Position numbers and translations under genes: made by a program. Below, in pieces: positions 1-64,000 of a stretch of DNA of 64,000 bases. Position 1 is the first letter of the stretch. Each line of letters starts with the position of its first letter. The DNA is taken from contig NW_013547005.1 of NCBI RefSeq assembly GCF_000711695.1, forward strand, positions 124,001 to 188,000. Direction: 5' to 3'. The stretch is from Tilletiaria anomala UBC 951 (Eukaryota; Basidiomycota; Exobasidiomycetes; Georgefischeriales; Tilletiariaceae). The notes under the pieces are model-generated. The model worked only from the letters and a program-made list of their open reading frames with translations. It did no database searches and had not been told where the DNA came from.

Positions 1-456
1 GCGGGGCACTATCCAGTACTCAGTACTGTACTCAAGTACATCATTGACGTGCAGCTCATCCACCCAGCGGCTGGCAGGTTGAATCGGCTGACCGCCCACT
101 AACTGGGCCCTAGCGCTGTCCGGATGGTGGTGAATTTGTCGCATATCTATCAGCCCGAAACGCTTGGAAGGGCGATGAGGAGAGGAAAGAGGAAAAAGAT
201 GACGGCTAACTGGAGGAGCCTCTTCCATTGAACATCAAGGGTGGCCCAGAAAGCGAACACCCTAACTTTCGACACGTCACGTGACATTCTTTCACCCTCG
301 AGCAGACAGGAAGAGACGGCAGACCCTCTCAAGTCTCCGCGCTTGCAATTTTGTTGCAAATAGGAGCACTGCTCCATGAACAATCCGCATGAAAAGCACG
401 AGAAAAATAAAAAATGGTCGATGCCTGAGAAGGCGACATGCGGAAACAAAAGGTGC
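1..456. other. left-edge intergenic stretch, no gene recognised
   Basis: I see no convincing coding region here. Bases 15-40 carry a short cluster of AGTACT-type repeats, including the 8-bp palindrome CAGTACTG. The open frames that cross this stretch are short and have no recognisable product; one minus-strand frame (150-512) overlaps the tRNA gene to the right and is therefore spurious. The stretch is probably flanking sequence between the tRNA gene and a gene outside the window. Confidence 0.5.
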
Positions 457-462
457 AAAAAA
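457..462 (-). terminator. RNA polymerase III terminator of the tRNA-Gly gene
   Basis: A run of six A on the plus strand (T6 on the transcribed minus strand), followed by a second short T run at 464-466, begins about 10 nt past the 3' end of the tRNA. This is the usual oligo-T Pol III stop signal at the usual distance. Confidence 0.75.
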
Positions 463-471
463 GAAAGGATG

Positions 472-555
472 TGCGTCGTCCGGGACTCGAACCCGAATCT
501 GCTGCTGTTCACATGCTTGGAAGGCAGCTATCTTAAACCCTTGGACGAACGACGC
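472..555 (-). tRNA. tRNA-Gly(UCC) with an 11-nt anticodon-loop intron
   Basis: The reverse strand folds as a tRNA. The acceptor arm GCGTCGT pairs with ACGACGC, followed by discriminator A (position 472). The T arm reads TCGGG-TTCGAGT-CCCGG with one T-G pair. The anticodon stem GCTGC/GCAGC encloses CTTCCAA, giving anticodon UCC at 519-521. Between loop positions 37 and 38 sits an 11-nt insert (507-517), exactly where nuclear tRNA introns lie. Removing it leaves a normal 73-nt tRNA that closely matches fungal tRNA-Gly. The D stem has one C-A mismatch. The tRNA decodes GGA/GGG glycine codons, and the intron would be removed by the tRNA splicing endonuclease. A T-run terminator lies just downstream. 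Confidence 0.93.
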
Positions 556-771
556 CGTTCTGCTAAGGAACTTGTTGAAAGACCACTATATTTGTACATC
601 TAGTATTGTCGCTACTGTTTCTAGGCCATGACCCGCCTCACTATATTGCTCTTTGAAGAGACAACTTTCTTGTCCCTCTTCTGATCAATCGCATTTGTAC
701 GCGCGAAGTATCCCGTTATCACATCCCAAACTCACGCGTGTTTACTGGCGGTCGGAAGCCTGCAGCTCGCC

Positions 772-2916
772 ATGACCCTTCAGCTGCGTAGCGGTTGTGG
801 TGCGTGCGAGCATGTTGGGTATGTCGCTCAGCGCCGAGTTTTGAATCACCTTGCTGCTTGGCGGGCACCATCGTACCTCCGTCTTCGCCTTCCTTCCAGC
901 GTCGAGCTTTCAGCCAAGCAGTATGAACCACGACGAGATGTCCAGACGGATGCTGCGCCTCGACCGCCGCTGTTTGAACTTCGCGCATCAGGTAGCACGG
1001 CACGAGTATCGCATTGCATCTCAAGCTCAAGTGGTCATGTTTCGCCAAAGACATCACACTTGCCCGCGCCGCTCAAGGAGCCATGGATTGTGCACGATGC
1101 TGGCGAAAGCGAATGCTGGGCGATAATCGGGCCGGCAATCGAAGCAGGAGGGGAGACAAAAGCGGCGCTGATCCGATTCCTCCTCGGTCGGCATTCGCCC
1201 ACGCAGCATCCGCATCTGACCACTTCGCATCCTTTCTTGAGCACCAGCAATCGCTCCGCCTCGCAGGCGATGCAGCATGTCACTTTCTCCACGCGCATTG
1301 CCTCGTGTACTTCAGCAGGAGCCGGCGCGGGCAACTTCGTCGACTTCAGCGCGCGATATGGCGCGATCCGTACCGTGGACAAAGTCACGCTGTACGAGAG
1401 CTTGTTGGAGCAGCTCGGCGTATTTACAGGCAACATTGCAGCCATGAAGCTGCTACCTGATCCGCTCGCGCCAGGTGCCGAAGCCGATACCAAAGTCGAG
1501 GGTATTGAAGGCGCCGACGCAGCTGAGTTGGGGCGCTTCAAGTGGAGCTCTGAGCAAGCGAGACGGAAGGGCATCGCCGCGGCCCAGCACGCAGACGCGG
1601 TAGTGCGGAGTTCGGCCAAACTGCTCAATCTCGATGGCGAGCTGCTGCATTGCCCTCTGATCGCGCTTTCGAACGGACAGACGCGCCGCGCTCGCATTTT
1701 AGCGACCCTGCTGGCCGGAGGCGAATGCATCATCATGGAGGAGCCGTACACCGGTCTGGATCCGCCCACACGTGCCAAGGTCTCGAAGCTGCTGGCCGAG
1801 CTGCATGCTAAGCGCGCACCACGGGTCATAATGGTGTTGCGGGAGCAGGACAGCTTGCCGAACTTCGTCACACATGTTCTGCGCATCGACGACGCAGGTG
1901 AGGTCGTCTCGATGGGCCGGCTCAGCGGCAGTTCCGAGAGAGACAGCAGCAGCAGCGTGTCTGGTGTGCATGCTGCATTTGGCGCGAATGCGCCTGGAGG
2001 GTATGATGTGGTTGTTGCCAATGCCAAAAGAGGGATCGGCCAAGGAGACATGCAGGCTGCTGCCGTCGTTGAGTTGTCCGGTGTGACGATTGCATACAAG
2101 GGCAAGAAGGTCTTGTCGGATGTCAGCATGCGCATAGCGCCTGGTAGCCGGACGGTGCTTGTCGGCGACAACGGCTCGGGCAAGACGACGCTATTGTCGC
2201 TCCTGCTCGGCGATCACCCGCTGTCGTACGCACTGCCCGCCGAGCAACTGCGTCTTTTCGGTGCCGCGCGGCGCGACCGCAGCAACTCGACGGTGCATCT
2301 ACATGCCAAAGTGGGGCACTTCAGCCCAGAGCTGTTCAACGCTTTCCCGAGAAGACCTCTCGAGCTTGCAGGCCTCAGTGTGGGCGAGGCGGTCGCGAGC
2401 GGGTTCGAGAACATCTTTACAAGACGCAGCTACTCTGGCGAGCAGATGAGCCGCGTACACGCTCTGCTGGCGCACTTTGCTGACCTGTTGCGAATCAATG
2501 CGAAGTCCTCGGTCGCTAGTTCTAGCGCTGGCGGAACATCAGGCAACGCTGACAACGTCGCACTGCTCGCAACGCAGCCGTTCATGAACCTCACCGCGGG
2601 CTCTCAGGCGGTCGTGCTGTTCCTGCGCGCACTCGTTCATGCGCCACAACTGCTTATCCTCGACGAGCCGTTCCAGGGCATGGACCGGCGACAGGTGCAG
2701 CGTGTGCGGCGCTTCATTGACTCGGCGGGGAGCACGCAAGACGGCTGGGAAGGTGATGTCTTTGTCACAGGCTCGAACGAGCAGGGGCGGGAGGCGGATC
2801 GCAAAGCGCGACAGGGGATGGCGGTCGTCGTCGTTAGCCACTATGAAGAGGAATGGCCGAGTACGTGCGGCAAGCTGCTGCGCCTGCAGGAGGGCGTTGT
2901 CTCAGAATCAATATGA
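772..2916 (+). CDS. double ABC-type ATPase, YDR061W/ModF-PhrA-like
   Basis: A 714-residue uninterrupted protein with two ABC nucleotide-binding domains and no membrane segments. It resembles the family of yeast YDR061W and bacterial ModF (photorepair-like) ATPases; the biological role of the family is poorly known. Domain 1 has signature LSNGQ (residues 299-303) and Walker B CIIMEEP (about 318-324). Its Walker A is degenerate: the region GPAIEAGGETKAAL has no clean GxxxxGK[ST] spacing. Domain 2 has a perfect Walker A, GDNGSGKTT (465-473, catalytic-site Lys471), a weak signature LTAGSQ, Walker B LLILDEP and a switch histidine in VVSHYEEE. The two domains therefore look asymmetric, perhaps with only one fully competent ATP site. 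The first roughly 100 residues are not recognisably conserved; they could be a targeting region, or the start could lie further in. Confidence 0.85.
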   Translation: MTLQLRSGCGACEHVGYVAQRRVLNHLAAWRAPSYLRLRLPSSVELSAKQYEPRRDVQTDAAPRPPLFELRASGSTARVSHCISSSSGHVSPKTSHLPAPLKEPWIVHDAGESECWAIIGPAIEAGGETKAALIRFLLGRHSPTQHPHLTTSHPFLSTSNRSASQAMQHVTFSTRIASCTSAGAGAGNFVDFSARYGAIRTVDKVTLYESLLEQLGVFTGNIAAMKLLPDPLAPGAEADTKVEGIEGADAAELGRFKWSSEQARRKGIAAAQHADAVVRSSAKLLNLDGELLHCPLIALSNGQTRRARILATLLAGGECIIMEEPYTGLDPPTRAKVSKLLAELHAKRAPRVIMVLREQDSLPNFVTHVLRIDDAGEVVSMGRLSGSSERDSSSSVSGVHAAFGANAPGGYDVVVANAKRGIGQGDMQAAAVVELSGVTIAYKGKKVLSDVSMRIAPGSRTVLVGDNGSGKTTLLSLLLGDHPLSYALPAEQLRLFGAARRDRSNSTVHLHAKVGHFSPELFNAFPRRPLELAGLSVGEAVASGFENIFTRRSYSGEQMSRVHALLAHFADLLRINAKSSVASSSAGGTSGNADNVALLATQPFMNLTAGSQAVVLFLRALVHAPQLLILDEPFQGMDRRQVQRVRRFIDSAGSTQDGWEGDVFVTGSNEQGREADRKARQGMAVVVVSHYEEEWPSTCGKLLRLQEGVVSESI

Positions 2917-3938
2917 ACATTCAAAACTCAGCATTCTAATTCGAGCGCTGTGCACTGTGCATGCATTCTTGTTTCGGATCCTCAGTAGACATCCTCTGCT
3001 TCTTCGTCTGCCTGCCTCCTTCTTGGCTGCCTCCTTCTTGGTAGCATAAAAGATGAGCCAGCTCGCTTGAGACCCAGACATGCTTATACCGTTCAAGCAT
3101 GGCTGAACTGTCGGGTAGAAGTTCAGTCTGCAACTTCAAAGATGGTTATCCATGCCCCATGCACGAAAGGGAGGATGAATTTAACACCACATTCTGAAGG
3201 TTACCATCGACAAAGCGGTCATGGTCAGGTGTTTGTTGGTGCTACCACGTCCCAGGTGCATTGCCGCGCCCCCATCATGCTCCCACATTCGGCAGAGGGG
3301 ATTCGTCTCAAACCCTCTCTGGCTGCCACAATGAGGAGCAGGATCGGCCGGTACGCTACCTGCACTCAATCGACAACTTTGCGTGCCGAATGAACATCGC
3401 TGCTCGCCATGCTGTAGATTAGAGCGAGTTGTGGTGGTGGAAGATAATGCACCCGGAGCTCGGAACCCGGGATTGCTGTTGGCGCACGAGCCATGCTGAT
3501 GACTTTGTGCCACAGCGACTGTCTCACTCTAATCGTCACACTCCACAATTCTTATTGGGGACACAGCGAGCAGCGAAGGTCGCTTTCCCCATTAGGCTTT
3601 TGATTGGAGCTGATTATTGAGTAGTGGACACCGCTGTGGCCTTCTTCTTTCCTGCAAGCATTAACCACGCTTCCATCGTACCCCATCCATCACCCGCGAG
3701 ACACCGATCCTCGTCAACGTTGTTCTTTGCCGTCCGATCGACCGACAAGCACCCTCCGGACAATCGAAAACCCACAGGACCCAGGTCAGGCGTACGCGAG
3801 TCAAGCTCCAGTAAGTCGTGTGAGCCAACGAACGGCTCGCCACCCACCTACAGGCACTGACGAATGCTTTGCATTGTCATCCGCACCCTGTGGTCGTACT
3901 GAACAGCCACGAACTCATCTCATCTCTCGCGAGGCACC
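2917..3938. other. intergenic stretch with the GLC3 leader
   Basis: About 1 kb between two plus-strand genes. Frames here are short and look random in composition. The right part (about 3600-3938) probably holds the promoter and 5' leader of the branching-enzyme gene; an ATTGG (inverted CCAAT) lies near 3603. A plus-strand frame starting at 3727 overlaps the GLC3 start out of frame and is not credible as a gene. No repeat or RNA gene was seen. Confidence 0.45.
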
Positions 3939-6398
3939 ATGTCCAACGGAAGCGCCCAGAATGGCGCGACATCCGCTTCCGCTCAGCCGTCTGTCGACTC
4001 CCGCTCCGCCAAGGACGGCACCCGCGTCGTTGGCCTTGACCCTTGGCTTGAGCCATTCGCACCCGCCCTGCGCAGCCGCTACGCCTCGTACCTCAAATGG
4101 GTCGACACGATCAACAGAACCGAGGGTGGCATCGAGAAGTTTGCGCAAGGGTACAAGCAATACGGCCTGCAGGTGGATCCGAAGACACAGGCAGTCACCT
4201 ATCGAGAGTGGGCAGCCGGCGCGGTGCAGGCAAGCTTGATTGGCGATTTTAACGGGTGGGACCACGAGAAGAATCCTATGAAGAGGAATGAATTTGGCAT
4301 GTGGGAGTGCTTAGTGCCGCCCAAGGAAGGTGGCGTATGTGCCATCCCGCATAACAGCAAAGTCAAGATCAGCATGACCACACCTTCTGGCGAGCGAATC
4401 GACCGTCTGCCGGCATGGATCAAGTGAGGTCACTCTCCACTGATATCCGCCGAAGTCCTACGATCATGCTGACTTCCTACCACATTTTCTCCGTTCCAGC
4501 CGCGTCGTACAAGACCTGTCCGTATCACCATTGTACGACGCTGTATTCTGGAATCCACCCGCGTCGCAACGGTACACACCCAAGCATCCACGACCGCCCA
4601 AGCCTCAGGGAATCAAGATCTACGAAGCGCACGTTGGTATCGCCACACCCGAGCAGCGCGTCGGGACATATACCGAATTCACACGCAACGTGCTGCCGCG
4701 CATCAAGGAGCTCGGCTACAATGCCATTCAGCTGATGGCCATCCAGGAGCACGCGTATTATGCTTCCTTTGGCTACCAGGTCACAAGCTTCTTTGCGCCC
4801 AGCAGTCGGTATGGCACACCCGACGAGCTCAAGGAGCTCATCGACACGGCACACGGCATGGGCATCACTGTGTTGCTCGATATTGTCCACTCGCACGCGT
4901 GCAAGAATGTGCTTGACGGCCTCAACATGTTCGACGGTACCGATCACCTCTACTTCCACGAGGGCGGCAAGGGACGGCATGACCTATGGGACTCGAGGCT
5001 ATTCAATTACGGTCATCATGAGGTCCTGCGCTTTTTGTTGAGCAACTGCAGGTATTGGCTCGACGAGTTTGGGTTCGACGGGTTCAGGTTCGACGGCGTC
5101 ACGAGTATGCTTTATGTGTAAGTTGCGCAGCGCAGGAGGAGAAAGAAAGGAAGGGGGGGGTACGCTTTCCCTCAATGTGGTCCTCCCAGCACTCGCGAGC
5201 ATCTGGTTGACTGACTGGCCGACTGCGTTACAGCCACCATGGAATTGGCACAGGCTTCTCGGGCGGGTACCACGAGTACTTTGGCGACCAGGTGGACAAC
5301 GAGGCTGTCAACTACCTGCAGCTCGCCAACGACCTCATTCACAGGCTTTATCCGCAGACCGCCATCACAATCGCCGAGGACGTGAGCGGCATGCCGGCGC
5401 TCTGCCGCCCCGTCGCCGAGGGTGGCGTCGGCTTCGACTATCGCCTGAGCATGGCTGTTCCTGACATGTGGATCAAACTACTCAAGGAGAAACGCGATGA
5501 GGATTGGGACTTTGGCAATATCTGCTTCACGCTCACAAATCGCAGACACCTCGAAAATAGCATTGCGTACGCCGAGTCGCACGACCAAGCGCTCGTTGGC
5601 GATAAGGTGGGTAGTGTATTCTGCTTTTACCTCAAAAATGTTGGCATACTGTCTGACGCATGCCACTGCATTTGCTCCGCGCAGACAATTGCGTTCTGGC
5701 TGATGGACAAGGAGATGTACACGAACATGTCCGACATGACGGACCGTACGCCAATCATCGATCGCGGTCTGGCGCTGCACAAGATGATACGCTTCCTCAC
5801 TCACGCCCTTGGCGGCGAAGGGTACCTCAACTTTATCGGCAACGAGTTTGGCCACCCCGAGTGGCTTGATTTCCCGCGCGAAGGAAACAGCAATAGCTTC
5901 TTGCACGCCAGGCGGCAGTTTAACCTTGTGGATGATAAGCTGCTGAGGTACAAGTACTTGTACGATTGGGATGGCGCGATGAACCAGCTCGAAGCGCAGT
6001 ACAAGTGGCTCAGCGCTCCACAGGCGTACATTTCGTGAGTCGCTCGAGCACCAAATTCCTTTTTTAAGATCGGAGCGCCGGACTGATGCATGTCGGGTCG
6101 TGTCCTGCCGATTTGAAGCCTTAAACACGAAAGCGACCGCGTCATCGTCTTTGAGCGCGGCAATCTGCTCTTCATCTTCAACTTCCACGCCACCAACTCG
6201 TACACCGATTACCGTATCGGCACGGCCTGGCCCGGCGAGTACTCAATCGCGCTCGACAGCGACGAGGCACGCTTTGGTGGGCACGCGCGCGTCGACCACT
6301 CGACGAAGTTCTTCTCCTCACCGATGGAGTGGAACGGCCGCCCGAACTTCTTGCAGGTCTACTTGCCCACGCGAACCGCGATCGTCTTGAAGCATTGA
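3939..6398 (+). CDS. GLC3: 1,4-alpha-glucan (glycogen) branching enzyme
   Basis: This enzyme transfers oligoglucan chains to make alpha-1,6 branches in glycogen. Five exons: 3939-4423, 4500-5117, 5234-5606, 5685-6034, 6119-6398. They give an exactly closed 701-residue frame, the normal family length. The N-terminal CBM48 region includes [13 protein letters not shown]. The GH13 catalytic domain follows, with the nucleophile Asp360 in GFRFDGV, acid/base Glu416 in ITIAEDVSG and the transition-state Asp485 in AESHDQ. The stretch around [17 protein letters not shown] is diagnostic of eukaryotic branching enzymes. The C-terminal beta domain ends [10 protein letters not shown]. The introns are 76, 116, 78 and 84 nt, all GT-AG, and two have CTGAC branch sites. 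The start was chosen as the first ATG in frame with the conserved N-terminus. The 3' neighbour PRP6 converges, with 248 bp between stops. Confidence 0.97.
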
Positions 6399-6646
6399 GC
6401 GACGACAGACGGGCAAGTGTGGGCCTGATGCCAAGGCCAACCAAGACGACATTAGAAGATGAGAATGATGATGGCTTTTATGACGACACAAATTCACGAC
6501 CACATGAAAAACGGACTCCGCATTCCGCCACACGGACGGAGGATGCCTACGGATGCTACTTGCAATGTGTACGCATCTCTTGTATTGCCATACAGCACAA
6601 CATAATCTCCACGCTGTTTTTGATGCAGGAAGAAAGTGGCTACTGG

Positions 6647-9448
6647 CTAGCTCACGAGCTGCAGTCTGCTCGCAACGATGGCAAGCACCTGTGCGGTGCT
6701 GCGATGCACATCTGGATCTTTGAGTGCAATCTGCCATTCGTCTCCGTGCCTTGGCTCCGCATTGACGCAGCGCCTGAGCACCACGGCTCGCATCTCGTCC
6801 GTCCCATGCTGCTGCTCGAACTTGTACCACCACGCCCATCCGTCGCCCCAGTCCGGGTCCGCCTGCGCCACCTTCTCGAACCACGCGCGCGCCTTCTCGA
6901 GCAGCCGCTCGTTCCAGAACAGCCGCGCGACGGACGATACCACCTGCGGGTGGTTCTCGGAGCGGCGCAGCGCGTCCGCCGACGCGGTGCGTCGCTTCGG
7001 CTTCGGCTCGTACCAGATCGCCTGCGTCGCCAGCAAGCCCGAGCGCGGACACTCTTGCAGGCCGCGCGCGAGCATCGTCTTCGCTTGTGCTTGTGACCCT
7101 GCGCGCTCCTCGACCGCCACACTCTCCGCCCACAGCCGCTCGTTCTTCGGGTTGGCCAGCCTCGCCTTTTCGAGCAGTGCACGCGCACGGATCGCCAGGC
7201 TCGCCTGCTCCTCCAGCCGCGAGGACAGGATCCACAGCGCAACGGACTGGGGACAATCCTTGACGGCTCGCGCGTACGCCGATCGCGCCGCGCGGATGTT
7301 CTCCCCCTCCTTGGCTGGTCGCACCACGAGCAGGAGCTGGCCATGCATCATATGCAGCTTCTCATGCTTCGGATACTTGGTCAATGCTTCTTCGACAAGT
7401 GCCAGTGCCGACTCCTTGCGTCCCTCTGCCCGCTCGAAGGCCGCGCTCTTCATCCACACGCGCGCTGAGCCGACTTCCTGGCGCGCGCGCTGCAGCAAGA
7501 GCCCCGCAGCCTCCTTGTCTCCATTCTCGGCTTCGAGCTTGGCAGCGGCGAGAGAGATCTCCTCAGAGCCCATGTTCTTGTCGAAAGCGCGTGCGAGAAC
7601 CGCACGTGCGCCGTCGAGGTCATCGGCAAGTCTGCGTTCCTTGGCGTACATGAGCCACAGCGCTTCGTCGTTCGGACAGTTGGTGACGGACTTCTCCAGC
7701 ATGTCTTCCATCGTCTCGCGTGTGCCGTGCTTCTTTTCGATTTCCGCCGCTTGCCGCCATATGCTGGGCTCGTATGGATAGATGGCGAGCGTATGGGAGA
7801 AAATGGTCCGCGCGACTTCGATGTTGCCCTTCTCGACTGCCGCCTGTGCATCTTCCACCCAGACTGTCTGCCTGTCTTCCTCATCAACATCCAGTGCGAT
7901 GGTGGCCTTGATGATTGCGGCACTGGTTAGCGGACCACCTTCCCGCTCGACCTTCTCCGCCTCCCTGAACCACTGCTCTCGATTTAGCACGGCGCCATTG
8001 CGCTGCAGGATGGCGACTGCGCGCGCCATGATCGATTCCAGATCCTTTTCTGGCCGCCCTTGCTCCTCCATCAGCCGTAGCGCAGCGATCCAGATCTCAT
8101 GCGAAGTTGGGATCGTCTTTCGTGCTCGATTCAGCACCGCTTCCGCTTCTTTCGGCACACAGAGTCGAGCGAGTGCAAGCCACAGCTCAACGCTTGTAGG
8201 AACGGCTTCAACAGCCCCCGAGAGCAGAACACGCGCATCTTCTGGATTTTCTTCGAGGTTGACCAGCTCCTTCCAGAGTTTGACAGAATTCGGAATGTAC
8301 TCAAGGGACTTGCGCAGCACACGTTTCTTGCTCTCCGCATCGTTTTCCAGATGGACTGCCGCTTGCCAGATTTTGACGCTCTGACTCAGGTGCTGCACGG
8401 CTCTGGCCAGGATGACTTTTGCGTTGTCTCGCGTGTTAAGCCGGGCGGCCTCAATCCAGACCTCCTCACTCTTAGGGCATTGCTCGCAGCCTTGCGCGAT
8501 CACCTTTCTCGCGATTGCCATTTTACCCGCGTACTCTTCCAGACGAGCAGCGGCAATCCACCCTGGCGCGTGCTTCGGATTGGTCTTGATGACACTGTCC
8601 ATCAGGCTGCGAGCCTTTTTGATATCACCGATCTCGGCAGAAGTCCGTGTGACGACCGAAGAGAGTTCTGTAAGGTAGCCTTTGGGATCGATGCTGCTAG
8701 CTGCTCCGTCGGCTGCTGATTTGTTGCTAGAGGATGCCTCGTCTAGCTTGTGAGAAAAGATCTTGTTTCTCGCTTCACCAATCTCGGTCAGCGACGTCAC
8801 TGCTCCTGAGTCGACGCCTGCCAAAGAAGATGCTTCTCCATCAGACGCAGAGATACTCGTGTCCATTGCACCACGGTCTCTGTTGCTCAGCAGGACAGAG
8901 TCGGGTACGACATAATCAGACGTATTTCGGGATTCTCGTTTGGCCATGGCTTTCCGTCGTTTTCCTGTGAGGTTGCTGGCCTCCGGTAAATCGGCCCATT
9001 CTTCCTCGGTGACGTTGCTGAGTCCACGTTTGAGATCGGCAAATTGTGCTTGGATCTTTGGTCGTTCTTCTCTATATCGCGCCAGCTCTTCTTTCTCCCG
9101 TGCTTCTCGTTGTTTGCGCCGTCGCTCTTCCATCTGCTTGTCGACTCGATCCCAAATCGCGTCCGCTTCCTCATCATCCTTCTCATAGACGCTCCCAGCG
9201 AAAAGGCCCGTCTCGCTTTCCGGATCCTGGAACTGCTCATCGTCCACTCCACCATCCCCTTCGTCTGGTATGTCACCACGTTTGGCCTTCGCAGCCGCAA
9301 TTGTCTCGGCGGAGGGTCCTTCACGCGCCGGACCAATGTCGGACCGAGTGGTGAACCCGGACGCTCCACGACCCAGACCAGCAACATACCCGGGCGGGGC
9401 TTCCATCGATAGGAAGGCGAGTTTATTGACATTGTGCTGTGCCGTCAT
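6647..9448 (-). CDS. PRP6: pre-mRNA splicing factor Prp6, U4/U6.U5 tri-snRNP component
   Basis: A 933-residue protein from one uninterrupted frame. It begins with the PRP1_N domain (SMEAPPGYVAGLGRGASGF near residue 13 and an acidic/charged segment to about 190). From about residue 250 to the end it is an array of HAT/TPR helical repeats, for example repeated forms of ARAVLARA, IWxxAAxLE and LWLAxARL. Prp6 bridges U5 and U4/U6 snRNPs in the tri-snRNP in the nucleus. I chose the ATG at 9448 (MTAQHNVNKLAF) because the conserved family sequence starts right after it; the same frame extends upstream to an ATG at 9691, but that extension lacks conservation features. Length and architecture are normal for the family. 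It is transcribed divergently from the KAR5 homologue. Confidence 0.95.
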   Translation of the reverse strand: MTAQHNVNKLAFLSMEAPPGYVAGLGRGASGFTTRSDIGPAREGPSAETIAAAKAKRGDIPDEGDGGVDDEQFQDPESETGLFAGSVYEKDDEEADAIWDRVDKQMEERRRKQREAREKEELARYREERPKIQAQFADLKRGLSNVTEEEWADLPEASNLTGKRRKAMAKRESRNTSDYVVPDSVLLSNRDRGAMDTSISASDGEASSLAGVDSGAVTSLTEIGEARNKIFSHKLDEASSSNKSAADGAASSIDPKGYLTELSSVVTRTSAEIGDIKKARSLMDSVIKTNPKHAPGWIAAARLEEYAGKMAIARKVIAQGCEQCPKSEEVWIEAARLNTRDNAKVILARAVQHLSQSVKIWQAAVHLENDAESKKRVLRKSLEYIPNSVKLWKELVNLEENPEDARVLLSGAVEAVPTSVELWLALARLCVPKEAEAVLNRARKTIPTSHEIWIAALRLMEEQGRPEKDLESIMARAVAILQRNGAVLNREQWFREAEKVEREGGPLTSAAIIKATIALDVDEEDRQTVWVEDAQAAVEKGNIEVARTIFSHTLAIYPYEPSIWRQAAEIEKKHGTRETMEDMLEKSVTNCPNDEALWLMYAKERRLADDLDGARAVLARAFDKNMGSEEISLAAAKLEAENGDKEAAGLLLQRARQEVGSARVWMKSAAFERAEGRKESALALVEEALTKYPKHEKLHMMHGQLLLVVRPAKEGENIRAARSAYARAVKDCPQSVALWILSSRLEEQASLAIRARALLEKARLANPKNERLWAESVAVEERAGSQAQAKTMLARGLQECPRSGLLATQAIWYEPKPKRRTASADALRRSENHPQVVSSVARLFWNERLLEKARAWFEKVAQADPDWGDGWAWWYKFEQQHGTDEMRAVVLRRCVNAEPRHGDEWQIALKDPDVHRSTAQVLAIVASRLQLVS

Positions 9449-10134
9449 CTTGACTGCAATTTGCGGCGGCGGCGCCTCTATGGAGGGCTCGCAAGCAAAG
9501 CACCAGCAGCCGTCCACGGGCACGCTTCTTTCAAGCTGCAGTGGGGCCCCTTCGGGGTAAATGGATGGACGCACTGCGCACGAAAAAGGCCCATCTGTGG
9601 TGGTATGAAAAGACACCCCTTCAAACCATGTCACCATATGTAATGCTAGAATGGCGGGACCACACGAGAGGCGAAACGCAAAGGGTAGCACCAGGTGTTA
9701 CCAAAGTTACATAAGCAACGCTTTTCGACTCTACTTCAGGTCGCCCCTCGATTCCTCATCTCAGTTGTGAAGAACCTAGCTTCTGCTTTCCCACCTGCTT
9801 GTTGTTCTGTCATATGTGCAATACAGCTGTGGAGGACGACGCCCGACTCGTGTTCGTCACCGTTGCTTGGTCAGCTGAGCACAACGTTAAGCCCTTTAGC
9901 ATGACTTCACCCAACCACCCACCGTGGGGTCGCACTTTAGCCGCTGCAATTGAGACCATCCGTCCTTAAGGGCCCCAGGCGCTGATGAGGAGCATGCGAC
10001 ATATTTTGCCCATCGGTTCCTAAAGATTTCGGAACCTTCAGTCGCACGCTTCTCATCTGTTTTAGGGTGCAAGACGAAGGTCTTGAGAGGCTTTCAATGC
10101 GAGGTTGCGCACCCTTCCCTGATGACACCCGTCA
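9449..10134. other. divergent promoter region between PRP6 and KAR5
   Basis: A 686-bp gap between two start codons facing away from each other. It must hold both promoters. I recognise no repeat, RNA gene or coding exon. Short open frames here (for example 9695-9904) have no recognisable content. Confidence 0.5.
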
Positions 10135-11844
10135 ATGCAAACGAAAATGCCCGGCCATTGGTCGGTGTTTTTAGTCTTGCTGCTTTTCCAGAATCGACAC
10201 GCGAGTGCTGGTCATCCACAAGCGGAGGTGCTGGGCGATTTACCCAGTCAAAGGAGCACTGACAACTTGCGGGACGGCGCCTTGGTGCCGCTGGACGAAA
10301 CTACCTCTCAGCGAGATATGATTGATTGCCAGCAGCATGCAGCAAAGTTTCTGCGATCGCGCTGTACCTCGTCCAGCGTTGGAACTGACGAGCGCAGCTC
10401 TGCGGATAGCCCTTCGCAGCTGGAGAGAATGCGCATCAGCATCGAAATTACACGGTGCGAGATCGAGGGTGCCGGGCTCAAGGCCCCGGCTGAATGCTGT
10501 TCCTCCTTGCTCGACGAGGTGTCCAATGTATCTGGGATGCATGGCTCAGAGGTTGAGGGGCCACTGAAACACTGCGTTGAGTGAGTCGGCTATTTGTCTC
10601 TGCAAGACGAATCCATACAAGAACGGACCTCAAAAGACAGGCTCTCCTTCGCACATGACAGGGCGCTTTCACGCTCCCCACAGCTGTGGACGTCATACAT
10701 CTCCCATGCACGGGACTTTGACCGCCAATGCCACGTCTTGCAAAGGAGCAAAGATGTGGACCAAGCCAAGCGGCTATGGCGCTCCGCATCTGAGCAACAG
10801 CGTGATTTCATCAGCCGTGCCAACGATTTGATGCGAGCTTGGGACGAGCAGCATATGCGCGCCGACAAGAGGTCTGCTGAATTGCTCGACGCGCTCGTCA
10901 CTCGCTTAGCGCAAGGTATGCACGCCTTCGAGGCAAGCAGCGAGCAGGCGACGGAAGCGATTGAGGCGGCGGCTCGTGCACACCAGGAGGCTGTCCAAGC
11001 GGCGGGGACGGCCCTGGCCACCGAGCTGATCCCACGCGTGCAAAGCTCGATGGAAGCGCAGCTCAGCAACGCGGTGAACGCACATGCATTCCAACTGCAA
11101 CAAGCAGCGCTTAAAGCACAAGATCGGACGCTTGCAGCGTTCGATAATCTCCTGCAAGAATTCCGACAACAGAGCTACTCTGTTTCTACCGAATTGCGCC
11201 AAGCGTCCGACTCGACATTTGCATTGCACCGCGACGTCCTGACAGCACAGCAATCTGTTTCCGACATAGACCGGCACCTGCAGATCCTCCGTGCTACTAC
11301 TTTCGCCGTGTCAGACGGCCTCGCGTCGATGCACACACAAGTCGGTGAACTCACTCGCTCCGTTAACGAGAGCTTCCATTCCGCGAATGAAACCTTGGTT
11401 GCGTTCGAAAGCTCGCTAGCACGTAGTGCAAACAACTCCGCAGCGTTTCTCGATCGATTCTTCAACAGGCGCCTCATTTTTTTTGAAGCGGTGCTGCGCA
11501 TGTTCTTCCTCTGCGCGCCTGATATCTTGAAAGTGGCGCTGCTACCGCTCTCGGCTTTCGCTCTTCGAACCGGCGCGTCATATGCGATAACCAGCCTCCT
11601 TGGTCTTGGCCAACTGATCTTCGCGATCGCTCTCTGTTTGAGCACTCGAGTGTGGCGCGGACTTCGCCGGCCGCGCTTGCGCATAATGCCTCGATTGCCA
11701 CCGGAACGTGATCTGCGCTGCGCTGCGCGGACGTCATCAACCTCCTCTTGGCCAACTTCCACCAGAGAGATCGCCAAGTCTGATCCTAGCGCCTTCGGCG
11801 AAGGGGACGACGAGGACGAGGGAGAGGTTGAAGCACTCATCTGA
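10135..11844 (+). CDS. KAR5: Kar5/Tht1-like nuclear membrane fusion protein (karyogamy)
   Basis: Two exons (10135-10580 and 10662-11844, intron 81 nt) give a 542-residue protein. It has a signal peptide (hydrophobic WSVFLVLLLF, residues 9-18), then a cysteine-containing lumenal domain. The splice joins a CVE end to ALSRSPQLWTSYISHARDF, the hallmark of the Tht1/Kar5 family (aromatic-rich SPQxWTSY after conserved cysteines). A long helical coiled-coil region follows, and two hydrophobic segments near the C-terminus, FFEAVLRMFFLCAPDILKVA and YAITSLLGLGQLIFAIAL. The tail is acidic and lies in cytosol or nucleoplasm. In yeast, Kar5 acts in the nuclear envelope at the spindle pole body to fuse nuclei after mating; animal brambleberry and plant GEX1 are related. 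Length is close to yeast Kar5. Neither half alone would be recognisable, so the junction is the key evidence. Confidence 0.83.
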
Positions 11845-11921
11845 GTAAGCGCAGAGAGTTGAAACAATGCGATGTGCAATAAGATTGAAAATTACAGATA
11901 TATTGAACAGCACGTTTATTT

Positions 11922-14900
11922 TTATTGCGTCAAATCCTTTGCAGCGCCAGGCCTCTTAAGCGTCGGTCGCTGCACAGCAATGCTACCACCCCCTCGTGGC
12001 TTCTTGGCGGCACCGGTATCGCCCGGGCTGCCCGCTGCAGGAGTATCCTCAGCTTTGCGCTTGCCAACTCCGGCGGCCGCAGAGACTGCGCCTCCACGTC
12101 CTCGCCCACGCCCGACGGCACCGCCCCTTGTTGCCGGCTTGACCACCGCTGGAGCTGCGCCAGTTGTTGGCGACGCCGGTACAGAACCAGCACCATCGCC
12201 CGTGAGCGCCGAGCCTTTGCCTTCCGCGAGTTGAGCTTGCAAAGTTGCAATCTGCTTGTCCTTCTTCGATAGAACCAGCTTGTGTCGCAGCCCGGCCTCT
12301 TCTTTGCCTGCTTCAAACCTTGCCTTGAGCGCCTCCTCATGCTCTTTCGCCAGCTCGGCCGCCTTGGCTTCGACCGCAGCCTTGAGTGCCGCTTGACGTT
12401 CTTCTTCGCGTTGTTGCTCCACCTTCTGCAAGCGTGCCTGGACCTCAGCCTCCACCTTCTCAATGCTAGGCGCTGAAGCAGACTCAGCGGCAGCTGCGGT
12501 TGCTTTCTGGACCGCTTCCTCCACCGCCTGCGCTTGCTGCACGCTAAATTTGGTTGCCAGATTCGCCTCTCGTGCACGCAGCTTTTCGTCATGTTCTTTC
12601 TTCAGCTGCTCAATCTTGGCAGCATTGGCCGCTTTTATTTTGGGCTGCTCAAGCTCTGCAACCTCCTTCGCCTTCTTCACTTCCTCCTCGAGCTCAGCAA
12701 TGCGGGTCTGCAAAGAAGCGACGGTGGCCGCCGTGGCTGGGTCGCCACCTTCCGTGCCGCCCAGCTGTGTGAGTCGCTTGGTCACGGCTTCCTCAATGGC
12801 TGTAGCATTGGCAGTCGCTTGCTCTGCTTGTGCAGCCTTCAATGCTGCCTGTGCAGCATCTCGCTCAACCATTGCGGTGTTCTGTGAAATTGAACAAACG
12901 AGTGAGCCTCTGCATACGAATCAAAGTCAGCTAAGACGCACCTTCTCCTGTACTGCGGTCCTCGCCTTCGACAAGTGTTGCTGCTCCATTGTCTTCGCGG
13001 AGGTCGCGGCCTCGCTAAGAGCTCTCTTTTCTTCCTCCCACTTCTTCTCAGCTTCGGCTACGGCGTCGGCCACAGCGTTTGCAGAGGCGCCTCCCTCCAT
13101 TTGTTGCTGGGCTATCGATGCGGCTGCAGCTTGCAATGTACTGATCTCCTGTTGCAATTTGTTACTCTTCTCCTGCAGCTTCGTATTCTCCTCTTGTAGC
13201 CTTTTCACATCGGCCTGCACAGTGGAAAGCGATGCCTCGCGCTCCTTCAGGGCTTCACTGTCTTTTGACGCGTTCGAGACCTGCTCCTTGAGCCTCTCTA
13301 TTTCGGCCTGATACTTAGCAGCTTGGTCATTTCGCTCTTTAAGGCGTTCGATGGTCTGAGTACGTAACTTCGTGAACCGTTCTTCACCTTGAGCCTTGGC
13401 AGCCTCGAGTTCAACGACCTTTTTCTTCTCCTCTTCTGCCACTGCTTCTGCAGCGGTTGCGCGCTGTTCCAGCCGCTTGATCTCTTCGGGGTCGACTTGG
13501 TTGTACTGCTGCAGGATGGACTGCGCACGTGCTTGCCAGCGCTTGTTGTCCTCTTGCACCAATTTGAGTTGCGCCTGAAGAGACTCCAGCTCGACCTGTG
13601 TCGTCCGAAGTCTCTCGTTCAATGGCTCGATCTGTGCGGTTGTCGTGCTCAGTGCGGTCTCGAGCTCTCTCGCTCGCCTGTTGGCGCGTTCTGTCTCCTC
13701 GCGCAACGTCGCGTTGCTTTCGCGCAGGATGCTAAGCTGATTGACCTTGTCCAGAAGCTCGGCATGCTGCGCACTACTTTCAACTGTCGAAGCATTCTTC
13801 GAGCGCTCTTCAGACAATTGCATGTGCAACTCCCCCAGCGTTTGGTTGGCATGGTCAAGGGATTGTCGCAATCTGGCTGCCTCTTGCTTATTGAGGTTCA
13901 TCTGAAGCTCAGCAATTTCCTTCTCCCTTCGAAGATATTTGATCACCTCGCGAAGCTCTTCCATAGGCGAAGAGCTGAAACTTGTATCACCATCAGTCGA
14001 AGTCTCAGCTCTGGACTGAATGGCTGAGGCTTGGGAAGTGAGGGACTCAAGGCTGTTGTGCAGGACATTATTCTGCGATGTGAGGTCCTCAATCCGCTTA
14101 TTGAGGTCGAGTCGCTCTTTCTCAAGTGTCGACTTTTGCTCTTCCCAGCTGACCTGTGATGCCGTGAGATTGATTTGGACAGTCTCGACATCCTTCTGTA
14201 GCTCTCGTACCTGTGCTTCTGCGGACGCCAGCGTCGCTTTGACTTGAGTGAGGGCCTTGACGTCCTCCGCATGTAGCATGAGTTCTGCCTCATACTTGGC
14301 ATGAGCTGCACGTGCCAACTCGGCTTGCCTTTGCACGTCGCTGCGCAACACTTGTTGCTCAGAGCCGACGCGTTCCTCAAGGTTACTGAGCTGAGCGATG
14401 GCGTCTTCAAGCGTGCGCTTCTCGGCTGCGAATTCTGTGCGTTGCGCCTCAAGGTTTTGCCTTGCGATGCTGCCTTCGTCTTGCGCCGCTGTAAGCTCGT
14501 TGCTGATGGCCTCGATACGAGTACGCAGCACAGTGATCTCAGCCTGGTGAGGATGCTGGGTGTCAGCATCTTATCATGACAGTCGGAGCTGCCTTCAGGA
14601 CTCACATCTTTCTGAGCGACGCCTGCATCAGTCTCCGCTTTGAACTGATCATACGTGGACTGCAACTGTGCCAGAGAGTCCTCGTTTGCCTGTGCGATAG
14701 CCTTGTATTGCTCGACATGCGCTTTGGCTTGCTCCACCTCGACGTTCGCGTTGCGAAGCTCGCTGCGCAGTTCCGCGAGGGTGATCTCGAGCTCTTGCTC
14801 GCGGTTGCCCGAGCTGCCGGCAACATTCCTGCTGCTAGCGCCCGTGGAAGCTGCTGCACTGTGTCGCTCAAATACATCCAGCTTCTCCTCGCGAGCGGTC

Positions 14901-17900
14901 AGCTGCTTCTGCAGGTCGGCAGCCTTGGCTCTGAGGTGTGAAAGGGATGTATTGACGGCTGCAAGCTGTTCCTTTGCAGATGATGCCTCTGCCGTAGCCT
15001 TGTCCAAACGCGATTGCAAGTCTCGCGTCTCGACCTCCTTGCGCAGGGTGACCATGCGCGCTTCCTCTTCCTTCTTGCCGGCCTTGTCCCGCGCTGACCT
15101 GCTCTCTTCCTCGAGATGAGCAATCTGCGCCTCCATTCTGCGCCTGTGTTCAGATGCTGATCGTTCCATGTCATTATGAGTGTTGGAGATGTTGCGAAGG
15201 AGTTCGCTGAGGTTGGTCCGCTCAGCCACAACCGCGTGACTCTCCTCTAGCAGGCGTGACTCCGTACTCTTGAGCAAGTCCTTCTCCGCCCGCAGGTTCG
15301 CAGCTTCGATGCGCAGCCGCTCAAGCGAAGCTTTAACATTGAGCAGCTCCTCTTCTGTCTTGTGTGCCGCCATATCGCGACGCGCAAGGTTTTCTCGGAG
15401 GGTGCCCATGATCTTGTTGAGTTCGGCAAGTTCGCTCTTCTGCAAGTCAAATGTCTGCTGTAGAGTGCGGTAGCGCTCGTCTGTGGCCTCTCGGCTCGCC
15501 TTTTCGCGTGCCGCTTGGACAGCCGCTTGACTGGCTTGTTGGCGAGCATCGGCAACATCTTCCTTGAGCATTTCCGTGTCTTGCCGCACCTCGGCCTTGT
15601 AAGCTTCGAAATGAGCCTGCAGAGTCGAGTATTGGTTTGCAAGGCTTTGCGCCATCACGCTGCTACTTGTTGCATCCGTTTGACCTCCATTGACAGCAGC
15701 ACTGTTCGCACCGTTTGCAGTACGCGAGTTGATCATGGCGCGGAACATGTCCCTCTCGCGCTTCAGTGCCTCTGACTTCGACCGCTCCGCCTTGATTTCT
15801 TCATTCAGGTTCTCGATGACCTCGGCTGCTTCAGAGACAGCCTCGTTCTCGTTGTTCTCCAGCGCAGCTCTCAGCTTTTGCTCCTCCTGCTCAACCCTGC
15901 CAGCTAACTCGCGAGTGACGCGAAGCAAACGTTGGTTCTGGGCGAGGAGGTCGGTGAGAGAAGAGAAGGTGACAAGCTGAGTGGTGATGACTGCTTGCGT
16001 CTCATTCACTTCAGCATCGGAAGCGATCGGTTCTGGAATTGCACTGCCGTCGTCTTCTAGTCTCGATGCCGCCGAAGGGTCATCTCGAATGATAATCTCT
16101 CGGGTGAGGCTTCTGACTTGGCGGCCGAGGTCAGCCAGCTGTCGGTTGCCCAGATCGTTCTCCATTCGCAGTCGCTGCGCCTCGAGAGAGAGATGCTTGC
16201 GTTCGTTCTCGCTGACGTCTCTCTCTTCGCAAAGATTCGCAACACGCTCGCTCATCTCCTGGAGATCCTCCCGCAAGTGCTCGGTCTCTTCTCGCTGCGC
16301 CTGCAAGACAGGTTGGCGAACGCGGAGCTCCTCAAAGACTGTTTCCAGCACCTGACCCAGCCGTTGCGTTTCGAGACGTTCTCTGCGCAGCTCTTCTTGG
16401 GTCCGTGTGAAGTCCGCATAGACCTGTGTGAAGGACTTGCCTCCGCGCTGCAGTTTGCTGGCGAGCGCGGCAGTCGGTGACATGAGTAGCGAGGTGTTGA
16501 GACCCACGCCAGAGAAGCGCTTTGCTCCTGGTGTAGACGCTCTGCTGTTCTGGTCGAAGGAATCTAGCTCACCATTTTCTGCACCCCCCAGTGCGCCTCC
16601 TGAGCTGTCCACAATGCCCACACCTTCTGCCAGGCGATCCAACGCAAGCTTAAGATCTTCTTTCTCCTTCTGCAGCCCTGCGTTTGCATTTCTCTCCAAC
16701 TCGATCTCTTCCCGCAGCTTGTCCTCCCTCTCAGCGAACTCTTTGACCGCATCCTGCCAATGTGTATCGAGCTCGTGCTCGCGCTTCTGCGCATCTTTCG
16801 CGCGCTTCGTCAAGAGATCGTGCAGCTTGCTCTGCGTCGCGATCTCAGCTGCAAATGACTCCTCTTGGGCCGCAAGTCGCGTGGTGAGCTCTTGGATCCT
16901 GGATGCATTCTCATTCAAGCGCAGTGTCGCAGCAGAGTATGCGGCTTCAGCGTTGACCAATTTGGTGTTGGCTGAGGAAAGGTTCTGCTGAGCCGTGTCG
17001 AATGCCGATTGAAGAGCGATGAGCTCTGCCGACTTGTTGGAGCGGTAGGATGCTGCAGACTCTGTGATCGTCTTCAGCTCCGCGTGTGCCCACTCGGAGT
17101 CGCGGCGCACGAGTGCTAGCTCTTGCTCCAGCGATTGCACCTTGTACTGTTGGTTTGGACGAAGACTGTCAAACTCAAAAGACGCTAGAGACGTTTCCAA
17201 CCAGTGGCAAAGCATACCCTAAGATTGTTCTCGCTGCTCTTGGCCTCTGCCAGCTCTGATGATAGGCGAGTAACTTCACCACGCAACTCCGTCTGGCGCT
17301 CGGAGAGTAACTGCACTTCCTCTACTCGGCGTTACAAGGGTGTTATTCAGCATGCCGAACAAGATTCCAGCTTGTGTAGTTTCCTCACCTGAACGACTCG
17401 CGGAATCTGCTTTCTCGCGATCCAGAAGAGCCAGTAGGTCTCGTTTCTCCTGTTGAGCCGTAGCGATGCGCTGTTGGAGCTGCGTCTGGGCCTCTCCACC
17501 GGACTCGCTGGTTGATCGAGCAGCGTCCAGCTCCAACCTGGCCCCTTGGAGCTCTGATCTGAGCTTCTCCTGCTCTGCTTTGGCAGACAACGCATCCGTG
17601 GTTGCGACTTCGGCACGCTGCTCTGCCTCCGTCCGCGCTCGCTCAGCATCGTTCAGTGCGGTCTCAACCTCGATCTCGCGACGCGATGCCTCTACCCGCG
17701 TTGCTTCGAGCGCCTCTGCGGCCCCTTGCAGACTTGAGAGCTTTGTCGCGAGGAAGGTGTAAATAGCGACGATCAGGCCTGCATCGGGAGCGTTGATGCG
17801 CTGTGATGAGACGCTGCCTTCGATGTTACCGATGGATGCCAGCGATGCCTGCAGCGCGGTTACATCTAACGTAATAGGCAACGCGAGTGGCAGACGCTGG

Positions 17901-17947
17901 ATGCCATCGGCACCTGGCATTGGGGCGCTCACCTCGGCAGCCGCCAT
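11922..17947 (-). CDS. MLP1: nucleoporin TPR/Mlp1-type nuclear basket protein
   Basis: A 1930-residue, almost wholly coiled-coil protein. Exons on the minus strand: 17947-17389, 17321-17218, 17173-14606, 14543-12942, 12881-11922. Heptad-rich sequence runs from about residue 60 to 1800. The motif ALVRRDSEWAHAELK near residue 240 is typical of the Mlp1/TPR family. The C-terminal tail is disordered, with RGRGRGRGG-like repeats and a basic KRKAEDTP/AAKKPRGGG stretch that looks like a nuclear localisation signal. TPR/Mlp proteins form the nuclear-pore basket and act in mRNA export quality control and spindle checkpoint anchoring. Introns of 60-67 nt close cleanly; the second is only 44 nt (17174-17217) and lacks an obvious branch site, so that junction is less sure. 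The size is close to yeast Mlp1. The stop lies 77 bp from the converging KAR5 stop. Confidence 0.9.
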
Positions 17948-18259
17948 GATGTTTCGTCTTGGCCACAGCAGCAGCCGATGACGTGCGCTGCTTGAAGCTT
18001 CCAGATAACCCCGTCGTATGGACATGTGCCCATGGACACGAAGGGTAGCGCAAGGTGAAGTTAGAATGGATGGGGAGAACATGCATTCGCGGTGGCACTG
18101 CGCCAGTCTCCCCCATCCCACTCCCAGCGCTCCACCGCCTCCCCGCGTTCTTCTCGTCCATCCTTGTTTCTATTCACCACATGGATGCAACGCTTGCATG
18201 TACACCCCAAGTGCAAGGCAAGCCCATCGTCGCAGATTCGAGGGACAGAAAAATCCAAG
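17948..18259. other. short divergent promoter between MLP1 and the FKBP gene
   Basis: A 312-bp gap between two facing-away start codons, rich in CCC/CTCC pyrimidine tracts on the plus strand (18105-18165). It probably serves as a shared promoter. No other element is recognised. Confidence 0.45.
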
Positions 18260-19171
18260 ATGAAGAGATCGATGCTGCTTTCAACGCTGACGCTCGGCCT
18301 CGTTGGCCTGGCCGGCTCTGCGCTCGCAGCCAAGGAGCCGCCAACGACCCTACAGATTGGAGTTACGCAACGGGTGCCAGATGCCGAGTGCAAGATCAAA
18401 TCGCAGAACGGTGACAAGCTCTCAATGTGGGTCCGGTGAAAGAACGTCCAGCGTCTGATGAAGATGGCTCATGTCCTTGCTGTTGTTGCTGGACTGTCAT
18501 CCTAGGCACTACACTGGCAAACTTGTGAGTTCACGGTGCACGCCAGCGTTTGGGTCTGTCCTCAATGTCGTTCCTTTCTTGCGTGTGTCACAGTGGGACG
18601 GGAAGCAGTTTGACTCGTCCGTCGGGCGCGGGCCATTTGTGAGTAGATTTTCTGGGTTGGTTACAGCTTGCCCAATGGATCATGGCTTACCCATTCTCGC
18701 CATTCTCAGGACTTCGTTAGTGCGTCCGTCATGACCGTACTCGTAAAATGCTTGCCTGCCGAAGCGTGATCTAAATCAGCCCCTTTGCCACTCCTACAGT
18801 TGGAAGCGGACAAGTCATCAAAGGCTGGGAGCAAGGTGTGTTTCTACAGTTCCGAGGTGCATCTGATACCGTTCATTATCGCCAATGCTCACCGCCTTTT
18901 ATCTCGCAGGCTTGCTGGACATGTGCATCGGCGAGAAGCGGAAGCTCAAAATTCCCCCGCACCTTGGATACGGTGACCGTGGAGCTGGCGGAGCCATTCC
19001 CGGCGGAGCCACCTTGGTTTTTGACGGTAAGATTTCACAGCATTAGCCGCTACAGAAGCAAGGATATGACCGACTCTGTTTTATTGGCGCACTCCTCCAG
19101 TCGAGCTTCTCGACATTCTCGGCCCTCGCGCTGCGGCACTCAAGGAAAGCCACAGCAAGGACGAGCTTTGA
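18260..19171 (+). CDS. FPR2: ER-lumenal FKBP-type peptidyl-prolyl isomerase
   Basis: Seven exons (18260-18426, 18506-18524, 18594-18638, 18710-18719, 18800-18835, 18910-19026, 19101-19171) join into an exactly closed 154-residue protein. It has a signal peptide ([20 protein letters not shown], start MKRS), then one FKBP domain with [53 protein letters not shown] and ATLVFDVELLDI. It ends in SKDEL, an ER-retention signal. It catalyses proline cis-trans isomerisation in folding proteins, and the site conserved for FK506/rapamycin binding is present. Exons of 19 and 10 nt are true microexons: leaving either out breaks the conserved domain and the frame. Introns are 69-80 nt. The stop lies 96 bp from the converging Sld7-like gene. 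Confidence 0.95.
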
Positions 19172-19267
19172 TTGTATGCCCCAGAGGCGACCCGATGATC
19201 CTAGATTATTGACAAGCATGTACAATGCGCCTGGACCATACAACGAATGCGCCAACCCGGCTATTGT

Positions 19268-21419
19268 TCAAGGGCGCGACTCTAGCTTGACGCGCGGTGT
19301 CGTTTCATATTCCGTCTTGAAAGATGTTTCTGCCTTCGCAGTGCCGCTTGCGGCGCTTTCCACTGGCGTCGGCGCAAGGTACAGGTCCAAATGCATGCGA
19401 ACCAGCGTCGCAGCTCTGACCCGGTCGACCGGTACGCTCGCAAGTGCGTGTCGCAGCGCCACGGCTGTTCCCGAGCAAGTTGCACCGTAGCATGCGATGT
19501 AGTCCGCATCGTTCTTCTCGTACCCGCGGCCCAACAACTGATGATGTACCAGCTTCTTGATCGTTGTCCTGTTCTTCTGCTCCATGGTGTTGTAGGCGCT
19601 AGTGACAGGCATGGTGCCCGCTGAGCCCGCGTCCATGTCTACGCAGACTTCACGATAATGGCAGTGCGACATACCTTCGCGAAGCAGCTCAATGCTACTG
19701 GCCGCGCCCAAAACAGGCGAATCGGGACCGGGCGTCGCGGATGCAGCGCGAGAGGAGCTGCGTTTCGCCACTGGAATCGCGAGCTGAATGGTGTCTGCGT
19801 GACGCTTCCGTGATGGCGAAGCCGACGGGGACGTCTCACCCGCACCTGGGAGTGAGGACGAGTATGATGAAGGTCGGAGAGGATCCTTCCTTGGCGGCCG
19901 CTTTTCTCCCCTCCTGCCAGGGGTATTGCCCTGCTTGCCGCTTGTGGACAGCCCAGCGGCTATTGCGGAGCCAGAGCTGACGGTCTTCCGTGCAATGGTC
20001 GAGCGTGCACGCATGCCGCTGGCAGAGCTAAAAGCTGGGTTCACTCCGCCTCCGTCCGAAAGACTAGGAGTGCGATTCACGTCTGAGGACGAAGTGCTTG
20101 TTTTCAGAGACCCACTGCAAGCGAAATCGCTGCTCGAGAGGGCAGGGACATGCGGAACGGCAAAATTACCGACAGACTTGCTGGCAACTCTGCTCATGGG
20201 CTGACGCGGCCGGGTTTGGAGTTTTGTGATGAATGCATTTGCTGTGGGACCGATCAATTTTCCAAATTCAGCCTTATGTTTCGTCATCTCACCTTCATCA
20301 AAATCGACTCACTTCTTGGCATGGGGTCATCGGGACGGGGGGAGAAGGGGTGTCTGGGAAGGGCGCATGTCATATCTGAGCCAAAACCGGTATCGGCACC
20401 GTGTTTACGCGTGCGCGCCTTTCTGACCACCTTGCGTCCAAGAACGAGGTCAAGCGCATGTACGTGGCTCGAACACCGCGATGCGGCAAAAATTGCAAGC
20501 TCTTGGGCCGATGAGGATGAGGAAGCGCCAGACTGTAAAATGGGAAACGAGAAGTGTTCGGAGGAGGTGCGCGAATGGCTGGGACTGGGAAGTGCTTGGG
20601 ACGGCTCGAGGGACACAATGACGATGTTAGACGCATGTACACACGTCCCCCGACACAGCTGCAATAGAGGAAACCCCATTTCAGACTAGCCCCTGTAATG
20701 CTTCGCAGGCAGGATTTGTTCACTTCTTCATCTACGCAGAATTTTCTTACGAAGTAATCCAATGTTCGCTCCTCCTCTGGGTCGATGTACATCCGCATCC
20801 CGATGCTGTATTCCCACTTGACGATGTTTTTTGTGTCGCCACCATAACCAGTTGGCTTAGATTTCGAATAATTCCCTTCGACTACCATGCCTCGAGTATC
20901 CTTCTCCGTTCCGAGGATGCGAAGGGGTCGGTGTCGAACCATCTCGAGCGCCAAGCACAGGTCCGCCTCAATGGCCGGGTCGTCGATGACTTTGGTGGAG
21001 AGATCGTCGTCCTCGTCAACGAACCCAGGCCGCTGCACCTCTCTCGTGTTGGAAAACGGCCTGCCCTCGGATTCCAGCGTGACTGCACCGGAAGAGAGGG
21101 GGTGGCTGTGCGAGACAAAGGCCACGCCTGGCAAGGCAGTTCCGTCAGGGAGGAGAAGCGAGCCTCTCCATAGCAGCCGAGGTGGTGGTGGTCTCGAAGG
21201 CGTGCTAACCAGACTCACCCCTGAATTGCCTGGCGGAGGCGGCGATGCGAAACCTGCGACTGTCATCTTTTCCACTGCACTGCCTTGATTGTTCGAAAGT
21301 ACAGTTATTGAGGAGCGCTCGCCTGCGCTTTTGCTAGCGATGGCTGCAGCAAACGATGTGGCCGTTCTGTGAGGGTAGCAACCTGAACCAACGCGTTGAT
21401 TATGTTGGACATCCCTCAA
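19268..21419 (-). CDS. SLD7: Sld7-like replication-initiation protein (tentative)
   Basis: Two minus-strand frames seem to form one gene. The upstream frame (21419 to about 20724) contains RLLWRGSLLLPDGTALPGVA, a region ALEMVRHRPLRILGTEKD and MRMYIDPEEERTLDYF. The downstream frame (about 20287-19268) begins MTKHKAEFGKLIG, has a Ser/Pro/Arg-rich disordered middle and ends in a conserved-looking helical domain: NRTTIKKLVHHQLLGRGYEK, then YIACYGATCSGTAVALRHAL, then VRMHLDLYLA. This matches the plan of fungal Sld7 (N-domain binding Sld3, disordered linker, C-terminal dimer domain), which helps load Cdc45 at origins. Linking needs an intron of about 435-480 nt, long for this region, with donor at 20750 (GTAAGA) or 20723 (GTGAAC). 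Start is 21419 or the inner ATG at 21266. They could also be two genes. Confidence 0.5.
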
Positions 21420-21625
21420 GATACCACGCGTCGCACAGGCACGAGCACAGTCTCTGGGATTCGGCAGGCGCGTCTCGACTGCGTTGTTGATGAACGGAAC
21501 ACACTCAAAGCTTTTGATTCCAGGTCTATTACGAAGTGTATCTCGCTATGACATCTGCAAGCCATCCAAGCGGCTGTCAAAGCACCGCACACGGCCCAAC
21601 ATTAGTCCCCAGCTGAGCGCCCAGG
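21420..21625. other. short divergent promoter between the Sld7-like gene and DYN2
   Basis: About 206 bp (or 359 bp if the Sld7-like protein starts at 21266) between start codons facing away from each other. No N-terminal dynein sequence is encoded here on the plus strand, which matters for the split-dynein interpretation. Confidence 0.5.
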
Positions 21626-24600
21626 ATGCCAATCCCAATATCCAAGGCGCCGGGGGACTGGCATCCCACGGCGTACCGCACGGTCGCCGCCGAGATGACA
21701 GGCACCCTCGACCTCGGCCCGTTTGCCCCTCAAGTGATCGACGCTCTGGTGCACGTCCACTTCTCCGTGTATGCGGCCATCGAGCGCTTAAAGCGGAGGC
21801 AAGGGCGCATGATGCAGCTTGGTCCGCGCTTCTTCTTGGACTTTATTCATCACTACGTCACCTTGAGCAACGAGAAGCGCGAGGCTCTGGAAGAGGAGCA
21901 GAGGCACTTGAATGTCGGCCTGGATAAGCTCAAGGAGACCGTGAGCGGCTAAAGAAGCATATCAGTTTTTTAAAGCGATCTAATAAGCCTCCTCATGCAA
22001 TTCGCAGGTCGATGCAGTATCCGAGTTGCAAAAGAATCTGGCAGTGAAGCGGACACAGTTGGAAGCCAAGAACAAGGAGGCCAATGAGAAGCTCCAACGA
22101 ATGGTCGCCGACCAGAAATCTGCCGAGGAACAAAAGCTCGCTAGCATTCAGATTCAGGGAAACTTGGAGAAGCAGGAGAAGGAGATCGCGGAGCGACGCG
22201 AAGTAGTTATGGGGGACCTGGCAGATGCCGAGCCGGCCGTCCAGGAGGCCCAAGCGTCCGTTAGCAACATCAAGAAGCAGCATTTGACCGAAGTCAGGTC
22301 GATGGGTAACCCTCCAGCACCGGTCAAGATGGCCATGGAGAGTGTCTGCATGATTCTAGGCCATCGCATAGACAGTTGGAAGAGCGTGCAAGCTGTGATC
22401 AGGCGAGACGACTTCATCGCCAGCATTGTCAACTTCGATACTGATCGCATGATGACCAAGGCTGTGCGCGAAAAGATGAAGCGCGAGTACCTTTCGAAGC
22501 CTGGCTATGACTTTGCCACGATCGATCGCGCCTCCAAAGCGTGCGGCCCGCTCGCAAAATGGGTCATCGCGCAGGTGCGTTTCTCCGAGATCCTCGACCG
22601 CGTCGGGCCGCTACGCGCCGAAGTCGACAGCTTGGAAGAGCAGGCGCAGGAGACGAAGCAGCAAGCGAATACGATCGTGGAAATGATCAAGGAGCTCGAA
22701 GGTAGCATCGTGCGATACAAGGATGAGTACGCTGCCCTCATCTCAGAGACGCAGGCCATCAAGAGCGAGATGGCGAGCGTGCAGCGCAGGGTCGATCGAT
22801 CGATCCAGTTGCTGGACAGTCTGGGATCGGAAAAGCAGCGATGGGAAGCCTCAAGTCGCACATTTGACACGCAAATGAGCACCATTGTTGGCGATGCGTT
22901 GCTTTCCGCTGCATTTCTCGCATATGCTGGCTTCTTTGATCAGCAGTACCGAGAGAACATGTGGGCGACCTGGGCAGATCATCTCTCGCAGGCCGGCGTG
23001 AAGTTCAAGCCAGAGCTGTCTTTTAGCGACTATCTTTCCACTGCCGATGACAGGCTCAGATGGGCAGACAAATCACTGCCGACGGATACGCTCTGCACGG
23101 AGAACGCAATCATGCTCAAGCGCTACAGCCGATACCCCCTGATCATCGATCCATCCGGTCAAGCGACGACGTTCCTGATCAACGAATACAAAGATCGCAA
23201 GCTCACTGTTACCTCTTTCCTCGATGATGCATTCTTGAAGAATCTCGAGGGGGCGCTACGCTTCGGCAACCCAATCTTGATCCAGGATGTAGAGCATCTT
23301 GATCCCATCCTGAATCCCATCCTCAACAAAGAACTGCGGCGAACGGGCGGTCGTGTCTTGATCCGGCTTGGCTCGCAAGAGATCGACTTCTCTCCGTCTT
23401 TCACACTGTTCCTGTCGACAAAAGATCCATCCGTCGAATTTCCGTCGGATGTCTGTTCCAGGGTGACGTTTGTCAACTTCACCATGACACGCTCAAGTCT
23501 CCAATCGCAGTCGTTGGACCAGGTGCTCAAAGCGGAGCGTCCAGAGACGGACCGAAAGCGAACAGATCTGATGAAGCTGCAAGGAGAATTCAGGCTCCGA
23601 TTGCGGCATCTCGAGAAGTCGCTCTTGAATGCACTGAACGAATCCCAGGGCAACATCCTCGATGATGACAAGGTCATCGACACCCTGGAGACTCTCAAAA
23701 AGGAGGCAGCAGAAGTTACACGCAAGGTTGAGGAGACGGACATCATCATGCAGGAGGTCGAAGACGTGACGGCCGAGTACCTGCCGCTAGCAAAAGCGTG
23801 CTCTGCGGTGTTTTTTGTGCTAGATCAGCTCAGCCTGATCTCGCATTTCTATCAGTTTAGTCTCCAGTTTTTCCTCGACATCTTTGACTACGTCCTCCGC
23901 CAAAATCCCCACTTGCAAGGCGTCAGCGATCCGAAAGAACGACTGCGCATGTTGAACAGGGACCTTTTCCTCATTGTGTTCCAGCGAACCAGTCGCGCTC
24001 TAGCACACGAGGATCACGTCATGCTTGCTCTACTACTCGCTCGCATCTGGAGACGCGAGAATGATCAGGACGATGCGCTTGAGTCCGCCGAGTACAGTTT
24101 CCTCTTGGAAGGCGACATCATCACCTCAGTACAGCAGCTCAGACTCCCTGGGCCGCTGGAAGCAGCGTTGTCTAGCGAGCAAAAGCAGCGTCTGACATAT
24201 CTCAAGCGCCTGCCGATCTTCAAGGAGATCGAGGCTCGACTCAACGACAATGTAGATTCCTTGCTTCGATTTATCTCGTCGGATCAACCAGAGACAGCCT
24301 TGCTTGAGCTGTGGGATGAATGTCCACGTGAGTACTTTCCGGAAGCATTTGCGTTCGGCCCTCCTGACTTTGCCTTCGATTGTTCTATTTCCAGCTGTGG
24401 TTGATTCGATCCGTCACCTCTTGATCATTAAGGCTTTGCGACCGGATCGGTTGGTCCCAGCCATGGGTGCGCTCGTGACATCGGTCTTTGGCACAGACCT
24501 GCTAAGCGAAACATCGTACGATCTGCAAAGTGTGGTAGCCAAGGAAATCGAAGCGGCCACGCCAATTGCATTGTGCTCAGTACCTGGCTTCGACGCGAGC

Positions 24601-26430
24601 TATCGTGTCGATGCACTCACGCGAACGACCGGGATTCGATGCATTTCAGTCGCCATGGGCTCACAGGAGGGCTTTGCGCTCGCAGACCAGGCGATCAATA
24701 TTGCGTCGAGGTCGGGACAATGGGTCCTTCTGAAAAATGTGCATCTAGCTCCCTCATGGCTTTCCCAGCTGGAGAAAAAACTCAGCGGAGCTATCATGAA
24801 CCGGCAGTTCCGCATTTTTTTGACCATGGAAACCAATCCGGTCATTCCGATCAACTTCTTGAGGGCTAGCCGCATCCTCATGAACGAGCCTCCACCTGGT
24901 CTCAAAGCCAACATGCTGGACAGTCTGCGCGGTCTTTCGCCTTCACGCCTGCAAAAAGGCCCAGCTGAGTCTGCGCGGCTGTTCTTTTTGCTCGCCTTCT
25001 TCCACGCGACGATCACCGAGCGCTTGCGATATACCCCACTCGGCTGGTCTAAAGCATTTGAATTCAACGACTCGGATGCCGAGGCAGCTCTTAACACGAT
25101 CGAGGCATGGCTCGGCCGCACGGCCAAGGGGCGGAGCAACATCGACCCCGCGAGCATTCCATGGGGTGCTTTGCGAGCTCTGCTGAAGCAGAGCATTTAC
25201 GGAGGCAAGGTTGACAACAATGCAGATCAGCTTCTTCTTGATACATTCGTGGACAAGATTTTCACTCCCGCGGCATACGAGAATGGCTTTGCGCTTGTGC
25301 GGGACACCAAAGCCTCTTTGCTTGCGCCGGAAGGCTCAAAGATGGATCAATTTATGGCCTGGGTTGAAGCGCTCCCCGACCAGCAGCCGCCAGAGTGGCT
25401 CGCGCTGCCGCCGAGCGCGGAGCGGGTCATCGCAACCGTGCAAGGTTCGAATCTGCTCAACAAGCTCGTGCGCATGCGCCAGCTTGCAGATGATGACGAG
25501 ACTGTGGACGCATCCACAGGGCAAAGCACTGCTGGCGAGGCCTCAACTCAACCTGCGTGGATGAAAGCGTTACAGGGAAATGTTCAGACCTGGTTGGAAC
25601 TCTTGCCGGAGAGCCTCGCTTCGCTCTCAGGGACGTCAGATGGGATGGCCGATCCGCTACAACGGTGAGCCGGTTCGCCGCACACACGCTTGTCTATTAA
25701 GTCTGCTGACTGATTTTTTGCCCTCCACAGCTTCTGGGCGAGGGAGCATCGCTCTGGCACTGGCCTTCTTTCGCGCGTGCGAGCCGATCTCTCCGAAGTC
25801 GTCTCAGTGTGCACCGGCCAAAGTCGGCAAACGAACCACAATCGGTCCCTACTAAACGACCTTCCCAAGGGCATCATCCCTGCATCGTGGAGTGTCTATG
25901 CGGTCCCAAAGTCGATGCTGCTCGGAGCTTGGATTGCGGACCTGGCTCAGCGTCTGCAGCAGCTTTCAGAGGTCTCGAAAGAGACTCGTCTGGAGGCCTT
26001 CTCCGTGCAGCTTGGCCTCCTCTTCTCTCCTGGAGCGTACATGACCGCCACACGCCAGGCGGTCGCCCATCGAGCAGTGGTCAGCCTGGAGCACCTTCAA
26101 CTCGATCTCAAGATCAACGAGCAGCCTGGCGGTGCGGGCGGATTTGCGCTTACCGGACTTAGGCTCGACGGAGCGACCTGGACCGAGGGCCGACTGGAGC
26201 TCAACGATGGAGCGACCGTATATCTGGACACTTGCACGCTCGTCTGGCAGCCGAAACCCGACGGCGCGCTGTCAATCCCCATTGGCGCCCTTGGGTCCGG
26301 CACGGTGCCCATCTCGGTCTACCTCAATGCAGATCGCAGCAACCCATTGTTCAATATTGCACTTCCTACGCGGAGAGACGAGGATCCGTCCGCATTTGCG
26401 CAACGAGCAGTTGCCCTGAGAGCCGCGTAA
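21626..26430 (+). CDS. DYN2: cytoplasmic dynein heavy chain, C-terminal half only (Dyn2 type)
   Basis: Four exons (21626-21940, 22008-24327, 24395-25664, 25731-26430) give 1534 residues, about a third of a full heavy chain of over 4000. The protein opens at the end of AAA4 (GDWHPTAYR), then FFLDFIHHYVTLSNEKRE leads into stalk helix CC1 (residues about 80-200). The microtubule-binding domain follows (NPPAPVKMAMESVCMILGH near 206; YDFATIDRASKACGPLAKW), then stalk CC2 (about 300-380), AAA5 with degenerate P-loop IIDPSGQATTF, AAA6 (DLQSVVAKEIEAATPIALC) and the C-terminal domain (SVYAVPKSMLLGAWI, VQLGLLFSPGAYMTATRQA). The ATP-hydrolysing AAA1-4 and tail are absent, and an opposite-strand gene sits immediately upstream, so they cannot be in this transcript. 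It must pair with a separate Dyn1-like polypeptide, as in Ustilago maydis. Introns are 66-67 nt. Confidence 0.93.
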
Positions 26431-27127
26431 GCACTGATATACCTGTAGCATACACTGATTCTTTTCACATTGCGACTAACAAGGGAAATGCCAAGCGATG
26501 TTTGCGATGCTGGGACGCCATGCCGACCACCCATGGTGCGATCAAATGCGCACTTAATTCCGTGGCTGAATATCGATGACATCCTTGGTGAGGCAGGGAA
26601 GACTCTTTGGACTGTGACGAGGAGCACGCTGCATTCCTACGAGCTGCGAGACTGCATTTCTCATCTTCCTGAATGTCAAGCTCTAGCGGGCCCACCTATC
26701 AATCGCCAATACTTCAAGCCGACAAATGACAGGTCATTACAAGCGAGACCCTGTGTCGTCCTCGACCACTGTCCACCAGTCATACCGAAGGACATGAACA
26801 GGCCAAGTGAGGGATAACTACCGACTTGGGGATTACATCCTTTCCCCAACATTTGATGAATGAGGGAGGTAGAGAAGGGGAGGGTGCGACCAGGGAGCAC
26901 ACGTGTATGGGTTCCAGACCAGGCAGCAGACTGCCTGGTCGGAAACGCGAGCCTGTGTGCTTGGTTCAGATACAGTAGACCTAGTACGCTAGTTCCGGTC
27001 GCTGGTGGCAAGTATCGGAAATCGAAAAGTCAAGTTGAAGTCGGTCGAAGAACTTATGTATTAGTCTTGCTGCCGCGACGGATCAACCTGGTGACAGCTG
27101 GGAGTCTGAGCTCATTGAACGCTCAAG
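26431..27127. other. intergenic stretch, no gene recognised
   Basis: About 700 bp between two plus-strand genes. A 115-residue frame (26470-26817) has no recognisable content. The right part should carry the promoter of the ferredoxin-fusion gene. I see no repeat or RNA gene. Confidence 0.45.
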
Positions 27128-28828
27128 ATGCTGCGGTTCGCGGGGACGAGCTTTATGCAAGGCCTGCTGGGCCCCGGCGCCTGGCCTCGGCGGCCCTTTG
27201 CGCCGCGGATACAAGCTGCGCTCTCGTATCCTTGCAATTGTCGAGCGCCTGCTCAGAGCGCATCCCACTTCAGGCGAGCTTACTCGCATTCAGCTCCTTT
27301 GAAGAAGAGTGATTCTGACGCGATCCCGGCACTGAACTATGGAGATATACCGTATGATGCAGCAGCCGCACTCGACTCAGATGGCCGGATACCAAGCATG
27401 CCGTACGTCCCGGACACATTGCCAGGCACCGCAACCGAGTATAATGCACATATCGTTGTCCACCCGTACTCGCGACCACGGCCTCAGCTATCCTGGCCTG
27501 CGAGTATCGAAAGCGTCAGCCCGCTGATGTCAGAGCTGGGTAGTCGCTGCAAACAAGGCTCCAGCCTCGAAGGCTACGGTGTCAGCTTTTCTAGCGGAGA
27601 GCTTGGCGAACAAGTCGGCTTGCCAGATCTGTTTCCTCACTGGGACAACCAAACGCCAAAATTCATGCGGCCGGTGCCGGGACACGAGTCGGTTGACGAA
27701 CAGTTCTTGCTCTATGTATACCTACCACCTGGCAGATTCGCCACGGTGGGGCCATTATCGTTGGAGACGTTGGACGAAGACAAGCTCTTGCAGGACAAGA
27801 TCATAGATGCACTAGCATCAGCAAAGCCGCAGACAGCGAAGCGCAAGCCTGAGGATGAGGCGCACATCTACGTTTGTACGCACGGCATGCGCGACTGTCG
27901 CTGCGGTGTCGTCGGTGGCGCCCTGATGCGCTCACTCAAAGAAACGTACGACCAAGAGAACGCCACGAGCGGTAACAGTCTTAAATCCACTAAATTTTTC
28001 GCCATCTCCCATGTTGGCGGGCACAAATGGGCTGCCAACGCTCTCGTCTATCCGCATGGAGATTGGTATGGTAATCTGCGCGAGTACGATGCAGCGCTGC
28101 TCTTGCGCGCCGCGCAGGCGCCCGCATCGAGCATGCACGATTTGCAGGACATGCGCGAGCGCATGGTCCATTGGAGCCGATGGCGCGGTCGGCTTGGTTT
28201 GTCTGCTGATAAGCAGAGAGAGCACTATGACCAGTGGGGTCCACCGCTCATGCAAACTGCCATCATCAAACCCGCTGTGCGGGTCGGAAAGCTCGGCCGC
28301 TCGTCCGTGGCGGCTTCTGCTGCTCGGAAGCCTACATCTGATGCCTTGACAGCAAGTCCAACGTCACACATCACAGTCGCAGAAATGAGTGTGCCCTTGC
28401 GTTTCCGCTCGTACGAGGGAGAATGGTTCAATGTCAAGGGTACAATCGGAGAGACGCTGAAAGACGTGGCCAAACGCCACAACTTGCCATCCATCGAAGC
28501 GACCTGCGGTGGAGAGTGTGAATGTGCGACGTGAGTGACTCATGACTGGCGATTCTCCATGTGAGGGATCCTGACACACTGCTCTCTTTTGACCTCAAGA
28601 TGCCATGCATACTTTGCAGCTCCCGGCGATAACGTTGACGCCGTAGGCAATCTAGACACCGAGCCCCCGACGTTGATTATCGGCGATCTACAAGACGAGG
28701 AGAACGACATGCTCGATTACGCCATCACACGCAAACCGGCCAGTCGTTTAACTTGTCAAGTCAAGGTGACCAAAGAACTCAGCGAGTGGATGAAGAAAGG
28801 CGGGCGTATCGAGTTACCTCGATTTTAG
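27128..28828 (+). CDS. mitochondrial sucrase/ferredoxin-like (Aim32 family) protein fused to an adrenodoxin-type ferredoxin
   Basis: Two exons (27128-28530, 28600-28828; intron 69 nt) give 543 residues. The basic N-terminus ending in FRRAYSHSA looks like a mitochondrial presequence. Residues about 150-330 are a sucrase/ferredoxin-like (thioredoxin-fold) domain with CTHGMRDCRCGVVGG (near 250) and ISHVGGHKWAANALVYPHG (near 295). These are the Cys and His signatures of Apd1/Aim32 proteins that bind a [2Fe-2S] cluster. Residues about 420-543 form a second, adrenodoxin-like [2Fe-2S] domain: Cys460, Cys466, Cys469 (C-x5-C-x2-C) and Cys520, with EENDMLDYA and SRLTCQVKVTKEL, as in Yah1. The C469-C520 gap is longer than in typical adrenodoxin. 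A protein with two different Fe-S domains suggests intramolecular electron transfer in mitochondria; that role is inference. The intron falls between the second and third cluster cysteines of the ferredoxin. Confidence 0.87.
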
Positions 28829-29073
28829 AGATTCAGAGCAATAGACGTTGAGACGATATGCATGGAGACTGGAGGTGCTCGACCGATGCGAGGTGTGCCA
28901 GAGCAAAAAAGCAGCTGGCCAAAGGTCCTTGCGACATTAAGTAGTATACAGTATGCAGACAAGCAAAGGCAGAAGAGTGAGCAGGCGCATCCGCAGGCGC
29001 CGGAAGGAGCCACATTTGGCCTGACTTGGGTCGGAAGCGAGATCTCCATGGCCTTGGTGGAGTCCATCTACGA

Positions 29074-31830
29074 TCAAGGAGCGACAAGCGCTGCCAAGCT
29101 GTTGGCGATTTTCGTGCAACTCTTGCACGAGCAGGAGAGTCTGTCCATCAGCTCGTTCAAGCAACCGACAGCATTGATGGTGTCCGTTTCGAACGATGCC
29201 TTCTCCTGCAAGTAACCCTCAACCTCTTTCAGATTGTAGATCCTTGGTCCTCCCAGCACCCAGTAGCCGTCCTGCGAGAAGAAGACGTCACGCTTCTCAC
29301 TACCCGCAAAGTCATCCAGCATCAGCTCAACCACCTCGGAGCGGCCCAGAAGATGCAGGGAAGGGCGGTGCAGCCAGAGTGCCTCGGCCGCAGCGGGAGC
29401 CTTGTCGAGCATGGTGAAAGTGTCATGGCAGTGATGTGCAGGTGCCTTGGCCGACGAAGTGGAACAGACTCCTTCATTCAAGTTACCACAGCCAGACGGG
29501 TGGGCGACCATTGCGGCTGCAGACGCGGCCGCTGACGAAGAAGTTGAGACGGTGCCGCAGAAGGTACTGGGCTTCTTGCCGCTGACTCTGGACACGGCCA
29601 TGCCCGGCGCAGGCGCTGCTGACATGGAGTAACATCGGTGAAAATAGTCAGGGTTGCGGAGGAGCGTCTCAATCGACGCCACCTGCCACATGGTCCGGAA
29701 AAGCGCGCGAGGGAGATGCGCCAAGCAGGCTGCAGTCTCTCCACCGGCTGTGAGGAGCAGATCGACCTTGCTGTAATTTTTCTTGACCAGCGCGACGCGG
29801 TACATTTCCCATAGCCGGTCCATTGTACGCTGCGTAACTTTGAAGACAGCATCGCGGTTCCGAGCGCGCAGGTCGCGGACATTCTCCTTAAAGCTCTTGG
29901 TGAAGAAGGTCGAACGCGTCGCGGGAACGAGTATGTTGTTGCGATTGGTGACGACAAAGTACTCGCCGCTGGAGATCTCGGGACGGATCGTAGATGCTTG
30001 CATGCGCTTCGCCTCTTTGACCAAGTCGCGGCCGTTCTCATCGAGGGCTTCTTTGGGCATCGGCTGCGTGCGATGATTCTGCAGCTGAATCTGCGGCGGG
30101 ATCATGTCCACCTTGTCCGGCACGAGCCATGTGCGAACCTCGTCGCGCTTCTCGCATGTCGTCACGAGGCAGTTGCCCTCAGGCGAGACGGTCGACACGC
30201 CTGGACAAGTCTTGTGCAGGTGGCTGCCTGCAGTGGAGACGACTTTCATCTCCTTGGTCTTGGTGTTGAAGATGAGAATGGCGTCAGCCATGTCGCGACT
30301 GTTAGCGGCAAAATTGGCGCAGATGAGGAACGTGCCGACTGTGCCTCTGAACTGCAAACCGCCGCTGGGGACTTTGAACAGCTTCTCCGGATTGACCTCG
30401 GATGGAGGCACTTCTTTCGCCTCGGCAAAATCGGCAGTCAAATCCCACATCCTCACGAGATGCTCACAGCACGATGTGATTAGCAGCAGCCACCTGCCGT
30501 CGGCCGTGAAACTCCAGCGCTTGTAGCCACCAATGTCCGAGTGGATGAGCGGATGCGGCTTCTGCAGCATCCGACGTCCTTCCACCTCGACGTGCCGTAA
30601 GTCCTGTAGCACGGCATTCCCCGTTCCGTCCAACTTAGTCATCAACAGCTTGCGTCCGCTCGGGTCCTCCGGAGGTTCATTCATGTATTCTGGGTCAATC
30701 GAAGGCCCTGTGAAGCGATAGCTGAGGTAGGGCTGCTTGCGGCGCCGGCTGAGGTCCCACCACTCCACGCTGTAGCCCATGTGCACGATAACCAGCAGCT
30801 CGGTCGTTGGGTTGTACGTGCATCGACGCATCACACCACCTTTCGCCTCTGGCCGCTTGATGGACAGCACACATTCTGTCGGTTTCGAAGCCAAACATAC
30901 TTGAACCTGACGAGTGCCGACCAAAATCAGGAAGCGGGCATCTTCCGTAAGAACACTGCGCTCGATACGACCAAACGTCCGACGCGGTGGGTGCTCTTTG
31001 ATCGCAATGATAGCCTTCTTGGCACATTCGCAGACGCAGGTGAGATTGCGCGAAGAAGTGACTGCGTACTTTTCGTTGCGCGTGAAGGAAGCGAGAATGA
31101 TCTCGGACCAGTCTGGCAGCTTGTCGTCGGAAGAGCTGGCCAAGTGCCGCGGGATTGGGTGGATGATGCGAGAAGAGACGAGCGCCTCGGTGTGAAAGTC
31201 GAGCAGAAGTGCATCATAGCGGCTGTGGCGGGGTTTGTGAGCTGAAGAAGCACTTGAGGTGATTGAATTGCGAGGGGTTGTAGCCGCAGCTGCAGCATCT
31301 TCAAGCAGGACGACTGCCCATCTGCTAGAGGATGAGTGCCAGGATTGGCGAATGAGCTGGCTGCGCTGGCGCGGAAAAGAGCTGATCCAGGGGAAATCGT
31401 CGATGTGGCGGTAGCGAGCAAAGACGGACTCGGGATATACGTAGAGAACGTCTCTGCACGCTCCTTCCACTTGTAGGAAGGTCAGGACATCGCGCTCGGT
31501 CGGGAGATGCTGCAATATGCGCAAGCGGATTTTCGTGGTGAAGTTGGCGAAGCTGAAGCGCTTGCGGCCCCCGCTCTTGTTGGTGGCTGCTGGTATCAGC
31601 TTGCCTGCAACTCCAGTATGGCCATCACCGTTGGCATGACTGCCGCTGCTGCCTCCCGCCAAGCCTGATATTGTCCCTGCACCCTTGGCCCCATTTAGCG
31701 TCTGTGCCAGAGCAGCAGTGGTTGATTTCGCTGCCTTGTTGCTCAAGCCCCGCCTAGTGAGCAGACCTTCAAAGATCCTGAGGCCATCTGCATTGCTGCT
31801 GCTACTAGCAGGCTTCTTTGTAGCCGGCAT
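29074..31830 (-). CDS. F-box-like protein with WD40-like repeats, function unknown
   Basis: A single-exon 918-residue protein. A Ser/Gly/Ala-rich disordered start (1-90) is followed by an F-box-like segment at about 93-140 (FTTKIRLRILQHLPTERD, then FLQVEGACRDVLYVYP). From about 200 to 560 there are beta-propeller-like pieces ending in WD/WW motifs: YSVEWWDLSRRRK, RWLLLITSCCEHLVRMWDL, DEVRTWLVPD. The C-terminal third is helical with Cys-containing low-complexity inserts and no recognised domain. If the F-box is real, it would act as an SCF ubiquitin-ligase substrate receptor, but the F-box match is by eye and weak. The stop lies 245 bp from the converging ferredoxin-fusion gene. I do not recognise a named orthologue. 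Confidence 0.75.
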   Translation of the reverse strand: MPATKKPASSSSNADGLRIFEGLLTRRGLSNKAAKSTTAALAQTLNGAKGAGTISGLAGGSSGSHANGDGHTGVAGKLIPAATNKSGGRKRFSFANFTTKIRLRILQHLPTERDVLTFLQVEGACRDVLYVYPESVFARYRHIDDFPWISSFPRQRSQLIRQSWHSSSSRWAVVLLEDAAAAATTPRNSITSSASSAHKPRHSRYDALLLDFHTEALVSSRIIHPIPRHLASSSDDKLPDWSEIILASFTRNEKYAVTSSRNLTCVCECAKKAIIAIKEHPPRRTFGRIERSVLTEDARFLILVGTRQVQVCLASKPTECVLSIKRPEAKGGVMRRCTYNPTTELLVIVHMGYSVEWWDLSRRRKQPYLSYRFTGPSIDPEYMNEPPEDPSGRKLLMTKLDGTGNAVLQDLRHVEVEGRRMLQKPHPLIHSDIGGYKRWSFTADGRWLLLITSCCEHLVRMWDLTADFAEAKEVPPSEVNPEKLFKVPSGGLQFRGTVGTFLICANFAANSRDMADAILIFNTKTKEMKVVSTAGSHLHKTCPGVSTVSPEGNCLVTTCEKRDEVRTWLVPDKVDMIPPQIQLQNHRTQPMPKEALDENGRDLVKEAKRMQASTIRPEISSGEYFVVTNRNNILVPATRSTFFTKSFKENVRDLRARNRDAVFKVTQRTMDRLWEMYRVALVKKNYSKVDLLLTAGGETAACLAHLPRALFRTMWQVASIETLLRNPDYFHRCYSMSAAPAPGMAVSRVSGKKPSTFCGTVSTSSSAAASAAAMVAHPSGCGNLNEGVCSTSSAKAPAHHCHDTFTMLDKAPAAAEALWLHRPSLHLLGRSEVVELMLDDFAGSEKRDVFFSQDGYWVLGGPRIYNLKEVEGYLQEKASFETDTINAVGCLNELMDRLSCSCKSCTKIANSLAALVAP

Positions 31831-33567
31831 GGCGAGCAGTGTCGCTGCGCTGCCGCAGGGGTGCAGCAGCTGAGGTAACCGACAAGCAAAGCGTCAAGAG
31901 TGGTGGTCAATTTGTATGCTACGAGACGCGACAGACCCTTTGCGTCCGCGAAGGGCTGCCACAGCATGCGCCTTTCCTACGTGCAGCTGCAAGATAGACG
32001 ATTCTGTCTGCAGACCACCATTTGCTCGCTTCGGCGACTGCTGCCTCCGATCTCTCCCTGTATGTCGTGGGGCTCATTCACACTCACCTGAGCGCTGCTC
32101 TGCTCTGCTCCGCTCCGCCCTGCAGACAACCCGCTAGCGAATCGCTTGCTCGACCACTCAGCGATCCACGTGTCCGTGATTTTCACTTGGCACAATTTTC
32201 ATAGAGCAGTGACGTCTGATGACGTGGTGTGCTGGCCATGTCCAAGCTGCCGCCAGCATGAAATGCGTACCACGGCTCGATGGACGTCGGAAGGAGGAAC
32301 GAGAGGTGGTGAGGTGATCTGGAGGCTCCAAGCTGCAGGTCCCGTGACCTGGACTGGACCGCACCACCATTACTAAGGCGGAGGAAGAATTCTGTACCCT
32401 CATCAGCCAAAATTACCGACTCTCTCTCCAGAGCCAGATTCAATGTAAGCGCGCCTGCCGTGTGCCGGTCCGTCTACACTATTGTACGTATGGAGCCGCA
32501 AGGCGAGGAACAACCCTACTACAGTTATAGCGCGTTTCCTGACGCCCGCGGCCAGATCATCATGTATGTTGGTCGGAGCTCTGCTGAGAAACATGCGCGA
32601 ATCGCAATCTACAGCAGTCAACCTCCTCCTGCCTTTACTGTGACTCCTCAGCTAAAGTCCTCTCGCCGATGCTGTCGCTTCAGGTGGGGTGAAAGCATCG
32701 GGACTGCCAAACACGACTGTACGAGAGGTATAAGCGTTCGGGCGGAGTAGACAGTGACATATGATAACTCGGGCCATGAACGACGACAGTGCCCCAGATG
32801 AGGATAAGGCGAATTGGGAGGAAGAGGGAGCGGGAGCACCGTGCGAAAACGTGTTCGACAAATAAGGTACAGCCAGGAAAAGTGATGGGAAATCTGGAGT
32901 CACCTGGACTCGACTGTTGAAGAAAGAAGGTGGTCGTTTGAATTTGCGTCAACTGGTACTGAGGGTTGAATCTTGGCAGCTCCATCAGATCGATTCGCTT
33001 CTTTGGGCTCCCACTGGCTTCGATAGTTTCTGTGCTCTGATGAATTGACGCGCGCTTCTTCGATGACGACCTTCCCACCTGCCGGCTTGGCCTATTTGCC
33101 AAGCGGCATAACGTTTGCTAAGGATGCGGCTGGGCGCGACGTTCGTTCGCAGGGCAGCGAGAAAGTACATCATTCGCAAACGGAAGAATATGAATGCTGG
33201 ATGCGTATACAAAGTACAAAAGGTCGGGAGGAGATGCGGCGCATGCAACTAAGCTGGAATGAGGCACCGCCTGAAGCCAGCTGAAGAACATGTATCTTTC
33301 TAACTGTGGACTCAAAGAGAGTATGTGAGATCGGGGGTATCAAGGGAGAGGCTCCTGCGGTCGAACAGCCAAGGCGAGGCACGCTAGGGCGAGCCGAATA
33401 TGCATATTATGCAATGTCCTTGATGTACATTTGTGCGCACAGGTGCAAGTGTCGTCGGTGTAGTTATTTGCTATGATCGGTCGGGACTTGGCGCTCCAAA
33501 TTGCAGAAGGAGGAACCCGGGGAAAGCGAGCCACATGTCATTGTTCGATACCTGTCACGGACTGCAA
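31831..33567. other. long intergenic stretch, no gene assigned
   Basis: About 1.7 kb between two minus-strand genes. It should contain the promoter of the F-box-like gene at its left end. The best open frame is minus 32680-33102; its first 60 residues look somewhat protein-like (Lys/Ser/Gln-rich) and the rest does not. No splice partner or domain was found, so I do not call it. Bases 32085-32120 hold several GCTCTGCTC-type short repeats (CTGCTCTGCTCTGCTC). No tRNA or mobile element was seen. A small spliced gene or a non-coding RNA cannot be excluded. Confidence 0.35.
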
Positions 33568-34378
33568 TCAACTGTTTTGCTTGTTCAAGAAACCTCGCAT
33601 CTTTTCCTGCGCCTTAACCCTCCCCTCTTCGTCTGCTTTCGCGATATTTGCAGCGAGCGCTCTGAGTCCCGGGTCTGTGGCAGCCAATGGGCATGAGGAT
33701 GCTCCTGTTCAGACTTTTATGCTTTCCATTAATCATCTTCGACCGATAACGGTTACACGCACCTTGGGGTGCCTTGTCCAGCGCTAGGTCCAAATCCTTG
33801 GCCGCGTTGATATTCTCATTGAGATGGTAATAGGCCATAGCGCGTCGATACAGCGCCTTGAGGTTTGGTTCCTTCTCCGGGCACAAGCTGAGTACCTTGG
33901 TAGCAGCATATACGGCTTTTTGCCACCGCTCCTGCTTAATGTACGCTGCGCAGAGATTGTTGTACACCGATAGGCAGATCTGTTTTGCTTGCGTGTTTTG
34001 TTCTTCGGATGATTTGGCGCCGGAATTGGGTGAGAGCGAGTTGATGCCTGCTGCATATAAGAGGGTCTAAAATCGCCAAAACATAAAATTTGGCGACACT
34101 CTTGTTCAGAAGAAGTACAGAAAAGGTGGCAGGCATTTCTTTCTACTACAAACCAGGTGCCACTCTTTCAGCGCCTCGACCACTTTTCCCTGTGAATAGA
34201 ACGCGTTGCCTTCCTCCTTGTGCTTCTGAGCAGTCTTAAGCTTGCCATCGACCGCAGCGAGGTCCTCCACTTTTGGTTGCGAACCGGGTACCGCATCAGA
34301 GGAAGACGAAGCAGAATCAGCCGCAGCGATGGCGCTGCTGGACCCGATGGTCGCTTCCGTCTCGACGTCGGCGGGCAT
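33568..34378 (-). CDS. small tetratricopeptide-repeat protein (TTC9-like)
   Basis: Three exons on the minus strand (34378-34154, 34066-33763, 33674-33568; introns 87 and 88 nt) give an exactly closed 211-residue protein. After an Ala/Ser-rich acidic start come TPR helices: TAQKHKEEGNAFYSQGKVVE, ALKEWHLTLLYAAGI, then VYNNLCAAYIKQERWQKAVY, KALYRRAMAYYHLNENINAA and LDLALDKAPQDPGLRALAAN. The C-terminal helix is EKMRGFLNKQ. The three-TPR plan with a terminal helix resembles TTC9 and the TPR modules of Hsp90/Hsp70 co-chaperones, which bind EEVD tails. A co-chaperone role is plausible but not shown by the sequence. Phase-matched splices restore continuous TPR helices, which supports the model. Confidence 0.85.
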
Positions 34379-35009
34379 TCTGCGGAGTGCTCTCGCGCTA
34401 CGTTAGTGCTTCTAGTTGCTCAAGCGCTGAGTCCTCTTCAAGACGGGCTGCTTAACTCGCGAAATGCCGGCTTGTGCGTAGCCACGGCGAGAGCTACAGG
34501 CAGCTCAAAGCAGCTTAGGCTTGTCTAAGGGTAGCGAATACATCGTACATAATGCCTTCCGACTCTTAAGCTTTGCGTAATGACAAATGCACGAAACAAC
34601 CAACAGAACCAACAGCGTCTGGGTCCTGCGACACACCCAGTCACATACAATTGCATCGGTGCAACCATCCGATGATCGGGACATCCTTTAAGGCGCAATC
34701 AATTGAATGCAGTCGAGTCTTCGCCAAGCATGGGAGAGGGAGCTCTCTCCAAGCGTGGCCCCACATCAAAGGAGGAGCGGGTCACGTGATGGGCCCTTTG
34801 CAAGGACGCACTGGCCACTGCAGGCCACAGCGCACTACCTTGGACCACGGTAAATTGCTCCTGACATCTGTTCGCCTCTATGTAGTCCATCCAAGATCCA
34901 AGATCCGCGCTTCTCATCCAAATGCTCCAACTTTCAGTGTCAAGGAAGAGGGAAGACACCAAAGGGCCCGCATCAAATTTAAGTAGAACATACGAGAAAC
35001 AAAGCTGGC
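34379..35009. other. divergent promoter region between TPR gene and disordered-protein gene
   Basis: About 630 bp between start codons facing away from each other. No credible coding frame or repeat. Promoters of both neighbours must lie here. Confidence 0.45.
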
Positions 35010-37135
35010 ATGATGCAGGAAACTGAAGATGGCCCGCCCAAAAAGAAGGGCGGCGCAAAGGGGAGCTGGATCCTGCGCAAGTTGAGAGGAAAACCGAGCC
35101 AGGTGCAGACGCCTGATGCGGCAGGAGCAGGAACAGCGGGAGTCCAGCCCGCTTCCTTTTTGTCTCCTGCAGCGACGAGCAAGATCAAGAGCAAAACCAA
35201 AAGGGGAGGCCCGAGCTCTTCTGCGATTAGCCCAGCCCAGACCCAGCCCAGCCCCTCACTCTCTGAAAAAGGAACGTCAGCAGCTCTCGGCGGATTCAGA
35301 TCATCAACTGCCGCGGATGGCCTTGCAGACACCCTGCGCCTGCCAACAACGTCCGAAGACGGCAGCAAAGCTCCGCGATTGGGCGAACTGCCTACAGTCG
35401 GGTCTATCTTTTCCGCCGAAGACATCGGAGGCTCGGCACTCGCCACCGGTGCCGCCTCCACGATGTCATCAACGCCAGCGCCCACATCAGCACCGGAGCG
35501 GACTCCTGCAATAGTATATGCGATTTCCAGCAGTCAGGATCCTTCGTCTCCACTTTCCACGGGAGCAAGGGGTAATAATAGCAACTATCTGCTGGACCGC
35601 TCTACCCGCGCCGACCAAGACAGCTTCAAAGGCGGCGCTACCTCCTCTTTGATAACGGGCACCGCACAAGGCGAGAACGAAGTTGGTCTCACTTCCACCA
35701 CAGGAACACTCATGTCTGGTGGCAGTGCAGACTTTCGTGGCTCCTCCGAAGGGGAGACAGCGCATGCAGCAGGCACGGTGGATGCGAGCAATGGTGGTGC
35801 GGAGCCCACTGCCGTGCTGAGGAGCCAGTCAGGAAATATGCCTAGCGGCGATCAAGTCGAAAAACCAGCCGGGCAGGGCGGAAATGGAGACGAGGAGACA
35901 TCGTGGTCCGCCGCTGGAGATTCAGACGCAGACGATGATTTCAGCAGCGGGCGCGGAGCGCATAGAAGGGACTCGACAGATGCCGGAACAATGGATACAG
36001 GTAAGAGTCGAGCAAGCACCAAACCTACCACCCTTATGAGTCTTGACGGACCAGGTGGCGCAGGCGGCACACATGCTCATATCGCCCAAGCACAGTCGCC
36101 TAGCCGCTACGACGCCGAGAGTGCCATGACGGGTAACAATTCAGCCGTGCATTTCGCCGCGCCTTCTACCTCGTCTGGCGGACACGGCTACGGGCAAGCG
36201 AGCCAAAGCCAAGGTCACAGGTATAGTCAAGGTGGGCACGGCCACAGTCACAGCCACGGAATGATTCGTTCTGAAGCGCGACCAAGCTCGTCGAATGGAG
36301 GTCATACGGCGGACGACCACGTCTCCTTATCTTCGTCGTCCGCCCCTGCTGCGCCGTTCGTCAACGTCCCTGGCTACTCGCGTCCGCACCCAGCCAATAA
36401 TCCCGCGCCATCTGGATTCCCAGCCGACAATGCAAGCATGCTGACGCTCGCGTCGTCCAATGCGGCACACAGCATGACTGGCGCCCCAAGTCACCGAAGC
36501 TTTGTCGGTGTTGGTTTCGGCGGAGGAGCGGGAAGTGGGCGCCCTCCGAGCTTGGGCGGCGCGAAAAGCATCGTGAGCAGCCTGATGGGCGATCGACGCA
36601 ACAGCTCCGACACACATGCCAGCATGAAGGCGCTCCCGCCACTGAGCAGGCGCGGTAGCGATGAGAGCACTCGCACCAGCGGTGGTGGGACTGGGGCAGG
36701 CGGAGCGGGGGGCGTCGGCACGGATCGAGACAGCCTATTGGCTCAGGGTCATACTTCTCAGGCAGCGCCGAGCATCGGCAGCGTCGCACACTCTGCCTCC
36801 GCCCCTAGCCCCACTGCGGCCCCCTTCGTTGTTGCGCCTGGCGGACCAGGTGCGCCATTTGACAGAATCAGGTGAGTCTTTGTGCGGAGGTCCACGCTGG
36901 CGAGTTTCTGTTCCAGAGAGCTTTCTGACAGATACGCGTTTCCCCTTCGTTCTATTGCCGCAACACTATGCTATGCAGCATGCACCGCACACCATCGCAG
37001 CGAACAGTCGCGACGCAACTCTCCATCCCACTTTCCACACACGCCGCCGCTGGTGGCTCTGGCGGCGCGGACGCGTCCGCTGCATCAGCATCGGCACCGG
37101 CACCGGCACCAGCGGCTGTCAGTACAAGTGCATAG
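35010..37135 (+). CDS. large disordered protein, function unknown
   Basis: Predicted 672 residues in two exons (35010-36871 and 36979-37135). The first exon alone would end four bases past the donor (DRIR). The splice is preferred because CTGAC at 36924-36928 is a good branch site for the AG at 36978, and the second exon reads into a coherent Ala/Pro-rich tail (GGSGGADASAASASAPAPAP). The start is basic (GGAKGSWILRKLRGKPS). The rest is Ser/Gly/Ala/Thr-rich low complexity with a His-rich patch (GHGHSHSHGMIRSE) and many Ser-Pro sites. No folded domain was recognised. Such Ser-rich proteins are often regulated by phosphorylation; that is only inference. Its last exon lies opposite the 3' end of the GRAM gene. 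Confidence 0.7.
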
Positions 37136-40100
37136 CATGCTGAATGGTCGTCTTTCCCTCTCAACTTGATTACCGATGATCCTGCCCAATCCATCTCGCT
37201 CGCCTCCTCTAAAGCTTGAAAAGGTGTATCTACTGTAGTTAGTATGTATAAGTTACACATGTTCCATTCCAAATGAATAAAAAGTAGAGGAAAGAGAGAA
37301 GGAGGCCCGCCCGTTGCCTTCTGTGCTACGATTTGCTCCAGACTGTCGTGCGCAGCAAAGTGTATTAATTCTTCAGCATCAAACTGCAAAGTGCGGCTGA
37401 ACGCAAACAACGTGGACTCACCTTCTGGACCTAAGGCTAAGATCAGATTGAATGCCTTGTCCCGATGGTTCATATTGGCGAAAAAATACGACTTGCCGTC
37501 GGCCCGTTTGATCTGCAGGCCGCTGCTGCTCCACACAAAGAGCTTCATACTGTTCGTCTTGATCAAATGTGTTATCTCCGTGAACGGTGTCTTGCACGCC
37601 CTACGCGAGTGTCCGGGTCCAACGCGGGAGTGGACGCCTACAAAGTAGATACCCTCGGTCGTGACGTGCAAGAATCCGGGAACGCCGCGATTCTGGCAGA
37701 AGAAAGAACCGAGCTTCCGCGGCTTGTTGCTAGTGCGTTTCTTTTTGCTGTTGCTGCTCTCGTCGTGAAATGCGGCGATCTCCTCGGCGATGGGAAGGTC
37801 GATTGCCGCGGCGAAGGGAATATGGCTGGTGCCATCGATGGACTCGATTTGCGCCGGCTCGTTGAAGAGCCCGGATGCATAGACGGCATTCTTGAGCCTG
37901 CTTGCGCTCGTCTGGTCTTCTTCTTCTTGCAAGTGGCGACGGCGCAAGAGCTGCAATATAATGCAACGAGCCAGATGAGACAAAAAGTGAGACAACAGAA
38001 GTGCCAATGTCAAGACAGCAGCTTGAGCTTACCTTGATCGCGAATTGTGCGTCCGTCGGGCAGCCCCACAATGCCCACCAAATCGGGCTCAATGGTCGTC
38101 TGTAGCGTGGGTAGTGCGATTGCAATGGCTGTGCAGGGCGCAGGGCACCCTATCAGCATCCCTTCCTCTGGCTGGAGGGCCAGTAGAGCGCGATTCGAAC
38201 TCACTAGGAGAATGAAGAAGAGAACGCCGATGCAGAAGAAGAAAGCTTTGAGTACCATCTGCGGCGGTGCAAATGTGACGAAGAGCGTGAGGATGCTGAG
38301 CTGCGCGATGGTGCGCCACGTAGCAGTCGGATTCCTCCAGAGGATGAGCGACTTGATCTTCTCGTGTCCGTCGGCAATGTCGCCAAGCGCGACCTGCGTC
38401 GGGATGCCAAACGTGTCGATCCAGCGCCTGTACAGGTTGAAGATGTCGAGCCGCGAGCGCTGCCGCAGGCGCTCGTTGATGCGCTCCGCCTCAGCGCCAC
38501 GCTTGAAGCGCTCCTTGACCTTCTCCGCGATGACGGAGACCTCCGGCGGGAAGAAGCGGAAGCGGCAGATGCAGACTGCGCGGCCGATCGCAGTGGAGCG
38601 AGCCAAAGTAAGATTGACGTCAGTATGGGTGTGCGCTCTGTGGCGAAAGGTTGCATGCATTCATGCGAACGCACAGATCATGTAGAGAAGAAAGGAGGTG
38701 GGGAGCATATCGGTGTACCACAAGCAGAAGTAGATCATCGCCGCGATGGCCGTGCGTCTGGGGTTGTCCCATCTGTACAGCTCGCGGGTGTCGCGCAGCA
38801 GACGCTCCCAGAAGGGCGCAATCAGGTAGAGGCGCGCGATGTGCGAGCGCGTCCGGCTCTCGCTGTACGCCGCCTCGGGCGCGTCGTCCAGCTCGCCAGG
38901 CGCATAGCGTTCGATGAAAGCGAGCTGACGGGCAGAAGGAGGGACAGAAGGAGGGACAGAAGGAGGGACAGAAGGAGGGACAGAAGGAGGGACAGGAGCA
39001 GGGACAGGAGCAGGGACAGGAGCAGGGACAGGAGCAGGGACAGGAGCAGGAGCAGGAGCAGGAGCAGAAGGAGGAAGGTGGTTCCAGGGGTCAGAGGGCG
39101 CTTTATCGCTGCACCGTCCTGTGACTCACAATGTAAGCGATGGTGAACGCCTGTAGCAGCATGGTGGGAGCGATAGTTTCGCCTGCCTGATCAGCCTCCT
39201 CCCTTGGGACTCAAAGGGGAAGGGAGGCACTCACGACGCCATCGACTTCTTCATCGCCATAGCTGTCCACCGCCACTTCTTCATCCAGATTCGCCGCTTC
39301 AAGGAGCGTCCACTCGTCCCCCAGTAACCCTCTCTCCGGTTCTCCATCCTCCTCCTCCGCCCCCGCCGGCTTGAGCTCGACATTGGACGCATGCACGTCG
39401 ATGCGGCCACCACTGGGGTCGCGCTGGAGGATGCCATCTCCGTCTTTGAAGCGTCTCGCGTCGCGCTCGCTCGTGGTGCTGGATATGTCGACGCGCCCGC
39501 TGCTTCGGCGCGAGCGGAGGAGGGCGCTCTTTTCTCCGCCTGCCGCTTCCACCGCCACAGCACCAGCACCAGCGAGGGCACCTTCGATCGCGGAAGAGCG
39601 CAGAACGCCGCCGACGGCACCACTGCTGCTGCTGTCCATCTTTCCCCTGTCCGTATCCGTATCCGTATCCGTATCCGTATCCCTACCCCTGTCCCTTTCC
39701 CCGTCCCTGTGCTTTTTTTTGGCGTCCTTGAACGCGCTCACGGACATGGCAGGCAGCGCCGCACGGGGTTCCGCGACGGCGGCGTGCTGCTCCTCGCGCA
39801 TGGCACGGAGGCCCTGGTCGACATGCGTGAGAACGCTGATGCGGCGGCCATCTCGCGCGGCCTGTGCCGCCTCGTCCGGCGCGACGCGAAAGTCAGACCA
39901 GCGCGGCATGCGGCGCTGCGGGTTGCGCGTAGCGGCGGGGACGTGCATCTGGCGCGTATGCTTGCTAAAGTTGCGCAGGAAGTGCTTCAGCTCAATCTCC
40001 TCAAGCTCCAGCAGGGGCCGGTTCAGCGAGTGGTTCGCCTTGCCGCTTGCAAGTGAGTGCGCGGACGCACGATCGGCATCGCGCTTGGATGCCAATGCTA

Positions 40101-41187
40101 ACGCCGACGCCGCTGCTGCACCGTGCCACGCCTGCGGGTGCCGGGAGTGCGCGCCAATATCCTTGGGCACCTCTGGGCACTGCGGGATGGTGTTCGGGCC
40201 GGCCGCGTCGCGCTGAAAGCGGGCAGAGACGGCGTCGGAGAGAACGCGATGAAGGTCAAGTTCGCCCGCGTCGACTATCACGCTTTCCTCCTCAGAGGAC
40301 AGGGACGAGCGCCTGCTGCCGCTGCTGGCCGCCTCGCCAAAGGCGTGCAGTGCGTCATCGTCTTCGTCGTAGTCCGAGTCGGAGACATCGCCACACGGAG
40401 CGGGCATCATGACACGGTGCAGGCGCTCCGCAGGGCCGCGCGGGAGGCGGTTCGCGCGCACGGGCATTGCCCCGGGGACGATCTTCATTGCTTCGAGTGG
40501 GCTGGGGCCATGGTGCAGCAGCAGCGGGGGGGACTCGGGGAGCGCTTGCGTCTGGGTCTGCGGAGAAGGGAACGAGAACGCGAACGCGTGTGCTGCCTCG
40601 GGGTGCCGTCCAGGAGCGGCAGCAGCAGGTGGTGCTGCAGCTGCTGCTCCCGCGTGCTTGATCGGTGTGCCGGCTCGAGGTAGCTCGGCGCTGCCTTTTC
40701 GCACAATAAGGCGGCTGAGGGTCGCGCCGGTGGTGCTCTGTCTTTCGTTGTTTCCCGGTTTGTACTTCTTTTTGGCCTCGTTGGCAGCGGCGTCGCGCTG
40801 CTTGGCTTTGGCGAGAAAGCTGGCAAAGTCACCCGTCGGGTCTAGGGCATATTTGGCAATTGCGCTGCGCTTGGGCGGCAAGCGCTGAGCAGCGGCAGAG
40901 CAGGGATGTTTGGCATCGTGACTGTTGCGTCGTGAAGGCGCGTGCACAGTATCAGCAGATCGCTTCCGGGCGGCGTCGTGGTGCTGCAACGAGGTCGAGG
41001 GGGCGGGCTGGGCGAGGGCCTTGTGGCTGCTGCTGTGCGCACCGGGCGGGGTGAGCCTGTTCAAGAAGGCGCTCAAAAGCCTTGCGCTGGCGCTGGTGCC
41101 TTTGCGCCGCTCGTCGTCGACGACGACGACGACATCGACAGGGCGGGGGTCAAAGGAGAGGCCGGCGCTGGGCTTGGTCAATGTCAT
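36952..41187 (-). CDS. GRAM-domain membrane protein (GRAMD4-like)
   Basis: Exons on the minus strand: 41187-39235 (long disordered N-terminus, 651 codons), 39186-39130, 38924-38675, 38575-38033, 37925-37422, then an unresolved 3' end. Exon 3 encodes LAFIERYAPGELDDAPEAAY, SRTRSHIARLYLIAPFWERL and then hydrophobic AAMIYFCLWYTDMLPTSFLL. Exon 4 has two membrane segments, TIAQLSILTLFVTFAPPQMV and AFFFCIGVLFFILLVS, the pattern of a hairpin membrane region. Exon 5 holds a complete GRAM domain (FFCQNRGVPGFLHVTTEGIY; SSGLQIKRADGKSYFF; HRDKAFNLILAL). GRAM proteins bind membrane lipids at contact sites. The frame stays open to 36952. Alternatives are a 38-nt intron giving a stop at 37379-37381, or a 213-nt intron (37209-37421) with a perfect TACTAAC branch. 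Start ATG assumed at 41187. Confidence 0.75.
38931..39076. repeat. 12-bp minisatellite inside a GRAM-gene intron
   Basis: Plus strand shows about five copies of GGGACAGAAGGA, then about five of GGGACAGGAGCA, then decaying GGAGCA units. It lies wholly in intron 38925-39129, starting 6 bp from the 3' splice site. On the transcribed minus strand it reads as a pure C/T-rich array, so it works as, or has grown out of, the polypyrimidine tract. Confidence 0.9.
39651..39682. repeat. hexanucleotide repeat coding for Asp-Thr repeats
   Basis: About five copies of CCGTAT on the plus strand, inside exon 1 of the GRAM gene. On the minus strand this gives the peptide run DTDTDTDTDTD. It continues into weaker units (CCCTACC, CCTGTCC). 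A slippage-prone coding repeat. Confidence 0.85.
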
Positions 41188-42369
41188 GGTATCTGCTTGT
41201 GCTGCGGCGGACGCCGCGCTGGGCGGCGGGCCATGCAGGCGGCGTTACCACGTCAGCGGGGCACGCGGTGGGAATCCGCCTTCCAGGGCAGGCGCATGTA
41301 GAATGGAGAGCGAGCCAAGGCAATGTGGGTACAACGCTGCCTGGCCTTGTACGATCGAAGAAAGCCATGTTATCAGTGGTGCTAGCATCTGCATCCAACC
41401 CTAACTCCCGTTTCTCTTTTCTTGCTCTCCGCCCCCAGCGTGAAAGCGCAGAAACAGCCAGCCTCTCTCGGCCGAGAAGGATGAACTGTGTGTAACCCCG
41501 CCAACATGGCATGGTCACGGCAGATAAGGGAACTGATAATACCATGTCTATATATAAATGTGCTGTCCCCCACTGAGAATGGCTGCGATGCGATGGCCAT
41601 GCAGCCTGCCTTGCTTTGACCCGTGCGTGCATGTATGGAGCTGGGCGGCGATGGATCGAAACTGTCAGAAGCGCATGCAAAGTAGCATCGAGTGAATCAA
41701 TCTCTGGGGCATGGCAGGTCAGAGTGCCCAAGCGGGGACCGTGCACAGTGTGCGTGCACTGCGTGCTGGACAAGCAACACTGTCCAGAGACGACTCAGTA
41801 ATCCCCCCCCCATTGACTCTGCTCTTTTGGGGGGTGTGGCGTGCGTGCGCGGACCACAGGAACTGCTGTACCACAAGTGCCATGTAGCAGCAAGCTGTGT
41901 GCCCCACTCTCTCATCCTGGCCATCTAGTGGGCAGGCAGCCGTATCAATCCAGTCTATTCCACGGGCTGTGGGGGCGCGTCGCCACTGCACATACACATG
42001 TACATTGACTTGCATTGCCACTTGCACATACAGCCTCTGTTGCCTGATGAACAGTCGAGTCTCTGACGAGTCCAGATGCATCGAGTCAAGTACCAGTGAC
42101 CAACACGCGCAGGCAATCTCTCGGTCCCCGGCACTCAGCGTGTGCTGCGCAGCAGACGTCCAATCGCACCCCACACCCGCACCGTGCGACAGCGAGAGAG
42201 ATAAGGCTGTGGTTGCCCCCCCCCGGCGCACACGCAACCGCCGCCCAGCACTCCTCGGCCTCGCATCGAATGGCTTAACAGCATCCACCCGCCAAGACGG
42301 ACGGATGGCCGGTAGCAGCGCTACATCACCTCCGCCACTGGCACCCATCACCGTCGCACACTAAGCACC
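41188..42369. other. divergent promoter region between GRAM gene and large unknown gene
   Basis: About 1.2 kb between start codons facing away from each other, with a C9 run at 41804-41812 and several GCATG/CATGCA words. The best open frames are short and shadow-like. I see no RNA gene or mobile element. The length suggests room for regulatory sites, but none is identified. Confidence 0.4.
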
Positions 42370-45300
42370 ATGTCGTCCGCCATCGACCAAGGCGACGAAC
42401 AAGGCTCCTCTGCACAAAACTCGCCGCCCTCTTCCCCGCACAGCCCTGCCATCTCCGACAGCTTCATCGCCATCGGCAGCCCTGCTTTCCTGCCTCTTGT
42501 GCACGGTATCCCATCCGGCAACGCCACCGCGCCTGCTACTACCCCGTCTGTAGCGGCAGCAGCCCCGCCGTCCTCGCCCATCTCGCCAACCGCCTCGGAC
42601 TCAGACTCGCGTACGCCGTCGTCGACCTGCAACCTCGACGACGTGACGAATCTGTCGGACATCTCCTCGCTCGACCATGAGGACCTCTCGCTCGCCGAAT
42701 ACGACCTGCTCCCCGAGGCGTTGGCGTTCAATCGCCGTTCATCCACACGCTCGCACGACGGCACAACCGCCACACCACCTACCGTTATTCACTCGGCTAG
42801 CACGCCAGACTCAATCCTCGGCGCCCTCGACAGCGGTGATCGCAGCGGCAGTAGCGGGTTTGGCGCACGCCTCCAGGCCCAGGGCCCGCTCGCAGCAGAT
42901 GACAAGGACGGCACCCCAGAGCACAACAGCGTTATCCTCTCCTCCACTGGCAGCTCGTTTGCAACGCTCACGTGCAGGCGCAGCACCGACGGCACGGCGG
43001 CGGACAGCAGCGCCAGCCTGGAGAGCAACCTGGCGTTTCCGCGCCACGACCACGGCGACTTTTTCATGAACGCGGCGCACTACACGACGCTCGACTCGTC
43101 TGCTGCGCGCTCCGCCTCCCCTTCCTCGTCCTCCTCCTCCTCCTCCTCCGCGCACCAAGAAGCGCAGCGGCAGCAGCAGCAGGCTTCTCTGTCCGAGTTC
43201 TGGCTCGCCTCGCAACGTGCGGGTGCTGCGCGTCCACTACGCGCCGATCATGAGCACGAGGACGACTTTGCCCGCCGGATCGGCCTGCGCAACCAGTGGA
43301 GCCAGCAGGCAAGCAGCAGCTGCGCCGCCGAGCAGAGCACTAGCAGCGACGACGACGACGACGACTACAACGAAAAGCTGAGCCCGTCATCGTCCCAAGC
43401 GCAGCAGCCCTTTCGCACCACCCCCGCCGATATCACAGCCGACGTGGGAAGAGAAAGGCCCGCAGGCACCCGCGCCCTCCCTACGGCGCAAGGTCTAAAG
43501 TTCTACACTGCTGTGGAAGCGGGCGTAGCTGGCGCGAGCATCCGCCTACCGCTGCGCGTGAGCGTCCTCGTGCTCGTCGAGCAAGGAACGGACCAGGCTG
43601 GCGTAGCCACGGTCGTGCAAGCGACCGTCAGGGCCATCCAGGAGTCGCTGCTAGCAGCGGGCATTGACCGCAAAGTGAGCGCGCTGTGCCCTCATACTGC
43701 GCTGCCTGCAAGCAACTTCCCGCGGATAGACTATGCACTGACATCCACACCCGTTTCCTCCGCGCAGTTAGCGGTGTACATGTACCAGTACGGCAGCGAA
43801 AGCGAACAGGATGTCCCGCGCACGACGCAGTTGCTCTCACAGCAGGCGCGCCACAGCGCCTTCATCCTCTGCCCCGTCTCCCGCCATGGCACCTCCGCCT
43901 CGCTCGCACCGACCCTAGCCAAGCTGCTCTCGCCGCCCGGCACAGTCGCCGACGCCGAGACATGTGCCAGGCCGTTCCTTCTGCCCGTGCTGCTGCCCAA
44001 TGCCAATGTCGACGCTAGCGCAAACGCGCCGCCCAGAAGCACCCCCAGCACCGCAACAAGCAGTACAGCATTTAGCCTCCCGTCGCACGCGACCGAGCAC
44101 ACCCGCGCGACCAGAGACATGCTTCGCTACCTCGAGACGCGCAACGTCGACCGCAGCTGGACGAGCGTCGTGCGTGCGCTCGCGCAGCTGCTCCCTGCCG
44201 CCGCCGCCAATGATGATGATGATGGTGGTGGTGATGATGGTGATGGTGATGGTGATGGTGGTGATTGCAAAGTGCGGAGCGCCGCAGCTGTCCGCGCGCA
44301 CGCACACCTCCTCCCACCGACAGCCACAGACCTCACGGAGAAGGTGCTGCCGCTGAAGGGCCTGCACCTCGCTCTGCAGGTCGCGCACCGTGGCGATCCC
44401 GCGTGGGCCGCCGCGTACGCCGCTCGCGACAGCGGCGCGCCGCGTAGTTCCACGCCCGATCTGGAGCGACAGCTCAATGGGGGCAAGCCAGATCCACCCG
44501 CCGCCGTCGCTGCCACCGCTGCAGGGAGCGCTGCCGCGCGCAGCAAAGCACGCTCGGCCCTCGTCAGCACGTCGCAGCTTGGCGCTCTGCTGCTGCTCAG
44601 CTACTCCCTGGCGCTCCTCATGTCCAGCGGTCCGCTCGCGTTCCTCCATCCCGAAGCGCTTGCGCAGCGCTGGCTCGGCACATCACTTCTGTCTTCTTCG
44701 CTTTCTATCCCTCTTACGCTCTCGCCTGCCTCCTTATCGTCGTCATCGTTGCCCTCTCCGGGAGGCTCCGCTTCCGCGCCGATCACGTCTGTGCTGGAAT
44801 TGGACATGACCAGCATCCTACCACTGTCGCTCGCCGAAGTTGCGAGCAAGGCGGCGCCGCCGCGTGAAGTTGCCGTCCGCGTGATGGAGCGCAGCCTCGT
44901 GCGCCACAGGGATGCGCACGCTCTCAAGCACGCGGACGCCGATGTCGACGTTGAACCGGACTCTGCTCCTCGCCATCGCAAGCGGGCAAAGCGGAATATT
45001 TCGTGCACGGCGAGGAGCTCGCACAGCGTTCGGACGGTCATGAGCGCGCCTTTGCACGAAGCGAGCAACGATGATGCGGCCATTCAAAAGCTGACTGCTC
45101 TCCTTGGCTTGGTTCGAAACGGGGAGGATAAGGTCTTGGGCAAGGTTCGCTATACCAAGGAAGTCGCGATCGCAACAGCAGCTGGCACACTGTCGGACAC
45201 ACGTGCGTATGCGTCGTGATGCTGTAAATATATATATATAGAGGGCACAGCTGGTATTGACGCGGCTTCGCTTCAAACGCTTTCAGGGCCTGACTTGCTC

Positions 45301-46158
45301 GCATACGCAACGCCCATGCTACATGATATCGTCTCCGCTCTCAGCGCATGGCAAGAGCATCTGCACCAAGCAGCGCGGGTCCTTTACGCCGACCTGGAGA
45401 TCTTCACGGGTCAACTGGCATCTGTCTATCGTGCGCAAGCAGAGGCTGCTGCCACGTTTGCGCACAATGTCAGAAAGCTATGTGACCAATGGTGGACAGA
45501 CTACAAGGCGAGTGAGGCAGAGCGCGAGGCGTGGCTGGCGGATATCGCTGTAAGCCTAAGCCAGAACTTAGATACCGCGCTGGAGGCTGCTTCCGACGGC
45601 ACGAAAATCGTCCAAGCCGCGGCGAAGAAGCTGGCGGAGGAGGGCAAAGTCAAATGGAAGGAAAGCGAGAGCCAACGCGAGTACGCCAAGGAGCAGGCCC
45701 TCGAACATCTCGCCAAGCTGCAGGAAGCCGGCGATGCTCTTGGAAAGGAGGCCTCCAGGGCCGCCGTGCAGGGCGCGAAGCGCGCCAAGGGATGGTCCGA
45801 AGCCTTCGCCATGCGCGCCAAGGAACGGTGGGCCGAATCGCTGTTCGAGGCGTCGGAAGCAGCCGCAAGAGCAAAAGAGCGGATGCAGCCGCTCGTCGCT
45901 GACGCGTCTGTCGGCGCTCGCGCGGTGCTGCTAGAGTTGAAGCAGGCTACGTACACGACTTTCACATCGTCCTCGCAGGAGCAGCAGCGGTCGAAGCGAA
46001 TGTTGCCCAACATAGCTTCGTTCAAAGCGCACCTCCGTTCACGACGCATTTCGAAGGGGGCGATGCCGCGCAATCTGTTTGAGAGCCCCAGCAAGAAGAA
46101 AGCCGAGAAGCAGCGAAAGGCCAAAAGCAAATCCCGGGGCCTCAAGTCCTGGCGTTGA
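42370..46158 (+). CDS. large membrane/coiled-coil protein, function unknown
   Basis: Two exons (42370-45202, 45287-46158; intron 84 nt) give 1234 residues. The N-terminal 700 residues are Ser/Ala/Pro-rich and mostly disordered, with homopolymer runs (Ser near 255, Asp near 330, Asp/Gly near 615). A short structured-looking segment near 370-450 contains IRLPLRVSVLVLVEQGTDQA. One hydrophobic segment, LGALLLLSYSLALLMSSGPL, lies at about 738-757 and is probably a membrane anchor. The C-terminal part is helical and charged (LLAYATPMLHDIVSALSAWQ onward, KEASRAAVQGAKRAKGW) and ends in a Lys/Arg-rich tail. The intron is supported because it joins SDT-R to PDLLAYAT in frame; the second frame lacks its own ATG at that point. 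I do not recognise the family. Confidence 0.75.
44211..44265. repeat. GAT/GGT trinucleotide tract coding for Asp/Gly
   Basis: An almost pure GAT and GGT codon tract inside the large unknown gene gives a run of Asp and Gly (DDDDGGGDDGDGDGDGGD). On the other strand it reads as a His/Thr tract. It is typical of slippage in a disordered acidic linker. Confidence 0.85.
45228..45240. repeat. (AT)n microsatellite in an intron
   Basis: About six AT dinucleotides within the 84-nt intron 45203-45286 of the large unknown gene. Short and probably neutral. Confidence 0.8.
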
Positions 46159-47621
46159 TGACTGATTTGATTGATCGATGATACCATTCTGCATTTGTTC
46201 GCTCGTTCGTCGGGTTCGCTTGATTGTACCACCACCCGCCATCACCGTTCATGTCGGTCCTGTTCTGAGCCAATGTGGTTGTGTCTTTGTCCATGTTGTG
46301 TGGTCTTATCGCCTTTGTCCAAATGTAGATATAGCTCTTCCAATTGTGTATTTTTAGAGCAGCGTTTAACTTCGGTTGCCCATTCGATCCAACCGATGTC
46401 CTCTTTTACCCAGCTTCGGCCGCCAGATCATTGGACTCGGACTCTCGACCAAGGCTATAAACACAAAATGCAAAAGCTGCGAGTGCAGAACTGGTTGTGA
46501 CGGTGCAAATGCCCTCCGAAAAGAAAACCCCAGATGCGCCCTTCCGTTTCTTGGAAATGACCCCATCGTTGGTGGCCAAACCTTGTTAGGTTTCTGAGCC
46601 ATTGATCCTAGTAGCATATTTTCTCATTTCCTTTCGAGACTCATGTTGCCTTGCCGGACTGAGCCCGCAGTTGAAGCTTCAAACGTCAGCTCCGCATGGG
46701 ACGATGAGACAAACAAAGAAGCCTTGGTTTCACGCATCCTTCACATGATGAAATGTTGATTACACGATCGGGCGTTTCTGAAACCCAACCGATCATTTGG
46801 CGCTTCTGGCATGCGGGCGGACAATGATACTCCCCTATCAGCGTTTCCGACCTTGCGATCGAGCATGGTCGGATGTGGCGAACCATACCCGCCAACCTAT
46901 TCATCGTTAACCCGCGAAGAGCAACTGCGCTTGGAGATGAAGTTGGCTTGTTCGCACCGACTGGAACCTCTCAAATCATCCGATGCTTTAAAGGGAATTT
47001 CGCCAGCCATCATTTTTACCCACCCTCTTCCAAGCTATAGCAGGATGTGCAACATCTATGACAGGCTCACTGCAAACATGCATTGTCACGGAAGGTGTCA
47101 ATATTGCACTTGCCGTAGCCATGCTGTGATCTGCCGATCCCCAACCACCTCAGGCGAAACAGTTTGCACTTTCCATTTGCTTGCATGCCTACGAACGTTG
47201 AGCGTTCAGTAGACTCTTGATAAGGGAGATGCACGGCAGATGCAATCGTTGGGTTTAAAAGGTCCCCAATTTAGACGACGCAACGAAAAACTCCCCAAAT
47301 TAAGGTGTTAGGGTACTGGGGCGCCACAGCAAGGGGACGTGTTGGGCTCAAGTTGTAAATACCTTTTTAGTCAAACGGTCAAGCCTCATTTTTGTTTCCG
47401 GTAGCTTTGCAACGGTATACCCCGTAACAATGTTGAAAACCCCATGTTTTAGATTAGAGGCCCCCGAAAGTCTAATTGAGGGGTAGCTAGTGCATACTCG
47501 TTCGTGATGAGGATTGACACATCTCGATCATCAGGGCATCCACCATTGAGGCTCTACCGGCTACCTCAGCAACGCTGCAAGGCCGTCCATCAGTCGCCCA
47601 ATCGCTCGTGATCTCTGCGGG
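46159..47621. other. intergenic stretch of 1.46 kb, no gene assigned
   Basis: Less GC-rich than its surroundings. No frame longer than about 130 residues and none with recognisable content. At 47440-47490 there are CCCC-flanked T/A words in both orientations, including an ATTAGA/TCTAAT inverted pair around a 12-base loop, which may be chance. The right end should contain the promoter of the amine-oxidase-like gene. Confidence 0.4.
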
Positions 47622-49709
47622 ATGCGCATCGCGGTCGTCGGATCAGGCGTCTCCGGCCTGAGCACAACGTGGCTGCTGAACGAGTACTCGGACCACGAGG
47701 TGCATCTGTTCGAGGCGGATGACCGTGTAGGCGGACACACCAACACGGTCCACTTTGACCCGCCGCAGCATGCATCTTCGCCCTTGTCTCTGACGAAGGT
47801 ACCAGATCATCCCCAGGATGCTGCCACTTCGGGCACCCCTTCGAGCCAGGCAAAGCCGAACCTCCAGTCTACGCCGGTCGACACTGGATTCATCGTCTTC
47901 AATGAGGTGACCTACCCCAACTTCCTCCGCTTCTTGCGGTTGCAAGGCGTGGACATCCTCGACTCAGACATGAGCTTCTCTGTCTCCCGCTCGTCTGTGC
48001 CACGGCTGCCGCGCTCCTTCCCGCCCATCCCATCCTTCGGCTCTTCCTTGCCCACGATAACAAATGCCGGTCAGGCGGTGTGGGCGAATCGCAATAACCA
48101 ACGGGGTGCTAGCGACGGTGACGACGACGAAGATGCTCTTTTGCCCGAGCGCGGCGCATTCGAGTGGGCCGGCGGGTCTCCTTCGGCGCTGTTCTGCCAA
48201 TTCACGAGCCTCTTCGACCCATCGCATTGGCGCATGGTCTGGGAGATTATCCGCTTCAACCATGAGGCCCTCGTCACCTTGCGTCTTGACTCGAACAAGA
48301 AACGACAAAAAGGGCAGACCGAGAGGGAAGAGAGCATTTGCGAGTGGTTGGACGCTAGGGGATACAGCGATAGCTTTAGGAAGAACTATCTCATCGTAAG
48401 CAATATTTGTGGACATTTTCCTTTCGGTCCCGGCTGTCTGAACTCCAGTTCGCCCCGTCATCCAGCCCATGACCGCCTGCATCTGGTCCACACCACCCGG
48501 AACGGCTCTGCAGATGTTCCCAGCGGTGACTCTTCTGCGCTTCATGCACAACCACCATCTCCTGCAGATCCTGAACCGTCCACAATGGCTCACCATCCGT
48601 GGAGGCTCGAGCGAGTACATCCAGCGCATTCTGTCCAAACTGCCGCCAGGCAGGCTGCACACGGGCCAATCTGGCGCAGTGCAGCCCGGGAGCGCAAAGA
48701 AGTTCATGGATGGAAATACGAGGGAGTGGACATTCGTCACTGCCGACGGTCAGGAGCATCGATTCGACAAGATCGTTTTCGCGACTCATGCGGACATCAG
48801 CTTGGGAATTTTAGATGCAGCGCTGGACGGTGGCGAGCCGCTGCGTACAGCCTTGGAGCAGTTCAAGTTCAGTAAAAACAAGACCGTGCTGCACAGCGAT
48901 GAACGGGTGAACTTGCGATTGATTCACTTCCTCCCCAAGATTCGAGCTTGCGCTTACGAGACCTTTATCTTCCGCCTTTGCTTTAGCTCATGCCTGTGCG
49001 GCGCGCAGCCTGGTCAGCATGGAACTTTCTCGCCGAAGAGCAGGATGGCGGCGTTGATTTGGACCGCGTGACGCTAACATACTGGATGAACCTGCTGCAA
49101 TCGCTGCCGAGCGAGAAGCATGGACCTGTACTTGTCACGCTCAACCCACCACCCGGCCCTTCGTACCCGGCGAAGCACCTGATCGTCAGGGAGCAAGCGT
49201 ATGAGCACCCCATCTACACGTCTGACTCGGTGCACTTCCAAGCAGAGGTGGAGAAGCTACAAGGCAGCATGGGACTCTACTTTGCTGGCGCATGGCTTAA
49301 GTACGGCTTCCACGAGGACGGCTTCTCATCCGGTATGCGCGCAGCCATCGCACTGGGCGCCAAGGCGCCCTTTGAGCCGATACCCGCCGAGCGGCCTGTG
49401 CCGCACCTGCTGCTCGCCACGGCGCTTGTCGCACTTGCCGAGCGCGCGCGCAGCATCGCGACTGCCCTCTTTGCGTCGCCTGTCGTTTTCGGGCTGATCG
49501 TCGCGAATGTGCTGATCGAGCTGGCGGTAAATATTGCCTTTGCTTTCACCACGAGCGCCGATTCGAGGCAGAGCAGAAAATGCCAGATCAGGAACACTCT
49601 TAGGGAGATCAGAATCAGGTGGGAAGGGTCGCTCGGCCACGTCCCGAACGGCGACAAGCCGCCCTTATGGCATCCCGAGCGGGCCATCAACGGAAAGGGT
49701 TCCCATTAA
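47622..49709 (+). CDS. FAD-dependent amine-oxidase-like oxidoreductase (COG2907 type)
   Basis: Three exons (47622-48395, 48466-48906, 48987-49709; introns 70 and 80 nt) give 645 residues. The N-terminus is a dinucleotide-binding fold: IAVVGSGVSGLSTTWLLNE and, after the second strand, FEADDRVGGHTNTV. Later motifs are VDTGFIVFNEVTYPNFLRFL, PMTACIWSTPPG, FMHNHHLLQI, GGSSEYIQRI, LHSDERLMPVRRAAWSAWNF and the C-terminal FAD-contacting GLYFAGAWLKYGFHEDGFSS. This is the pattern of predicted NAD/FAD-binding amine-oxidase-like proteins often found beside fatty-acid cyclopropanation genes in bacteria; the fungal substrate is unknown. The C-terminus adds a membrane segment (VVFGLIVANVLIELAVNIAF) and a basic tail. 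ERG9 follows on the same strand after 1.15 kb, which may be coincidence. Confidence 0.88.
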
Positions 49710-50860
49710 TGGCGGCACATGGGCACCTTGGCAGACAAGACTATTCTAAAGCCGTCAAGACAGCAAAAGAGGCATATTGCAATGGGCCGTGGAACATCAG
49801 GGAGAGAATGCTATGTTACGGTTTCAGAAGCCGCGCGATTAAACGATCAAGCAGTACGAGTGTTGTAGATCAGTTGCAAAACCTTTGTTCTGAAATCCTC
49901 GATGGCTTGTGGATCAATGGACATGGGCAGAGACACCTCTTCCGGCTGAAAGTCGACGTCGAGAGGCGTGCTTACGACAGGTGGGCTTTGCTGCGCTGCT
50001 GCAGTGTGCCGGTTGCTTGATAGCTGTGATGATGTAGACGGCGTTGACTCGCAGTGTCGCTTGTCCCTTGATGGATCGGGAAAATGTCAGGGTAGACCGA
50101 CGGCTTCTGTTGCCATTCCTCTTACTGTTGGAACTTGTGCGCGTCCGACCGCGAGCAAAAGGCGATGGACTCAGCGCGAGGCGAAGGAAAAGGGTTCGAT
50201 ACTAATGGCACTGCTTGACTTGCTTCACTACCTTTGGCGGTACTGTTGGCTCATTGCAACCGTCACTGTAACGCGTGTAGCCCAAAGCTCGAGAGCAGGC
50301 ACGTTCTCAGCGCCAAGGCAGCGATGATCTGAGCTTAGTCATAGGTTAGTTCACCGCAAAGCCATGGTGAACGTCAAGTCGAAAATGGTCTTGACGTGCG
50401 AAGGCAGTGTGTAATGTAGTAACCCTCGGCTAATCGCCTCGCTGGAGAATCGCTCTGTCAGGTGCTCTCGGTACCAACAGACCAGCTGCGTTCTCTTCTG
50501 GACCAGCACATGCAATTGGCTTGTGATCCATGGACGATCATGGACCTCTTCCAAAAGAAGATGATCTTGAAACTTGAAGGAGAACGTCGGCAATCTGAGC
50601 GTAGAGTTCAGACTGCTCCAGTGCTGCACCCGAAGGTGTGCGATATGTGGAGCTTGCAACCAACCTTCGAATCTGAATCAATCTATAGAATCCTCCTCGT
50701 CGTCCCTCAACAGGGTTTGTACGGTAGAAGCCAAAGGTCGATCCCGTCCAGAAGCAGATTTCTCGGCCAAACACAGCTGCACTAAAGGGAGCAGATAAGT
50801 ACAGTTCCAACCCTGCCTCCGAAGTTATTCCTGAACAGCGGCATATCCAGCGCTGGCACC
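49710..50860. other. intergenic stretch upstream of ERG9, no gene assigned
   Basis: About 1.15 kb between two plus-strand genes. Open frames here are about 100 residues or shorter and show no domain. The right part should hold the ERG9 promoter. I could not identify a sterol-response element with confidence. Confidence 0.4.
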
Positions 50861-52854
50861 ATGGGCGTCTTCGACCTAGTCCTCCTCGCCCTTACCCGTC
50901 CGGGCGAGTTCCGGTCGCTCGTACATTACAAGATCTGGCGCGACCCGCTCAATGACATTAAGCTCAACCCGAAAGAGTCGGGATGGGATCGCCAGCAGAT
51001 GCGCGAATGCTGGAAGTTCTTAGACTTGACCAGCCGTAGTTTCGCTGCGGTCATCAAGGAGCTCAAAGGGGAGCTCAGCAGAGTTGTGGGTGATCATTCC
51101 ATTCCACCTTCTCTCCCTGACCCTCCTACAATTTGATTGCCTTTTGTTTATTTCTTGAATGTACTCGCAGATTTGCCTCTACTACCTCATTCTCCGAGCG
51201 CTCGACACGATTGAGGATGACATGACCATCCCGGCGGACAAGAAGATCCCCTTGCTCACATCCTTTTACAAAAAGCTTGAGGTGCCGGGATGGAATTTTA
51301 CAGAGAGCGGTCCCAACGAGAAGGACAGACAGCTGCTTGTCGAGTTTGACAAGGTCATTGCCGAATTTCAGCTGTTGGACGAAAAGTGAGTGCTCACTTA
51401 AAAGCCTCGGTGCACCTTCCCGGACGACTGACCAACTTACATCGCCCACAGCTATCGCATTGTCATCTCCGACATGACGGCCAAGATGGGCGCAGGGATG
51501 GCATCATACATTGAAGCCTCCTCTTCAAGCGACAACTCTCTTTGCGTTGTGCGCTGGCAGGACTACGATCTGTACTGTCACTTTGTCGCAGGCCTCGTTG
51601 GCGAGGGCCTTTCGCGCCTGTTTAGCGCATCAGGGATGGAGCGCCCTTGGCTCGGAGAGCAGCTGATCCTATCCAACCACATGGGACTGTTCCTGCAAAA
51701 GACCAACATCATCCGAGATTACGCAGAGGACTGCGAGCAAGGCCGCTTCTTCTGGCCCAAAGAATGCTGGGCTGCGCCCGAATGTGGGTTCGCGTCGCAG
51801 GCGGCTGTAGCGGACGGGATTGAGGAGACATCGCCAGGGTCCAACGTCTACAGGGCCAAGGCAGGCGAGCTGGGGCAACGAAGCATGAATGTATTGAGCG
51901 CCATGCTGCTCGACGCGCTTTCGCACGCGACCCAGTCGCTTGACTACCTCGCCGTCCTGCGCGAGCAGTCAGTGTTCAACTTCTGCGCCATCCCGCAAGT
52001 CATGGCTATCGCGACGCTCGAGCTGATGTTCGCCAACCCGAACGTTCTGAAGAAGAACGTCAAGATCCGCAAAAGCCAGGCGGTGCAGCTCATTCTGCGG
52101 GCAACAAACCCGCGCGATGTGGCTTGGACCTTCCGGCGCTATGCGCGGAGCATGCATGCGCGCCTCTCGCCCGACGACCCGTACTTTGTGCGCTGGAGTG
52201 TCGAGCTCAGCCGCATCGAAGTGTGGTGCGAGACACTCTACCCTTCCTACGTCAGCGCGCCTGGCGGTGCCGACTCGTCCTCCACTGCGCCGGCGCCGAA
52301 TGCGAATGATGCACGCACCAACGCCATGCGCCTTTTCGGGCAGCTGCAGAAGCAGCGTGCAGTCTCTCAGGCGCGTGCGCTTCGCGCGAGTGGCACGGGC
52401 AACGATGAAGCGAGTGACCGGCAGCTTTCAATGTTTGCACGTGCCGCTTTGAGCGCCGAGGAGCGCGAAAAGAGGGAGCAGAAGGATAAGGATGACCTCA
52501 TGCGGTTCTTCGTGCTCATGATGGCTGGCATGACCGTAGTGATTGCCATCATTGCTATTGTTGTCTTTGAGATTGCGGTGAGTCTCCTGCATAGGGCGCA
52601 ATTTTCGCTCGAACCTCAATCCGGCCCGATAGCACAGAGATCATACTGATGCCTCCCTGCATATTCTCCTCCGATCCCGCTACATCCAGTGGTACTGGCA
52701 ATCGAGCGAGCAAGACCCGCTCTCTCTTTTACTTACAGCGCAGTACCACACTATCCGCGCCAAGGGCCTGCACGTCTTTGCGCACCTGGCCGAGTGGGGT
52801 AGCGAAATTTTTGGCGAAGGCGTTAGCAAGACGGCCAGCAAGGTGGAGCTGTGA
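50861..52854 (+). CDS. ERG9: squalene synthase (farnesyl-diphosphate farnesyltransferase)
   Basis: This enzyme joins two farnesyl diphosphates to squalene, the first committed sterol step, at the ER membrane. Exons: 50861-51085, 51171-51385, 51452-52577 and a last exon ending at 52854. Both catalytic aspartate motifs are present, D87TIED (RALDTIEDDM) and D236YAED (NIIRDYAED), along with FLDLTSRSF, MGLFLQKTNII and NFCAIPQVMA. A C-terminal membrane anchor, FFVLMMAGMTVVIAIIAIVV, ends exon 3. The last intron starts at 52578. The AG at 52689 gives 576 residues, and the AG at 52743, preceded by a strong pyrimidine tract, gives 558. Both keep frame into YHTIRAKGLHVFAHLAEW. Reading through the intron would instead end at 52649. 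A Ser/Ala/Pro-rich loop near 400 is longer than usual. Confidence 0.95.
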
Positions 52855-53060
52855 ATGCACGGGCAAAAAGGAGTGGGGGTGCGCTCATGCCTTTGGCCCG
52901 TTCGAGCATTGAGTCGCGGCAGTGAGAAGGTTCAGATGCGTAGGAATAATCTAGTCATGTACTGTGTAGGCTTTACATTTCTTCAAAAGGGGCGGTCCGC
53001 TCTTAAACTCTTCTCATCGTGAAACTGGAATGCCCGGCATGCATGGCTTCTTCACTACAT

Positions 53061-55719
53061 TCAGGCATCGTTCTTCAGCTTGGGTCGCTTTGCCTGCCGC
53101 TCCTCCTGCTCAGTGGCGCCAGCTGTGGCCCCTTCTCCGCCAGCTCCATCACCATCACCGGCACGCTTGAGCTTCTGCCTCTCCTTCTTCCCTGCTCGCT
53201 TCGTCTTTCCTTGCTCCTGCCCGTCGCCGCTCTTCCCTGCATGTTGCTGCGCACGGTGCTCTGAGCCTTGGCCGTGTGTATGCCTCCCGTGTGCAGAGCC
53301 AGACGGCCCGAGGCCGGTATTGAAGTCTTTTCTAAATTCCCTCAACCTGCGCCCCAAGTCGGCCGGTCGCTTGCTTCCGCGCCTGTACGGCTGGATTTGC
53401 TTGATTCCTACGACATTGTTGAGCTGATTGTCGTCCGCAAGTAGAATCTCTACAGGCGAAAGACCATAATTGGATTTGGGAACTTGGACATACTTGAACC
53501 GCGTGGGAAGGTCACCAATCTACAAGCAGAAATATCGAACGGGAGTCAGAGTTACTGCGCCTCCAGTTGTAGTTCGGATTAAAGCTACTCACCATGTCCT
53601 CATAGTCCATGCTGTAATACTCGTCCAGCATCTCGGAAACTTTTTTCTTTCGCTCTGCAGGCGGCAATTTGCGCAATGCCTGCCTCTCATCCTCTTGCTG
53701 CTTTGCAGCATTCTCAGCATCCATCTCAGCTTCATCGATCACCCCACTGTCAGCTTGATCACCCGACTGTTGCTGCCGCTTTTTCTCCTTTTTCTTTAGC
53801 TTTTTGCGTTCCTTCTTAGACAGTTTCGAAGTGTCAGGGGCTTGCTCGCCACCGTTTTTTCCTTCGAGGAAATCCGCATCCATCTCTATGCGCCCGTCCT
53901 CATCATCGGCGCCCCAGACTGCGCCTACAGCCTGCTCCGAATCGTATGGCCCTTCCTCTTCTCCGTCGATATCCCCGATGTCAATATCGTCGTTCCAGAT
54001 CGGCTTGCCATCTGAATTGAACTGCATATCTTCCTCGGCGTAGTAATCGTCGTTGAATGCTGCCTCCATTGCGCGATCATGTGCTGAAGGGTCAAACTCA
54101 GCCTCAAGGTCAAGGTCCTCAAAGCCAACAGCTGGAAAACAGTGTTGGAGCTTACATCAGCGCCCCAAGATAGAAAGCCAGTTTCCATGCGATAAAAGCC
54201 AGGCGCTCACCATCGCTGCCAGTAGCCTCCTTTAGCTTCTTGAGCTTCTCCATGATCTCGCGGGTCTTCCTCTCCTTCGCCTTTTCAAGCATCTTCATCT
54301 TCTCTGCCTTCTCCGTATCCTTCCTCTTACGACGCTCCTCGCGCTTTTCCTTCCGCTTCTCGCGCTTCTCATCGCGGCGAACGCTCCCCACTGCAGCGGC
54401 GTCACGCGAGAAGGTCGGGATGGTCCCTGATGCGGCGCCAGATTCGAGCGCCTCGTAGCGGAAATTGTAGGCCGTCTCGAAGGCAGACGCGCGCGAATCG
54501 AAGGACGCTTCTGATTCGAGGTCTGCTGCTTCCGCGTCCCAGTCCCGCTCGTCGTGCGCTTGTGCTACTTCCGAATTCTTGTCGCCAGACTTGGATTTTC
54601 GCTTGCGCGCAGGGACAGAGGCGTCGTCGTTCTCGAGCCAGCCGCGATTGAGAATGTAGTTCATGAGAAATTCGTGATCTGCTTCTTCCTGTGCCTTTCC
54701 GTTCTTCCTCGCCTTTTCTTTCCCCTTCTCCCCCTCCTTCTTCTGCCCCGTCTCTTTGTTGGACCCTACAGCACTCTCGTCGCCATCGTTCCCTGCAAGG
54801 ATGATACCCTCCTTCGCCACCGCTTCAGCACGCTCACGGAGCACATCTCGCACAGCGTCCTCATCACCGCCAAGCGCCCGGAGTATATAGCTTCGGTATG
54901 AGGTCCCATCTTCATCGTCGTCACCAACACCGCCGCCTCGTTTTTGAAAGACGCCCCCACCATCGTCGTCGCCGCCTTCATCATCTTCTACATCTCCGTG
55001 AAAAGCGGCCAAGACTTCGCGCCTCAGATCCTCTTCTTCCTGCGCATATGTTCTCGGCGCACCGCTCGAATCGTAGTCAACATGGTGCCCTAGACGAGTA
55101 GGATTTGTGGTCGCCTCTGCAAGTGCACGCGCAGCGGCATCACCGGAAGCGTCGGAGGCGAGGGCTTCTTGGATCCGCGATCGCTGGTAGTCTTGCAGAG
55201 TTATTTTCTTGTTTGAGGAGGTTGGCTTGTGGGCCAGAGTTGTGGGTGCAGGTATGGAAGCCAACTTTGCTCGCTCGTCTAGCGTGCGAGCGAACGTCAC
55301 GACAGACGCAGCACCACATCAGCTTCATCTTGGCATGTATCTTATCAGGTCATGGATGGAGACGCACCATCAAAAATCTTCTTATCAGCATTATAGATAT
55401 CACCATCTTTTCGCCTGATCTTTGCTAGCGTCCTGAGGATCGCCGCATCGACATCCGCAGTGACTTGCTCGCCATCTTCATCCTCCGTCTCGTCCGTCTC
55501 TGATTCACTCTCAGTTGATGTATCCGACTCTGACGAGAGAGAGCGAGCTTGTTCAGATCCCATCTGCTGTCTGGCACGGTTGGAACCCGATCCTTTGGAA
55601 GTGGCAGCTGCGTGTTGAGGATGCCCAGAATACTTTCCGGAAGAGCTCTTTGAGGAGTTCTTCGTCTCCTTGTTCGAGTCGGACAGCATATTGAACGAGA
55701 CCTGGTGGTTCTTTAGCAT
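53061..55719 (-). CDS. KRI1: Kri1 ribosome-biogenesis factor (40S, SSU processome)
   Basis: Exons on the minus strand: 55719-55368, 55278-54211, 54131-53593, 53519-53061 (introns 89, 79, 73 nt), giving 805 residues. Kri1 is a nucleolar protein needed for 18S rRNA processing, a partner of Krr1. Conserved pieces: VDAAILRTLAKIRRKDGDIY near 100; the KKITLQDYQRSRI region; LMNYILNRGWLEND; long Lys/Glu stretches; FEDLDLEAEFDPSAHDRAM; FNDDYYAEEDMQ; and the Kri1 C-terminal domain IGDLPTRFKYVQVPKSNYGL, SPVEILLADD. The tail is basic (GKKERQKLKRAG). The start is uncertain: ATG 55719 or 55689. The usual Kri1 N-terminal segment (FAxRFEYNK-type) was not found, so a further 5' exon or a real loss is possible. 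Divergent from UTP20. Confidence 0.93.
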
Positions 55720-56202
55720 TTTAGTAGTTGCTCGGTACGACAAAGGCAATGAACATCTAGAGAGGTGGTTAAAGAGACTCCCCAACGCCTCGAAGATGTC
55801 AAGCCAGCATTCGTGCCAGACGTTCAAGGAGGACGTCGGCATCGAACCCTTTGGAAGATGCCTTTCACATGTAGGCCGGCGTTCTCGTTGTTTGCACAGC
55901 ACATACTTCATTGCTCACCTCGAGGTACACACAGTGCGACCACAAGTACAAACGCGGCACGCGGAATTCGGGACGCGGGCCAGTGTGTTGCCAGAAAATT
56001 TGTTGCACCGAAAGCATTCCATACATGCGATTTCGCGTGCGCTATCTGGCTTCTCTCACCGCACCGCAGAGCGAGCTCGCACATTTCTACCTTGAGCACA
56101 AATATACCATACCCCCTTGGCATATAGTATAGCTGCTTACGAGAGGTTGAACCTTGAAGAGGGCAAGGATTGGAAACAGTAGCGCTGGCCGCCGGGTTCA
56201 AC
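55720..56202. promoter_or_regulatory. shared divergent promoter of KRI1 and UTP20
   Basis: About 480 bp separates the start codons of two small-subunit ribosome-biogenesis genes transcribed away from each other. GAAAATTTG at 55994-56002 resembles the core of the yeast RRPE ribosome-biogenesis element, but a single 9-base match by eye is weak. The region also overlaps an uncredited upstream extension of the KRI1 frame. Confidence 0.5.
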
Positions 56203-59200
56203 ATGGCTGCTGAAGGGAAGATGAAGAAGAAGACGCGGGAGGCCGCATTCAAAAAGCAGCTTGCTCTCGAGCGCGAGGCTCGTGCTGCAAAGCTCGCCTC
56301 CAGCTCTTCCGCCTCTTCAATATCCTCAAAGGCAAAGACAAAGTCAAAGCCGGCCTCCAAGGCTGCCAAGCTCTCTGCAGCATCTAAGTCGAACAGCGAC
56401 AAGAAAAGGAGAAGCAAACACGAAGCAGAGCACAAAGTCAGCTCATTCCGATACAAATCTTTCAATGATCGTCTCGCGAATGTCCAGCTCGATAGGTTAA
56501 CAAGCTCATCTAGCAAACTCGCCGCCGGCTTGGACCCCCTCAACGGAGAATTCTACAACTCCTATTCTAATCAATCACAGGGCCATTCCGCCGTCAAACG
56601 GAGGCGCTTGGACTTGGACAATCTTACAGAGCAAGATCACACAGATTCGCTTTATACCACCCAGTTTGGTACTGCACTTGCAACTTGGAGGGAACTCAAC
56701 CTCTCGAGCCCCTTCGTCAACTTTTTGCGCATAGCATTGCCGAAAGCACAATCCCTACCGCTACTACTTCACCATCGCGATGAGCTCGTCGATGCGCTGA
56801 TTGGCCTACTTTCGCCAGCGCACGGTCCTACTCATGCCAGTGCCAATGCAGGGGTAGCTGCGGTCTCGAGCGGTGCACAGCATGCTTATGAGCCCGCACT
56901 TGACCTTTTACCACGCCTAGCTGCGGATCTGGGGGGAGGTATAGAGTTTGCACCAGTCTTTGCGCGCTCACTTCGCGCTGTCCTACGCATCGCCGGCGAG
57001 TGCAACCGATCTTGGACGGATGGAGACGAGGTGCTTGCTGCCGACCTTGTCGAAAAAGCCTTCGCAAGTGCTACGGGTCTGCTCAAGGTGCTGGCACCAT
57101 GGGCACTCGGCGATGGGAAAGAGGCGGAAAGTACGAGAGCAGATATTTGGGAGATCTTCAGAGGTCTTATTGGGTATCAAGAGACTGGGACAGTAGCTTC
57201 TTTGGATGACGATGATATCGACGGCGCTGAAGATGGGAATGACGAAGAAGAAGTGGCAATCTGCAATCAAGAGCCAGATGATGGAACACATGACCCGCAA
57301 GAAGAAGCACACTATGAATCATCTGCCCAGCCAGAGTCCACCTTTGTCGAGTCTACAGATGATGCTTCCGTCCCCGTGGAGACTGGACTCCCACCGCACA
57401 AGAAGGCGAACCCAGCATTTCGCAGAGTATCGCCACATGTACAACGCTTTGCCGCCGAAGCCCTTGCGCATCTCGTCCGGACATCTGTTTCTTTGCACGT
57501 CAATAGCAAGGGCCAAGCTCAACCCTCACCCTTAAGCCAGAATTCGGTCTCGGTTCCGACAAGAGCACGCGAGCTGGCGCTGCTCATGCTACACGATCTA
57601 GCCGACGTGCTACAACGCGCCGCGACTGTGCAGAAAGCCGGCGCTGGGAACGCAGCGGGCGCCTTGACGGTCAAAGCGGCGGAGAAGGCTCAACGGCATT
57701 GTGTCATGTTCGCACGCGGCATTGCTGGCGCTTGGTCTGAGGCATGCAAGGTGCGTTGACATGATTGAGCTAGAGTTTTATGGAAATAAACCTGATGCTA
57801 TTCCTTGCGCCTGTCGTTATTTCCATGTTCAATAGTCCACCGACCACCATCTGCATGGCGACACACCGACCATCCTCTCTGCGCTCCTGCAACGTGACGA
57901 GTCGCGATCAAGCTCAAAGCTTGACTCGAGCCGTATCAGCACTTTGGAAAAGGCGCGCTCGCTCGTTGGCCGCCTGCTGCTCACAAATCTCGTGCACTAT
58001 AGCAAAGCGGCGCATTTCGGGGATGTGCTGCATTTAATTCTTGGGCTCGTTAAGCAAGGCTTGCGGCCATACGCTGAGGAAACCGGCCAAGTTGAAATGG
58101 ACGTCGATGATGATGATGTCGAGAAGCAAAATGCAGAGGAACAGCTCCGGGAAGATATGGCGCTTTTGAGCATATGCGTGGGCGTCCGCAAAGGCTCTCG
58201 AATTGAAGGTGAGCGGCCACGCAATACTTGTCCATGCTGCTTCCCTACAATCGCTGACTTTACTCTTCTTGCATTGCCCTTCAATGCGCGGCATCGCTCA
58301 CATTCACGCAAATACAGACGCCAAGAAGACTTCGCTATTTGCACTCCTTCCGCCACTCGCCTCTCTTCTGACTCTTCTGGATCGTCGGCACGTAGACAGT
58401 AGCGGCAGCCAAACAATACAGCTGCACACCACGCTCATCGCGTTCATTGCCCTACTCATCCCCATTGGACGGATGCAAGATCAACTCAGCGCTGTCCCAC
58501 GCTTTCTCAACAGCATCTCTGCGGCCGAGACCGCCTCTAAGAGCGATGCGTACGGGATATTGACCAAAGCGGACGCAGAAGTGCCTTCTTACAAATCCTT
58601 CAATGCTATCATTGCTGCACTCGCCCAACCAACTGTTGATTGGAGCGGTTTCAAGCAATTTGCGCTGCCGAGCGTTCTGAAGCACATCACCACTTGTCTA
58701 TCGAGCTCAGCCGCAAGCGCCTCAGTAATGGCAGCGAGAACGTTCCATCTGCTCGCCATGCTCAAGGATCGGGGACAGCTGGACGATCTCGTTGGTCAAG
58801 CACCTTCGCCAGCTTCCGCGCAATTCATGAGGTCCGTTTCGAAGCACATTAAAGCGATGATGCAACTGGGGAAGGAAGTCCTTCAACGTTCCACATCCCT
58901 TGCTGAGACCGAACTCGCCGATCTGCTCGATGCTGCGCGATTTGCTCCGCTGCTCGCTCGACACGATCCAGAAGTCATCACGCAGCTCGAAGCATTGGTT
59001 GCTCTTATGGTCGCGGCAGCCACAACTCAGCCCCTGTTTGTTGAACCGCTACGTACTACTCTCGATTCTCTAGCCCAAGGTGTCGAACGACTCGAGTTTG
59101 GAGGTGCAAGCAGCAAGCGCATCTCAGCGCTTGTCGCTGTCCGCGGAAACCCTGACTATCTTCCAATTGTCTTCTCCCTTCTCACGCTTGACTCACCAAG

Positions 59201-62200
59201 CCGCAGTATGCTTCTATCCAGCATCCGTCGGCTAGCAGGTGCAATGGCAGGGCATGGAGTGGCCCTACCTTCTTCTTTCACTGCCGTTGTCACGTTCGAG
59301 GCTCTGCGGCCCTTCATTATGTCTCAAGACACGCAGCTTCGCCATGCCGCGTTAGACCTGCTCCTGACATGCAGCACAAATCGCGGAGACTACATTGCAA
59401 TCAACAAGACGCTGGAAGAGGTGCGCGACATCGAAGCTATTCCGCTCGCCGTTGCAACTGTCCGAAATCGCACCATCAAGACACGTGCACTCGGCCGCTC
59501 CCTGCTAAGCGAAGGCGGCGATCAGGAAGGCACTCCAGCGGATGTACAAGAGCTTCGAGCGCGTATCATCATTGATGTGATTGTCTCTTCGCTAAAGCTC
59601 AACTTCAAGCCAATCTGGGGCGAGAGTATCGCAGCGCTGGTTGATGTCGCGCAAAGGTTCCCAGAACTTGTCTGGACCTGCGGCTTCGCAGAGCTGGAAT
59701 TTCATTTCAACTCCAGCACGATCGATGCGCCTGAAGAGCTATCTCAAGTGTCTGAATCGTCGCAGGCAGTACTCGGTGCGCGTATTGCAGATCTTCGACT
59801 CATACCGGTGAGCTTGCCCCAGTTGCATGCCGCGTACACCGAGAAAACCTGGACAGACCCAGTGCTCGACAATCGGCATAGTGAGATCCTCGAAGTGTGC
59901 ACCGACGCCCTGCAACCCTCTGTCGCCTCGTCGCGCAGCAGTGCTACTGCCATTGAACGCCTCAGCGTCGTTAATTACAAGCTGCAGCTGCTGCACCTCA
60001 CAGCGGACATTCCAGCCCAAGTCCAAAAACATAACGCACATTTCATTTCGCTATTTCTGAAATCAAAAGACGAATTGGTCCAAGGGAACCTCAGGGATGA
60101 CGTTGGCTCAAGCTCTGATCTCTGCGCAAGAGACAGGCAAGAGAGACTCTCCGCGTTCCTCAAGGTCTTTGCCAAGCTCCATAACCCCAAATCGCTTCAT
60201 CGCAGCAGCGACCTGTACGCCACCTTTCTCGCCCTGTGTGCATCGCGCGATACACAAGTTCAGCGCCTTGCTCTCCAGTGCATTCTCACTTGGAAAGATC
60301 CTTCGCACATCAGCTACCAAGAGACGCTCACCAATTTCCTCGAACAATCCAAGCAGCGAGATGAGCTGACCAACTTCGATCTCACGCCGGACACCGGCTC
60401 TGTACAGCCTTCGCATCGTGCGACACTCCTACCTCTCATCATTCATCTTTTCTATGGGCAGATGATGTCTACCAAGGCCCGCACCAACTCGGTCCGCACC
60501 GCAATGCTAGTCTCGCTGGCTCGATCTCATGCTGAGGAGCTCAAAGCACTGTTTGACCTCATGCTCGCATCCTTGGATGAGTCACCAGACGAACAGTCGC
60601 TAGAGTTTGAGCCAAGCCAGACCGCCCCGAGTGCGACGGCAAAGCAGCAGCGCGGCTTCCTCGCCTTTCTCGAACAGGTCATCAAACATCTAGGCTTTCG
60701 TATCGGTCCGGCCTGGGATCGCGTAATGCGCGTGTTGCTCAACATCGCCATTCATGCTAACCGATTTGCAGGTGTTCACCCTGGGAGCGAAGGCACGCGC
60801 AGTCGTGAGATTCGACAGGATGCATTGAAACGCCTCAATGAGGTCTTCCAGATCCCAGCACAGAAGTTTCTCTGGGGTACTTTCCGTCCGATCATATTCA
60901 AGGAACTTGTAAGTCCACGACTATATTCAATGCAGAAAGACAGTGTCGAAGCACCATCAGCATTGCAAGAGCTTTTCGTGACCTGGTCCAGGGACGCAAC
61001 CCTGCTCGACTGGCTTGATTTCAACCCCGAACTTCTTCCGTCGCTCTTCGCTTGTCTCTCTTCCGAGAACATCAAGGATCCGGTGACAGACAGGATCGTC
61101 GCTGTCGTCGAGAACGTCGCACATCTTGCGAACAGTGAATCTACGGATGACAACTCGCCAGCTACCGATTCGAAAGCGGTCCGACTTTTGTCCTCCTTAT
61201 CGTCTTCCTTCATCGGGAATGCTGCTCAGTGGTGTCATCGTGGCAGCATTGACGGAGTCAACAGGGGCTATCTGCTTCGAAGGATGATCGGCGTTCTCGT
61301 CACACTTTCTCGCGACTTCAGCGGAGACGAGTCCGATGCCCGTTTGCTCTTCGACTCTCTGGTTGCACTCTACGCTCGCGGTGCTCTCCGAGGGAATGAA
61401 GGCGTGAAGGAGAAGGTACTGCGGATCCTCTCTGAGCTTCTTGACCGCGTTCCTCAAGCTGTTTCAGATGGGGCGGTGGCGCCTGCTGGATCATTCCTGG
61501 CATTCGTCTGCGATCAAATGGCATCATCGCGTGAAGCGAATTTACGCAAAGAGCTGAGCCACTTGCTTTCCAGGTGGGCAGAGATGCAGGCTCCTATCCA
61601 CAGGGTATCAGGTTGGCTGTCCGCCATCAATGCCTATCATCCACGCCGCATCGAGGAGCCAGATTTCGAACGGCGCTTGAGCGGGTTTGACGCCATCAGC
61701 TCAGTGGCCATGTCAGGGCTGCATATCTTTGAGCTGCAACTGCTGCTCAGCAACTTGGCGTTCTTCTTGCAGGATCCAGATGAGCTCGCGATTCGCAGTC
61801 AATCATCTCATTTGTTTGCCCTGTTCATCAAAACTTTCTTCGCCTCCCAAGATGGCACTTCTCAAGCTCGTCAGCTCTTCTCGGCCTACGTGCTGCCCTC
61901 TATTAAGCGTGCTTTGCGATCGCCATCCGAACTGGTCAGGCGTGAGGGCGCACGTCTCTTATCCACTGCCGTGGCGGACAGCTCGCACATGCAGAATCTC
62001 AAAGACCTGCGTCCTCTTCTTGCGGCAGGCGATGAAGAGGCAAGCTTCTTCGAGAATGTCTATCACATTCAACTTCATCGCCGTATACGTGCTGTGCACC
62101 GACTAGCCGAACAGGCTCAGCAGCGCTTGTTTCCAAATGGTGCCATTCAGGAATATCTGCTTCCTCTGACGGAGCAGATTCTTTCAGAGGGTATCAAAAA

Positions 62201-64000
62201 TGGACTTGATCACAACCTGGTCACTGAGGCGATACGTTGTGTTGGATGTCTTGCGCGAAACCTTCGATGGGGAGCGTACAACGCCCTTCTATCGAGATAC
62301 CTCCGCCAAGTCAAGGATCGCAGTGTTGAGGAAAAGCCAAGCGTGCGCGCTGTCTTGTCTATCTTGGAAAACTTCGACTTCGACTTGGGCGTTGACACAA
62401 TCGAAGCAGATGACAGCAACACGACGAGTAGCACCCTTTCAGCTGTCAAAACATCGCTCATTCCCACGCTCCTTAGCCACCTGAACAAAGATGACAATGC
62501 AGACGATCACGTCCGTCTTCCAATCGCTATGGGTGTTGTCTTTGTGGTCAGAAGGCTACCTGCAAGGGATCAACGAGGGTTTGTGTTTCAGCTTTTTAGG
62601 GCTCTTGCGAACGTCCTCAAGGCAAAAGCTCAAGAAACACGGGACTTGGGCCGTGAGATGCTCCTGAAGGTCCAGTCAGCTTTAGGGCCCACTTCGCTGA
62701 ACATTGCTCTGCAAGAGCTGCGCCGAACGTTAACACGGACAAGCCAAAAGGCGGTGCTGGCATTCGTGCTGCATGCCATGCTTGTGCAAGCGGCGAATCA
62801 GCCCGAAGAGGTGTGCTTGGATTCAACCTTCATGAAAGACGCGTCAGAAATAGCACTGCAAGACCTTTTTGGTCAAGTCGCAGAGGACCGCATCACTGCC
62901 ACAGGCAAGCTCAAGGCGCGTGAGATGAAGCAGTGCAAAAGCTTGGACACGGTAGAGCATCTTGCCCGGCTGGGGGGTTCACCTACTCTAAGGGACCTTT
63001 TCGCAGCGTTGCAAGATGTGATGGCTCAGGAATTGCCTGCCGTCTCGACGAGCCTCGACCAGGTCTTCCGAAGACTTGGGGCCGGGCTGTCTTTCAACAG
63101 GGAAATAAGCAATTCAGAGCTTCTATCGCTTTGCCACGCCCTCATTGCGCAGAGATCCGCTTTGGTCAAGGGTGGGTCAAAAGAAAGCGAGCCATCTATT
63201 GCCGCTCTCGTGCCGCTCGTGCTCCGCAAGCGCAAGGATGTGGAAGGCGACAACTCGGCGTCTTCGAATACGTTCTCGCACCGCGTTCACCACTTCGTCA
63301 TCCTTGGCCTCGATCTTCTGCTCATCGGGCTGAAGAAGGCCAAGTTTGATTTGCACAGTGACGAAGAGGTCTCCCGTTTGAATGCACTAGTAGGACCGGT
63401 TGGAAACGTTCTCCATGCGCAAGATTCCACTGTTGTCTCCGCAAGCCTGAAAACAATGATCGAGCTGGTTAAAACCGATCTACCTGCAGTGCGGACAGGC
63501 TCAGGCTTGCTCACCAAGCAGCTGATGGACATTATGCAACGCAATGGTGGATTGCATTCGGAGCTGTCACAGAGCGCGCTCAAAGTCGTCTCAGCGTTAC
63601 TCCGCGAGATCAGGGATGCGAAGCTGCCGGAAAAGGACATTGGCCTGCTACTCGAATGGATGCGGTCCGACATCGAAGAGCCTAGTGTGCAATCTAGCCT
63701 TTTCACTCTGCTGCGCGTGCTGCTGTCAAATCGCATCATGTCACCAGCCGTGTACGACGTGATGGACAAGATTGCTAACGTCATGATCACAAGCCAGAGC
63801 GCGCAAGTGCGGGAGGTATGCCGCTCCCTCTACCTCCAGTTCATGCTCGATTATCCTCAAGGCAAAGGCCGGCTTCGCAATCAACTGTCCTTCCTCGCAA
63901 GCAATCTCACTTACACCTTTGAGAGTGGGCGGCTCTCCGTTCTCGAGCTATTGAGAGCGATCATCGCCAAGTTTGACAGAGGTGCTCTGCAGACGTTCTC
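56203..64000 (+). CDS. UTP20: Utp20 (DRIM) SSU processome HEAT-repeat protein, truncated by the window edge
   Basis: Exons 56203-57750, 57836-58208 and 58318 to beyond 64000 (introns 85 and 109 nt). The third exon stays open for 5.7 kb, giving at least 2534 residues. Utp20 is a very large alpha-solenoid of HEAT repeats in the 90S pre-ribosome, needed for 18S rRNA maturation in the nucleolus. Evidence: a basic start (MAAEGKMKKKTREAAFKKQL); FRYKSFNDRLANVQLD; LARNLRWGAYNALLSRYLRQ; and the diagnostic late block YLQFMLDYPQGKGRLRNQLS, NLTYTFESGRLSVLELLRAI. An acidic insert (SLDDDDIDGAEDGNDEEE) lies near residue 340. The start was set at the first ATG of the frame; an upstream in-frame TTG is ignored. 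The C-terminus lies outside the window. Confidence 0.95.

Follow-up and report, generated by a model that had tools for sequence, protein, structure and literature searches.

How a cytoplasmic dynein heavy chain is made when a locus encodes only its back part, and what becomes of the AAA module at which the chain is cut, are the questions raised by the DYN2 locus of Tilletiaria anomala. In the window, the 64,000-nucleotide stretch of T. anomala UBC 951 DNA that was analyzed, DYN2 is a four-exon gene at 21626-26430 on the forward strand with three GT-AG introns of 66-67 bases (Table 1), and the spliced product, proposed at 1534 residues in the initial annotation, agrees at every residue with P0001, listed publicly as "cytoplasmic dynein heavy chain 2" of T. 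anomala (100% over 1534 aa). An in-frame stop begins 12 bases before the ATG, so that, barring a 5' intron, the N-terminus of Dyn2 is not extendable upstream. The initial annotation had also placed an intact-looking gene on the opposite strand within a few hundred bp upstream; an open reading frame is indeed present there, with its first ATG at 21266 and a gap of 359 bases to DYN2, but its status as a gene is plausible only, a Pfam search of this frame having returned no match.

A Pfam search of the 1534-aa product recovered the domains from MT to Dynein_C and no tail or AAA1-3 families, in line with the earlier claim that the back part of the heavy chain alone is encoded here. Among solved structures, those scoring best against Dyn2 are heavy chains of cytoplasmic dynein 1. 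The arginine of the DVCSR motif in AAA5 is presumably the expected arginine finger of the AAA4 site. Domain coordinates in the window were converted by hand from Dyn2 residues via the exon model.

Table 1. Features of the DYN2 gene and its product, with positions in the window.
Feature	Position	Residues	Strand	Remarks
Exon 1	21626..21940	1-105	+	start codon, leader MPIPISKAP (nine residues), GDW, first part of AAA4 small subdomain
Intron 1	21941..22007		+	GT-AG, 67 bases
Exon 2	22008..24327	106-878, 879 partly	+	stalk and microtubule-binding domain (greater part), AAA5
Intron 2	24328..24394		+	GT-AG, 67 bases
Exon 3	24395..25664		+	AAA6 P-loop domain, lid, beginning of C-terminal domain
Intron 3	25665..25730		+	GT-AG, 66 bases
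Exon 4	25731..26430		+	remainder of C-terminal domain, stop codon TAA
Stalk and microtubule-binding domain (Pfam MT)	21908..22973	95-427	+	spans intron 1
AAA5 large domain (Pfam AAA_9)	23058..23717	456-675	+	contains the DVCSR arginine
AAA6 P-loop domain (Pfam Dynein_heavy)	24553..24876	932-1039	+	Pfam
Pfam AAA_lid_11		1073-1220	+	Pfam
C-terminal domain (Pfam Dynein_C)	25441..26418	1228-1531	+	spans intron 3

The genome search that had been proposed for a Dyn1-like gene ending in AAA4 located one on a separate contig, C1 (G000:C1 235664-245472, forward strand; 3153 aa), the spliced product of which is a 100% match to P0122, annotated publicly as "putative cytoplasmic dynein heavy chain 1" of T. 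anomala; both T. anomala genes already carry public annotation. Profile searches of the T. anomala genome yielded one match each for MT, Dynein_C, and AAA_9, at the DYN2 locus, a single match for DHC_N2, on contig C1, and one strong match for AAA_7, also on C1, plus three weak ones (E 9.4e-5 to 3.3e-4, contigs C65 and C29), two of which reach the family cut-off together with their neighbors. Of 14 prokaryote control genomes, 12 also contain matches to the AAA_7 profile. Neither a second copy nor a complete heavy chain gene, of which this locus might have been a duplicate, was found in the genome with the MT, Dynein_C, AAA_9, and DHC_N2 searches. The front part of the heavy chain and its back part lie on separate genes, and Pfam assigns to the two proteins combined the full set of a cytoplasmic dynein-1 heavy chain, namely, tail, linker, six AAA modules, stalk/microtubule-binding domain, and C-terminal domain. 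The locus, whose resemblance to dyn2 had been noted at the outset, has a partner that ends inside AAA4 and very probably is the T. anomala dyn2, encoding the C-terminal part of a two-protein cytoplasmic dynein heavy chain.

The break was mapped by alignment onto the boundary between the large and small subdomains of yeast AAA4, as given in the available text of PMC4047620. It had initially been placed directly before stalk helix CC1, but Dyn2 has the AAA4 small subdomain ahead of CC1, and the actual site is the large/small subdomain boundary, which makes AAA4 common to both chains. Whereas unsplit chains read FNRC-VLDWF-GDW at the junction, T. anomala Dyn1 terminates six residues past SPALFNRC and nine residues precede GDW in Dyn2, which places the break inside AAA4; Dyn1 matches positions 2-187 only of the 259 in Pfam AAA_8 (D4). 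These ends recur in named Exobasidiomycetes and Ustilaginomycetes. Among 24 Dyn1-type models, selected by an end no more than 40 residues from the SPALFNR junction, 22 contain the junction and stop 6-10 residues past it, whereas all 187 other proteins with the junction continue beyond. Of the 40 best Dyn2 matches, 38 have GDW shortly after the start, with 8-13 residues before it in 33 of the 38; the remaining two models begin further down. The initial annotation took the locus to date the split within this lineage, which is too weak: with the same ends in both classes, the split arose before the sampled Exobasidiomycetes and Ustilaginomycetes diverged.

The splitting of the heavy chain is not itself new, an AAA4 split having been published for Ustilago maydis and Ustilaginomycotina (PMC4540427). 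The available text of that paper (Brunsch et al. 2015) describes a conserved split point within AAA4 in Ustilaginomycotina as one of three independent splits and names Malassezia globosa as an exception; no Malassezia protein was named among the matches listed here, at most 120 per list. As cited there, dyn1 and dyn2 of U. maydis are both essential, and their products are found in one complex (Straube et al. 2001). The U. maydis chain (Straube et al. 2001, EMBO J 20:5091, via the available text of PMC4540427 and PMC7373426) is likewise encoded by two genes, with the fourth AAA module broken and the chain divided into a front two thirds and a back third; T. anomala is another species of another order (Georgefischeriales). 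Agaricomycete Dhc1/Dhc2 also form a two-gene heavy chain, but with the break in the tail, according to PMC4540427, and the split dynein of Wallemia is also a two-gene chain, two Dhc2 models of which begin inside the AAA1 large domain. Remodeling of AAA4 in the split clade was not found in literature searches that included the available text of PMC4540427, PMC7373426, PMC2262911, PMC7683685, and PMC4047620, subscription papers being outside their scope.

Residues of the AAA4 nucleotide site were read off alignments. The Walker A lysine is replaced by arginine in all 23 Dyn1 proteins that cover the site (22/22 and P0248), whereas in 211 unsplit proteins it is lysine in 199, the stretch being absent from the other 12 (199/199 with the residue); the position two residues after the Walker B glutamate is Q in the same 22/22 and P0248, compared with N in 211/211 unsplit proteins. 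In T. anomala genomic DNA the arginine codon is CGT, and a sequencing or annotation error is ruled out by this codon together with the recurrence in relatives. The Walker B D and E and the sensor 1 N are each kept in 22/22 split proteins, the sensor 2 R in 36/36 Dyn2 proteins, and the AAA5 R in 34/36 (K in the other two); the Walker A threonine has become A in three and G in one of the 22. The Walker B glutamate that is still present in AAA4 would be superfluous for a dead site. In AAA1 (K and E), AAA2 (K), and AAA3 (K and E) the corresponding residues are unchanged in 24/24 Dyn1-type proteins, whereas AAA4 has arginine in 23/24 (one gap), so that, by the Walker A lysine of AAA1-AAA4 alone, the split chain, which agrees in all other defining features examined, is an atypical cytoplasmic dynein-1 member that departs at a single site.

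The divergence extends across the AAA4 large subdomain, which other fungi conserve very strongly. Identity of the AAA4 large subdomain to other fungi is 65% in the split clade vs 90-93% in five control clades, with an excess in both stem and crown, whereas AAA2 and AAA3 of the split clade show normal identity and AAA1 is about 5 points low. Control clades were used for the Dyn1 motor part in a scan for clade-fixed substitutions, the Dyn2 part being scanned without them: eight of the nine in the Dyn1 motor part fall in AAA4 large, compared with 0, 0, 0, 0, and 1 in AAA4 large of the five control clades. Relative to the Basidiomycota split heavy chains described in the available text of PMC4540427, the acceleration in the present data falls mostly within AAA4. 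Divergence is also seen in the small subdomain encoded by Dyn2 (48.9% vs 70.7-77.1% in four control clades). In the other split groups AAA4 large is close to normal, at 91.9% in Agaricomycetes and 88.4% in Wallemia (two proteins), and a generally variable AAA4 is ruled out by the five control clades and the two Wallemia proteins. By these comparisons, AAA4 is remodeled in the split clade, with an altered ATP-binding site and a diverged large subdomain. Within the clade, identity of AAA4 large is 73.0%, vs 83.1% for AAA3 and 94.8-97.3% in control clades; this diversity is as compatible with decay as with a refitted joint. AAA1 is likewise more diverse inside the split clade than in controls (76.2% vs 87.1-93.6%; crown depth 0.460 vs 0.115-0.330), so that the departure of the clade from the normal pattern is not confined to AAA4.

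In the proposed arrangement, Dyn1 would contribute the tail, linker, AAA1, AAA2, AAA3, and the AAA4 large subdomain, and Dyn2 the AAA4 small subdomain, stalk/microtubule-binding domain, AAA5, AAA6, and C-terminal domain, the two meeting at AAA4 to close one ring. The ATP sites of AAA1, AAA2, and AAA3 would be complete within Dyn1 because Dyn1 keeps the FNR arginine of AAA4, presumably the arginine finger of the AAA3 site. Among AAA1-AAA4, the AAA4 site alone would be built from both chains, and it is also the only one that lacks the P-loop lysine; this altered site in the cut module gives a clue, and one that can be tested, to the workings of a two-piece motor. Because the lysine has become arginine and yet both sensors and the Walker B acids are kept, we tentatively favor, at somewhat less than even confidence, an AAA4 that lacks the ancestral ATP cycle and that most likely keeps nucleotide bound, with no normal turnover, as a joint between the chains. 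In yeast, motion of dynein was reported in 2020 to require AAA4, the K/A mutant being immobile and the E/Q mutant only slightly slower (PMC7683685, available text), so that harm would be expected from an AAA4 that is entirely empty; literature searches found no test of arginine at the yeast Walker A lysine (residue 2766 by alignment). Given that report, a lineage in which AAA4 is naturally altered and shared by two chains amounts to a direct test of the role of this module and bears on how a force-bearing ring is built from two chains. More speculatively, gene fission in this subphylum might have turned a regulatory AAA4 into a non-cycling, nucleotide-bound clamp joining two polypeptides within a single motor ring, with dynein moving without the AAA4 gate that is reported as essential in yeast.

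A real possibility, although not the one we prefer, is that AAA4 is decaying, the cut module having lost its ATP cycle, its pocket being empty, and the substitutions reflecting relaxed selection without a new role. The divergence of AAA4 large in stem and crown, far beyond the control clades, and the replacements of the Walker A threonine fit such decay, but the retention of the Walker B acids, both sensors, and the AAA5 arginine does not, nor does a lysine position that is fixed for one residue rather than scattered. It is unlikely that AAA4 is a normal regulatory ATPase with arginine, its divergence being only co-adaptation at the contact surface between the chains: the conserved catalytic and sensor residues and a diverged small subdomain, as expected of an interface, would agree with this, but the lysine is otherwise invariant and hydrolysis usually suffers when a P-loop K is changed to R. 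Trans-splicing of the dyn1 and dyn2 transcripts into one full-length message is highly improbable, given that relatives share both the in-frame stop shortly past FNR and the short-leader start before GDW and that, as cited in the available text of PMC4540427, U. maydis Dyn1 and Dyn2 are both proteins in one complex. Finally, the idea that DYN2 is a pseudogene, a truncated duplicate of a complete gene, or the result of an assembly break in one has in its favor only that some two thirds of the chain are absent from the locus. It has a negligible probability and is ruled out by the single genomic place of each of four domain families and by ends that recur in relatives, the stop of Dyn1 and the start of Dyn2 both lying within contigs, of 463 and 228 kb.

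Splitting of the dynein heavy chain at AAA4 into a front piece (Dyn1) and a back piece (Dyn2) is already known, and both pieces are already annotated in T. anomala. Basidiomycota underwent three independent splits, of which this one is conserved in Ustilaginomycotina, according to Brunsch et al. 2015 (PMC4540427), who refer to Straube et al. 2001 for U. maydis. Added here are the break point at residue level and a change specific to AAA4, of which we found no earlier account in the open-access literature searched, which does not include Straube et al. 2001.

Spliced from the window DNA, the four exons of dyn2, separated by three short GT-AG introns, yield a product of 1534 residues identical to P0001, the deposited "cytoplasmic dynein heavy chain 2" of T. 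anomala UBC 951 (Ustilaginomycotina, Exobasidiomycetes, Georgefischeriales). Pfam searches of Dyn2 matched the stalk with the microtubule-binding domain, AAA5, AAA6, the lid and the C-terminal domain, with no match to the tail and AAA1-AAA3 families. The rest is encoded by dyn1 on another contig of the same genome, C1; once its five introns are removed, the 3153-residue product is identical to P0122, deposited as "putative cytoplasmic dynein heavy chain 1", and comprises the tail, linker, AAA1, AAA2, AAA3 and positions 2-187 of the 259 of AAA_8, the AAA4 family. The initial annotation, which held that the chain is split with only its back part at this locus and took the gene for dyn2, was thus essentially right, and the Dyn1-like gene ending in AAA4 that it proposed to look for was found. 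Intron 4 of dyn1 is apparently of the GC-AG type (donor GCGAGT), and splicing at the GC donor agrees with the deposited protein. Across the whole T. anomala genome (18.41 Mb, 202 contigs), the stalk family, the C-terminal domain and AAA_9 each occurred at one place, the dyn2 locus, and the linker-region family DHC_N2 at a single place on C1; AAA_7 gave one strong hit on C1 and three weak hits at other places. The two opposite-strand ORFs upstream of dyn2 may be a single spliced gene; the one farther from dyn2 has a sub-threshold Sld7_C match.

Coordinates of the heavy-chain genes and of features near dyn2
Feature	Sequence	Position	Strand
nucleoporin TPR-like protein, neighbour of dyn2	window	13943-17215	-
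two ORFs upstream of dyn2	window	19268-21266	-
ORF with Sld7_C match	window	19268-20287	-
dyn2	window	21626-26430	+
sucrase/ferredoxin-like protein, neighbour of dyn2	window	27128-28534	+
dyn1	G000:C1	235664-245472	+
dyn1 intron 4	G000:C1	245245-245307	

At the break, unsplit chains read SPALFNRC-VLDWF-GDW, and each of the 187 unsplit sequences, a set that includes fragments, continues past the junction (182 with the exact sequence, 5 with one change). T. anomala Dyn1 ends in SPALFNRC-TLLYCW, and Dyn2 starts with MPIPISKAP-GDW. We take the FNR arginine to be the arginine finger that AAA4 supplies to the AAA3 site, and DVCSR of AAA5 to be the finger for the AAA4 site; if these roles hold, the AAA1, AAA2 and AAA3 sites are complete in Dyn1 alone, and the AAA4 site is built from both chains. 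In the alignment to a solved chain of 4092 residues, which PMC7683685 gives as the yeast length, positions 2-183 fall on 2733-2914. An ungapped count by hand then places the FNR arginine of Dyn1 at yeast residue 2911 and the P-loop residue of AAA4 at 2766. Because Schmidt et al. place the boundary between the large and small AAA4 subdomains at 2916/2917 (PMC4047620), the break coincides with that boundary or falls a few residues from it at most, just past the FNR arginine.

The same break recurs across the clade. Among the 40 best Dyn2 matches, 38 start shortly before GDW, with leaders of 8-13 residues in 33 and 17-73 in 5, and the models of the remaining 2 begin further down. Of 24 Dyn1-type proteins among the matches listed, 22, selected as ending at most 40 residues from the junction, contain it and terminate 6-10 residues past FNR; P0248 and P0251 are Dyn1-type models without it. 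Named species among the matches listed belong to, among others, the Exobasidiomycetes Tilletia, Exobasidium, Microstroma, Jaminaea and Ceraceosorus and the Ustilaginomycetes Testicularia, Sporisorium, Kalmanozyma, Pseudozyma and Violaceomyces; a single old split is the simplest account. For the Ceraceosorus bombacis proteins P0011 (Dyn2) and P0269 (Dyn1), the same longest contig of 834941 bases is listed, so that the two genes seem to lie on one contig, unlike in T. anomala.

The AAA4 large domain could be aligned in 234 of 331 proteins (22 split, 211 unsplit and P0248). Its Walker A lysine is arginine in 22/22 split proteins and P0248, versus lysine in 199 of the 211 unsplit proteins, the stretch being missing in the other 12; split and arginine thus occur together in every sampled split protein covering the AAA4 P-loop. 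Two places past the Walker B glutamate, asparagine (211/211 unsplit) is replaced by glutamine (22/22 split and P0248). All 22 split proteins keep the AAA4 residues Walker B D and E, sensor 1 N and the FNR arginine. Sensor 2 is R in all 36 Dyn2 proteins used (those of the 40 best matches that exceed 1440 residues and have the GDW start); 34 of them also keep the AAA5 arginine, and 2 have K there. The tested AAA1, AAA2 and AAA3 residues are unchanged in 24/24 Dyn1. The gapped unsplit models are P0257, P0259-P0261, P0263, P0264, P0266, P0267, P0270, P0301, P0304 and P0319; in the six inspected, exactly VSGSGK is absent, which may reflect a false or real 18-base intron. P0273, another Rhodotorula toruloides model, is outside these 12.

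From AAA1 to the chain end, we scanned for positions at which at least 90% of a clade carries a residue almost never found in others, with at least 97% of the others sharing one residue. In the Dyn1 part (24 Dyn1 versus 167 unsplit motors), nine positions emerged, of which eight, the Walker A lysine and the Walker B neighbour among them, belong to AAA4 large and the ninth to the AAA3-4 connector; AAA1-AAA3 had none. For the Dyn1 part, the same scan of five control clades, Agaricomycetes (74 sequences), Tremellomycetes (16), Pucciniomycotina (27), Mucoromycota (18) and the Mortierella group (16), gave totals of 5, 3, 1, 3 and 8, with 0, 0, 0, 0 and 1 AAA4-large positions among the clades. Among eligible positions, the split clade has 8/142 in AAA4 large versus 1/534 before it (Fisher p = 2.4e-5, a guide only because the sequences are related), and split residues differ from the conserved residue at 28.7% versus 4.5% of places, respectively. 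In the Dyn2 part (36 proteins, split clade only), five positions were found, three in the first 31 residues and one each at 113 and 1115.

Identity to 40 sampled other fungi, compared across clades rather than between modules since small subdomains are part of the AAA1-AAA3 regions but not of the AAA4 region, was 64.8% in the split clade versus 90.1-92.7% in controls for AAA4 large, 59.4% versus 74.5-80.0% for the AAA3-4 connector, 77.7% versus 77.1-78.6% for AAA3, 67.7% versus 67.8-70.0% for AAA2 and 72.7% versus 77.8-79.5% for AAA1. Within clades, the values were 73.0% versus 94.8-97.3% (AAA4 large), 83.1% versus 84.6-92.8% (AAA3), 76.2% versus 78.5-90.2% (AAA2) and 76.2% versus 87.1-93.6% (AAA1), so that AAA1 of the split clade is somewhat divergent too. 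For the AAA4 part of Dyn2, which precedes the stalk, the value was 48.9% versus 70.7-77.1% in four controls; the other five Dyn2 regions were inside the control range or at most 2.4 points under it. Branch lengths from FastTree are consistent with this: in AAA4 large, stem and mean crown depth are 0.258 and 0.360 for the split clade, compared with 0.006-0.034 and 0.025-0.044 for three controls (two of which were non-monophyletic in that tree). The split clade is ordinary in AAA3 (stem 0.033, depth 0.233; control depths 0.107-0.258) and AAA2 (0.114, 0.349; 0.181-0.492), and its AAA1 crown is deeper (0.460 versus 0.115-0.330).

Yeast dynein stops when ATP binding at AAA4 is prevented (K/A) and slows slightly when hydrolysis there is prevented (E/Q) (PMC7683685). 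With lysine replaced by arginine and the other site residues kept, AAA4 would still hold nucleotide, without normal turnover, and would be locked near the permissive state. It could then bind the two chains together, much as ATP at AAA2 is said to hold AAA2 and AAA3 together (PMC4047620). On these residue patterns, AAA4 is best read as a nucleotide-holding site without normal turnover; its pocket may instead have decayed, or AAA4 may still be a working ATPase with arginine.

In two proteins from Wallemia, which is split elsewhere, AAA4 large is at 88.4%, versus 93.0% in Tremellomycetes and 65.1% in the split clade. Compared by eye with P0125, the Wallemia Dhc2 models P0043 and P0044 begin within the large domain of AAA1, past Walker B but before sensor 1, so that the cut seems to fall in the main ATPase site itself; PMC4540427 places the Wallemia split between AAA1 and AAA2.
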